This document shows, piece by piece, positions 1-38,078 of a stretch of 38,078 bases of DNA (the first letter of the stretch is position 1; every line of letters starts with the position of its first letter). The DNA is from an uncultured Chitinophagaceae bacterium (GTDB lineage: Bacteria; Bacteroidota; Bacteroidia; Chitinophagales; Chitinophagaceae), in assembly GCA_903881425.1 (NCBI GenBank), contig CAIRTF010000031.1, positions 1-38,078 on the forward strand, given 5' to 3'. The notes under the pieces were generated by a model, which saw only the letters and a program-made list of their open reading frames with translations, made no database searches and was not told where the DNA came from. A program made the translations under genes and the position numbers.

Positions 1-274
1 CTTCTCTCTTCCCAGGACCCTCTCCATTTTCCCTTACTGTTCCTACATATTTACCAAAGAAGGTAAGTACAATACTATAGTTTGGCTCTACTACCATTAA
101 TCCCTTAATTAATAAAACAGCAAAAAGAATAAATAAAACACCAAAGAAAATTACGCCTCCGCTTGGAGTTGCGTTTTGTGCTGTGGTAATAATTCCATAT
201 AAACCAGTAATAAAAGACAAAAGAGCTATTAAGGCTGCCTTATAGCCATTCATTGGGTTCTTTAATTTTTCCAT
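1..274 (-). CDS. SPFH/Band 7 domain membrane protein, N-terminal part
   Basis: The reading frame starts with ATG at 274 and runs off the left edge, so only about 91 residues are visible. It begins MEKLKNPMNGYKAA, followed by two hydrophobic stretches (about residues 13-30 and 43-62) and then VEPNYSIVLTFFGKYVGTVR. That last motif is typical of the start of the SPFH (stomatin/prohibitin/flotillin) domain in Bacteroidetes. These proteins are membrane-anchored scaffolds forming large oligomers, with no enzymatic activity expected. The gene diverges from the BlaI-type repressor gene across a 137-bp intergenic region, so its promoter may lie near the repressor's operators. The family call is good; the specific role is unknown. 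Confidence 0.8.
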   Translation of the reverse strand, partial: MEKLKNPMNGYKAALIALLSFITGLYGIITTAQNATPSGGVIFFGVLFILFAVLLIKGLMVVEPNYSIVLTFFGKYVGTVRENGEGPGKRE

Positions 275-347
275 AGTAGTAATTTGATATTATAATGATA
301 TTATAAAACTAATCAAAATTTTAATATTAATTTAAATTTTTTGTTAA

Positions 348-363
348 AACTAAAAAATTAGTT
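348..363. promoter_or_regulatory. BlaI-type operator, copy 1
   Basis: AACTAAAAAATTAGTT is an inverted repeat with arms AACTAA and TTAGTT. It lies upstream of the BlaI-family gene and is repeated 20 bp downstream, so the two copies sit on the same face of the helix. BlaI/MecI repressors bind dyads with half-sites of this general type, and autoregulation is the natural inference. Confidence 0.65.
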
Positions 364-392
364 GTTAAACTAAAAAATTAGTTATAGGTTTG
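362..392 (+). promoter_or_regulatory. Bacteroidetes-type promoter of the blaI-M56 operon
   Basis: TTG at 362-364, a 20-bp spacer and TAGGTTTG at 385-392 match the Bacteroidetes pattern of a -33 TTG and a -7 TAnnTTTG. The start codon at 412 leaves a leader of roughly 12-15 nt. Operator copy 2 fills the spacer. Confidence 0.6.
368..383. promoter_or_regulatory. BlaI-type operator, copy 2
   Basis: This is a second exact copy of AACTAAAAAATTAGTT, centred 20 bp from copy 1. It sits in the spacer between the -33 TTG (362-364) and the -7 box (385-392), where a bound repressor would block RNA polymerase. Confidence 0.65.
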
Positions 393-411
393 TTTTCATA
401 AACCAAAAACA

Positions 412-774
412 ATGAATAAACCATTAACAAAAGCTGAGGAACAAGTAATGCAGGTGCTTTGGAAATTAGAATCTGCATATCTAAAGGACATTGTAGATGA
501 AATGCCAGCACCCAAACCGCATAGTAATACAATTGCGACTATCATTAAAATCTTAATTGACAAAGGATATATTAACCATGAGGTACATGGAAGGGTACAT
601 TGTTATGCTCCAGTTATTAGTAAAGAAGAATATTCTTCGTCTAGCATCAAATCATTGGTAGAAGGATATTTTGAGGGTTCTTTTGCTGATGTAGTTTCCT
701 TCATGGTAAAACAAAAGGACTTAAAAGTGGCTGATTTAGAATTACTCCTACAAGAGATTAAAAAGAAAAAATAA
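412..774 (+). CDS. BlaI/MecI/CopY-family transcriptional repressor
   Basis: The 120-residue product has the usual length for a BlaI/MecI repressor. It opens with LTKAEEQVMQVLWKLESAYL, the winged-helix DNA-binding domain (about residues 4-70), which includes the NTIATIIKILIDKGYI recognition region. A short C-terminal dimerisation segment follows. The M56 protease gene starts 5 bp after its stop, which is the standard BlaI-BlaR1 arrangement: the protease, when triggered, leads to loss of the repressor and opens the operon. Two perfect dyads in its own promoter indicate autorepression. No beta-lactamase lies in the window, so the inducing signal and wider regulon are unknown. Confidence 0.9.
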   Translation: MNKPLTKAEEQVMQVLWKLESAYLKDIVDEMPAPKPHSNTIATIIKILIDKGYINHEVHGRVHCYAPVISKEEYSSSSIKSLVEGYFEGSFADVVSFMVKQKDLKVADLELLLQEIKKKK

Positions 775-779
775 CTACC

Positions 780-1916
780 ATGATTACAATTCTATTTTAT
801 TTATTGAAAGTAGTTTTATGTAGTGCTTTATTATATACTTACTACTGGTTTGTATTAAGAAACAAGAAGTTTCATCAGTACAATAGGTTTTATTTAATGG
901 GCATATCTGTTCTTTCATGGATAGTGCCTCTCATTACAATTCAAATAGTAAAAGAACAAGATATTGCTTCTTCCAAAGTTTTAAATTTTGCAAATTTTAT
1001 TTCAGAAAATAATAGTTTATTAGAACAAGAAATTATTGAAAATACAGCAAATTATAAATGGGATAATCTTCTAATAATAATTGGAATTATAATATCATTA
1101 TTTTTTATTATAAGGTTTGTTAAATCATTATGGGATATTAGAAAATTGATAAGGCTATATCCTTTAAAAGTATTGAAGGGCATGAATTTGGTTATGACAG
1201 ATGTAAAAGGAACTCCATTTTCTTTTTTCAAATATATTTTTTGGAATACAGCCATTGATTTAAGTAGTGATGTAGGAAAGAAAATTCTTGCACACGAAGT
1301 GGTTCATATAGAAGAAAAACATTCTGTTGATAAACTTTTAATTGAATTACAACTATTGATAGGTTGGTTTAATCCTATAGTTTGGCTTATTAGGAATGAA
1401 TTGTATCTGATACATGAGTTCATTGCCGATCAAAAATCTATTGAAAATCAAGATTCGGGTGTATTAGCGAAATTATTGCTTGCTTCAGCATATCCTAAAC
1501 AACAACATTTATTAACAAATACATTTTTTTATTCACCAATTAAACGACGATTATTTATGTTAAATCAAAACAAAAAAACAAAATTCAGTAATTTACGCAG
1601 ACTGTTTGTTTTACCAATCACAATTTGCGTAGTTCTTTCTTTTTCAATTAAAACAATCGAAGTAAAGGCATCAGCAATTATTAGAGAAAAATTTGAAAAA
1701 ACCAGTATCGAAATCCAAAGTGAATCCGACACAATACCAAAAGTCAAACCACTTATTTTTGTAGATGGCGTTAAGATGACTGAAAAGAAAATGAAAGCAA
1801 TATCTCCAAATGATATTGAATCAGTGAATGTGTTAAAAGGAGATCAAGCAATAAAAAAATACGCTGAAGATGGTAAAGTTGGAGTGATAGAAATTAAATT
1901 AAGGCGCAAGAATTAA
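780..1916 (+). CDS. M56-family (BlaR1-like) membrane metalloprotease with C-terminal plug-like domain
   Basis: This 378-residue membrane protein has hydrophobic segments near residues 4-21, 37-55 and 95-113, then the zinc-protease motif HEVVH (H172, E173, H176) with a downstream HEFIADQ acting as third ligand region. A last transmembrane segment lies near 275-292. It lacks the penicillin-binding sensor domain of staphylococcal BlaR1. Instead, the last 60 or so residues (IFVDGVKM, then DIESVNVLKGDQAIKKYAEDG) resemble the plug region of TonB-dependent receptors, a common tail on Bacteroidetes M56 proteins. It is co-transcribed with the upstream repressor and probably controls its stability. A rho-independent terminator follows at 1959-1988. 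Confidence 0.88.
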   Translation: MITILFYLLKVVLCSALLYTYYWFVLRNKKFHQYNRFYLMGISVLSWIVPLITIQIVKEQDIASSKVLNFANFISENNSLLEQEIIENTANYKWDNLLIIIGIIISLFFIIRFVKSLWDIRKLIRLYPLKVLKGMNLVMTDVKGTPFSFFKYIFWNTAIDLSSDVGKKILAHEVVHIEEKHSVDKLLIELQLLIGWFNPIVWLIRNELYLIHEFIADQKSIENQDSGVLAKLLLASAYPKQQHLLTNTFFYSPIKRRLFMLNQNKKTKFSNLRRLFVLPITICVVLSFSIKTIEVKASAIIREKFEKTSIEIQSESDTIPKVKPLIFVDGVKMTEKKMKAISPNDIESVNVLKGDQAIKKYAEDGKVGVIEIKLRRKN

Positions 1917-1958
1917 TTTTCTACTTTCCCGATTATTCCCGAAAGTCCCTAGCACTTG

Positions 1959-1988
1959 AAAACCCTTGCAGTAAAGTAAGGGTTTTTT
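1959..1988 (+). terminator. Rho-independent terminator after the M56 gene
   Basis: AAAACCCTT at 1959-1967 pairs with AAGGGTTTT at 1978-1986 around a 10-nt loop, followed by a T run. It ends the blaI-M56 operon. Confidence 0.8.
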
Positions 1989-2030
1989 AATATCAAATAT
2001 ATAATAGGGTACAGTTGAATTTACCAATCT

Positions 2031-2056
2031 GCTACACACTTTTGCTACACACTTTA
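2031..2056. repeat. Two tandem 13-bp repeats (GCTACACACTTT core)
   Basis: GCTACACACTTT occurs at 2031-2042 and again at 2044-2055, a 13-bp period. It lies about 70 bp from the broken tRNA-Arg end. Short direct repeats beside a tRNA attachment site can be integrase arm-binding sites, but no integrase is visible, so this is only a possibility. Confidence 0.5.
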
Positions 2057-2084
2057 CAAAAATCCAGTCCTGTACGAAATAGGG

Positions 2085-2116
2085 TAAAAACAAAAACCCT
2101 TGATAGACAAGGGTTT
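2085..2116 (-). terminator. Terminator of the tRNA-Arg locus
   Basis: AAACCCTT (2094-2101) pairs with AAGGGTTT (2109-2116) around a 7-nt loop. Read on the minus strand it is followed by a T-rich run. It lies just beyond the 3' end of the tRNA fragment, as expected for the tRNA's own terminator. Confidence 0.65.
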
Positions 2117-2124
2117 CAAGAAGG

Positions 2125-2182
2125 TGGTGGTCTCGCCAAGAATCGAACTTGGATCTAGTGTTTAGGAAACACCTATTCTATC
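2125..2182 (-). pseudogene. 3' fragment of tRNA-Arg(CCT), 5' part missing
   Basis: On the minus strand this contains a clear tRNA 3' part. There is an anticodon stem-loop whose loop TTCCTAA gives anticodon CCT (Arg), a variable loop, a T arm CCAAG-TTCGATT-CTTGG, an acceptor 3' strand CGAGACC, discriminator A and an encoded CCA. The matching 5' acceptor strand (GGTCTCG) and the D-stem 5' strand are absent upstream, where unrelated sequence begins at about 2183. The terminator is retained. This pattern, an intact 3' end and a lost 5' end, is what integration of a mobile element into a tRNA leaves behind. It is unlikely to make a functional tRNA. Confidence 0.7.
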
Positions 2183-2346
2183 TCTTTGATTATCTAGTAG
2201 TTCTGCAAGGAACATACTTATAATTGCTAGTTTTCACTCAACTTATTTTCTACTGAAAGGATGTAATTATAGATATAAACTGACTAAAATTCATGATATG
2301 AGGTTACCCCAAGTGCTGCAACTTTGGTGCGTAAGGGGAGCAGATT
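2183..2346. other. Unassigned spacer beside the tRNA fragment, with a stem-loop
   Basis: No coding frame is convincing here. At 2307-2338 a stem-loop can form: CCAAGT (2309-2314) with ACTTTGG (2321-2327), flanked by CCCC and GGGG. On the plus strand it leads straight into the terminator at 2347-2378, so a short plus-strand RNA is possible. Equally, this may be decayed mobile-element sequence. Confidence 0.35.
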
Positions 2347-2378
2347 AAAAGAGATACAAATTTTGTGTCTCTTTTTTG
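2347..2378. terminator. Strong hairpin terminator, probably bidirectional
   Basis: AAAAGAGATACAAA (2347-2360) pairs with TTTGTGTCTCTTTT (2362-2375) with one G-U wobble. It has T tracts on both strands. It lies 17 bp past the stop of the minus-strand dioxygenase gene, and faces any plus-strand transcript from the spacer to its left. Confidence 0.8.
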
Positions 2379-2394
2379 TTAGTTTAATCATACA

Positions 2395-3225
2395 TCAAAA
2401 TCCTTTCACTTTACTCATATCTCTTTGCAACCAATTTTCTTTGGGATAATGTGCATTTTTATTGATGGTATGAATCGCATATGCTTGTCTTGATCTTCCC
2501 GAAGTATTTGGCAAACTGTAATGTGGTAACAACCCATGTAAAACAATACAAGTTCCTTTTTTAACTTCTAAAGGAATCATTCCTTCCATTGAATAAGGTT
2601 CAGCATTTAATTCAATCATTTCTGTTCCACCACTTTGTTTTCTTTTAAACCAAGAACGCAATGAAGTTTGATGTCCGCCCGGCTTTACCCATAAACAACC
2701 AGTCTCAATAGTTGCATCTTCCAATGCAAACCAAAAGCCAATACATGATCCGGGTTCGGTATATAAAAATGTAGCATCTTGATGAATATCTACTTTGCCG
2801 CCAATTTGTGCATGTTTAAAGATCATCATACTTTGAATTAATAACTGGTCTTGCAGTTCTAACACTTGAATTAATTCTTTCATTTGCGGTGAACGGGAAA
2901 AATGATTAAATACATCGTCGAGATCATGCATAGCATGACCAATTTTATTTAATGAATAAAACAGCTCTTTCTTCAAATTACCTATTTCATCAAAAGCATC
3001 TTTTTCAAAAAAGAAAGAAATTTTATCGCCGGAGTTTAAAAAATAATCATCGCTGGTTCTTGTTTGATTGTCGGTTTGAAAAACAGAAGGATGGCCGGAA
3101 TAATCAAATCCCTCAGCCAACTCTTTGCCACGCAGCATCAAATCATCGCAAGCTTTTGATGTATTAAAATTTTCTAAAACAAGAAAACCATCTTTATTAA
3201 ATTGTTCTAAAACTGTCAAGGCCAA
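2395..3225 (-). CDS. Phytanoyl-CoA dioxygenase (PhyH) family protein, PHYHD1-like
   Basis: This 276-residue Fe(II)/2-oxoglutarate-dependent oxygenase shows the iron-binding facial triad: H148 and D150 in DIHQDATF, and H235 in LLPHYSLPN. An arginine in SGRSRQAY just after would bind 2-oxoglutarate. The stretch around GSCIGFWFALEDAT closely resembles PHYHD1-type proteins rather than the CoA-binding PHYH. The substrate cannot be told from sequence. The only start consistent with the family N-terminus (FNKDGFLVLENF) is TTG, at 3225 or possibly 3219; no suitable ATG exists. It is a single gene, divergent from gmk, and ends at a strong terminator. Confidence 0.85.
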   Translation of the reverse strand: MALTVLEQFNKDGFLVLENFNTSKACDDLMLRGKELAEGFDYSGHPSVFQTDNQTRTSDDYFLNSGDKISFFFEKDAFDEIGNLKKELFYSLNKIGHAMHDLDDVFNHFSRSPQMKELIQVLELQDQLLIQSMMIFKHAQIGGKVDIHQDATFLYTEPGSCIGFWFALEDATIETGCLWVKPGGHQTSLRSWFKRKQSGGTEMIELNAEPYSMEGMIPLEVKKGTCIVLHGLLPHYSLPNTSGRSRQAYAIHTINKNAHYPKENWLQRDMSKVKGF

Positions 3226-3352
3226 ATAGATTTTATTTAAAAAAATGAAATGCTTTCTCTAAATTATAGCATATAGTTAAGGAAATGAAATCAAATAACC
3301 GATGAGATAAAATAAAAATTTTTCTTTTCAATATTCTTATTTTACTTGCAAC

Positions 3353-3925
3353 ATGATTCCTGTTAATAAATTAATCATTATTACAGCACCATCCGGTGCA
3401 GGTAAAACTTCCATCACTCATTACTTATTAAATAAATATCCGCAATTGGCTTTTTCTGTCTCTGCAGCGACAAGACCGCCTCGTGGAGATGAAAAAAATG
3501 GTGTTGATTATTATTTTATGAGCGTGGAAGAATTTCAACAAAAAATTAATAATAATGATTTTATTGAATGGGAAATGGTTTATCAGGGAAAATACTACGG
3601 CACTTTAAAAAGTGAAATTGAAAGAATTTGGTCTGTTCAAAAAACACCTATGTTAGATATTGATGTAAAAGGTGCCATACATGTGCAACAACAATTTCCA
3701 CAAAATTCTTTATCCATTTTTATTGAACCCCCCGGTGTAGATATATTGAAAAAAAGATTGGAGAGTCGTGGTACGGAAACGCCTGAAAGTATTACTACCA
3801 GAGTAAATAAAGCGAGTTACGAAATTTCTTTCAAACATCATTTCAATGTTTCTATTGTTAATGATGATTTGAATAAAGCTTGTACACAAGCAGAAGAGGT
3901 GATCAAGAAATTTTTGGGATGGTGA
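3353..3925 (+). CDS. gmk: Guanylate kinase
   Basis: The enzyme phosphorylates GMP to GDP with ATP in the cytoplasm, an essential step of purine nucleotide synthesis. The 190-residue protein has the P-loop APSGAGKTS at residues 12-20. The GMP-binding region follows, with SVSAATRPPRGDEKNGVDYY, then EWEMVYQGKYYGT and the DIDVKGA segment. Length and motifs are complete. The gene stands alone with a 127-bp divergent intergenic region upstream. I chose the first ATG (3353), which places the P-loop normally. Confidence 0.97.
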   Translation: MIPVNKLIIITAPSGAGKTSITHYLLNKYPQLAFSVSAATRPPRGDEKNGVDYYFMSVEEFQQKINNNDFIEWEMVYQGKYYGTLKSEIERIWSVQKTPMLDIDVKGAIHVQQQFPQNSLSIFIEPPGVDILKKRLESRGTETPESITTRVNKASYEISFKHHFNVSIVNDDLNKACTQAEEVIKKFLGW

Positions 3926-3961
3926 GATAGTCTTTAGTTTATTTTTTCAATATTGCATCTT

Positions 3962-3995
3962 CACTTATAACCTATAACTTACAACTTATAACTTC
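3962..3995. repeat. AT-rich short repeat (ACTTATAAC/CTATAACTTACAAC)
   Basis: The segment consists of near-copies of ACTTATAAC. The 13-mer TATAACTTACAAC recurs at 37521-37533, inside the N-terminal coding part of the last gene. It looks like a simple interspersed repeat. Confidence 0.45.
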
Positions 3996-4000
3996 GCCGT

Positions 4001-4819
4001 ATGAGTTTTCAAAACAAAACAGTTTTTATTACCGGTGCCAGCAGAGGAATTGGTAAAGCCATTGCTTTAAAATTAGCAAAAGAAGGGGCTAATATTGTTA
4101 TTGCAGCAAAAAGTACTGAAGAAAATCCAAAATTAGGCGGAACAATTTTTACTGCTGCTGCAGAAATGGAAGCAGCTGGTGGTAAAGCATTGGCAGTACA
4201 AACGGATATTCGTTTTGAAGAACAAATTCAATCAGCTGTTGAACAAGCAGTTGAACAATTTGGTGGTATTGATATATTAATTAATAATGCATCTGCTATT
4301 CAATTAACGGGAACAGAACAAACAGAAGCCAAGCGTTTTGATCTGATGCACAGTATTAATGTGCGAGGTACTTTTTTAATGACCAAACATTGCATTCCTT
4401 ATTTAAAAAAAGGAAGCAATGCACATATTCTTACTTTGTCTCCACCTATCAGTATTACTTCAAAATGGCTGGCTCCACATGTTGCCTATACCATGACGAA
4501 ATTTAATATGAGTATGATGGCATTGGGATGGGCTGCTGAATTTAAAAAAGATGGTATTGCTTCAAACGCTTTGTGGCCAAGGACTACAATAGATACTGCT
4601 GCAGTAAGAAATTTATTAGGTGGTGAAGCTTTAGCTAAAATGAGCAGAACAGTGGATGTATTGGCAGATGCTGCTTATTTTATTTTAAACAAAACCAATT
4701 TACAATACACCGGTAATACTTTTATTGATGAAGAAGTTTTGGCAAAAGAAGGCATTACTGATTTATCTAAATATGCAGTAGTGCCCGGTAATCAATTATT
4801 TCAGGATCTGTTTGTTTGA
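4001..4819 (+). CDS. Short-chain dehydrogenase/reductase, HSDL2-like
   Basis: This 272-residue SDR has the NAD(P)-binding motif TGASRGIG (residues 11-18), the NNAS motif and the catalytic pair Y163/K167 in HVAYTMTKF. The insertion AAKSTEENPKLGGTIFTAA and the SPPISI and WPRTTIDTAA segments are those of hydroxysteroid dehydrogenase-like 2 (HSDL2), but the C-terminal sterol-carrier domain of animal HSDL2 is absent. The substrate is probably a fatty-acyl or lipid alcohol or ketone; this is inferred from the family only. Its stop codon abuts the stop of lysS on the other strand with no bases between. Confidence 0.85.
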   Translation: MSFQNKTVFITGASRGIGKAIALKLAKEGANIVIAAKSTEENPKLGGTIFTAAAEMEAAGGKALAVQTDIRFEEQIQSAVEQAVEQFGGIDILINNASAIQLTGTEQTEAKRFDLMHSINVRGTFLMTKHCIPYLKKGSNAHILTLSPPISITSKWLAPHVAYTMTKFNMSMMALGWAAEFKKDGIASNALWPRTTIDTAAVRNLLGGEALAKMSRTVDVLADAAYFILNKTNLQYTGNTFIDEEVLAKEGITDLSKYAVVPGNQLFQDLFV

Positions 4820-6346
4820 TTATTCTTCTTCAAACTTCTCGGGCCTCATTTGCGGAAACAATAATACATCTTGAATGGAAGCTTGATTCAATAACATCAT
4901 ACACAATCTGTCAATACCAATTCCAATACCCGATGTTGGGGGCATACCATATTCCAATGCACGTAAAAAATCATTGTCAATGAACATCGCTTCATCATCA
5001 CCGCGTTCCATTAATTTAACTTGTTCTTCAAAACGTTCACGCTGATCAATCGGGTCATTCAACTCACTGTATGCATTCGCGATTTCCTTTCCGTTTATCA
5101 TTAACTCAAAACGCTCTACCAGTCCGGCTTTGCTGCGATGCTTCTTCGTTAACGGACTCATCTCCACCGGATAATCAATAATAAAAGTTGGTTGTACATA
5201 TTTGTGTTCACTGGTGGCACCAAAAATTTCATCAATCAGTTTTCCTTTACCAATATTAGGTGCAACATCAATATGCAATTGTTTACACACTTCACGCAAA
5301 CCTGTTTCATCTTTATCAGAAATATCAATGCCTGTATTTTCTTTGATAGCATCAAAAATAGAAATGCGTTTAAATGGTGCTTTAAAACTTACTAATGTTT
5401 CACCAATGGTAACATCTGTTGTGCCGTGTAATGCGATGGCAGCTTTTTCAAACAACTGTTCGGTTGTTTCCATCATCCAATAATAATCTTTGTAAGCGGT
5501 GTACCATTCTAAAATAGTGAACTCAGGATTATGTGTTCTGTCCATTCCTTCATTTCTAAAATTGCGACTGAATTCATACACCCAATCAAATCCGCCAACG
5601 ATCAATCTTTTTAAATACAATTCATTTGCAATTCTTAAATAAAAGGGAACATCCAATGCATTGTGATGTGTAATAAATGGTCTGGCTGCTGCGCCACCTG
5701 GAATAGATTGCAATACCGGTGTATCTACTTCCAAAGCACCGCGTTCATTTAAAAATTCACGAATGGTATTCACCAATTTTGTTCGCTTAGCAAAAGTTTC
5801 TTTTACTGAAGGATTGATAATTAAATCTGCATAACGCTGGCGATAACGAAATTCGGGATCGGTCACTTCATCAAATACATGTCCTTCCTCATCACGTTTT
5901 ACAACGGGTAAGGGTTTTAAACTTTTGGTTAATAGGGTTAATGTTTGTGTATGAATAGATGTTTCTCCGGTTTTAGTAATGAAAACAAAACCGGTTACAC
6001 CAATAATATCGCCAAGATCCAATCCATGTTTTACAACATTATCCCAAAAACTTTTATCTTCTTCGGGACAAATATCATCACGCTTTACATATAATTGAAT
6101 GATGCCCTTGCTATCTTGAATTTTAATGAAGAATACTTTGCCTTTATCATTGATACTCATGATTCTTCCTGCCACACAAACAGCAGCGAATTGATCTTTA
6201 GTTTCTTCGGAAAATTTTGATTTGATATCTGCAGAATAATGTGTTACCGGAAACAAAGGTGCCGGATAGGGATTAATACCCGCCTCCTGTAATTTTTTTA
6301 ATTTATCACGACGAATAATTTCTTGCTCACTCAAATATTGACTCAT
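4820..6346 (-). CDS. lysS: Lysyl-tRNA synthetase, class II
   Basis: It charges tRNA-Lys with lysine. The 508-residue protein has an N-terminal OB-fold anticodon-binding domain (about residues 55-150) and a class II catalytic core. The core contains the motif 2 region FRNEGMDRTHNPEF, the ELYLKRLIVGGFDWVYEFSRN segment and the C-terminal motif 3 GIGIGIDRLCMML. Length is normal for bacterial LysS. A TATCTTTG -7 element at 6388-6395 gives a leader of about 35 nt. It converges exactly with the HSDL2-like gene downstream. Confidence 0.97.
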   Translation of the reverse strand: MSQYLSEQEIIRRDKLKKLQEAGINPYPAPLFPVTHYSADIKSKFSEETKDQFAAVCVAGRIMSINDKGKVFFIKIQDSKGIIQLYVKRDDICPEEDKSFWDNVVKHGLDLGDIIGVTGFVFITKTGETSIHTQTLTLLTKSLKPLPVVKRDEEGHVFDEVTDPEFRYRQRYADLIINPSVKETFAKRTKLVNTIREFLNERGALEVDTPVLQSIPGGAAARPFITHHNALDVPFYLRIANELYLKRLIVGGFDWVYEFSRNFRNEGMDRTHNPEFTILEWYTAYKDYYWMMETTEQLFEKAAIALHGTTDVTIGETLVSFKAPFKRISIFDAIKENTGIDISDKDETGLREVCKQLHIDVAPNIGKGKLIDEIFGATSEHKYVQPTFIIDYPVEMSPLTKKHRSKAGLVERFELMINGKEIANAYSELNDPIDQRERFEEQVKLMERGDDEAMFIDNDFLRALEYGMPPTSGIGIGIDRLCMMLLNQASIQDVLLFPQMRPEKFEEE

Positions 6347-6387
6347 TTCAAAATACGATTTACGATATTAGAATTATAAATTGCTTG

Positions 6388-6395
6388 CAAAGATA
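6388..6395 (-). promoter_or_regulatory. -7 promoter element of lysS
   Basis: Minus-strand TATCTTTG matches the Bacteroidetes TAnnTTTG element, 42 bp before the lysS ATG. No clear -33 TTG is at the usual distance. Confidence 0.45.
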
Positions 6396-6410
6396 AGTTT
6401 TGAAAGATGA

Positions 6411-6869
6411 TTATGGAGTTTTATAAACATTCTCATTATAACGTATCATTATTTTTTTAAGCTGTTCTTCACTTGCTCTTGTCCAACCAAATTGCTCATA
6501 CAAACCATGTGCGTCTTTGGTTCTTAATATCCAACCTCTTAAAGTCTGCAATTCAGGATGTGCATGAATGGTTTGCATTAACCATTTTGACAAGCCCTTG
6601 CCTCTATATCCTTCTACAATAAACACATCGCCCAAATAAGCGAACGTTGTTTTATCGGTAATTAATCTGGCAAATCCAATTTGCTTATTTTGATGAAAAA
6701 CTCCAAAACACAAAGAGTTTTCCGCTGCTTTTTCAACTATTTCAAATGGAATATTTTGAGCCCAATAAGACTCTTTGGATAAATAATCATGAATAACATT
6801 CAATTGAAGTTTATTAAAATCAGTTGAAATTAAATATTCACCTTGTTCTGTTTCATAAACCTTATTCAT
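6411..6869 (-). CDS. GNAT-family N-acetyltransferase
   Basis: The 152-residue protein has the GNAT fold. An acceptor-side N-terminus is followed by FGVFHQNKQIGFARLITDK, then the acetyl-CoA-binding motif A (GDVFIVEGYRGKGLSKWLM, with the R-G-x-G-L core) and a C-terminal YEQFGWTR. The acceptor, small molecule or protein, is not evident. Its start overlaps the end of the upstream rluE gene by 8 bp, so the two are co-transcribed and probably translationally coupled. Confidence 0.85.
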   Translation of the reverse strand: MNKVYETEQGEYLISTDFNKLQLNVIHDYLSKESYWAQNIPFEIVEKAAENSLCFGVFHQNKQIGFARLITDKTTFAYLGDVFIVEGYRGKGLSKWLMQTIHAHPELQTLRGWILRTKDAHGLYEQFGWTRASEEQLKKIMIRYNENVYKTP

Positions 6870-7449
6870 TGAATAATTTTTGATAGATAGATTGTTTGGA
6901 AAATTCGATCATATCTCCGGGTTGCACGTTTTCTAAGGTAATATTTTCTATTCTATATCGTATCAATCGCAATGTGGGAAAGCCAACTTTTGCCGTCATC
7001 TTTCTAACTTGTCTGTTCTTTCCTTCGGTTAAAATTAATCGTATCCAGGGTGCAGGAATTTCTTTTCTGAATCTGATAGGTGGATTGCGTGGCGGAATAT
7101 CGGGTAACGCATCTAATAAATACGCAGTACATTTTTTAGTTCGATAATTTCTTCCATCAATATTTATATCAATACCATTTTGTAATTGCTGTAAAGCTTG
7201 TGATGTAATATTTCCATCTACCTGTACATAATATTCTCTTTCATGTGCAAAAGATGGATGTAATAAACGATGATTAAGTGAAGTATCATTTGTAAGTATC
7301 AATAATCCTTCCGAATCGTAATCTAATCTGCCAACAGGATAAATATCTTTAGCCACATCAAAATAATTTTTCAATGTTTGTTTTTGCTCGTCTGTTGAAA
7401 ATTGAGAGAGCACCTGATATGGTTTATAAACAATAAAATATTGAAACAT
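6862..7449 (-). CDS. rluE: 23S rRNA pseudouridine synthase, RluE/RsuA type
   Basis: The 195-residue enzyme of the RsuA/RluB/E/F family isomerises a uridine in rRNA. The catalytic aspartate is D43 in GRLDYDSEGLL. Other family motifs are YKPYQVLSQF at the start and ILTEGKNRQVRKM near the C-terminus. It lacks the N-terminal S4 domain, as RluE does; E. coli RluE modifies 23S U2457, and the target here is inferred by similarity. A rho-independent terminator sits only a few bases before its ATG, which suggests attenuation or an upstream small RNA. Confidence 0.88.
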   Translation of the reverse strand: MFQYFIVYKPYQVLSQFSTDEQKQTLKNYFDVAKDIYPVGRLDYDSEGLLILTNDTSLNHRLLHPSFAHEREYYVQVDGNITSQALQQLQNGIDINIDGRNYRTKKCTAYLLDALPDIPPRNPPIRFRKEIPAPWIRLILTEGKNRQVRKMTAKVGFPTLRLIRYRIENITLENVQPGDMIEFSKQSIYQKLFNE

Positions 7450-7454
7450 AATGC

Positions 7455-7486
7455 AAAATAAAAAAGTCCCGCAGAAGCGGAACTTT
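7455..7486 (-). terminator. Terminator directly upstream of the rluE start codon
   Basis: On the minus strand AAAGTTCCGC pairs with GCGGGACTTT (with one G-U pair) around a 4-nt loop, followed by TTTTTTATTTT. The T run ends about 6 nt before the rluE ATG. It would either stop transcripts before rluE or end a small RNA encoded on the minus strand to its right. Confidence 0.7.
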
Positions 7487-7843
7487 GTATATGGATGGGT
7501 TAGTAAGTACCGGGAAATAAATTTCCCTACACAATATTATAAATAGTTTTATCCAATACAAAAAAAATTAAAAGAATTTTATTAACATTTTTAACGCAAA
7601 TGTGAATTGTAGTATTTATTATAAATGGTTGCTGATTGATTTTATTGAAGCAATAAAACTCGTTCGATGATTTTTTTTAAAAGGCAATCTCTTAAAACAT
7701 TGATGAATAAAGGGTTTCATTCATATTCAAAAAAGTGAATGATACAATGTTATATCATTGATTAATAAAAATCATTAATGAGAAACTTCACTACTAAGCC
7801 ATTTTAACTTTGTAAAAAAAACTTCCATCAATACTGCACTTAT
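7487..7843. other. Divergent intergenic region between rluE and the lpxD-type gene
   Basis: This AT-rich stretch has no convincing protein frame. It holds a GGGAAATAAATTTCCC hairpin (7512-7527) upstream of the rluE terminator, which could be part of an RNA leader. TAACTTTG at 7805-7812 fits a plus-strand -7 promoter element for the lpxD-type gene. The rest shows only A/T-rich sequence and partial inverted repeats. Confidence 0.4.
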
Positions 7844-7851
7844 TACCTTTG
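7844..7851 (+). promoter_or_regulatory. Candidate -7 element of the lpxD-type gene
   Basis: TACCTTTG matches TAnnTTTG and lies 21 bp before the ATG at 7873. It argues against the in-frame TTG at 7849 being the start codon, because that TTG is part of the promoter element. TAACTTTG at 7805-7812 is an alternative. Confidence 0.4.
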
Positions 7852-7872
7852 ATACACACTAAAACATGGATT

Positions 7873-8820
7873 ATGCAATTTCCTTCACCTGTTGCTGCAT
7901 CATGGATCGCTGAATTGATTGATGCAGAATTATTAGGTAACAGCAATGCTTTTGCAAAAGGTATCAATGAAATACATAAAGTTGAAGATGGTGATTTAGT
8001 GTTTGTAGATCATCCAAAATACTATGATGCTTGTTTGCAAAGCAAAGCATCATTTATCATCATCAATAATAAAGAAGTGATTATTCCAGAAGGGAAAACT
8101 TTATTATTTACCGCAGAACCTTTTGAAGCGTATTTAAAAATCGTTAATCATTTCAGACCATTTGTTGCTAATACAAAACCAATCAGTGATTCTGCAATTA
8201 TTGGAAAAGGAACTGTTATTATGCCGAATGTTTTTATTGGCGATCATGTTACAATCGGAGAAAATTGCATCATTCATCCTAACGTAACTATTCAGCATCA
8301 TTGCATCATTGGTAATAATGTTATCATTCAATCAGGAACAGTTATCGGTGGTGATGCATTTTATTATAATAGTAAAAAGAACCGCGAAGTTTGGTATAAA
8401 AGAATGAATAGTTGCGGCAATGTAGTGATAGAAGATAATGTGGAGATTGGTGCAAACTGTACCATAGATCGTGGCGTAACCGCTTCTACAAAAATTGGCA
8501 AAGGGACCATGATGGATAACTTAATTCATATTGGGCATGAAGTGGAAATTGGAAAAAATTGTTTGCTTGCATCGCAAGTGGGCATTGCGGGTGCAACCAC
8601 ATTAGAAGATGGGGTGACTTTATGGGGGCAGGTTGGTGTAAATAAAACAATCACCATCAAATCAGGTGCTGTGGTAATGGGACAAGCCGGTGTAACCAAT
8701 ACCATTGAGGGCAATAAAGTATATATGGGCACACCTGCTATTGATGTAAGAGAAAAAAGAAGGGAATTTGTTTGGGTGAAACGTATCCCTGAATTATGGA
8801 AGAAAGTAATGGAATCATAA
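7873..8820 (+). CDS. lpxD: LpxD-type UDP-3-O-acylglucosamine N-acyltransferase
   Basis: The 315-residue protein has the two-part LpxD layout. An N-terminal uridine-binding domain (residues 1 to about 95, with [11 protein letters not shown]) precedes a left-handed beta-helix of hexapeptide repeats (about 105-285). The likely catalytic histidine is H222 in [11 protein letters not shown]. LpxD adds the N-linked 3-hydroxyacyl chain in lipid A synthesis. Bacteroidetes often carry an extra copy like this apart from the main lpx cluster, so it may be a paralogue with another acyl preference. I chose ATG 7873 because [15 protein letters not shown] is the family N-terminus. Its end overlaps the convergent epimerase gene by 6 bp. 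Confidence 0.82.
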
Positions 8821-9783
8821 ATGATATTTCTCTTTCAGCTCACCGCAAATTCTTTTGATCGATTCTTTAATGGGTCGGTATTCGAAATTTAATAAATAAG
8901 TGTTGATTTTGCTGTTATCAAAATACACTTTTGCTTGTGCTGTTTTGGCTGTCTCTTTTGTAAGCAATGGTTCTTTTCCGGTTAATTTTCCTTTGATGGC
9001 TTCTAAACGCCAAACGATCGAGGCTAAAAACGGCGTAACTTTTTTGTGGGGTGGTTTTTTATTGAATGCTAATGCAATCTCTGTAAAAATTTCTTTATAA
9101 GAAACATTCGCTGCACTTAAAATAAATCTTTGTTCATTGATGGTTCCGTTCATTAATTTAATCATTATTTCTACAACATCCATCACATCCACAAAACCGC
9201 TTACTCCGTTTGTGTACCAAGGAAATTCATCATAGACCGATTTAAAAATACTTGATGAGCCGTTTTCCCAATCACCACAACCTAAAATAATTACCGGATT
9301 TACGATTACCGCTTTCAATCCTTCGCCAATACCTCGCCATACTTCCATTTCAGCGAGATATTTTGTTTTACCGTATTCACTATTACTTGTTTCTTCGCTC
9401 CAATTCATCCGCTCGTTGATCTTTTTATCTTCTCTTATTCTTCCCAAAGCAGCAACAGAACTTACAAACAATAATTTTTCAACGCCTTTATTTAAACAGG
9501 CATTTACTACATTGGTTGTTCCTTCTACATTCGTTTGGTGTAATAATTTTTTCTTTTTAGGATTGAAAGAAACGATTGCTGCACAATGATATACTTTAGT
9601 AACATCTACAAGCGCTTCTTCCAATGAAATGATATCCAGAATATCTCCTTTTATCCAATCGACGCCTTCCAATTCAAACGGAATAGTATTACGATATAGG
9701 GCCTTTACAGACTCACCACGTTTAATCAATTCTTTCACTAAATGTGAACCCACTAAACCCGAAGCACCGGTAACTAATATCAT
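8815..9783 (-). CDS. NAD-dependent epimerase/dehydratase family protein
   Basis: This 322-residue extended SDR begins [15 protein letters not shown], a textbook Rossmann nucleotide-binding motif, and has the catalytic YGKTK ([11 protein letters not shown]). The region [15 protein letters not shown] and VNPVIILG resemble the dihydroflavonol-reductase-like branch. The natural substrate is unknown. An upstream in-frame codon would extend it into the fur stop, but the ATG at 9783 places the Rossmann motif at the N-terminus as usual. It is the third gene of the sco1-fur operon, 32 bp after fur. Confidence 0.82.
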
Positions 9784-9815
9784 GAAATTAGATTGAGACG
9801 ATGAATGTTTGATTA

Positions 9816-10238
9816 TTATCCATTGCATTTTTCGCAGATTCCGCTCACTACCACATCTGCTCTCTTTTCAATAAAACCCTTTGGCAGTTTCACTTCCGGA
9901 ATAGTACTGTTCTCTAAACAATAGGTTGTACCGCATTCGTCACAAATAAAATGTACATGATCATCATGATGATGACCTTCTGCACATTCATCTTTACATA
10001 AAGCATATAAAACCGAATTATCTGCTGTTGGAATAGAATGAATAATACCTTTTTCTAAAAAAGTTTGTAATGTTCTGTAAATAGTTACCCGATCAAAATG
10101 TTCGCCTGTTTTCTTTTCAATATCAGCATGCGCTAATGCGGCATTCGTTTTTTGAAACAGTTCCAGAATTTTTTTTCTGCTGTCGGTTACACTTAACTGA
10201 CTCCGTTTTAAAATATCTGCAATATCATTTTTCATCAT
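9816..10238 (-). CDS. Fur-family metal-dependent transcriptional regulator
   Basis: The 140-residue protein has an N-terminal winged helix (RSQLSVTDSRKKILELF, then FDRVTIYRTLQTFLEKG) and a metal-binding dimerisation domain. The latter contains HHHDDHVHFICDECG and a second cysteine pair CEKCNG, the structural zinc site. The metal sensed (Fe, Zn or other) cannot be fixed from sequence. Its position between sco1 and the divergent merC, beside a TGCAACA-A-TGTTGCA palindrome, points to zinc or another transition metal. It lies 8 bp after sco1, in the same operon. Confidence 0.88.
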   Translation of the reverse strand: MMKNDIADILKRSQLSVTDSRKKILELFQKTNAALAHADIEKKTGEHFDRVTIYRTLQTFLEKGIIHSIPTADNSVLYALCKDECAEGHHHDDHVHFICDECGTTYCLENSTIPEVKLPKGFIEKRADVVVSGICEKCNG

Positions 10239-10246
10239 CCCCTTTT

Positions 10247-10897
10247 TTATGGATTATTAAATGCACCATTTACAAAGTTGGCTCTTTTTTCTTTCAATAA
10301 CCCCTTAATATCATTTTTCAATTTCTCCAATTCTTCGTTTTTTAAACCATCATATACGCCACCACGTACAATACCATTTTTATCAATCAGCGCAAAGAAT
10401 TGTGTATGCAAAAAATCATCTTTAATATCATTCACCGCATTTTTAGGATCATCAACACCATAACTGAATCTCGCCATTTTATATAAACTATCTTTTCTGC
10501 CGGTTAAGAATATCCATTTTCTGGTATCTACTTTCAAAGAATCGGCATAATGTTTTATTCTGGGAACAGAATCTCTTTCCGGATCGCATGAATGAGACAG
10601 AATCAAAAAATCAGGTTCATCTTTGAACGCCTCATAAATTGTTTTCAAATTATTATTCATTCTCGGACAAATCCCCTTGCAGGTAGTAAAGAAATAATTT
10701 ACTACACATACTTTGCCAATCATATCTCCATTGGTAACAGCCACTCCGTTTTGATTAGTAAAAGAAAAATTTTGCACAGTACCGCGTTGCGGCAAAATAC
10801 TCTGACTTAAAATATTTGTTCCTCTAAAAACAAACAATAAAAACACAATTACCAACACCACAAAAAACAAACTATATCCTAAAAACTTTTTATTCAT
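10247..10897 (-). CDS. SCO1/SenC family copper-binding protein
   Basis: This 216-residue thioredoxin-fold protein is anchored by an N-terminal membrane segment (residues 6-24). It carries the copper ligands C73 and C77 in TTCKGICP, and H164 in DDFLHTQFF, as in SCO proteins that load copper into the CuA site of cytochrome oxidase or keep its cysteines reduced. It faces the periplasm. It is the first gene of a minus-strand operon with fur and the epimerase gene. No oxidase subunits are in the window, so its partner is elsewhere. Confidence 0.88.
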   Translation of the reverse strand: MNKKFLGYSLFFVVLVIVFLLFVFRGTNILSQSILPQRGTVQNFSFTNQNGVAVTNGDMIGKVCVVNYFFTTCKGICPRMNNNLKTIYEAFKDEPDFLILSHSCDPERDSVPRIKHYADSLKVDTRKWIFLTGRKDSLYKMARFSYGVDDPKNAVNDIKDDFLHTQFFALIDKNGIVRGGVYDGLKNEELEKLKNDIKGLLKEKRANFVNGAFNNP

Positions 10898-10970
10898 ACT
10901 ATTAATTGTATGGCGAAGTTAGGAGATGTAGCTTGTTTGCGTTTTACGATAATAAAAAACAATGAATTTA

Positions 10971-11001
10971 TTTGCAACAATGTTGCATATGATTATCTTT
11001 G
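10971..11001 (+). promoter_or_regulatory. merC promoter with embedded palindromic operator
   Basis: TTTG at 10971-10974, a 19-bp spacer and TATCTTTG at 10994-11001 form a good Bacteroidetes promoter. The perfect palindrome TGCAACA-A-TGTTGCA (10973-10987) overlaps the -33 box and fills most of the spacer. A repressor bound there would block transcription. The neighbouring Fur-family protein is the obvious candidate. The start codon at 11006 is so close that the mRNA would be nearly leaderless. Confidence 0.6.
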
Positions 11002-11005
11002 CGAA

Positions 11006-11401
11006 ATGCTTAATCAGAAAATAAATTGGGATGCTATGGGTGTTGCTGCTTCAATTGCCTGCGCTATTCATTGTGCAGTACTTCCGCTTGTACTAAACAG
11101 TTTACCATTATTCGGCATTGAAATTATTCACAATATTTTGTTTGAATATGGAATGATACTACTTGCTTTTTTAGTAGGCGTTTATTCATTATATCATGGA
11201 TGGAAAAAACATCATCACAATTGGAAGCCACTTATTATTTTCTCTGCAGGAATAATTTTTTTGTTAATGAAACAAATTGCAGTCGACTTACATATTTGGT
11301 TCTTGATTCCGGCAGTGATATTAATTATCACTGCTCATTATTATAATTATCAATTTTGCAGATTACATAATCATGCACATAGAGATGATTGCAATCACTA
11401 A
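11006..11401 (+). CDS. MerC-like membrane protein
   Basis: The 131-residue protein has four predicted membrane helices. The N-terminal one carries the cysteine pair C19/C23 in SIACAIHCAVLPLV, characteristic of MerC-type metal transport proteins. The C-terminus is histidine-rich (HNHAHRDDCNH). MerC moves mercuric or other soft metal ions inward in mer operons. Stand-alone Bacteroidetes homologues beside Fur-type regulators are probably zinc- or iron-related. I chose ATG 11006 because MLNQKINWDAMGVAAS is the family start; an upstream in-frame stretch would read through the promoter. Confidence 0.75.
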   Translation: MLNQKINWDAMGVAASIACAIHCAVLPLVLNSLPLFGIEIIHNILFEYGMILLAFLVGVYSLYHGWKKHHHNWKPLIIFSAGIIFLLMKQIAVDLHIWFLIPAVILIITAHYYNYQFCRLHNHAHRDDCNH

Positions 11402-11404
11402 TCT

Positions 11405-12193
11405 CTATTCATCATTTTTTCGAAGGTTTCCTTTTTGATAATTCTTTGCGATTTTATATTGATCAAAAAGTCTTTCTACATAATAGCCAAATTCAAGATC
11501 ATTTAATCTTTGCATGATATCATAAGAGGGTCTGTATTTTAACATGAATGTATCTAATTCAGGTGATTGTAATTTAGTGATCTTGCGAACAAACAATTTA
11601 CTAAAACGATGATCGATATATTTATCCTGCTCTTGCTGTATCAAACGTTTTTGAAGATTTTCTAAATTTCTATTTCGTCGAAACCTAAACATGTTAATCA
11701 ATTCATCTAAATCAAATCCAACAGTTAAACCGCCGGGATTAAAGCCCGGATTGGAACTCAGCTTGATGCCGGGTTTTTTGAAATCAAAATATTTTGCATT
11801 ATCTCTTCTGTTCTGTAAAGAATCTAATCTGTAATTATGATTGCGTACCGCCACATCGGGAAGGTCGGTGGCTTTAACATGTATCATTACATTGAATGAT
11901 TCGATATTACTGATTGTATCGATAGGATATTTAACAGTAGTTTTATTTAATAAGGAAAACCAGATAGAATCTGTAGAGCGAACAGTTAAAACATATCTTC
12001 CGGATGAATCCGTTAATGTTCCCCTGCCCGATGTGCTTACTACTGCAACGGCTTCCAATGGTCTTCTTGCCGAAATATCATACACAGTTCCGCTGATAGT
12101 GATATAGCTATATTTTTTTTGCTGTGCAAGCAGTGTATTAGCAATAATCAATACAATAATAAATAAGTAAAATTTTTTGGCCAACCTTTTCAA
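11405..12193 (-). CDS. Secreted protein with carboxypeptidase-like regulatory domain
   Basis: The product has a signal-peptide-like N-terminus (AKKFYLFIIVLIIANTLLAQ) and then a beta-sandwich of the CarboxypepD_reg type (ITISGTVYDISARRPLEAV, then TLTDSSGRYVLTV). The C-terminal half is charged and of unknown fold. Such proteins are envelope or periplasmic in Bacteroidetes. No ATG start is available: the frame opens with TTG codons at 12265, 12193 and 12184, and TTG 12193 best places the signal peptide. It is the last gene of the parA-esterase set, with a gap of 87 bp or more. Confidence 0.65.
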   Translation of the reverse strand: MKRLAKKFYLFIIVLIIANTLLAQQKKYSYITISGTVYDISARRPLEAVAVVSTSGRGTLTDSSGRYVLTVRSTDSIWFSLLNKTTVKYPIDTISNIESFNVMIHVKATDLPDVAVRNHNYRLDSLQNRRDNAKYFDFKKPGIKLSSNPGFNPGGLTVGFDLDELINMFRFRRNRNLENLQKRLIQQEQDKYIDHRFSKLFVRKITKLQSPELDTFMLKYRPSYDIMQRLNDLEFGYYVERLFDQYKIAKNYQKGNLRKNDE

Positions 12194-12280
12194 TTGAGCT
12201 GTAATATTAAATGCTAATGGGCAGAATAATACATAGCTTATATAAGAATTAACGCTTTTTTGCAAATTAGTAAGTCAATA

Positions 12281-13012
12281 TCAGAATTTTGTTTCAAGTA
12301 TGTATGGTAACATGGCCCGCCATGTTGGCCAATCATGATTGATATCTGCACCCCAAATATCCAAATCATGCCAAATGCCTTTATCCCAGAGCACTTGAGA
12401 GAATCTTCTGTTTGCTTCTGGGTCTTCGTAAGATCCGCTGCCGGTATAGATATGAATATGATGACTTGCTTTTATTTTATCTAAATACCAATCATCCTTC
12501 AAATTGGGAATATAATGAATAGGGCTGTTGAAATAAACCTGTTCATCCCAATAACCTTTTGTGTATTCAGTCAAATCATATACACCGCTCATGCTAATTG
12601 TTCCGTTAATAATATCGGGGCGTTTTAAAAATAAATTCATGGCATGCAATGCGCCTAAACTTGCTCCGCATGTATACACATAGGTTTCATTGCTGCTGGC
12701 ATTTCTAATAAACGGAACTACTTCATTAAATACATAATTATTGAATTGATTATGACGAATGGCTTTATGCTCAGGTAACATTTCATTACTCATCCAACTT
12801 TCTTTATTGATACTATCAATACTGAACACTTTTATTTTTCCTGCATCAATCAATGGAGCTAATGCATCCATCATCTGAAATCTTTCATACTCCAAATAAT
12901 CTGCTCCGGCTGTTGGAATTAATAAAACCGCAAATCCATAATAGCCATATGTTACTATCGGCATTTCTTTATTTAATGACGGACTGAACCATGAGGTTAT
13001 TTGTTTTTCCAT
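12281..13012 (-). CDS. Esterase-type alpha/beta hydrolase
   Basis: The 243-residue protein belongs to the putative-esterase (esterase D-like) group. It has VYTCGASLGALHAMNLF with a nucleophile serine in G-A-S-L-G, and a late histidine in DINHDWPTWRAMLPY. No signal peptide is present, so it is cytoplasmic. The substrate is not evident. The start is ATG 13012 (MEKQITSWFSP); an extension further upstream would overlap parA in another frame and is not supported. It follows parA by 25 bp and probably shares its transcript. Confidence 0.82.
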   Translation of the reverse strand: MEKQITSWFSPSLNKEMPIVTYGYYGFAVLLIPTAGADYLEYERFQMMDALAPLIDAGKIKVFSIDSINKESWMSNEMLPEHKAIRHNQFNNYVFNEVVPFIRNASSNETYVYTCGASLGALHAMNLFLKRPDIINGTISMSGVYDLTEYTKGYWDEQVYFNSPIHYIPNLKDDWYLDKIKASHHIHIYTGSGSYEDPEANRRFSQVLWDKGIWHDLDIWGADINHDWPTWRAMLPYILETKF

Positions 13013-13037
13013 AAACTTTTTTAGTGATGTTGATAGA

Positions 13038-13781
13038 TCAATCAATACAATTTTTTTTGATCTCTTTCCAAAGATCTCGATAACATTGGGCTGCATAACT
13101 GCTGGCAGCATAGGTTTCAAGCGGAGACTGATGTGTGCCCATTTTTTCAATATCGCTCAAATACGGAATATAACTTTTAAAGAAAACATGATCTCTGTAA
13201 AAAGCACTCATGGTTTCGTGATGTAAATTTTTTCTGTGATCAACCATACTGAAAAAACATTTCAGCTTTTCTTTATCTAATTCATTCTCTTCAAAGTAAT
13301 GAAGTACAGTTTCAAAAGAACGAATAGATAAAGTAGTTGGAATATTCGGCATCAATACCCAATCAACTGCATTAAAAATATTATCATGCAGTAAAGAAAT
13401 GCCGGGAGGTGCATCTAATATCACTACATCAAAATCTTTTTTTAATCCCGCAATCAATCCGTGTAATTTTCTTTTGGATTGCTTCATCTCACTCAGTAAA
13501 ACATCTGCTTGTCTTGCTGAAAGATCTGCAGGAATAATTGATAGGTTGGAATATTTTGTTGGCTGAACAGCATCTATCAAATCCATTTCATTATTCAATA
13601 ATTTTTTAGATTCATTTTTTACCGAAGCCTCCACGCCTAAGTAAAAAGAAGAAGATCCTTGCGGGTCTAAATCCCATACCAATGTTCTGTAATTATCTTT
13701 TGCAGAAAGATAGGCAAGATTGATGGAGGCTGCGGTTTTGCCAACACCGCCCTTCAGGTTGTATAATGCGAGTGTTACCAT
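13038..13781 (-). CDS. ParA/MinD-type ATPase
   Basis: The 247-residue protein has the deviant Walker A KGGVGKTAASINLAY (about residues 10-24), Walker A' WDLDPQGSSSFYLG and DVVILDAPPGISLL. These define the ParA ATPases that partition chromosomes, plasmids or other cargo. No parB gene or parS-like repeats lie beside it; the downstream neighbours are an esterase and an envelope protein. It may position some cell structure rather than DNA; this is inference. A terminator at 13811-13841 separates it from the upstream two-component genes. Confidence 0.88.
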   Translation of the reverse strand: MVTLALYNLKGGVGKTAASINLAYLSAKDNYRTLVWDLDPQGSSSFYLGVEASVKNESKKLLNNEMDLIDAVQPTKYSNLSIIPADLSARQADVLLSEMKQSKRKLHGLIAGLKKDFDVVILDAPPGISLLHDNIFNAVDWVLMPNIPTTLSIRSFETVLHYFEENELDKEKLKCFFSMVDHRKNLHHETMSAFYRDHVFFKSYIPYLSDIEKMGTHQSPLETYAASSYAAQCYRDLWKEIKKNCID

Positions 13782-13810
13782 AGACTATAAATATACAAAA
13801 CCTTTAAAAT

Positions 13811-13841
13811 AAAAAAAGGGCCAGGATAAAAATCCAGCCCC
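13811..13841 (-). terminator. Terminator after the two-component operon
   Basis: On the minus strand a GGGC/GCCC stem with an inner GGAT/ATCC stem is followed by TTTTTTTATTTT. It lies between the response regulator and parA. Confidence 0.65.
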
Positions 13842-13971
13842 GCTTATAAAAATCCAATATCCTATGAAAAACCATGGTAAAGGTATTAAACAAATGATAC
13901 CGAGTGTCACCCGAAAGAATGATTTTGGATTAAGAAACCATATAAATCGGTGTGCTTTGATTAAACCCGTA

Positions 13972-14589
13972 TTAAAACCAAGTTCTTATTTTTACCAAAG
14001 CAGCAGTTCTGGAGGAGACTTCTAATTTTAAATACAAATTGGCTATATGGGTTTTAACTGTATTAACTGAAACATACAGCGATTCTGCCATTTGCTGATT
14101 TGTTTTCCCCTCATAAATAGATTGTAGTACCTCAAACTCTCTTTCACTTAAAGGTTTTGAAATACGTTTATTAATTAGATTGAAAGACAATTTTGGTTGC
14201 ATACTGATATTACGTTGCGCAAAATTGTATAAAGCAATTTCAATATTTACCAACAAATCTCTTTCGTCAAAAGGTTTTACAATATAGCCTGCGGGTTTAA
14301 CTTTTTTTGCACGATCAATGGTGGCTCGATCTGCATGAGAAGTTAAAAATATGAAGGGTAATTGATATTCTTTGTTAATAAGATCGCCTGTATCAATGCC
14401 ATCTTTTTCATTACCCAAATTAATATCCGTCAACACAACATCGGGAGTATTCATCTCTAATTCATTAATAGCATCATTATAATTATATGCTACACCGGAA
14501 ACAGCAAAATCAATATTGTTCAAACAATTTTTAATATCAGCTGCAATCAAAGGGTCATCTTCAATAATCAGGATTCTTATTTCATTCAT
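13972..14589 (-). CDS. Response regulator, receiver plus LuxR-type HTH
   Basis: The 205-residue protein has an N-terminal receiver domain (acidic pocket IIEDD, phosphoacceptor D55 in VVLTDINLG, conserved lysine in GYIVKPF). A C-terminal LuxR/NarL helix-turn-helix follows (PLSEREFEVLQSIYEGKTNQ, then VSVNTVKTHI). It would bind DNA when phosphorylated by the kinase encoded just upstream. The start is ATG 14589 (MNEIRILIIEDD), one base after the kinase stop, so the pair is translationally coupled. The target genes are unknown. Confidence 0.92.
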   Translation of the reverse strand: MNEIRILIIEDDPLIAADIKNCLNNIDFAVSGVAYNYNDAINELEMNTPDVVLTDINLGNEKDGIDTGDLINKEYQLPFIFLTSHADRATIDRAKKVKPAGYIVKPFDERDLLVNIEIALYNFAQRNISMQPKLSFNLINKRISKPLSEREFEVLQSIYEGKTNQQMAESLYVSVNTVKTHIANLYLKLEVSSRTAALVKIRTWF

Positions 14590-14590
14590 A

Positions 14591-16579
14591 CTATATAAAA
14601 TGATTTTGTGTTTTAATGATGATACGAACATTGGTTCCATTATCATTCACTACAGATAACTCTGCTTTTAATTTATTTACAAACGATTGGATGATCTGAT
14701 AGCCTAAAGTGTTGCCATGACCCATTCTCCAGTCCTTTGGCATACCCTTGCCATTATCCGATACCTGCAAGAACAATATATTTTCATTTTGGTGTAAGAC
14801 TACTTTCAATACGCCTTTTTCTATATCATCAAAAGCATGTTTTAATGCATTTGAAATCAACTCATTCAATATCAACCCTACCGGTATAACCGTTTCAATA
14901 TCTAACTTCAAATCATCTATATTATACACCAATTCTATTTTCTCTTTTTCTATATTATAAGATTTGAATAAACTCTCCACCAATTTCTCAATATAATCCT
15001 TCATATTTACACCGGTAAGGTTTTCATCTTGATAAAGGTTCTGATGAATGAACGCCATATTTCTTACACGGTCTCGACCTTCTTTAATGGCTTCTAATGC
15101 CTTTTCGTTTTTGATGGTTTTAGATTGAAGATTTAATAAGCTACTGATGACTTGTAAATTGTTTTTTACCCGGTGATGTATCTCTTTTAACAATATTTCT
15201 TTTTCTTTCAACGCATGGGTAATAATCTCGTTTTTTTCCAATAACTCAGCTGAGGTTTTTTTTGCTTTACGGTTGGCCTGATAAAATATATAAATAACCA
15301 AAAAAGCAAACAGGCTGACCAGAATCGATAAAACAATTTCTACATTTTTTGCTTTTATCCATTCATCTTTCAGCTTATTCGATGCGTTCAATAATGAAAT
15401 CTCTTGCTCTTTTTGTTGTGATTCGTATCGAGCTGTTAATTCATTTACATTACTAATGTTTGCATCATTCAATAATGAATCATTATAGTTTTTATACTCT
15501 TTAAAATGTTGTAATGCTACTTTATAATTTTGCCTTGCCTCGAAAGATTGATACAAAATATAATGCAGATCAGAAGTTAGTTCCATTAAATTTCCTGATA
15601 CAGAAAGCGGCAAAGCTTTATTGGCATATTCTATAGCCCGATCATAATTATTTAACCCTACGTAAGCCTGAGCAATACCTCCAATGAGACCTGCATAATT
15701 TTTTATGTCTTTATCTGCATCTTTTGCCGTTTCTACCTTTTGTAATAAAGGCAACGCATCTCTGTATCGGCTCATAGCATTATACGATAAACCAATATTT
15801 GTTAACCCTTCGTAATATTCTTTTTTAGTATTTAATCTGGTTGCGAGATTACAACAGGCGTTGGCATAATGAATAGAGCTATCAAATTGTTTAGCTTCTT
15901 TATATGCATAAGAAATATTCAACAGCGTAAATAACATTCCATTCTCATCATCTATTTCCCTTTTAATATCTAATGATTGTTGATAAAACGAGATAGCTTT
16001 TGAATAATCTTTTTTTAAACGAAATATTAAGCCAATATTATTTAAACTCTGTGCAATCTCTTTTTTATTATTTGTTTTTCTGCGAGAACCCAACGATTGA
16101 AAATGCCAATATAAGGCGCTGTCTAATTTTCCTTCCAGATAATAAGATAATGCAAAATTGTTCTGTGCTTTACCTAACATCACCAAGTCTTTTGATTTTT
16201 GTGAGATGGTCATTGATTGTTGATACAAATCATGCGAAATGGCATATTGCTTCTTTGTATCATAGGCCAATGCCAAACGAATACAGGCCAGAGATTTTAA
16301 ACGATCGTGATGAATTTTTTCTGCAATGTTTTTAGCAATCAATCCATATTTAATGGATTGATCAGGATCATTATCTGATAATTCAAATGCAATTCTGCTG
16401 GCAGCTTCGCTTCTAATGGTATCCTTTAGTTTTGAATCAACGATCTTCTTTAAACTATCAATATTTATTTGAGCAAAACTGAAATAAGAAAGAAAAATGC
16501 AACAAAAAATAAGCAAAAACTTTTTTGGGTTTACACTCTTCAAAAAAAATAATAAGCAAAAATAGATGGCAATTTTCAT
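14591..16579 (-). CDS. TPR-containing sensor histidine kinase (HisKA_2 family)
   Basis: This 662-residue membrane kinase has an N-terminal signal or anchor region (to about residue 40) and a periplasmic array of tetratricopeptide repeats (about 50-390). A transmembrane helix follows (VLSILVSLFAFLVIYIFY, near 415-435). The H-box ILLKEIHHRVKNNLQVISSL holds the phosphohistidine at about residue 468. The ATPase motifs are NELISNALKHAF, VSDNGKGMP and GHGNTLGYQII. It is a complete kinase of the HisKA_2 type common in Bacteroidetes. ATG 16579 is preferred over a TTG three codons earlier. The cognate regulator follows with a 1-bp gap. Confidence 0.9.
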   Translation of the reverse strand: MKIAIYFCLLFFLKSVNPKKFLLIFCCIFLSYFSFAQINIDSLKKIVDSKLKDTIRSEAASRIAFELSDNDPDQSIKYGLIAKNIAEKIHHDRLKSLACIRLALAYDTKKQYAISHDLYQQSMTISQKSKDLVMLGKAQNNFALSYYLEGKLDSALYWHFQSLGSRRKTNNKKEIAQSLNNIGLIFRLKKDYSKAISFYQQSLDIKREIDDENGMLFTLLNISYAYKEAKQFDSSIHYANACCNLATRLNTKKEYYEGLTNIGLSYNAMSRYRDALPLLQKVETAKDADKDIKNYAGLIGGIAQAYVGLNNYDRAIEYANKALPLSVSGNLMELTSDLHYILYQSFEARQNYKVALQHFKEYKNYNDSLLNDANISNVNELTARYESQQKEQEISLLNASNKLKDEWIKAKNVEIVLSILVSLFAFLVIYIFYQANRKAKKTSAELLEKNEIITHALKEKEILLKEIHHRVKNNLQVISSLLNLQSKTIKNEKALEAIKEGRDRVRNMAFIHQNLYQDENLTGVNMKDYIEKLVESLFKSYNIEKEKIELVYNIDDLKLDIETVIPVGLILNELISNALKHAFDDIEKGVLKVVLHQNENILFLQVSDNGKGMPKDWRMGHGNTLGYQIIQSFVNKLKAELSVVNDNGTNVRIIIKTQNHFI

Positions 16580-16635
16580 TTCCGCCAAAAGTTACAAAAA
16601 ATCAGCCTCGCTTTATCACCTTAAAGAATGATTTT

Positions 16636-18672
16636 TCATTTCATCTTCTCCAATTCTTTCTGCAAGCGAAACATTTCATCTCTTAATTTGGCTGCTTCAA
16701 TGAAATCCAAATCCCGTGCTGCTTTTTCCATTTGCTTTTTTGTTTGAGTGATTGCTTTCTCAAACTGTGGAATAGTTTTGTATTGAGCTTGTTCATCAGC
16801 CGCAACATTTACCAATTCGCCATCGGTCTGAATAGCATAGGGATTTTTTGGATTGAATCCTTTGATATCCAATACAGATGTTTGCCCCATAATTTGTTCA
16901 ATACTTTTTTTAATTGTTTTTGGTGTAATATTATACAGAGTATTATACGCAATTTGTCTTTCTCTCCTTCTATTGGTTTCGTCGATTGTTTTTTGCATGC
17001 TCTTTGTAATAGTGTCAGCATAAAAAATAACCAATCCTTCTACATTTCTTGCTGCACGTCCTGCGGTTTGTGTTAAACTTTTTTCATTGCGTAAAAAACC
17101 CTCTTTGTCTGCATCTAAAATAGCAACCAATGACACTTCCGGCAAATCCAATCCTTCGCGTAATAAATTAACTCCCACTAAAACATCAATCTCTCCTAAC
17201 CTAAGCTGGCGAAGGATTTCAACACGTTCTAATGTATCTACATCACTATGAATATATTTTGATTTTATATTGATGCGTGCTAAATATTTATCCATTTCTT
17301 CTGCCATCCGTTTGGTTAATGTAGTAACCAAAACACGGTCGCCTTTTGTAACGCGTTTATCAATTTCATCTAACAGATCATCGATCTGATTAACACTTGG
17401 TCTTATTTCAATCGGCGGATCTAATAATCCTGTTGGTCTTACAACTTGTTCAATTACAACGCCGCCTGTTTTTTCTAATTCATAATCGCCGGGTGTGGCA
17501 CTTACAAAAACAGTTTGTCCGATTAAATTTTCAAACTCGTGAAAATTCAATGGACGATTATCTAATGCTGATGGCAAACGAAAACCATAATCAACCAATA
17601 CTAATTTTCTGCTTCTGTCACCACCATACATTCCTGCTACTTGCGGAATAGTTTGATGGCTTTCATCGATCACACATAAAAAATCTTTTGGAAAATAATC
17701 GAGCAAACAAAATGGTCTGGTGCCTGCTTTTCTTCTATCAAAAAAACGAGAATAGTTTTCTATGCCATTACAGTATCCTAATTCACGAATCATTTCCAAA
17801 TCATATTCTACCCGCTCTTTTAGTCTTTGTGCTTCAATTAATTTTCCTGAGCTTTTAAAATATTCTGCTTGCAATCTCATTTCATCTTGAATCTCATACA
17901 TCACTTGTTGCAAAATATCTTTGGGTGCTAAATATAAGTTTGCAGGAAAGATGGCAGCATTATCCATTGTGCCAATACGCTTACCGCTGCTGAGTTCCAG
18001 CGATTCGATCTCTTCAATTTCATCACCAAAGAACGTGATGCGATAGCCATAATCTACATAAGGTAAATTAATATCAATTGTATCTCCTTTTACCCTGAAA
18101 CTTCCTCTTTCAAAATCACCTTGCGAACGATGATATAAACTATTGACCAATGCGTGCAAAAAACCTTGACGAGAAATTACCTGCCCTTTATTGATTCTGA
18201 TAATTCCATTTTCATAATCTGTAGGATTACCCATACCATAGATACAGCTTACACTCGCTACAATAATAATATCCCTTCTTCCGGTTAATAATTGTGCGGT
18301 TGATTGTAACCGAAGTTTATCTAACTCTTCATTAATACTCAAATCTTTTTCAATGTAAACATCACTCACCGGCATGTATGCTTCTGGTTGATAATAATCA
18401 TAATAACTAACAAAATAACCTACTGCATTATTCGGAAAAAATTGTTTGAACTCACCATACAATTGTGCTACCAGGGTTTTATTATGCGTTAAAACCAATG
18501 TGGGTCGCTGCACATTTTGAATCACATTCGCCATAGTGAATGTTTTTCCACTTCCTGTTACACCCAATAATGTTTGATATTGTTCTCCATTCAATAAACC
18601 ATTAGTCAATTGTTCGATAGCCGATGGCTGATCTCCGGCGGGTTGATATGATGAATGCAATTCGAATGGCAT
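16636..18672 (-). CDS. uvrB: Excinuclease ABC subunit B
   Basis: UvrB is the damage-verifying helicase of nucleotide excision repair; it is loaded by UvrA and positions UvrC for incision. The 678-residue protein is full length. It has the P-loop GVTGSGKTF (K43), the beta-hairpin region around YYDYYQPEAYMP, the DESH Walker B box (CVIDESHQTIPQ), the helicase motif DLPEVSLVAILDADKEGFL, and a C-terminal UVR domain (KAARDLDFIEAAKLRDEM) that contacts UvrC. A TTACTAATTTGCA element lies about 20 bp before its start. Confidence 0.98.
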   Translation of the reverse strand: MPFELHSSYQPAGDQPSAIEQLTNGLLNGEQYQTLLGVTGSGKTFTMANVIQNVQRPTLVLTHNKTLVAQLYGEFKQFFPNNAVGYFVSYYDYYQPEAYMPVSDVYIEKDLSINEELDKLRLQSTAQLLTGRRDIIIVASVSCIYGMGNPTDYENGIIRINKGQVISRQGFLHALVNSLYHRSQGDFERGSFRVKGDTIDINLPYVDYGYRITFFGDEIEEIESLELSSGKRIGTMDNAAIFPANLYLAPKDILQQVMYEIQDEMRLQAEYFKSSGKLIEAQRLKERVEYDLEMIRELGYCNGIENYSRFFDRRKAGTRPFCLLDYFPKDFLCVIDESHQTIPQVAGMYGGDRSRKLVLVDYGFRLPSALDNRPLNFHEFENLIGQTVFVSATPGDYELEKTGGVVIEQVVRPTGLLDPPIEIRPSVNQIDDLLDEIDKRVTKGDRVLVTTLTKRMAEEMDKYLARINIKSKYIHSDVDTLERVEILRQLRLGEIDVLVGVNLLREGLDLPEVSLVAILDADKEGFLRNEKSLTQTAGRAARNVEGLVIFYADTITKSMQKTIDETNRRRERQIAYNTLYNITPKTIKKSIEQIMGQTSVLDIKGFNPKNPYAIQTDGELVNVAADEQAQYKTIPQFEKAITQTKKQMEKAARDLDFIEAAKLRDEMFRLQKELEKMK

Positions 18673-18764
18673 ATTGTGAATGTGATGATATGCAAATTAG
18701 TAAATGTGCAAATGAAAATTGATTTGTTGCAAGCTTTTGTTTTCATGCATCAATTGTTGAGCTT

Positions 18765-18785
18765 ATACTGAATTTATTTCAGTAT
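18765..18785. repeat. Perfect 8-bp inverted repeat between phytase-like gene and uvrB
   Basis: ATACTGAA-TTTAT-TTCAGTAT forms a perfect 8-bp stem with a 5-nt loop. It has no T run, so it is not a standard terminator. It lies about 90 bp before uvrB and just past the end of the phytase-like gene's stop region upstream side, so its role is open. Confidence 0.5.
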
Positions 18786-18798
18786 CGCACACTTCAAT

Positions 18799-19932
18799 TT
18801 ATGGAATTACTTCAAACAAAAAGAATTGTGTTTTTTCCAAAGGAGAAAAATTATTATCTACCACACATAATAATGATTTATGTCCATTGGGCAAATCAGG
18901 ACCAAAAGTCATTCCTTCAACATTATCAACATAAATACCCAAGTCATCCATATTCAATAATAATTTCTTTTTTGCATAAATTATTTTATCATTATTCAAA
19001 ACCGATTGAATATTTAAAACATTAGATGCATCACTTAAATCTGCTTCAAAAATTTTAATAGTGCAAGCCATATTGCCGGTTGAGAAAGAACGCTCCATCA
19101 CTAACAATTTATTATTACCGATAGATAAAATATCCGGAATACCATTTATTTTAAATGCAGATGACGGTATTGCTTCGTGAGCAACAGGATCTAATTTATA
19201 GGCATATTGCGCGATACATTTTTTTGAAGCTATATCAAATTTTAAAATTCTGATGGTTGCATTATTATCTGTAACACCTGCTCTCGGGCCGTCTTCATAT
19301 AATGGTTCTTCTACGTTTACAAACAATGTTTTATAATTATCTGCAAAAGTCAATCCTTCAAACACACCATTTTGTCGCGGTCCATTTTCTGTTGCATGCA
19401 TCAATAGATTTTTAGGCAAAGGAAATGTATCGATATACTTTCCATCTTTTGAAATGATTGTCACAGCAGGGTTTTCGAGCACAGTATCTTTTGCACGAAC
19501 AATTCTTTCTCCTTCGCTGCTCCAAATCATTTGATGCGTGATTGAATTATATCTTAAGGCTTCAGGATCGGGTGTATGTTTCGGATCTTGTTTTGAATTA
19601 GGATATGGTTTTCCTTCTGCCGCCAATAAAGTTGTTACATCAACAAAAGCAACACTATCTATTTTTGTGGAAGAGAAAAATATTTTAGCTGTATAAAATC
19701 TTGCAGGATTGATGGCGCTTCTATCATCACTGATCATATAATACAAATTCTTTTTTACATCATAATCAATTCCGGATAAACCACCAATGGTTGTATTCTT
19801 GAATTGTAAATTATGCGGCACATCATATTCGCTGATAAATTTTAATTGAGATACTTTTTGTGCACCAACAAAATCAAAGACTAAAAACGAAAGACTAAAA
19901 ATGAAAAAAAATTTTTTATGGATGGGTCTCAT
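18799..19932 (-). CDS. Secreted esterase-like phytase family protein
   Basis: The 377-residue protein has a signal peptide (MRPIHKKFFFIFSLSFLVFD, cut near VGAQ) and a beta-propeller-type domain of the 'esterase-like activity of phytase' family. Typical segments are GGLSGIDYDVKKNLYYMISD, HTPDPEALRYN, GVFEGLTFADNYKTLFVNVE and VDNVEGMTFGPDL. These would be periplasmic or extracellular. Members have been linked to phosphoester hydrolysis, but the activity is uncertain. It stands alone: a terminator at 19962-19990 separates it from the amidase gene upstream. Confidence 0.82.
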   Translation of the reverse strand: MRPIHKKFFFIFSLSFLVFDFVGAQKVSQLKFISEYDVPHNLQFKNTTIGGLSGIDYDVKKNLYYMISDDRSAINPARFYTAKIFFSSTKIDSVAFVDVTTLLAAEGKPYPNSKQDPKHTPDPEALRYNSITHQMIWSSEGERIVRAKDTVLENPAVTIISKDGKYIDTFPLPKNLLMHATENGPRQNGVFEGLTFADNYKTLFVNVEEPLYEDGPRAGVTDNNATIRILKFDIASKKCIAQYAYKLDPVAHEAIPSSAFKINGIPDILSIGNNKLLVMERSFSTGNMACTIKIFEADLSDASNVLNIQSVLNNDKIIYAKKKLLLNMDDLGIYVDNVEGMTFGPDLPNGHKSLLCVVDNNFSPLEKTQFFLFEVIP

Positions 19933-19961
19933 GTCAAAATTTGAAGAATAAATATAACAAC

Positions 19962-19990
19962 AAAAAAGCTGATAAGTATTTCTCAGCTTT
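19962..19990 (-). terminator. Terminator after the amidase gene
   Basis: AAAGCTGA and TCAGCTTT form an 8-bp stem around a 10-nt loop. On the minus strand it is followed by TTTTTTG. It lies 45 bp past the amidase stop. Confidence 0.72.
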
Positions 19991-20035
19991 CTGTAAAAAA
20001 ATTTTTCATTATTTTACTGTGATGGAAAGGCTTAT

Positions 20036-21697
20036 TTATTTCTTAAACATTTCCGGATGCATTTTATTCCACTGTGTTGCATCCTGATAAATTTTTGCAA
20101 CTGATAAAATTGTTGCTTCATCATATAATTTGCCGATGAATGTAATGCTGGTTGGCAAATTCAATCTTTTATCAAATCCTGTAGGCACACACACTACCGG
20201 ATGTCCTGTTAAATTAGTTATTGCAGACTGATTGCCGCTTCCACGAGTTGGACAAATAATCACGTCAAACTGATTGACTACTTCGTTTACTTTTTTCATC
20301 AATAAAAAACGATGTCGTTGCGCATTAATATATTCAACGGCACTCATTAATCTTGATGAGCGAAATTGATTGGGCCAATCGTTCTTTCCCTGCATCGTTA
20401 ATTCATCATCAATATTAAATCTGGTCAATTCATCAAACTGTGCAGCGCATTCTGCATCAATCACCACTCCCATAATATTAAAATTATACACGCCGCTATC
20501 AGGAAAATCTGTTGGAATTAATTGCACGCCTAATTTTTTAAATTCATTCAACACTTTCCATTCGTTGCGCGAAGTATCAGTTATCTTATCAAAATAATTT
20601 TTTGCATAGCCAACTTTCAATTTTTTTATATCAACTGTATTTTTATAATTGAAAGGCTTATTCACTGCGCATAAATCATTACCATCTGTTCCATGAATAT
20701 AATTGAATACTACCGCAGCATCTTCTGCACTTCTGCAAATAGGACCAACTTTGTCTAAACTATAACTCAATGCCATTGCTCCGGTTCTGCTGATGCTGCC
20801 AAACGTAGGCCGCAAGCCGGTTGCGCCACATGTAGATGATGGTGATACAATGCTTCCCCAGGTTTCTGTTCCAATTGCAAATGGAACCAATCCCGCAACC
20901 GTTCCTGATGCAGAACCTGCAGAAGAGCCCGATGAGCCATATTTTAAATTCCATGGATTTTTTGTTCTGCCCCCATACCAATAATCACCCATTGCCAATG
21001 CACCCAATGTAAATTTTACAACAAATACTGCGCCCGCTTCTCTTAATTTTAAATAAACAAATGCATCTTCATCAATCGTTTGATTTTTATATGGCGCTGC
21101 ACCCCATGTTGTTTTTGTTCCTTTCACAGAGAATAAATCTTTTAATCCAAACGGAATGCCGTGTAATGGTCCGCGATATTTTCCTTTTGCAATTTCAGTA
21201 TCGGCTTGTTGTGCTTGTTGTAAAGCCATTTCTTCAGGAATGCTGATAACGCATTGTAAAGTATCTCCGAATTTTTTTAATCGTTCAATAAAAAATTTCG
21301 TTAACTCAACTGAAGTAATTTTTTTATTTTTTATGAGTGATGCCAATTGCAACACTGAATAAAAAGCCAATTCATTTTTATTTGTTGGTAATTGCACATT
21401 TGCTGGAATAACCCAATTCACTGCATCTTGTTTATCATTGAATTTCATTCCCGGCAAAACAGGGCTTTGCCACAAACTCAATGGCACATTATTACTCAGC
21501 GAAAGCTTGTGCATCAGTTTATAATTCGCTTCATTATCTTTCACTGCATCAAACATGGTATCAATCTCTTTTTGTGTAAAAGAAATATCAAACAGTTTAG
21601 CTGTTGACTTCAGATCTTGTTTTGTGATTATCGTGTCTTGTGATTTTGCATTGATGATACTCAATACAAATAAAATGGGGATGATTATTTTTCTCAT
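20036..21697 (-). CDS. Secreted amidase (amidase signature family)
   Basis: The 553-residue protein has a signal peptide (KIIIPILFVLSIINAKSQ) and an amidase-signature core. The catalytic lysine is in GIPFGLKDLFSV, the cis-serine region is YGSSGSSAGSASG, and the nucleophile serine is in GTETWGSIVSPSSTCG. This Ser-cisSer-Lys set hydrolyses amides. Secreted relatives in Bacteroidetes are annotated only as amidases, so the substrate is unknown. The N-terminal 110 residues form an extension not needed for catalysis. A perfect 10-10-10 inverted repeat lies just upstream. Confidence 0.88.
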   Translation of the reverse strand: MRKIIIPILFVLSIINAKSQDTIITKQDLKSTAKLFDISFTQKEIDTMFDAVKDNEANYKLMHKLSLSNNVPLSLWQSPVLPGMKFNDKQDAVNWVIPANVQLPTNKNELAFYSVLQLASLIKNKKITSVELTKFFIERLKKFGDTLQCVISIPEEMALQQAQQADTEIAKGKYRGPLHGIPFGLKDLFSVKGTKTTWGAAPYKNQTIDEDAFVYLKLREAGAVFVVKFTLGALAMGDYWYGGRTKNPWNLKYGSSGSSAGSASGTVAGLVPFAIGTETWGSIVSPSSTCGATGLRPTFGSISRTGAMALSYSLDKVGPICRSAEDAAVVFNYIHGTDGNDLCAVNKPFNYKNTVDIKKLKVGYAKNYFDKITDTSRNEWKVLNEFKKLGVQLIPTDFPDSGVYNFNIMGVVIDAECAAQFDELTRFNIDDELTMQGKNDWPNQFRSSRLMSAVEYINAQRHRFLLMKKVNEVVNQFDVIICPTRGSGNQSAITNLTGHPVVCVPTGFDKRLNLPTSITFIGKLYDEATILSVAKIYQDATQWNKMHPEMFKK

Positions 21698-21720
21698 GTT
21701 GCGAAAGTTACAACAGAGAA

Positions 21721-21750
21721 AATAAATTAAGAAATTGTGTTTAATTTATT
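21721..21750. repeat. Perfect inverted repeat upstream of the amidase gene
   Basis: AATAAATTAA, a 10-nt spacer, then TTAATTTATT: a perfect dyad 23 bp before the amidase start and 27 bp after the mgsA stop. It could be an operator or a weak AT-only hairpin. Confidence 0.5.
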
Positions 21751-21777
21751 ACAATGCTATTACAAATTATATAAACG

Positions 21778-22245
21778 TTATAGATTCTCTGCTTTTATAT
21801 TTCTGGAGAGATAGGCATTATAATCCGGAATGTTTATCTCATATTCTTCGTGCATGAAAGGCGAGGTCATTAAAAAATCAGCGGTACTTCTATCGCATGC
21901 CATAGGTATATTCCACGCAACACCCAAGCGCAGTAAGGCTTTCACATCACTATCATGAGGTTGTGCTTCCATCGGATCCCAGAAAAATATCATTACATCA
22001 ATCTCGCCCTGTGCAATCATACTTCCAATTTGTTGATCGCCACCTAACGGTCCGCTCATTAATTTTTTTACGGGTCTATCTAAAGATTCTTCCAGCATTT
22101 TTCCGGTTGTACCCGTTGCAATTAATTCATGTTTTGCCAAAGTTGTTTTATTGAAAATAGCCCATTCGGTCAGGTCCGCTTTTTTATGATCGTGCGCTAC
22201 TACTGCAATTCTTTTTCTTGCACCTAATTTTCTGCTGGTTGTCAT
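21778..22245 (-). CDS. mgsA: Methylglyoxal synthase
   Basis: It converts dihydroxyacetone phosphate to methylglyoxal and phosphate, a bypass of lower glycolysis used under phosphate limitation. The 155-residue protein has the family motifs: AVVAHDHKK (H18, D19), the phosphate-binding ATGTTGKML, the catalytic aspartate D70 in SGPLGGDQQIG, and FFWDPMEAQPHDSDVKALLR. It is complete. It follows the frameshifted outer-membrane gene by 14 bp, so it is probably co-transcribed. Confidence 0.95.
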   Translation of the reverse strand: MTTSRKLGARKRIAVVAHDHKKADLTEWAIFNKTTLAKHELIATGTTGKMLEESLDRPVKKLMSGPLGGDQQIGSMIAQGEIDVMIFFWDPMEAQPHDSDVKALLRLGVAWNIPMACDRSTADFLMTSPFMHEEYEINIPDYNAYLSRNIKAENL

Positions 22246-22259
22246 GATGTTGTTTTTGA

Positions 22260-23113
22260 TTAAAAACGAATGACTGCAAAAATGGAGAACCCGCTACCTC
22301 TACCAATATTTCTTCCGGATACATCCTGAAATATATTCAAATACAATTGTGTTGCCTTACTCACTTTTCTTCCTGCACCCAATTCCATTCTGAAATAACT
22401 GAAGTCACGATTCACACCATCAGATGTTGAACCTGCAATATAATTGCTGCTTGAACTTAATCCACCCAACTTTCCGGTTAATTTCCAATCATCATCTAAA
22501 GCGGTTCCAAAAGTTGCGGATGCAAAATATTGTGTTGGGCCATAAGTGGAAAAATATTGACGAAGCCCTGCTTCCAAAACATAATAAGAACTTTTCCAAA
22601 CCTCTTCTGTTGAACCCGAATAATCTAATTTCAATTCACCCCCGGTAGTTTGAAATCCCACAAAGGGTGGTGTAACGGTTGATAGACTTGAAGGCAATGG
22701 AATATTTTGGTATAATGGAATGATGAGTGATCCTGTAACAGAAAAATGTTTTTGAGGATCAATCATAGGTGTATAGTAAGATAATCCGAGTGTAATATCA
22801 CCAAACTTCCATTTTGCACTAATCTTCCGCTATCGGTATATGTTTGAACAACAAAAGGAACATTGAAAACAAATTCCCATTTTCTATCAAGTCCGGCTGC
22901 GCCGTATAATCCAAAATAATTGGAGGTGAATCTCCCCGCACTTGCATAAGAATTAAATAATCCATTCTTATCCCAATATCCGCTGGCATGATAATAATTA
23001 TATGTTGGTGCTAACATAAATCTTCCTGCACCAACAGGAAATTGTGCCATTGCCTTTTGATGAATTAAAGAAAAAATCATCACCACATATACCAATAAAA
23101 ATATTTTCTTCAT
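22260..23113 (-). pseudogene. Outer-membrane beta-barrel protein, disrupted by a single-base frameshift
   Basis: Two adjacent frames belong to one gene. The upstream part has a signal peptide (MKKIFLLVYVVMIFSLIHQK, cut near AMAQ) and beta-strand-like repeats up to SGRLVQNGS, then runs into the stop that overlaps the second frame. If one base is added to the AAA run at 22803-22805 (TTT on the coding strand), the reading becomes NGSFGDITLGLSYYTPMIDPQ, a smooth barrel sequence leading into the second frame, which ends with the aromatic FAVIRF typical of outer-membrane proteins. It could be a real mutation or a base-calling error. Full length would be about 284 residues. No specific function is evident. 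Confidence 0.8.
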
Positions 23114-23130
23114 AAGGATTGATTATAAAA

Positions 23131-24462
23131 TTATAACGGCACTCTGAATACTTCTTTCATCCAAACATTTTGAAGTTGATAAAAGCCTCTGTCCAGATCA
23201 TTTATGCAATCAGCACAGGTATAGATCTCTTTTTTCAATACCCGCAACTGATTCATAAATGTATAAACGCATTGAGGCGGTGTTATATTATTTTTTAACG
23301 AAAATCCTGCCAAAACAGGACATTTAATCATCGAAGAAAAATTAACAGGGTCGAAATAAGTCCATGTTTTCAATAACAAGTCTTTCGTCACACCAAAATG
23401 ATTCGTATTAACATAATCCTGAAAAACAGAAATGGGCCAATCATAATTTTTTTTCTTTGCAGATTTGGCATACATCAATGGAATATCTAATAATAAAGGC
23501 TTTTCCATCAAAACACCTTTGGGTCTTCCATCCAATGCAGCCACTGCTGCTGCAATACCAGCTCCTTGACCAATTCCTGAAACAATTACCCTGCTTGTAT
23601 CTAAACGCATTTGTGTATTGCGATAAATAAAATCTAACCCTCTTAAACAATCCAGATAAATACCTCGATAAATAAATCTTTGTTTGCTGTTTATTTCGGA
23701 AATCAAATGTTCTGTATTGCCGCTTGAGCGTAATCCGATTGTCATCACCGCAAATTCTCTTTGATAATCGGGTTTTGCTTCCGCTTTATATTCAGGCATT
23801 TTAACCAAAACAGGAAATTTTCCTTTTTGATTGGGAATAGATAACCATGCAAACGATTTGTTATTATCGACAGATTGGAACTCGATATAATAAACATCAA
23901 TAGATTGAGTGGAGAGATCACTTTTTTTGACCACACTAAATTGCGGGTCGATATTGTACAACTCCCTTTTTCCATCTTCCCAAAAAGCTTGAAAGTCGCT
24001 TGGTCTGAAGGTTACAGAAGAAATTTTTTCAGGTTCAACAGCAATAACATATTTAATAGAATCGTAGTAATGATTTGTATTAATAACAATGGATACTGTA
24101 TAAATCCCCGGGTCAAATTTTGAGCGATCAAAATCTTCATATTTCTCAAAAGAAGATTTTGCTGTAATAAAAATGCCCACATTATCATGAAAAACTGAAA
24201 CGCTCGAATCGTTGGTTACGTTCACATTCATTGAGCCTCGCTGATTATCTTCGATCTCATTTTTCATTTTAACTGAATAACCAATGCGAGAATCATTGCT
24301 ATTAAAAATAGCATCTTTACTGAATAATTTTATTTTAACAGCTAATGAATTGGGTTCACGACTTTGAGAAAATGCATGAAGAAAAAAAATTTGTGCCAGC
24401 AAAAATAATACAATGCTACGCCCAATCACATATTGTCGATGACATTGAAGTATATTGTTCAT
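23131..24462 (-). CDS. Acetylxylan-esterase-like secreted protein lacking its catalytic triad
   Basis: The 443-residue protein has a signal peptide (to about residue 33), an N-terminal beta-domain (to about 150) and an AXE1/CE7-type hydrolase domain. The latter shows FQAFWEDGKRELYNIDP, MTIGLRSSGNTEHL and RGIYLDCLRGLDFIYRN. The nucleophile elbow reads VSGIGQGAG: the serine expected in G-x-S-Q-G is G298. The aspartate position before the PP motif is asparagine (NNITPPQ, N391), and the region where the histidine should be (DCINDLDRGF) has none. The fold is clear but hydrolysis is not expected; it may bind carbohydrate or be decaying. It is first in a minus-strand set with the barrel gene and mgsA. 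Confidence 0.78.
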   Translation of the reverse strand: MNNILQCHRQYVIGRSIVLFLLAQIFFLHAFSQSREPNSLAVKIKLFSKDAIFNSNDSRIGYSVKMKNEIEDNQRGSMNVNVTNDSSVSVFHDNVGIFITAKSSFEKYEDFDRSKFDPGIYTVSIVINTNHYYDSIKYVIAVEPEKISSVTFRPSDFQAFWEDGKRELYNIDPQFSVVKKSDLSTQSIDVYYIEFQSVDNNKSFAWLSIPNQKGKFPVLVKMPEYKAEAKPDYQREFAVMTIGLRSSGNTEHLISEINSKQRFIYRGIYLDCLRGLDFIYRNTQMRLDTSRVIVSGIGQGAGIAAAVAALDGRPKGVLMEKPLLLDIPLMYAKSAKKKNYDWPISVFQDYVNTNHFGVTKDLLLKTWTYFDPVNFSSMIKCPVLAGFSLKNNITPPQCVYTFMNQLRVLKKEIYTCADCINDLDRGFYQLQNVWMKEVFRVPL

Positions 24463-24507
24463 GGGTGCGGCTGTTTAAACAGTAATGTTTTCTCTATAAA
24501 AAATTTC

Positions 24508-24525
24508 CGATAATAATTATTATCG
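24508..24525. promoter_or_regulatory. Perfect 18-bp palindrome upstream of the acetylxylan-esterase-like gene
   Basis: CGATAATAATTATTATCG is fully self-complementary and ends 46 bp before the start codon at 24462. Its GATAAT...ATTATC halves recall Fur-type boxes, though the match is only suggestive. Confidence 0.45.
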
Positions 24526-24555
24526 ATCATTTTAACAGCAAGATATTATATCTCC

Positions 24556-24590
24556 AATAAAAAACCACTCTGCTTATACAGAATGGTTTT
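24556..24590 (-). terminator. Terminator of recA
   Basis: On the minus strand AAAACCATTCTG pairs with CAGAGTGGTTTT (one wobble) around a 6-nt loop, followed by TTTTTTATT. It lies about 30 bp past the recA stop. Confidence 0.8.
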
Positions 24591-24618
24591 CACTTGCTAA
24601 CCCGTATGTTTAAAAAAG

Positions 24619-25635
24619 TTATTCAGCCTTTGCCCCTCCGGCCAGATCCAGCGCTACTTTCGCCCTGATCTTTGCTTCAATTTCATTTGACAATTCAGGA
24701 TTATCATGTAATAATTGTTTTACTGCATCTCGACCTTGCCCTAATTTATTACTATCATAACTAAACCAACTTCCGCTTTTTTGAACAATGCCCAATTCAA
24801 CGCCCATATCTAATATCTCCCCTAATTTGCTGATGCCTTCACCAAAAATAATATCGAATTCGGCGGCGCGGAATGGAGGTGCCACTTTATTCTTCACCAC
24901 TTTTACTTTTACATGATTACCTATTGCAACATCACCGTCTTTTACTTGCGTCATTCTGCGAATATCTAAACGAATGGAGGCATAGAATTTTAAAGCATTC
25001 CCACCCGTTGTTGTTTCGGGGTTACCAAACATTACGCCGATCTTTTCACGTAATTGATTGATAAAAATACAGATGGTATTTGTTTTACTGATAGTAGCGG
25101 TGAGTTTACGTAACGCCTGACTCATTAATCTTGCTTGTAATCCCATTTTACTATCGCCCATTTCACCTTCTAATTCTCCTTTGGGAACCAATGCGGCAAC
25201 AGAATCTATCACCACTACATCCAATGCGCCGGAAAGAATTAATCTATCTGCGATTTCTAATGCCTGTTCTCCATAATCCGGTTGCGATATCAATAAATTA
25301 TCTACATCCACACCTAATTTTTGTGCATAGCTACTGTCGAATGCATGTTCCGCATCAATGATAGCACACATACCACCTTTCTTTTGTGCTTCTGCAATAA
25401 TATGTGTGGCAATGGTTGTTTTACCGGAGCTTTCAGGGCCATATATTTCAACAATTCTTCCTCGCGGAATACCGCCTACGCCCAAAGCAATATCTAAACC
25501 AATGGAACCTGTAGAAATTACTTCCATTTGTTGTTCGGGTTTATCGCCCATCATCATTACACTTCCTTTTCCAAAATCCTTGTCGATCTTATCAATCGTC
25601 AACTTTAGTGCCTTTAATTTTTCTGTGTTACTCAT
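24619..25635 (-). CDS. recA: Recombinase RecA
   Basis: RecA forms filaments on single-stranded DNA for homologous recombination and DNA-damage signalling. The 338-residue protein has Walker [10 protein letters not shown] (K72), Walker [11 protein letters not shown], the L1/L2 loop regions (with [16 protein letters not shown]) and the [10 protein letters not shown] segment. It is complete and has normal length. A TAATTTTG -7 element lies at 25656-25663. Farther up, at 25700-25727, sits an unusual set of ACTAA/TTAGT half-sites separated by A tracts. A terminator follows the gene. Confidence 0.98.
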
Positions 25636-25655
25636 AATACTGTCTTTTAAGTGTT

Positions 25656-25663
25656 CAAAATTA
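25656..25663 (-). promoter_or_regulatory. -7 promoter element of recA
   Basis: Minus-strand TAATTTTG matches TAnnTTTG, 20 bp before the recA ATG. A -33 TTG at the usual spacing is not seen. Confidence 0.45.
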
Positions 25664-25699
25664 ATGAGGCTGTAAAGCTAATAAGATTTTTTTATAAAC

Positions 25700-25727
25700 A
25701 CTAATTTTTTTAGTATTTTTTTACTAA
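25700..25727. promoter_or_regulatory. BlaI-like half-sites and phased A tracts upstream of recA
   Basis: ACTAA-N5-TTAGTA-N6-TACTAA gives two overlapping dyads that share the middle half-site. ACTAA and TTAGT are the arms of the blaI operators at 348-383, here one base further apart. The T7 runs between half-sites are 11 bp apart, so a bent-DNA or UP-element role is an alternative. Confidence 0.4.
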
Positions 25728-25743
25728 TTTTATTGGATACGCT

Positions 25744-26385
25744 TTATTGGCAACTATCTTTTGTACTGATCTGTAATAATTGATGAGGCACAAAAACCCT
25801 TTCTACGCTTGCATTTCCCTTTATCTCTTGCAAAGAGTAGTAACCAATAAACCTTACGAAAAATTTTTGCCCGTTAGCAGTTTTTTGCAAATCAGTGTAA
25901 ATGCCTGCATTGGTAATTTTTACTTTATTTCTTGTATTACAATCCACCAAAAAAGCTTGTTCATGCACATAATTATACGTGCCAGTAATGGTATCGCCAA
26001 TGGGTGGCTTTATAAAATTATTTTTATTGATTGAAGCTATTTGGTTGGAATGTTTGGATTCAATTTCTTTTCCATTACCATCCAACATTTCTAAAACAGA
26101 ATCGCTGATAATTTTATATTGATGTGGCGATAGTGTTGTTCCGGTTAAAATAATTTTATCATCATTTAATTTCCATTTGCCCGAATCTAAAAATGGTAAC
26201 GCATTTTTTCCAAACCAATATTTTTCATATAACCAAAAACTGCTGTCATTATTTATTTGTAATTGCACATCAATGCCGGAACAATCTGCACAAGTATATT
26301 TGCCGGCATAAGTACCCATAATACTTTTGGTAGATTCATTTTTACATGAAGCAAACAAAATAAATACTAAAAATATTTTTTTCAT
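25744..26385 (-). CDS. NlpE-like lipoprotein
   Basis: The 213-residue protein has a lipoprotein signal (MKKIFLVFILFASC, lipobox LFAS-C14). It then has an NlpE N-terminal-type domain with GTYAGKYTCADCSGIDVQL, including the CADC cysteine pair. E. coli NlpE is an outer-membrane lipoprotein that signals surface contact and copper stress to Cpx; whether this protein signals anything is unknown. The second half (YNYVHEQAFLVDCNTRNK) is a second small beta domain. The start is ATG 26385, one base after the sugar transporter stop, so it is the last gene of the GH13-transporter operon. Confidence 0.78.
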   Translation of the reverse strand: MKKIFLVFILFASCKNESTKSIMGTYAGKYTCADCSGIDVQLQINNDSSFWLYEKYWFGKNALPFLDSGKWKLNDDKIILTGTTLSPHQYKIISDSVLEMLDGNGKEIESKHSNQIASINKNNFIKPPIGDTITGTYNYVHEQAFLVDCNTRNKVKITNAGIYTDLQKTANGQKFFVRFIGYYSLQEIKGNASVERVFVPHQLLQISTKDSCQ

Positions 26386-26386
26386 C

Positions 26387-27694
26387 TTAATGCAAGATAA
26401 CATTCTTGTCCATCTCTTCTAACGCAATGCCTTTTGTTTCGGGCATCATCTTCCAAACAAATAATAATTGAAACACCATCATCACTGCAAAAAAACCAAA
26501 GATGGAAGCACCACCATAAGTATTGGCAAAATAGGTAAAGGTTTGTGATATTAATGCCGCAAATAACCAATGTGTTAAACAACCGAATGATGTTCCGGAT
26601 GCACGAACAGAGTTGGGAAATATTTCGGATAAGAACACCCAAATAACAGAACCCTGACCAATGGCATGTGCGGCTATAAATAAAAATACAAACCAGGTAA
26701 TGCCACCATGAATGTATCCTGCAAATGCCAATGACATTAATGCAAGTGAAATAATATAACCTACAGAGCCAATAAACATTAATGTTCTTCTGCCGCTTCT
26801 GTCAATTAAATACCAACCCAATACTGTAAATAAAAAATTTACAATGCCAATTCCTGCACTGGATAAAAATGCAGCACTCTTTGCCAATCCTGCTAGTTCA
26901 AAAACACGTGGCGCAAAATAAATAATGGCGTTAATACCTGATAGTTGATTAAAGAATGCTAATAAAAATGCCAGCATTAATGGTTTGAAAAATTTTTTTG
27001 AAAATAAAAATTCTTTTTGTGTTTGATGTGAGCTTTTTATTTCGTGAATTAATTCATCTGCATTAGCCCCACTCTTTTCAAATATTCTTCTTGCTTCTGT
27101 TTCATTGTTTTTATATAATAATAACCAACGCGGACTTTCGGGTGTAAAGAACATCATTACAGAAAAGAATAAAGATGGAACAGCAATTAACCCTAACATA
27201 TAACGCCAATCATTATCGCCACCAATACCCTGTAACAAATAATTAAAAAAGTATGCAAATAAAATTCCGCTCACCACATTCAATTGAAAAGCAATACCCA
27301 TTTTACCGCGATGTTTTGGAGGGGCGATCTCAGAAATATAAACAGGTGCAACAACCGATGATGCTCCAATACTTAATCCGCCGAGAAAACGAAATGCCAT
27401 AAACGTATATACATCTTGTGCAGCGGCACTGCCTATGGCTGAAACAAAAAATATAATGCCAATAGCGATCAATGTTTTTTTACGACCATATTTATTTGCA
27501 GGAATACTTCCTGCAGCAGCACCGATGATAGTTCCATACAATGCCATGGCAATAGCTGTTCCATGCATAATGTCGGATAAATTCCATAAATGCTGAATGC
27601 GTTGTTCGGCACCGGAAATATTGGCCACATCCATTCCAAATAATAAACCGCCTAAGGCAACAGTGATTGACCAAAGAATTAAATTTTTGTTCAT
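26387..27694 (-). CDS. Sugar porter of the major facilitator superfamily
   Basis: The 435-residue protein has twelve predicted membrane helices and sugar-porter signatures: GGLLFGMDVANISGA in helix 1, NKYGRKKTLIAIG in the 2-3 loop, RFLGGLSIGASSVVAPVYIS, PESPRWLLL after helix 6, and a C-terminal PETKG. It is probably a proton symporter for a hexose or disaccharide. It lies 24 bp after the secreted GH13 glucosidase and would import the sugars that enzyme releases. The exact substrate is not shown by the sequence. Confidence 0.92.
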   Translation of the reverse strand: MNKNLILWSITVALGGLLFGMDVANISGAEQRIQHLWNLSDIMHGTAIAMALYGTIIGAAAGSIPANKYGRKKTLIAIGIIFFVSAIGSAAAQDVYTFMAFRFLGGLSIGASSVVAPVYISEIAPPKHRGKMGIAFQLNVVSGILFAYFFNYLLQGIGGDNDWRYMLGLIAVPSLFFSVMMFFTPESPRWLLLYKNNETEARRIFEKSGANADELIHEIKSSHQTQKEFLFSKKFFKPLMLAFLLAFFNQLSGINAIIYFAPRVFELAGLAKSAAFLSSAGIGIVNFLFTVLGWYLIDRSGRRTLMFIGSVGYIISLALMSLAFAGYIHGGITWFVFLFIAAHAIGQGSVIWVFLSEIFPNSVRASGTSFGCLTHWLFAALISQTFTYFANTYGGASIFGFFAVMMVFQLLFVWKMMPETKGIALEEMDKNVILH

Positions 27695-27718
27695 TTCATT
27701 TTGTTAGATGATTAAATT

Positions 27719-29434
27719 TTATTTCAACTCATATACAACCGCTTCGTACGGTTTTAATATTTTATTTTTTGAAGCATTGCTATAATTATCCAATAAAATT
27801 TTTGCTTTGCTTACATCATAATTTGTTTTGAAAGATGCATTCTCTTTTGTAAAATTCAACGCAATTAAAATTTTCTTTCCATTCAATTCTCTTGTATAAG
27901 CATATACCTTATCATTGCTTTTATCAATCAAAGTATATTTTCCATATACGAATACTTTATTATTTTTTCTGAGTTGAATGGCTTTACGAAAATAATTCAG
28001 ACAAGAGTTCTTATCTCTTTCTTCTGCTGCAGCATTGATAATTGTATAATTTGGATTAACCGCAAGCCATGTTGATTTCCCTTCGCTGAAACCCGCATTA
28101 ATACTTGCATCCCATTGAAAGGGTGTTCTGCCATTATCTCTGCTTTTAAATTTAATTTCTTCTAAGTACTTTTTCATGTCTGCGCCAATGCTTTGCTGAT
28201 ATTTATATTCATTGATAGTTGACATATCTCTGTAGTCTTCAATTTTATTAAACCGAATATTGGTCATGCCCAATTCATCGCCGTTATAATAATAAGGTGT
28301 GCCACGCATGGTTAATAAAAAAGTAGTCAGCATTTTTGATGATACGTCTCTGTATTCATTACTATCGTTTCCAAAACGTGTAACCAATCTTGCCTGATCA
28401 TGATTGGCTAAAAAGATAGATAGCCATCCCTTCTCTGCAAAAACGCTATCCCATTTGGTAAACACTTCTTTAAAATGCAATAAACTATATCCTTCAGGTT
28501 TTGCAATATCAACACCATCAAAAGCATAAGCCATGTTTAATTCATTGCGTTCTGCATCTACCATATCATGTGCATCTTGAAAAGAATTACCAGCGCCTTC
28601 GGCAACTGTCATCACATCATATTTGCTGAACACTTCTTTGTTCATCTCTTTTAAATAATCATGCAATCCATTTTGAACTGCATAATATTTTGAAAAGTTT
28701 TTTTCAAACCCATCTGAAAATTTCGGGAAGGTTGTATCCTTGGCGGCAAACTGAAAAGCGTCTAATCTGTAGCCATCAACTCCTTTTTCTGCCCAAAATT
28801 TCATCATATCATATATTTCTTTTCGCAGTCTTGGATTCTCCCAATTCAGATCGGGTTGCTTTCTTGAAAAGAAATGTAAGTAATAAGCATTAGTTGTTGA
28901 ATCGTATTTCCATGCATCATGATTTACATCAAATAAACTGTACCGATAATTGGGTTTGCCTCTATCAGCATCCCACCAGTGATAATAATTTCTATATGGA
29001 CTTAATCTTGAGCTTCTCGCTTGTTTAAACCATTCATGTTCATCGCTACTATGATTTACCACCACATCCATCACTAATTTTATTCCGCGTTGATGTAATC
29101 CTTTCAACAAATTATCAAAGTCTTCCATTGTTCCAAACTCCTTCATGATGTTGCGGTAATCGCTGATATCGTAACCATTATCATCATTGGGAGAAGAATA
29201 AACGGGATTGATCCAAACAACATCAATGCCCAAACTTTTGATATAATCTAATTTTGAGATGATCCCTTTTAAATCGCCCACCCCATCACCATCACTGTCT
29301 TTAAAACTGCGCGGATAAATTTGATATACCACAGCCTCTTTCCACCATTTTTGATTGTTGGCAGATTGCGCTGAAATTTTTTGAGAATAAATTAAAGATG
29401 AAATAATAAATATTGAATAAAATATTTTTTTCAT
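27719..29434 (-). CDS. Secreted GH13 alpha-glucosidase
   Basis: The 571-residue enzyme has a signal peptide (MKKIFYSIFIISSLIYSQ, cut near ISAQ) and the GH13 barrel. Conserved regions are DVVVNHSSDEHEWF, the nucleophile aspartate in GYRLDAFQF, the acid/base glutamate in MTVAEGAGN and the transition-state aspartate in LANHDQARL. The N-terminus WWKEAVVYQIYPRSFKDSDG and overall length are those of oligo-1,6-glucosidase and alpha-glucosidase subfamilies. It would split alpha-glucosides in the periplasm or outside. ATG 29434 is chosen over an upstream ATG at 29461 because it starts the signal peptide cleanly. It shares an operon with the sugar porter. Confidence 0.9.
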   Translation of the reverse strand: MKKIFYSIFIISSLIYSQKISAQSANNQKWWKEAVVYQIYPRSFKDSDGDGVGDLKGIISKLDYIKSLGIDVVWINPVYSSPNDDNGYDISDYRNIMKEFGTMEDFDNLLKGLHQRGIKLVMDVVVNHSSDEHEWFKQARSSRLSPYRNYYHWWDADRGKPNYRYSLFDVNHDAWKYDSTTNAYYLHFFSRKQPDLNWENPRLRKEIYDMMKFWAEKGVDGYRLDAFQFAAKDTTFPKFSDGFEKNFSKYYAVQNGLHDYLKEMNKEVFSKYDVMTVAEGAGNSFQDAHDMVDAERNELNMAYAFDGVDIAKPEGYSLLHFKEVFTKWDSVFAEKGWLSIFLANHDQARLVTRFGNDSNEYRDVSSKMLTTFLLTMRGTPYYYNGDELGMTNIRFNKIEDYRDMSTINEYKYQQSIGADMKKYLEEIKFKSRDNGRTPFQWDASINAGFSEGKSTWLAVNPNYTIINAAAEERDKNSCLNYFRKAIQLRKNNKVFVYGKYTLIDKSNDKVYAYTRELNGKKILIALNFTKENASFKTNYDVSKAKILLDNYSNASKNKILKPYEAVVYELK

Positions 29435-29529
29435 TGGCAATAAGATTAAGCATCGATTCATGAAAACCTGAATCTAAAAATACTTTTATTCAACCGCAAT
29501 ACCTACACTTTTAAAACTAATTATGTCAG

Positions 29530-29541
29530 AAAACGTTTGCG
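29530..29541. promoter_or_regulatory. Candidate LacI/GalR-type operator before the GH13 gene
   Basis: GAAAACGTTTGC is a near-palindrome centred on AACGTT, the usual core of LacI-family operators for sugar genes. It lies 96 bp before the GH13 start. No LacI-type regulator is in the window. Confidence 0.35.
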
Positions 29542-29560
29542 GTGGAAATATTTTGTAACA

Positions 29561-29587
29561 AAAAACCCGAATATTATTTCGGGTTTC
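29561..29587 (-). terminator. Terminator of kdnB
   Basis: AAACCCGAA and TTCGGGTTT form a 9-bp stem around a 6-nt loop. On the minus strand it is followed by TTTTG. It separates kdnB from the GH13 operon. Confidence 0.8.
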
Positions 29588-29590
29588 TAT

Positions 29591-30667
29591 TTATAATTTT
29601 TCATACAATGCTCTCAGCTTATCTCTGGTCATAATTTTTTCCCAGTCTTTGCCCAAAGCATTTTCCCATAAAGGTTTCATGCCTAATGATACATTCATCA
29701 TTGCTTCAAACTGATCTTCGGTTAATCCTTTACAAATGCCAACCGGTATTTCAATTTTATTTTTATCAACCATTCTTTTAAACTCATCTACTCCTTCGGG
29801 ATAATATTCATGTAAATGATTCATCACAATACAATTCCCAATGCCGTGTTTGGTTCCTAACAAATAACTTAATCCATAACTCACTGCATGTGCCACACCC
29901 ACTTGAGAATAGGCAATACTCATTCCGCCAGCATATGAAGCCATCATTAATTTATTATCGCAATCATCATCCCAAACATCTTTCTCTAAAAATATATGTT
30001 GACATAATTGCAATGCTTTCTCTCCATAGCTTTTACTGAACTCATTTAAATAAGTTCCCTGTAAACTTTCAATGCAATGAATATAACAATCCATGCCTGT
30101 ATAAAAACGTTGGTTGACAGGCGCATTCTTTGTTAATTCAGGATCGAGAACAATTTGATCGAATGGAGTGAAATCAGAATTCATTCCTAATTTTCTGGTT
30201 GGTCCGGTTAAAACAGTTGTTCTGGAAACTTCTGCACCCGTTCCGCTTAATGTTGGAATACCTGCTTTATAAACGCCGGGTAATTTTACCAAATCCCATC
30301 CTTGATAATCTGCAGAAGAGCCGGGGTTGGTCATCATTAATGAAACCGCTTTTGCTAAATCCATTGCAGAGCCACCACCAATACCAATGATACCACTCAC
30401 CGTTCCAAATTCATCTTTCAATTGTTGTGCCAATGCATCAACCTGTTTTGTTTTTGGTTCGAATGTTACATCCGCAAAAAGAATTTTATCTTTTCCTCTC
30501 AACGGAATTCTGTTAGGCAATTCTTTTCCTTCAAAAAAATGGTCTACTAAAAATATCATAGGTGCATCGCCCTTTCTCTGCGGCGCAAGGATTTCATCGA
30601 GTTGATTAAAACTACCTCTTCCGTACACCACATAATCTACCATCTTAAAATTTCTAAACTGTGCCAT
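29591..30667 (-). CDS. kdnB: Iron-containing alcohol dehydrogenase, KdnB-like (Kdo 8-oxidase)
   Basis: The 358-residue group III alcohol dehydrogenase has the NAD motif GIGGGSAMDLAKAV, and metal ligands D193 and H197 in MDCYIHCIESL plus two later histidines in AHAVSYG and GTKHGIGN. The N-terminus (KMVDYVVYGRGSFNQL) and the stretch NPGSSADYQGWDLVK match, from memory, KdnB of Shewanella. That enzyme oxidises the 8-position of Kdo so that KdnA can aminate it to 8-amino-3,8-dideoxy-Kdo. kdsB lies 1.5 kb upstream, as in the Shewanella cluster, with a GH32 gene in between. kdnA is not in the window. It has its own TATCTTTG promoter element and terminator, and its leader contains CGAATTAA twice. Confidence 0.82.
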   Translation of the reverse strand: MAQFRNFKMVDYVVYGRGSFNQLDEILAPQRKGDAPMIFLVDHFFEGKELPNRIPLRGKDKILFADVTFEPKTKQVDALAQQLKDEFGTVSGIIGIGGGSAMDLAKAVSLMMTNPGSSADYQGWDLVKLPGVYKAGIPTLSGTGAEVSRTTVLTGPTRKLGMNSDFTPFDQIVLDPELTKNAPVNQRFYTGMDCYIHCIESLQGTYLNEFSKSYGEKALQLCQHIFLEKDVWDDDCDNKLMMASYAGGMSIAYSQVGVAHAVSYGLSYLLGTKHGIGNCIVMNHLHEYYPEGVDEFKRMVDKNKIEIPVGICKGLTEDQFEAMMNVSLGMKPLWENALGKDWEKIMTRDKLRALYEKL

Positions 30668-30714
30668 ACTAATTTTATTACACGAACATTATCGAATTAA
30701 ACGAATTAAGCAAA

Positions 30715-30722
30715 CAAAGATA
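30715..30722 (-). promoter_or_regulatory. -7 promoter element of kdnB
   Basis: Minus-strand TATCTTTG matches TAnnTTTG, 48 bp before the kdnB ATG, so kdnB can be transcribed apart from the GH32 gene upstream. Confidence 0.5.
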
Positions 30723-30742
30723 CAAAAAGCAATGGCAGTGTT

Positions 30743-32203
30743 TTACCAAATGCTTTTGATGTTCCAAATGTTTACATATTCAAATTTTGATTTTCCTTTT
30801 GTACTGAACAATTGAACACTATTTTCATTTTCTTCAGCAAAAACTTGTGTGGTAAAAACCGCTTCACCGTCATTAACAAAAATTTCTACGATACTTTTAT
30901 CGAAATAAATATGCCATTTTAATTTACCATCAGGCAATTGAATTTTTGATATTGCTTTATTAATAGAAGCAAAAGTTTTATTGAATGATGAATTGGTTTG
31001 TGAACGATCAACAATCATTCGCTGATTCAATGCATCATAACTTATTTTTAAATAATGATTGTTTCCAACTGCTAATTTTATTCCGCTTTCTCCTTTTGCG
31101 GATGGTTGAAATAAAATCTCTGCTTCAAAAACATTACCCTTAAAATTAACCGGCGATTGCTTTGAAACAATTTTATTGCTGAATGATTTGGCACTGCTTC
31201 TTAATGTTTTTATGTTTTGCAAAACAGTTTGTATCAATATCCATTCGCCGTTTATTTTTTTGAGAGATAATTCTCTGGGCAAAGACATTACACTTTTCCA
31301 TGGTGTGGTGGGAATATCATTTGCATAATTCCAATTATTTAACCAACCAATAGAGATGGGATTTTTATACGGTGTGTTATGATAAGCGACTGCTGCATAA
31401 TAATCTGTTCCGTAATCCTGTTTGAAAATTTTATTGGTGGGATTTTCATTGATGAATCTTGTTCCGTCAAATTCTCCTACAAAATATTGCATGGTGGAAT
31501 TTTGAGAAGTAAACAACACCCATTTTTTTTCTTTGGTTCCTTCAATGGAAACCTGCATCAGATCCGGACATTCCCAAACGCCGCTGGTATCTCCAACGGG
31601 ACCAAACACACTTAAAGATTTCCAATCTTTTAACTCTTTTGATTGATAAAATTCTATTTGATGTTCGTTGGGATGCGATACACACATGATCCAATCATTA
31701 TTTTTTTCGTACCAAAAAACATTTGGATCACGAAAATCTTTTTGACGCAAGTTCAACACCGGATTGTTGTTGAATTTTGTAAATGTTCTTCCTGCATCAT
31801 TACTATATGCAATGTTTTGGGTTTGTAATGTATCAGTATGTCCGGTGTAAATGGCAACCATCGCATTCTTTCCAAAACCACTTGTGTTTTTCTCATCCAT
31901 TACAGCAGAGCCCGAAAACATCATAATCCCATTTTCTTCTTTTAGGGCAACAGGTAATTGTTGCCAATGCAACAAATCTTTACTGATTGAATGGCTCCAA
32001 GACATATGTCCCCATTGATTTCCAAAAGGATTGCTTTGATAAAACAAATGATATTCTCCGTTAAAATAAACCAATCCATTTGGATCGTTCATCCAATTCT
32101 TGGCCGGAGAAAAATGAAATTGCGGACGATATTTTTCTTTGTATAATTCCTGAGAATAAATTTGATTGCTCAATAACAATAAAAAGAAAATGATTTTTTT
32201 CAT
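30743..32203 (-). CDS. Secreted GH32 fructosidase (levanase/invertase type)
   Basis: The 486-residue protein has a signal peptide (MKKIIFFLLLLSNQIYSQ) and a five-bladed propeller with the GH32 catalytic trio. These are the nucleophile D40 in NWMNDPNGLVY, the stabiliser aspartate in FRDPNVFWY and the acid/base glutamate in VWECPDLMQV. A C-terminal beta-sandwich follows (about residues 340-486, with DKSIVEIFVNDGEAVF). It would release fructose from sucrose, inulin or levan outside the inner membrane. It lies 24 bp after kdsB and before kdnB, an odd place for a fructan enzyme, though a sugar porter and GH13 follow. Confidence 0.93.
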   Translation of the reverse strand: MKKIIFFLLLLSNQIYSQELYKEKYRPQFHFSPAKNWMNDPNGLVYFNGEYHLFYQSNPFGNQWGHMSWSHSISKDLLHWQQLPVALKEENGIMMFSGSAVMDEKNTSGFGKNAMVAIYTGHTDTLQTQNIAYSNDAGRTFTKFNNNPVLNLRQKDFRDPNVFWYEKNNDWIMCVSHPNEHQIEFYQSKELKDWKSLSVFGPVGDTSGVWECPDLMQVSIEGTKEKKWVLFTSQNSTMQYFVGEFDGTRFINENPTNKIFKQDYGTDYYAAVAYHNTPYKNPISIGWLNNWNYANDIPTTPWKSVMSLPRELSLKKINGEWILIQTVLQNIKTLRSSAKSFSNKIVSKQSPVNFKGNVFEAEILFQPSAKGESGIKLAVGNNHYLKISYDALNQRMIVDRSQTNSSFNKTFASINKAISKIQLPDGKLKWHIYFDKSIVEIFVNDGEAVFTTQVFAEENENSVQLFSTKGKSKFEYVNIWNIKSIW

Positions 32204-32227
32204 ACAGCAATCTTGTTTAATAAAATT

Positions 32228-32944
32228 TTATAAAAGCTTAGTTGCCCTTTCCAAATCTTCCGGTGTATCAATTTCAATACCCATATAATTAGTAACTACC
32301 ATTTTTAAAGAAACACCATTTTCCAAATAGCGCAAACATTCAATTTTTTCTGCAGCTTCTAACGGAGTGATTTCCCAATTGGTAAAATTAATGAGTGCCT
32401 GTTTGCGAAATGCATACACACCAATATGTTCGTAATAAACAGAAACAATATTTTTATTTCGGGGATATGGAATAACAGAGCGACTAAAAAACAATGCATT
32501 CATATTTTTATCAACTGCAACTTTCACATAATTGGAATCAGCAATTAATTTCTCTTCTTTCAATTCTTGCATTAAAGAAGCCACTTGCACTTTATCATCA
32601 TTAAAAACTTGTAATAATTTTTCTAATGGTTCGCGTTTTACAAAAGGTTCATCACCTTGTACATTTACAATAATATCAACATCCATTTGTGCAGCAGCTT
32701 CAGCAATTCTATCGCTTCCGCTTTCATGATTTTTTTTACTCATCACTGCTTTGCCGCCATGAGTGGTGATCTCATTATAAATAATATCGCTATCGGTTAC
32801 AACAATTACTTCATCAAATAAATGAGTGGCAACGGTATTATCATAGGTGTGCCGGATAACGGTTTTATTGCCGAGCAACTGCATCAATTTAGCCGGAAAA
32901 CGTGTGGCTGCATAACGAGCGGGAATCATTGCAACTTTCTTCAT
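32228..32944 (-). CDS. kdsB: 3-deoxy-manno-octulosonate cytidylyltransferase
   Basis: KdsB activates Kdo as CMP-Kdo for the lipopolysaccharide inner core. The 238-residue protein has the nucleotide-binding start [16 protein letters not shown], the [13 protein letters not shown] segment, the metal and substrate region [10 protein letters not shown], and [10 protein letters not shown] and EIDTPEDLE near the end. With kdnB close by, the true substrate could be 8-amino-Kdo, as for the Shewanella enzyme; this is inference. It lies 33 bp after the sterol-desaturase-type gene, probably in one transcript. Confidence 0.94.
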
Positions 32945-32977
32945 TCAAAAGATTTATTTTACAAAGATGAAGAAAAT

Positions 32978-33802
32978 TTAATCGTGGTTCTTCTTAAACG
33001 GATGAATCAATAATTCTTTTACATCTTCGTCTCTATCTTCATTATAATATCTATCTAAACCATATTTCAATTCTTTTACATCCAAATGAGAAAAGGTTCT
33101 CAATAATCTATCCCAAATAGAAAATACTGCACCATAATTTGTGTCGGTATACGGTTGTTTCCAGTGATGATGCACTTTGTGCATATTGGGTGAGATCAAA
33201 AAATAACTCAAGAATTTATCTACCGATGCATTCAACTTAATATTAGCATGCGTGAACGCTGTTGCAATCACCACCAATGTTTGATACATCATTACACTAT
33301 ACATGGGTGCGCCTGAAACAAAAATCAACAACATAAAAAAGATACCACGCAATAAACTATCAGCGGGATGATGTCGCAATCCTGTTGTTACATCTACACT
33401 GGTATCGCTGTGATGTATGAGATGAAAACGCCACAGGAATTTATTTTTATGCATTACATAATGTACCAGCCAACTGCTGAAGTCTAATGCCATAACACCA
33501 ATCATAATTATGGCTATAACACCGGCATTGGTCCAATACACAATACCAAATTGTGCACCTTTACACCAATCACTCAATTTAATAATGAATATGGCTAAAA
33601 AAGTATGAATGATTAAATGAATAACGGTAAAAACAAAATTAACTGCAGCGTGTTTCAGCTTTGTTTTTTTATAATTCATTTGAATTAACGGAATAGCACC
33701 TTCCAATATCCAGAAGAAGAGTAATCCGCCAACCAAAAAAGCCATTCGTTCTAATGGCCGATGTTCTAATGTTTGAAAATGATCGATGATGTTTTGAAAC
33801 AT
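32978..33802 (-). CDS. Sterol desaturase/fatty acid hydroxylase family protein
   Basis: The 274-residue membrane protein has several hydrophobic helices and the histidine clusters that bind the di-iron centre: HYVMH, HLIHHSD, LRHHPAD and MHKVHHHW. Family members hydroxylate or desaturate lipids such as sterols, fatty acids and carotenoids; the substrate is unknown. The start is placed at ATG 33802 because the sequence further upstream in frame is the dnaN terminator (33843-33871). It leads into kdsB, which suggests an envelope-lipid role but does not prove it. Confidence 0.87.
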   Translation of the reverse strand: MFQNIIDHFQTLEHRPLERMAFLVGGLLFFWILEGAIPLIQMNYKKTKLKHAAVNFVFTVIHLIIHTFLAIFIIKLSDWCKGAQFGIVYWTNAGVIAIIMIGVMALDFSSWLVHYVMHKNKFLWRFHLIHHSDTSVDVTTGLRHHPADSLLRGIFFMLLIFVSGAPMYSVMMYQTLVVIATAFTHANIKLNASVDKFLSYFLISPNMHKVHHHWKQPYTDTNYGAVFSIWDRLLRTFSHLDVKELKYGLDRYYNEDRDEDVKELLIHPFKKNHD

Positions 33803-33842
33803 AGCAAGCAATTGAATAAATAATATGGAAAGTGAATGTACA

Positions 33843-33871
33843 AAAAACCCTTTCAAAATTTGAAAGGGTTT
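33843..33871 (-). terminator. Terminator of dnaN
   Basis: AAACCCTTTCAAA and TTTGAAAGGGTTT form a long perfect stem. On the minus strand it is followed by TTTTTTG. It lies about 30 bp past the dnaN stop and shows that an upstream in-frame start for the next gene is not real. Confidence 0.85.
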
Positions 33872-33901
33872 CATCGATATTATTTTTTAATCGTTTAAGA
33901 T

Positions 33902-35017
33902 TTAATTATTCAACATCAATGGCATTACCAACATCAATACATCTTCTCCCTCTGCTTGTTCGGTTGGTTTAATAATGCCAGCCTTGGTAGGTGTTGATAA
34001 TTCAATTTTTATTTCGTCTGTATCGGCTGCATTCAACATTTCAATCAAGAATTTTGCATTGAAAGCAATTTGCAGATCGCCGCCATCATACTGGCAATTC
34101 ATTCTTTCATTTCCTTCAAAACTAAAATCAACATCTTGCGCTGCCATTTGTAATTCGCTTCCGCTAATGGTCAATGCAACCTGATTAGTGCTTTTGTTAG
34201 AGAATACACTAACACGACGCAATGCATTTTGAAAATCGTGTTTGTTAACGATTAACTTGTATGGATTGTCTGTTGGAATCACTACTTTATAATCAGGGAA
34301 ACGAGCATCGATTAAACGACAGATCATTTGAACATCACCATGACTAACAAATAAATGATTGCTGTTATAGCTGATGCTTAATTCATCATCATTATCAGGC
34401 AATGCATTCTTTAATAAGTTCAATGGTTTTTTGGGAACGATGAAAGAATCTGCTTTGGCCGCTTTGCTGTCCGTTCTTTTATAACGAACCAGTCTATGTG
34501 CATCTGTTGCAACGAATTGAATGCCGTCTTTTGCTAATTCAAAGAAAACGCCTGTCATGGCCGGACGCAAATCATCATTACTTACAGCAAATAATGTTTT
34601 GTTGATAGCTGTAACCAATGCACTACTCGTCATGGTAAATGCAGTGGTATCATCTGCATTGGGTTCTTTCGGAAAATTATCCGGGTTTTCGCCCATCACT
34701 TTATACTTACCATTATCGCTGGTAATTTCTACACCAAAATTTTTATCGATATTGAAAGTAAGCGGTTGATCAGCAATATTTTTTAATGAATCGATCAAAA
34801 TTTTTGCGGGAATACAAACTTTTCCATTGGCCTTGCTTTCAACATCCAATTGCACACGCATCACGGTTTCCAGATCGGTTGCAACCACATGTAATTTTTT
34901 ATCTTGTATCTCAAATAAAAAATCTTCTAAAATAGGCAACACGGTATTGGCATTGATAACGCCACTGATCTGTTGTAAATGTTTCAATAAAGATGAAGAC
35001 GAAACAATAAACTTCAT
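33902..35017 (-). CDS. dnaN: DNA polymerase III beta subunit (sliding clamp)
   Basis: The beta clamp encircles DNA and tethers the replicative polymerase. The 371-residue protein has the three-domain clamp layout: MKFIVSSSSLLKHLQQI at the start, VVATDLETVMRVQLD, FVATDAHRLVRYKR in domain 2 and the C-terminal peptide VLMLVMPLML. ATG 35017 is chosen over an in-frame start 51 bp upstream because MKFIVSS is the family N-terminus. AAAAGGAA, a possible ribosome-binding site, precedes it. dnaN is not next to dnaA here, as is usual in Bacteroidetes. Confidence 0.97.
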   Translation of the reverse strand: MKFIVSSSSLLKHLQQISGVINANTVLPILEDFLFEIQDKKLHVVATDLETVMRVQLDVESKANGKVCIPAKILIDSLKNIADQPLTFNIDKNFGVEITSDNGKYKVMGENPDNFPKEPNADDTTAFTMTSSALVTAINKTLFAVSNDDLRPAMTGVFFELAKDGIQFVATDAHRLVRYKRTDSKAAKADSFIVPKKPLNLLKNALPDNDDELSISYNSNHLFVSHGDVQMICRLIDARFPDYKVVIPTDNPYKLIVNKHDFQNALRRVSVFSNKSTNQVALTISGSELQMAAQDVDFSFEGNERMNCQYDGGDLQIAFNAKFLIEMLNAADTDEIKIELSTPTKAGIIKPTEQAEGEDVLMLVMPLMLNN

Positions 35018-35065
35018 ATAAATTCCTTTTAAGTGATGGCAATATCCGCAAAAAAACGGTATGGG

Positions 35066-35073
35066 CAAACCTA
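35066..35073 (-). promoter_or_regulatory. -7 promoter element of dnaN
   Basis: Minus-strand TAGGTTTG matches TAnnTTTG, 49 bp before the dnaN ATG at 35017, giving a leader of roughly 40 nt. Confidence 0.45.
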
Positions 35074-35125
35074 CTGTAAATTGTTAATATTCCCTACACA
35101 ATTTATCCATGCTTTTGTAAACAGT

Positions 35126-35133
35126 TACATTTG
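35126..35133 (+). promoter_or_regulatory. -7 promoter element of recX
   Basis: TACATTTG matches TAnnTTTG and lies 16 bp before the recX ATG. It faces away from the dnaN promoter about 55 bp to its left. Confidence 0.45.
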
Positions 35134-35148
35134 TTTTGAAAGAATTTT

Positions 35149-35625
35149 ATGTTCAGGCAAAATCTAACACCCGAGCAGGCTTTTCAGAAAATGAAGCATT
35201 ATTGCGGCTATCAGGAGCGCAGCCATTTTGAAGCCAAAGAAAAACTCTATGGCTTTGGCTTGCACAAACCGGATGTGGAGCAACTTTTATCAAGATTGAT
35301 AGAAGAGGATTATTTGAACGAAGAAAGATTTGCCATTCAGTTTGTGGGCGGAAAATATAGAATGAAAAAATGGGGAAGAATAAAAATCATTCATGAATTA
35401 AAACAAAAAAGAGTTAGTTCGTATAATATTAAAAAAGCGCTGTTAGAAATTGATGAAGAAGCATACGATAAAACATTGCTTCAATTGGCGGCAACAAAAT
35501 GGAAAAGTTTAAAAGCCGAACAATATTTAAACCGGTTGGCAAAAACAACCAATTATCTTTTACAAAAAGGATATGAACCGGAACGCATCAGCGCTTCCAT
35601 CAAACAAATAAGAGAGAAACAATGA
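35149..35625 (+). CDS. recX: Regulatory protein RecX
   Basis: RecX binds RecA filaments and limits recombination. The 158-residue protein is made of the three-helix repeats of the family: KMKHYCGYQERSHFEAKEKL, IEEDYLNEERFAIQFVGGKY and KWGRIKIIHELKQKRVS. It is complete. It is not beside recA, which is 10 kb away on the other strand. Its stop overlaps the start of the LpxR-like gene by 4 bp (ATGA), so the two are translationally coupled. Confidence 0.92.
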   Translation: MFRQNLTPEQAFQKMKHYCGYQERSHFEAKEKLYGFGLHKPDVEQLLSRLIEEDYLNEERFAIQFVGGKYRMKKWGRIKIIHELKQKRVSSYNIKKALLEIDEEAYDKTLLQLAATKWKSLKAEQYLNRLAKTTNYLLQKGYEPERISASIKQIREKQ

Positions 35626-36575
35626 AAGGATGGATTGTATTAATTGGGATTTTATGTTATGCAGAGGGCATTGCACAACAAGAACAGAAAAAAATATTCA
35701 ATAAAGAAATTTCTTTGGTGAGTGATGATGATGCCTATTTATTGCAACGAAAAGATAAATATTATACCGCCGGCACATTTATAAGTTTAAGCGTTGCCAG
35801 AGAAAAAAATAAATTGAAAAAAATAGATAGTTACGAACTCGGACAAATGATCTATACTCCGCAGAAGCCGATTAATGTTTCTAATAATATTATTGATCGG
35901 CCTTTTTGCGGATACTTATATCTTAAGTTTTCTGAAACTTTTTTTACCAAAAAAGATGCGATGTTGAATTACGGCATTGCTTTAGGAACATTGGGTAATG
36001 CTTCTGCTGCGGAAGGCACACAACTCTTTGTACATCAGCTTTTCGGCTTATACCATTTTACCGGATGGCAATATCAAATTGGCAATTCGGCAGAGTTAAA
36101 TGGTAATTTTAATTATGCACAAACATTGTTATCGGATAATAAAGAAAATCCCTATTTTAAATTAGTTCCGGCTATTCAGTTAAACATCGGTACAACATTC
36201 ACTAATGCAAAAATTGGCAATTATTTTTGCATCGGCGCATTTGAAAAAAACAACAACAGTACTTTATTTAATTCGGGCATCAATCAAAAAACAAATTCAT
36301 CCAAAAGAAATTATGAGTTGTTTTTTTATTTTTATCCGCAAATAATTTTACAAGGGTATAATGCTACTGTTCAGGGATCATTGTTTGGGAACAGTAATCA
36401 ACAAGCTGTTACTTCTTTCATTAATAATATCGTTTATCAGCAAAATCTGGGTTTTGTATATGCACAAAAAAGATGGTCAACGAAATTAGAATGCATCTAT
36501 CAAACCAAAGAATGCAGTACACAAACACTAACCCAACATTACGGTTCTATAAAATTGGCTTATCGTTTTAAATAA
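35622..36575 (+). CDS. LpxR-like lipid A deacylase, outer membrane
   Basis: This 317-residue outer-membrane barrel has a signal peptide (to about residue 19) and LpxR-family features: VSDDDAYLLQRKDKYYTAG near the N-terminus (the acidic, calcium-binding region), RPFCGYLYLKF, and FVHQLFGLYHFTGWQYQ with the likely catalytic histidine. LpxR removes the 3'-acyloxyacyl group of lipid A, changing surface properties and immune recognition in pathogens. The family match is good, but activity in this lineage is inferred. It starts inside the recX stop codon. Confidence 0.82.
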   Translation: MKGWIVLIGILCYAEGIAQQEQKKIFNKEISLVSDDDAYLLQRKDKYYTAGTFISLSVAREKNKLKKIDSYELGQMIYTPQKPINVSNNIIDRPFCGYLYLKFSETFFTKKDAMLNYGIALGTLGNASAAEGTQLFVHQLFGLYHFTGWQYQIGNSAELNGNFNYAQTLLSDNKENPYFKLVPAIQLNIGTTFTNAKIGNYFCIGAFEKNNNSTLFNSGINQKTNSSKRNYELFFYFYPQIILQGYNATVQGSLFGNSNQQAVTSFINNIVYQQNLGFVYAQKRWSTKLECIYQTKECSTQTLTQHYGSIKLAYRFK

Positions 36576-36615
36576 TTATCGCTGTACCTTCATTGTAACC
36601 ATTTAATGAAGTTGT

Positions 36616-37419
36616 ATGTCGCTCACATTTACACTTATTCAAACGCATTTACACTGGGAAGTAAAGCTTGCCAATTTGATGATGTTGGAAGAAAAAATTA
36701 ATTCCATTCAACAAAAAACAGAAGTGGTGATATTACCCGAAATGTTTAGCACAGGTTTTAGTATGGAGCCGGAGCGATTCGCTGAAACCATGGATGGGCC
36801 TGCAGTTGCGTGGATGAAGAAAATGGCCATACAACATAAAATTATTCTTACGGGAAGTTTGATGATTGAAGAAGATAAAAAATATTTTAATCGTTTAATA
36901 TGGATGTTACCCAATGGCAATTATGGATATTATGATAAGAGACATTGTTTTGCTTATGCCGGAGAAGATGAACATTATACACCTGGCAATAAAAGATTAA
37001 TTGCACAAGTAAAAGGATGGAAAATAAATGTACAGATATGTTATGATTTAAGATTTCCTGTTTGGGCAAGACAATCCTTCGACCTTGCTCAGGATGACAA
37101 AGAATATGATGTGTTGCTTTATGTTGCTAATTGGCCCGAACGCCGCAACTATGCATGGAAAACATTGTTAACTGCAAGAGCTATCGAAAATCAATCGTAT
37201 GTTATTGGTGTAAACAGGGTGGGCAATGATGGCAATAATATTTATCATAGTGGCGATAGTATGGTGGTTGATCCGTTGGGTGAAATATTATATCACAAAC
37301 AACATGATGAAGATATTTTTACCATTACTTTAGAAAAACAAAAATTAGAAGACATAAGAAATAAATTTCCTTTTTGGAAAGACGCTGATCAATTTAGAAT
37401 TATGAATGAAGATTTATGA
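36616..37419 (+). CDS. Nitrilase-family amidohydrolase, omega-amidase (YafV) type
   Basis: This 267-residue carbon-nitrogen hydrolase shows the Glu-Lys-Cys triad: E42 in VILPEMFSTGF, K108 in YYDKRHCFA and C142 in QICYDLRFP. The motifs LLYVANWPERRNYAWKTL and NRVGNDGNNIYHSGDS place it with YafV/NIT2-type omega-amidases, which hydrolyse 2-oxoglutaramate or 2-oxosuccinamate. Residues 153-162 (QSFDLAQDDK) interrupt the usual segment between the catalytic loop and EYDVLLYVANW. They are encoded by an interspersed repeat. Its stop overlaps the next start (ATGA). Confidence 0.9.
   Translation: MSLTFTLIQTHLHWEVKLANLMMLEEKINSIQQKTEVVILPEMFSTGFSMEPERFAETMDGPAVAWMKKMAIQHKIILTGSLMIEEDKKYFNRLIWMLPNGNYGYYDKRHCFAYAGEDEHYTPGNKRLIAQVKGWKINVQICYDLRFPVWARQSFDLAQDDKEYDVLLYVANWPERRNYAWKTLLTARAIENQSYVIGVNRVGNDGNNIYHSGDSMVVDPLGEILYHKQHDEDIFTITLEKQKLEDIRNKFPFWKDADQFRIMNEDL
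37071..37102 (+). repeat. Interspersed repeat inserted in frame in the nitrilase gene
   Basis: The sequence ACAATCCTTCGACCTTGCTC continues to a matching AGGAT, so ATCCT and AGGAT frame the unit. It encodes SFDLAQDDK. A sequence of this type (often read on the other strand as TCATCCTGAGC...GAAGGAT) is a known scattered repeat in many genomes. It keeps the frame and adds about ten residues. Confidence 0.6.
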
Positions 37420-37952
37420 GCGAAGAAGAAAAGTCCATGATCGATGGTCAACAGTCAACAGAAGAGACATCTGATTCTTCTGAAACACCTGCTATTACTG
37501 AAGTTACACCACTTAATACTTATAACTTACAACCAACAACTCCAATGGAAGTACATCATCATCCGCATGTAGAAAAAAAATCTTTCAAAGAATATTTGCT
37601 TGAAGGCTTAATGATTTTCTTAGCCGTAACCATGGGCTTTTTTGCTGAAAGCATTAGAGAAAATATTACCAAGCATGAAAAGGAACACCATTTAATGGAA
37701 ATGTTGGTAGAAGATTTAAAAGCAGATTTGCCAAAATTAGATTTAGCTATAAAAAACAATTCTATTAAGGTGCAGTATTTAGATAGTTTAAGGCATTGTA
37801 TTTATGCAGCAATAGACAAAAAATTGCCCGATACTATTTATAGAAATATGTATTACATACATAGAAGTTTTAGCCGTATTAGACATGAGTTTGCGCCAAC
37901 ATTAAGAACCCTAAACCAGTTTGAAAAAATTTGTAAAAGTATTTGTAGGTAG
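37416..37952 (+). CDS. Membrane-anchored protein of unknown function, apparently truncated
   Basis: The 178-residue frame has a polar N-terminus, a His-rich HHHPHVEKKSFKEYLLEG, one membrane helix (LMIFLAVTMGFFAESI, about residues 63-79) and a helical C-terminal part. HHPH...KEY...LMIFLAVTMGFFAES is a recurrent motif in Bacteroidetes proteins of unknown function that are usually longer. After TLRTLNQFEK the sequence ends abruptly in TAGTAG, at the point where the C-free DNA begins. The first 43 residues may not be real: ATG 37545 (MEVHHHPH) is an alternative start, and the DNA before it has GTCAACA repeats and the 3962-type repeat. Confidence 0.6.
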   Translation: MSEEEKSMIDGQQSTEETSDSSETPAITEVTPLNTYNLQPTTPMEVHHHPHVEKKSFKEYLLEGLMIFLAVTMGFFAESIRENITKHEKEHHLMEMLVEDLKADLPKLDLAIKNNSIKVQYLDSLRHCIYAAIDKKLPDTIYRNMYYIHRSFSRIRHEFAPTLRTLNQFEKICKSICR

Positions 37953-38078
37953 TAGAGGTATTATTGATGAAGTAGAAGTAGTTGAGATTGAGTATAATGG
38001 TATTTTGGATAGAAGTTTAGAGATTTTTAAGGAAATGGTTGAGGAGTGTGAAGATGGAGAAGATAGGGAAGAAATAGA
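37918..38078 (+). other. 161-bp cytosine-free segment with an open reading frame
   Basis: From 37918 to the right edge there is no C on the plus strand, and it is G/A-rich. One frame (TTG 37921 onward) is open for 52 codons to the edge: KKFVKVFVGSRGIIDEVEVV, then EIEYNGILDRSLEIFKEM and an acidic end. It is offset by +1 from the gene it interrupts. I do not recognise it. It could be a foreign or chimeric junction near a contig end, or a real gene start. Confidence 0.5.

Follow-up and report, generated by a model that had tools for sequence, protein, structure and literature searches.

A cytosine-free contig end in an uncultured Chitinophagaceae genome is probably a chimera of a host gene and the start of a cytosine-depleted T4-like phage gene

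The cytosine-free end of a bacterial contig described here is probably a chimera in which a host gene runs into the start of a T4-like phage gene, with the lack of C being a property of the phage gene family. The window, meaning the whole stretch of 38,078 nucleotides that we analyzed, spans all of contig C31, one of 217 contigs in the 2.75-Mb genome of an uncultured Chitinophagaceae bacterium, so the C-free stretch sits at a contig end (Table 1). Confirming the claim of a preliminary description of this DNA that no C occurs from 37918 onward, the last C of the window was found at 37917, and the final 161 bases contained A 61, T 51, G 49, and C 0. As a whole, the interpretation offered in that description was partly supported by our analysis.

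Table 1. Features at the end of the window, in positions of the window
Feature	Positions	Strand	Basis
C-free stretch to contig end	37918..38078		Base counts and comparison with other contigs
First 52 codons of an immuto26A_128-family gene, open at contig end	37921..38076	+	BLASTP and profile
5' part of host gene (hypothetical protein), cut short by foreign tail	37416..37929	+	Paralog C48:7065-7574
Probable junction, 8 bases TGAAAAAA fitting host gene and expected phage start ATGAAAAAA	37922..37929		Three-way comparison

The C-free end was exceptional both within the window and within the genome. Upstream of it, C makes up 18.4% of the window, and at this frequency the log10 probability of such a run starting at a given base is about -14; the preliminary description, which had called a chance run improbable at 12% C, was thus generous to chance. 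The second-longest C-free run of the window spans 60 bases, and the longest G-free run spans 89. For comparison with other contigs of the genome, 140 stretches were sampled, of which 27 read as N and were dropped; in the 113 kept (1,370,920 bases), the longest C-free and G-free runs were 85 and 73 bases, respectively. Among 202 contig ends, including both ends of the window, all 201 others had at least 10 C in their terminal 161 bases, which ruled out C-free contig ends as a systematic feature (0 of 201 similar). Furthermore, T accounts for 31.7% of the tail versus 33.9% of the window, and G accounts for 30.4% versus 15.4%. Bisulfite-like conversion of C to T in the contig was ruled out on this basis, since T was not raised in the tail and G was. 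The same figures, together with the ordinary C content of the host DNA upstream, speak against the earlier suggestion of a strand-biased C-to-T process acting on the contig. Chance local bias, another option raised previously, leaves the phage homology of the tail unexplained.

We found the tail to resemble the beginning of a phage gene. Its base use is coding-like, with G at 28 of 53 first, 10 of 53 second, and 10 of 52 third codon positions. When phages were searched with the tail DNA by blastn, a match was obtained to Flavobacterium phage immuto at E 0.2, beginning at the annotated start codon of immuto26A_128 (gene 128) and staying in frame. By BLASTP, the tail translation and the immuto26A_128 protein aligned from residue 1 with 44% identity over 50 amino acids (22 of 50 identical and 35 of 50 positive), a score reached by none of 5000 shuffles. 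Because immuto had been picked by DNA likeness (E 0.2), and hence was partly chosen for resembling C-free DNA, further support was sought in likeness beyond the DNA match, in a third family member, and in a profile. Beyond the DNA match, the likeness between the two proteins persisted, with 26 of 5000 shuffles reaching the score.

The third member, found with motifs obtained by aligning the tail translation with the immuto protein, was a gene at L185:5001-5336 on an uncultured 159-kb viral contig (IMGVR_UViG_3300007734_000759). Its protein is 37% identical to the immuto protein over residues 1 to 89 and shares MKKYLKVxxGSRG; the score of this pair was reached by 0 of 5000 shuffles and, after removal of the first 23 residues, by 2 of 5000. 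None of 5000 shuffles reached the score of the tail against the L185 protein. When searched against the phage collection, the L185 protein found immuto with no better than E 0.2. Its phage is a relative of immuto, with a capsid protein 63% identical. A profile built from the immuto and L185 proteins alone, searched against 28,436 ORFs of the fetched stretches of the genome, recovered the tail at E 2.6e-6 as the sole match below the inclusion threshold, with the next at E 4.7; single-sequence searches found the tail at E 3.8e-6 with the immuto protein but only at E 0.037 with the L185 protein. The tail, immuto 128, and the L185 gene have in common the motif MKK[YF][LV]KVxxGSRG and an acidic region following it. 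Members of the family are about 112 to 118 amino acids at full length, and the window holds the first 52 codons only. The 52-codon open frame in the shifted frame was confirmed, and these findings, along with base use in the tail, fit the earlier hint that it is real coding sequence.

Searches beyond these members returned little. Direct searches with the 52-amino-acid tail protein found nothing in phages, plasmids, viral contigs, or genome contigs; a two-row alignment gave 318 stretches among genome contigs, none of which was confirmed; and tail DNA (29 bases) had no match in viral contigs. An origin elsewhere in the same genome was ruled out, since only pieces of 16 to 26 bases matched (E 0.059 or worse), and as to a plasmid origin, the best 20 of 57 records listed had E 2 or worse. 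Besides the four immuto records, the immuto 128 DNA gave only short matches in phages (best 40 of 156 listed). The immuto 128 protein found only the four immuto records in phages, only the immuto contig in viral contigs, and none in plasmids. Of the degenerate start motifs searched in viral contigs, two gave only the two known members and two narrower ones gave nothing. Nothing reached the curated cut-off for the tail (Pfam, PHROGs, and NCBIfam), immuto 128 (PHROGs, Pfam, and PADLOC), or the L185 gene (PHROGs and PADLOC), the best PHROGs match across these searches being at E 0.025. By capsid identity to immuto, the next phages were Mel-JY01 (PP395634.1; 54%), recorded from the cyanobacterium Microcystis, and LR756508.1 (51%), with all others at most 39% among the best 30 of 2017 listed. 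Mel-JY01 had no homolog (best profile E 0.34) and no comparable C-poor gene, its longest C-free run being 79 bases and its lowest-C ORF of at least 240 nt having 7.3% C.

The immuto 128 protein is small and acidic, with 33 D and E among 118 residues. An AlphaFold2 model from the three sequences predicted strands and helices, with pLDDT ranging from 89.2 for the best to 49.1 for the worst of five models. The model had no match in the PDB at E ≤ 0.001 and no VIA-align match at Z ≥ 5. Matches to PDB sequences, mostly calmodulins and starting from E 0.17, were judged to reflect composition.

On the other side of the break, the gene cut short by the tail belongs to a repeated host family. Its residues 3 to 171 are 60% identical to C48:7065, an open frame of 298 amino acids on another contig of the same genome (C48), so the N-terminal part of the family is present in the window. 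Further paralogs are C48:6170 (50% over residues 4 to 155), one on C169 (48% over residues 13 to 171), and one on C138 (57% over residues 41 to 137), the last in a frame with one TAG. Paralog open frames of 298, 309, and 329 amino acids run on where the window switches, and the C48 and C169 copies extend more than 100 residues past the switch point. The window DNA follows the C48 paralog through CAGTTTGAAAAAA and then diverges, while C48 goes on into the C-terminal part; in the window, the C-terminal part after QFEK is absent, with the tail in its place from 37930. Searches of the host gene against Pfam and NCBIfam yielded nothing at the curated cut-off. The gene just before it, at 36616-37419, encodes a carbon-nitrogen hydrolase (Pfam PF00795, E 6.7e-35), and another genome of the genus holds a copy with 86% identity. 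We also observed that the end of C169 and the start of C138 share exactly 116 bases, which lie within a further copy of the family to which the broken host gene belongs, and that other contig pairs of the genome overlap by 141, 112, 52, and 28 bases.

At the junction, the host paralog reads CAGTTTGAAAAAAATG, the immuto gene start reads ATGAAAAAG, and the window reads CAGTTTGAAAAAATTTG. The eight bases TGAAAAAA are common to the expected phage start ATGAAAAAA and the host sequence TTTGAAAAAA, so that the break lies somewhere within them and only the 149 bases from 37930 onward are certainly foreign, a length that may be linked to a single sequencing read. The preliminary description had placed the start of the C-free segment at the gene break. 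The break is indeed adjacent, but the first 12 bases of the segment (37918-37929) match the host paralog; since the final bases of the host part lack C by chance, the C-free segment sets in a few bases upstream of the actual break. The window has TTG at 37921, a base that can derive from the host side of the junction, and the phage gene itself would presumably start with ATG.

Host homology thus stops and phage-family homology starts at the same place. Because the join falls on a short word common to both sides, next to a contig end, and in a repeated host gene family, we infer a chimera, in which the host gene would have been joined within the eight shared bases to the start of a gene from an immuto-related T4-like phage. 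This join probably arose in the library or during assembly rather than in the cell. An assembly chimera had been among the options proposed earlier, and it fits here jointly with the suggestion of real coding, the tail being a phage gene start. A true insertion, in which recombination placed the phage gene start inside the host gene in a living cell and the contig ended for reasons of coverage or repeats, is improbable in our judgment. It would account for a sequence that forms one contig with a clean junction, and the genome holds several copies of the host gene family, a repeat that can by itself end contigs, as the 116-base overlap between C169 and C138 illustrates. However, the junction is close to the contig end and coincides with a start codon and a short word common to both sequences, and a search of the genome for a capsid gene like that of immuto, run without a positive control, gave no match. 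Furthermore, the family was sought in three samples that overlap, drawn from the phylum (395 genomes), the order (396), and the class (395); in each, the sole match was the window itself, leaving 0 of 394, 0 of 395, and 0 of 394 others. As a probable chimera, the contig end serves as a warning that phage sequence can be carried into a bacterial genome by a short piece at the end of a contig.

Most likely, the lack of C was not caused by the join and is a property of the phage gene family. With 5 C in 354 bases, gene 128 has the lowest C content of 230 immuto ORFs (mechanically defined as plus-strand ATG ORFs of at least 150 nt); the next lowest has 5.6%, and the median of ORFs of at least 240 nt is 14.8%. 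Four of the five C are forced by amino acids. The NNY codons of gene 128 end in T 61 times and in C never, compared with 14184 T to 5028 C in ORFs of 300 nt or more, and in 200,000 synonymous draws from the codon use of the phage the minimum was 11 C. In the same region, we observed a second long C-free run of 117 bases (MW353175.1 69460-69576), which covers the end of immuto gene 130 and the sequence just beyond, near gene 128.

One explanation is that C poverty is a mere by-product of an acidic protein poor in A, P, T, H, and Q in an AT-rich phage, without selection on the message. These C-requiring amino acids make up 0% of the tail protein, 3.4% of immuto 128, which has the lowest share in the phage, and 6.3% of the L185 protein, against a phage median of 20.5%, and the protein alone lowers the expected C to 26 of 354 bases in immuto 128 and 8 of 156 in the tail. 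Yet the observed counts are 5 and 0, and all 61 NNY codons end in T. Given its protein, the tail would be C-free with P of about 2e-5 under immuto codon use and 3.5e-5 under host codon use. The L185 gene has 21 C where 37 are expected under the codon use of its own phage (P 2.5e-5, from a small sample of 22 ORFs), but under immuto codon use the depletion reaches only P 0.015. C is therefore below the expectation from protein composition in all three members, with near-complete loss in two and partial loss in one. Depletion also reaches sequence outside the protein. Sixteen small immuto genes at 67.6 to 73.9 kb (L180:17631-23870, which is MW353175.1 67631-73870) share the near-identical leader TAT[AC]TTTAG[GAT]TAT[CT]AATAATTAAAA, which we take to resemble a -7 promoter box of Bacteroidota joined to a conserved leader. 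Fifteen of these leaders keep the C of TATCAAT and carry one to four C, whereas gene 128 alone has T at this position and no C between the box and ATG. With synonymous sites, this leader, and the L185 gene under its own phage's codon use all depleted, we consider a by-product quite unlikely.

The leader-sharing genes also bear on a mutational cause, by which heavy transcription or another block-wide process would strip C from the coding strand, most of all in gene 128. With a minimum of 150 nt, ORFs were identified downstream of 15 of the 16 leaders, 14 of them besides gene 128, and these 14 sister ORFs are C-poor as a class, with a median of 10.5% C versus 14.8% in the rest and an observed-to-expected ratio of 0.86 versus 1.00 (each at P of about 1e-6 or below). 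Their NNY codons end in T 521 times and in C 103 times, compared with 15096 and 5544 in the rest. Consistent with a block-wide process, 6 of the 12 lowest-C ORFs besides gene 128 are sisters or rank neighbors (72224, 70302, 72966, 68018, 71038, and 69224), and the loss in gene 128 covers both the leader and synonymous sites. Given this mild C poverty of the sister genes, some of the effect belongs to the gene block rather than to gene 128 alone, so both selection and mutation have to be entertained as causes; the C poverty of the sisters may reflect mutation linked to transcription or a weaker form of the same selection. However, gene 128 lies far outside the class despite a nearly identical leader, with an observed-to-expected ratio of 0.19 when the next lowest is 0.51 and the median is 0.86. 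In addition, low C is accompanied by high G (25 to 33%), which C-to-T change alone does not give. On balance, a mutational cause appears somewhat unlikely.

We also weighed two more specific pressures, namely, that the message avoids C to escape Rho or that the template avoids G since the phage may swap some G for 7-deazaguanine. Rho prefers C-rich RNA. In support of the former, a study on Thermus Rho describes RNA release as deficient with a C-less template (PMC9908020). In support of the latter, immuto has annotated dpdA, queC, queD, queE, folE, and queF genes, and the phage of the L185 gene has a DpdA-like protein with 29% identity. In this uncultured immuto relative, the DpdA-like gene lies at G428:C1:101126-101812 (E 3.5e-8), and 7-deazaguanine modification of DNA may occur there. 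Neither pressure explains why gene 128 exceeds its sisters so much, and translated genes are not usual targets of Rho. Together, these two pressures make for a doubtful explanation with a low probability.

Possible, and preferred here tentatively, is selection of any kind for a C-free message, leader included, in some T4-like phages, with the window having captured, through an assembly accident, a second example that is entirely C-free. Much less certain is the form of selection that we favor, a message that has to function despite a C-dependent block. A message kept C-free would be made, or would survive, when a C-dependent agent blocks other messages, and candidates for such a block would include a C-specific ribonuclease, CTP shortage, Rho, and a template with modified G. 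Such a scenario would suit a small, acidic product that resembles an inhibitor and is directed against a host defense. Compared with its sister genes, gene 128 has lost far more C, and the loss extends to synonymous sites, amino acids, and the leader; should selection be responsible, this would indicate that the phage meets some C-dependent threat while infecting. In the open-access literature that we searched, we found no report of a cytosine-free or cytosine-depleted phage gene.

Among known genes, immuto26A_128 (QQO91807.1, Flavobacterium phage vB_FspM_immuto_2-6A, whose host is Flavobacterium sp. LMO8), annotated as a hypothetical protein, aligns with the tail gene from its first residue, and both are nearly or fully C-free; the immuto gene is complete, whereas 52 codons are present in the window. 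The model of its protein had one viral fold match below E 0.001, to A0A6J5KWQ1 of an uncultured Caudovirales phage (BFVD), with a similar predicted fold (E 2e-7, TM 0.64-0.66, 30% identity, 114 amino acids). The L185 gene is the lowest-C ORF of its 7.3-kb locus. Unlike immuto 128, it has 21 C among 336 bases and carries C in its leader, so strict absence of C is not a rule of the family.
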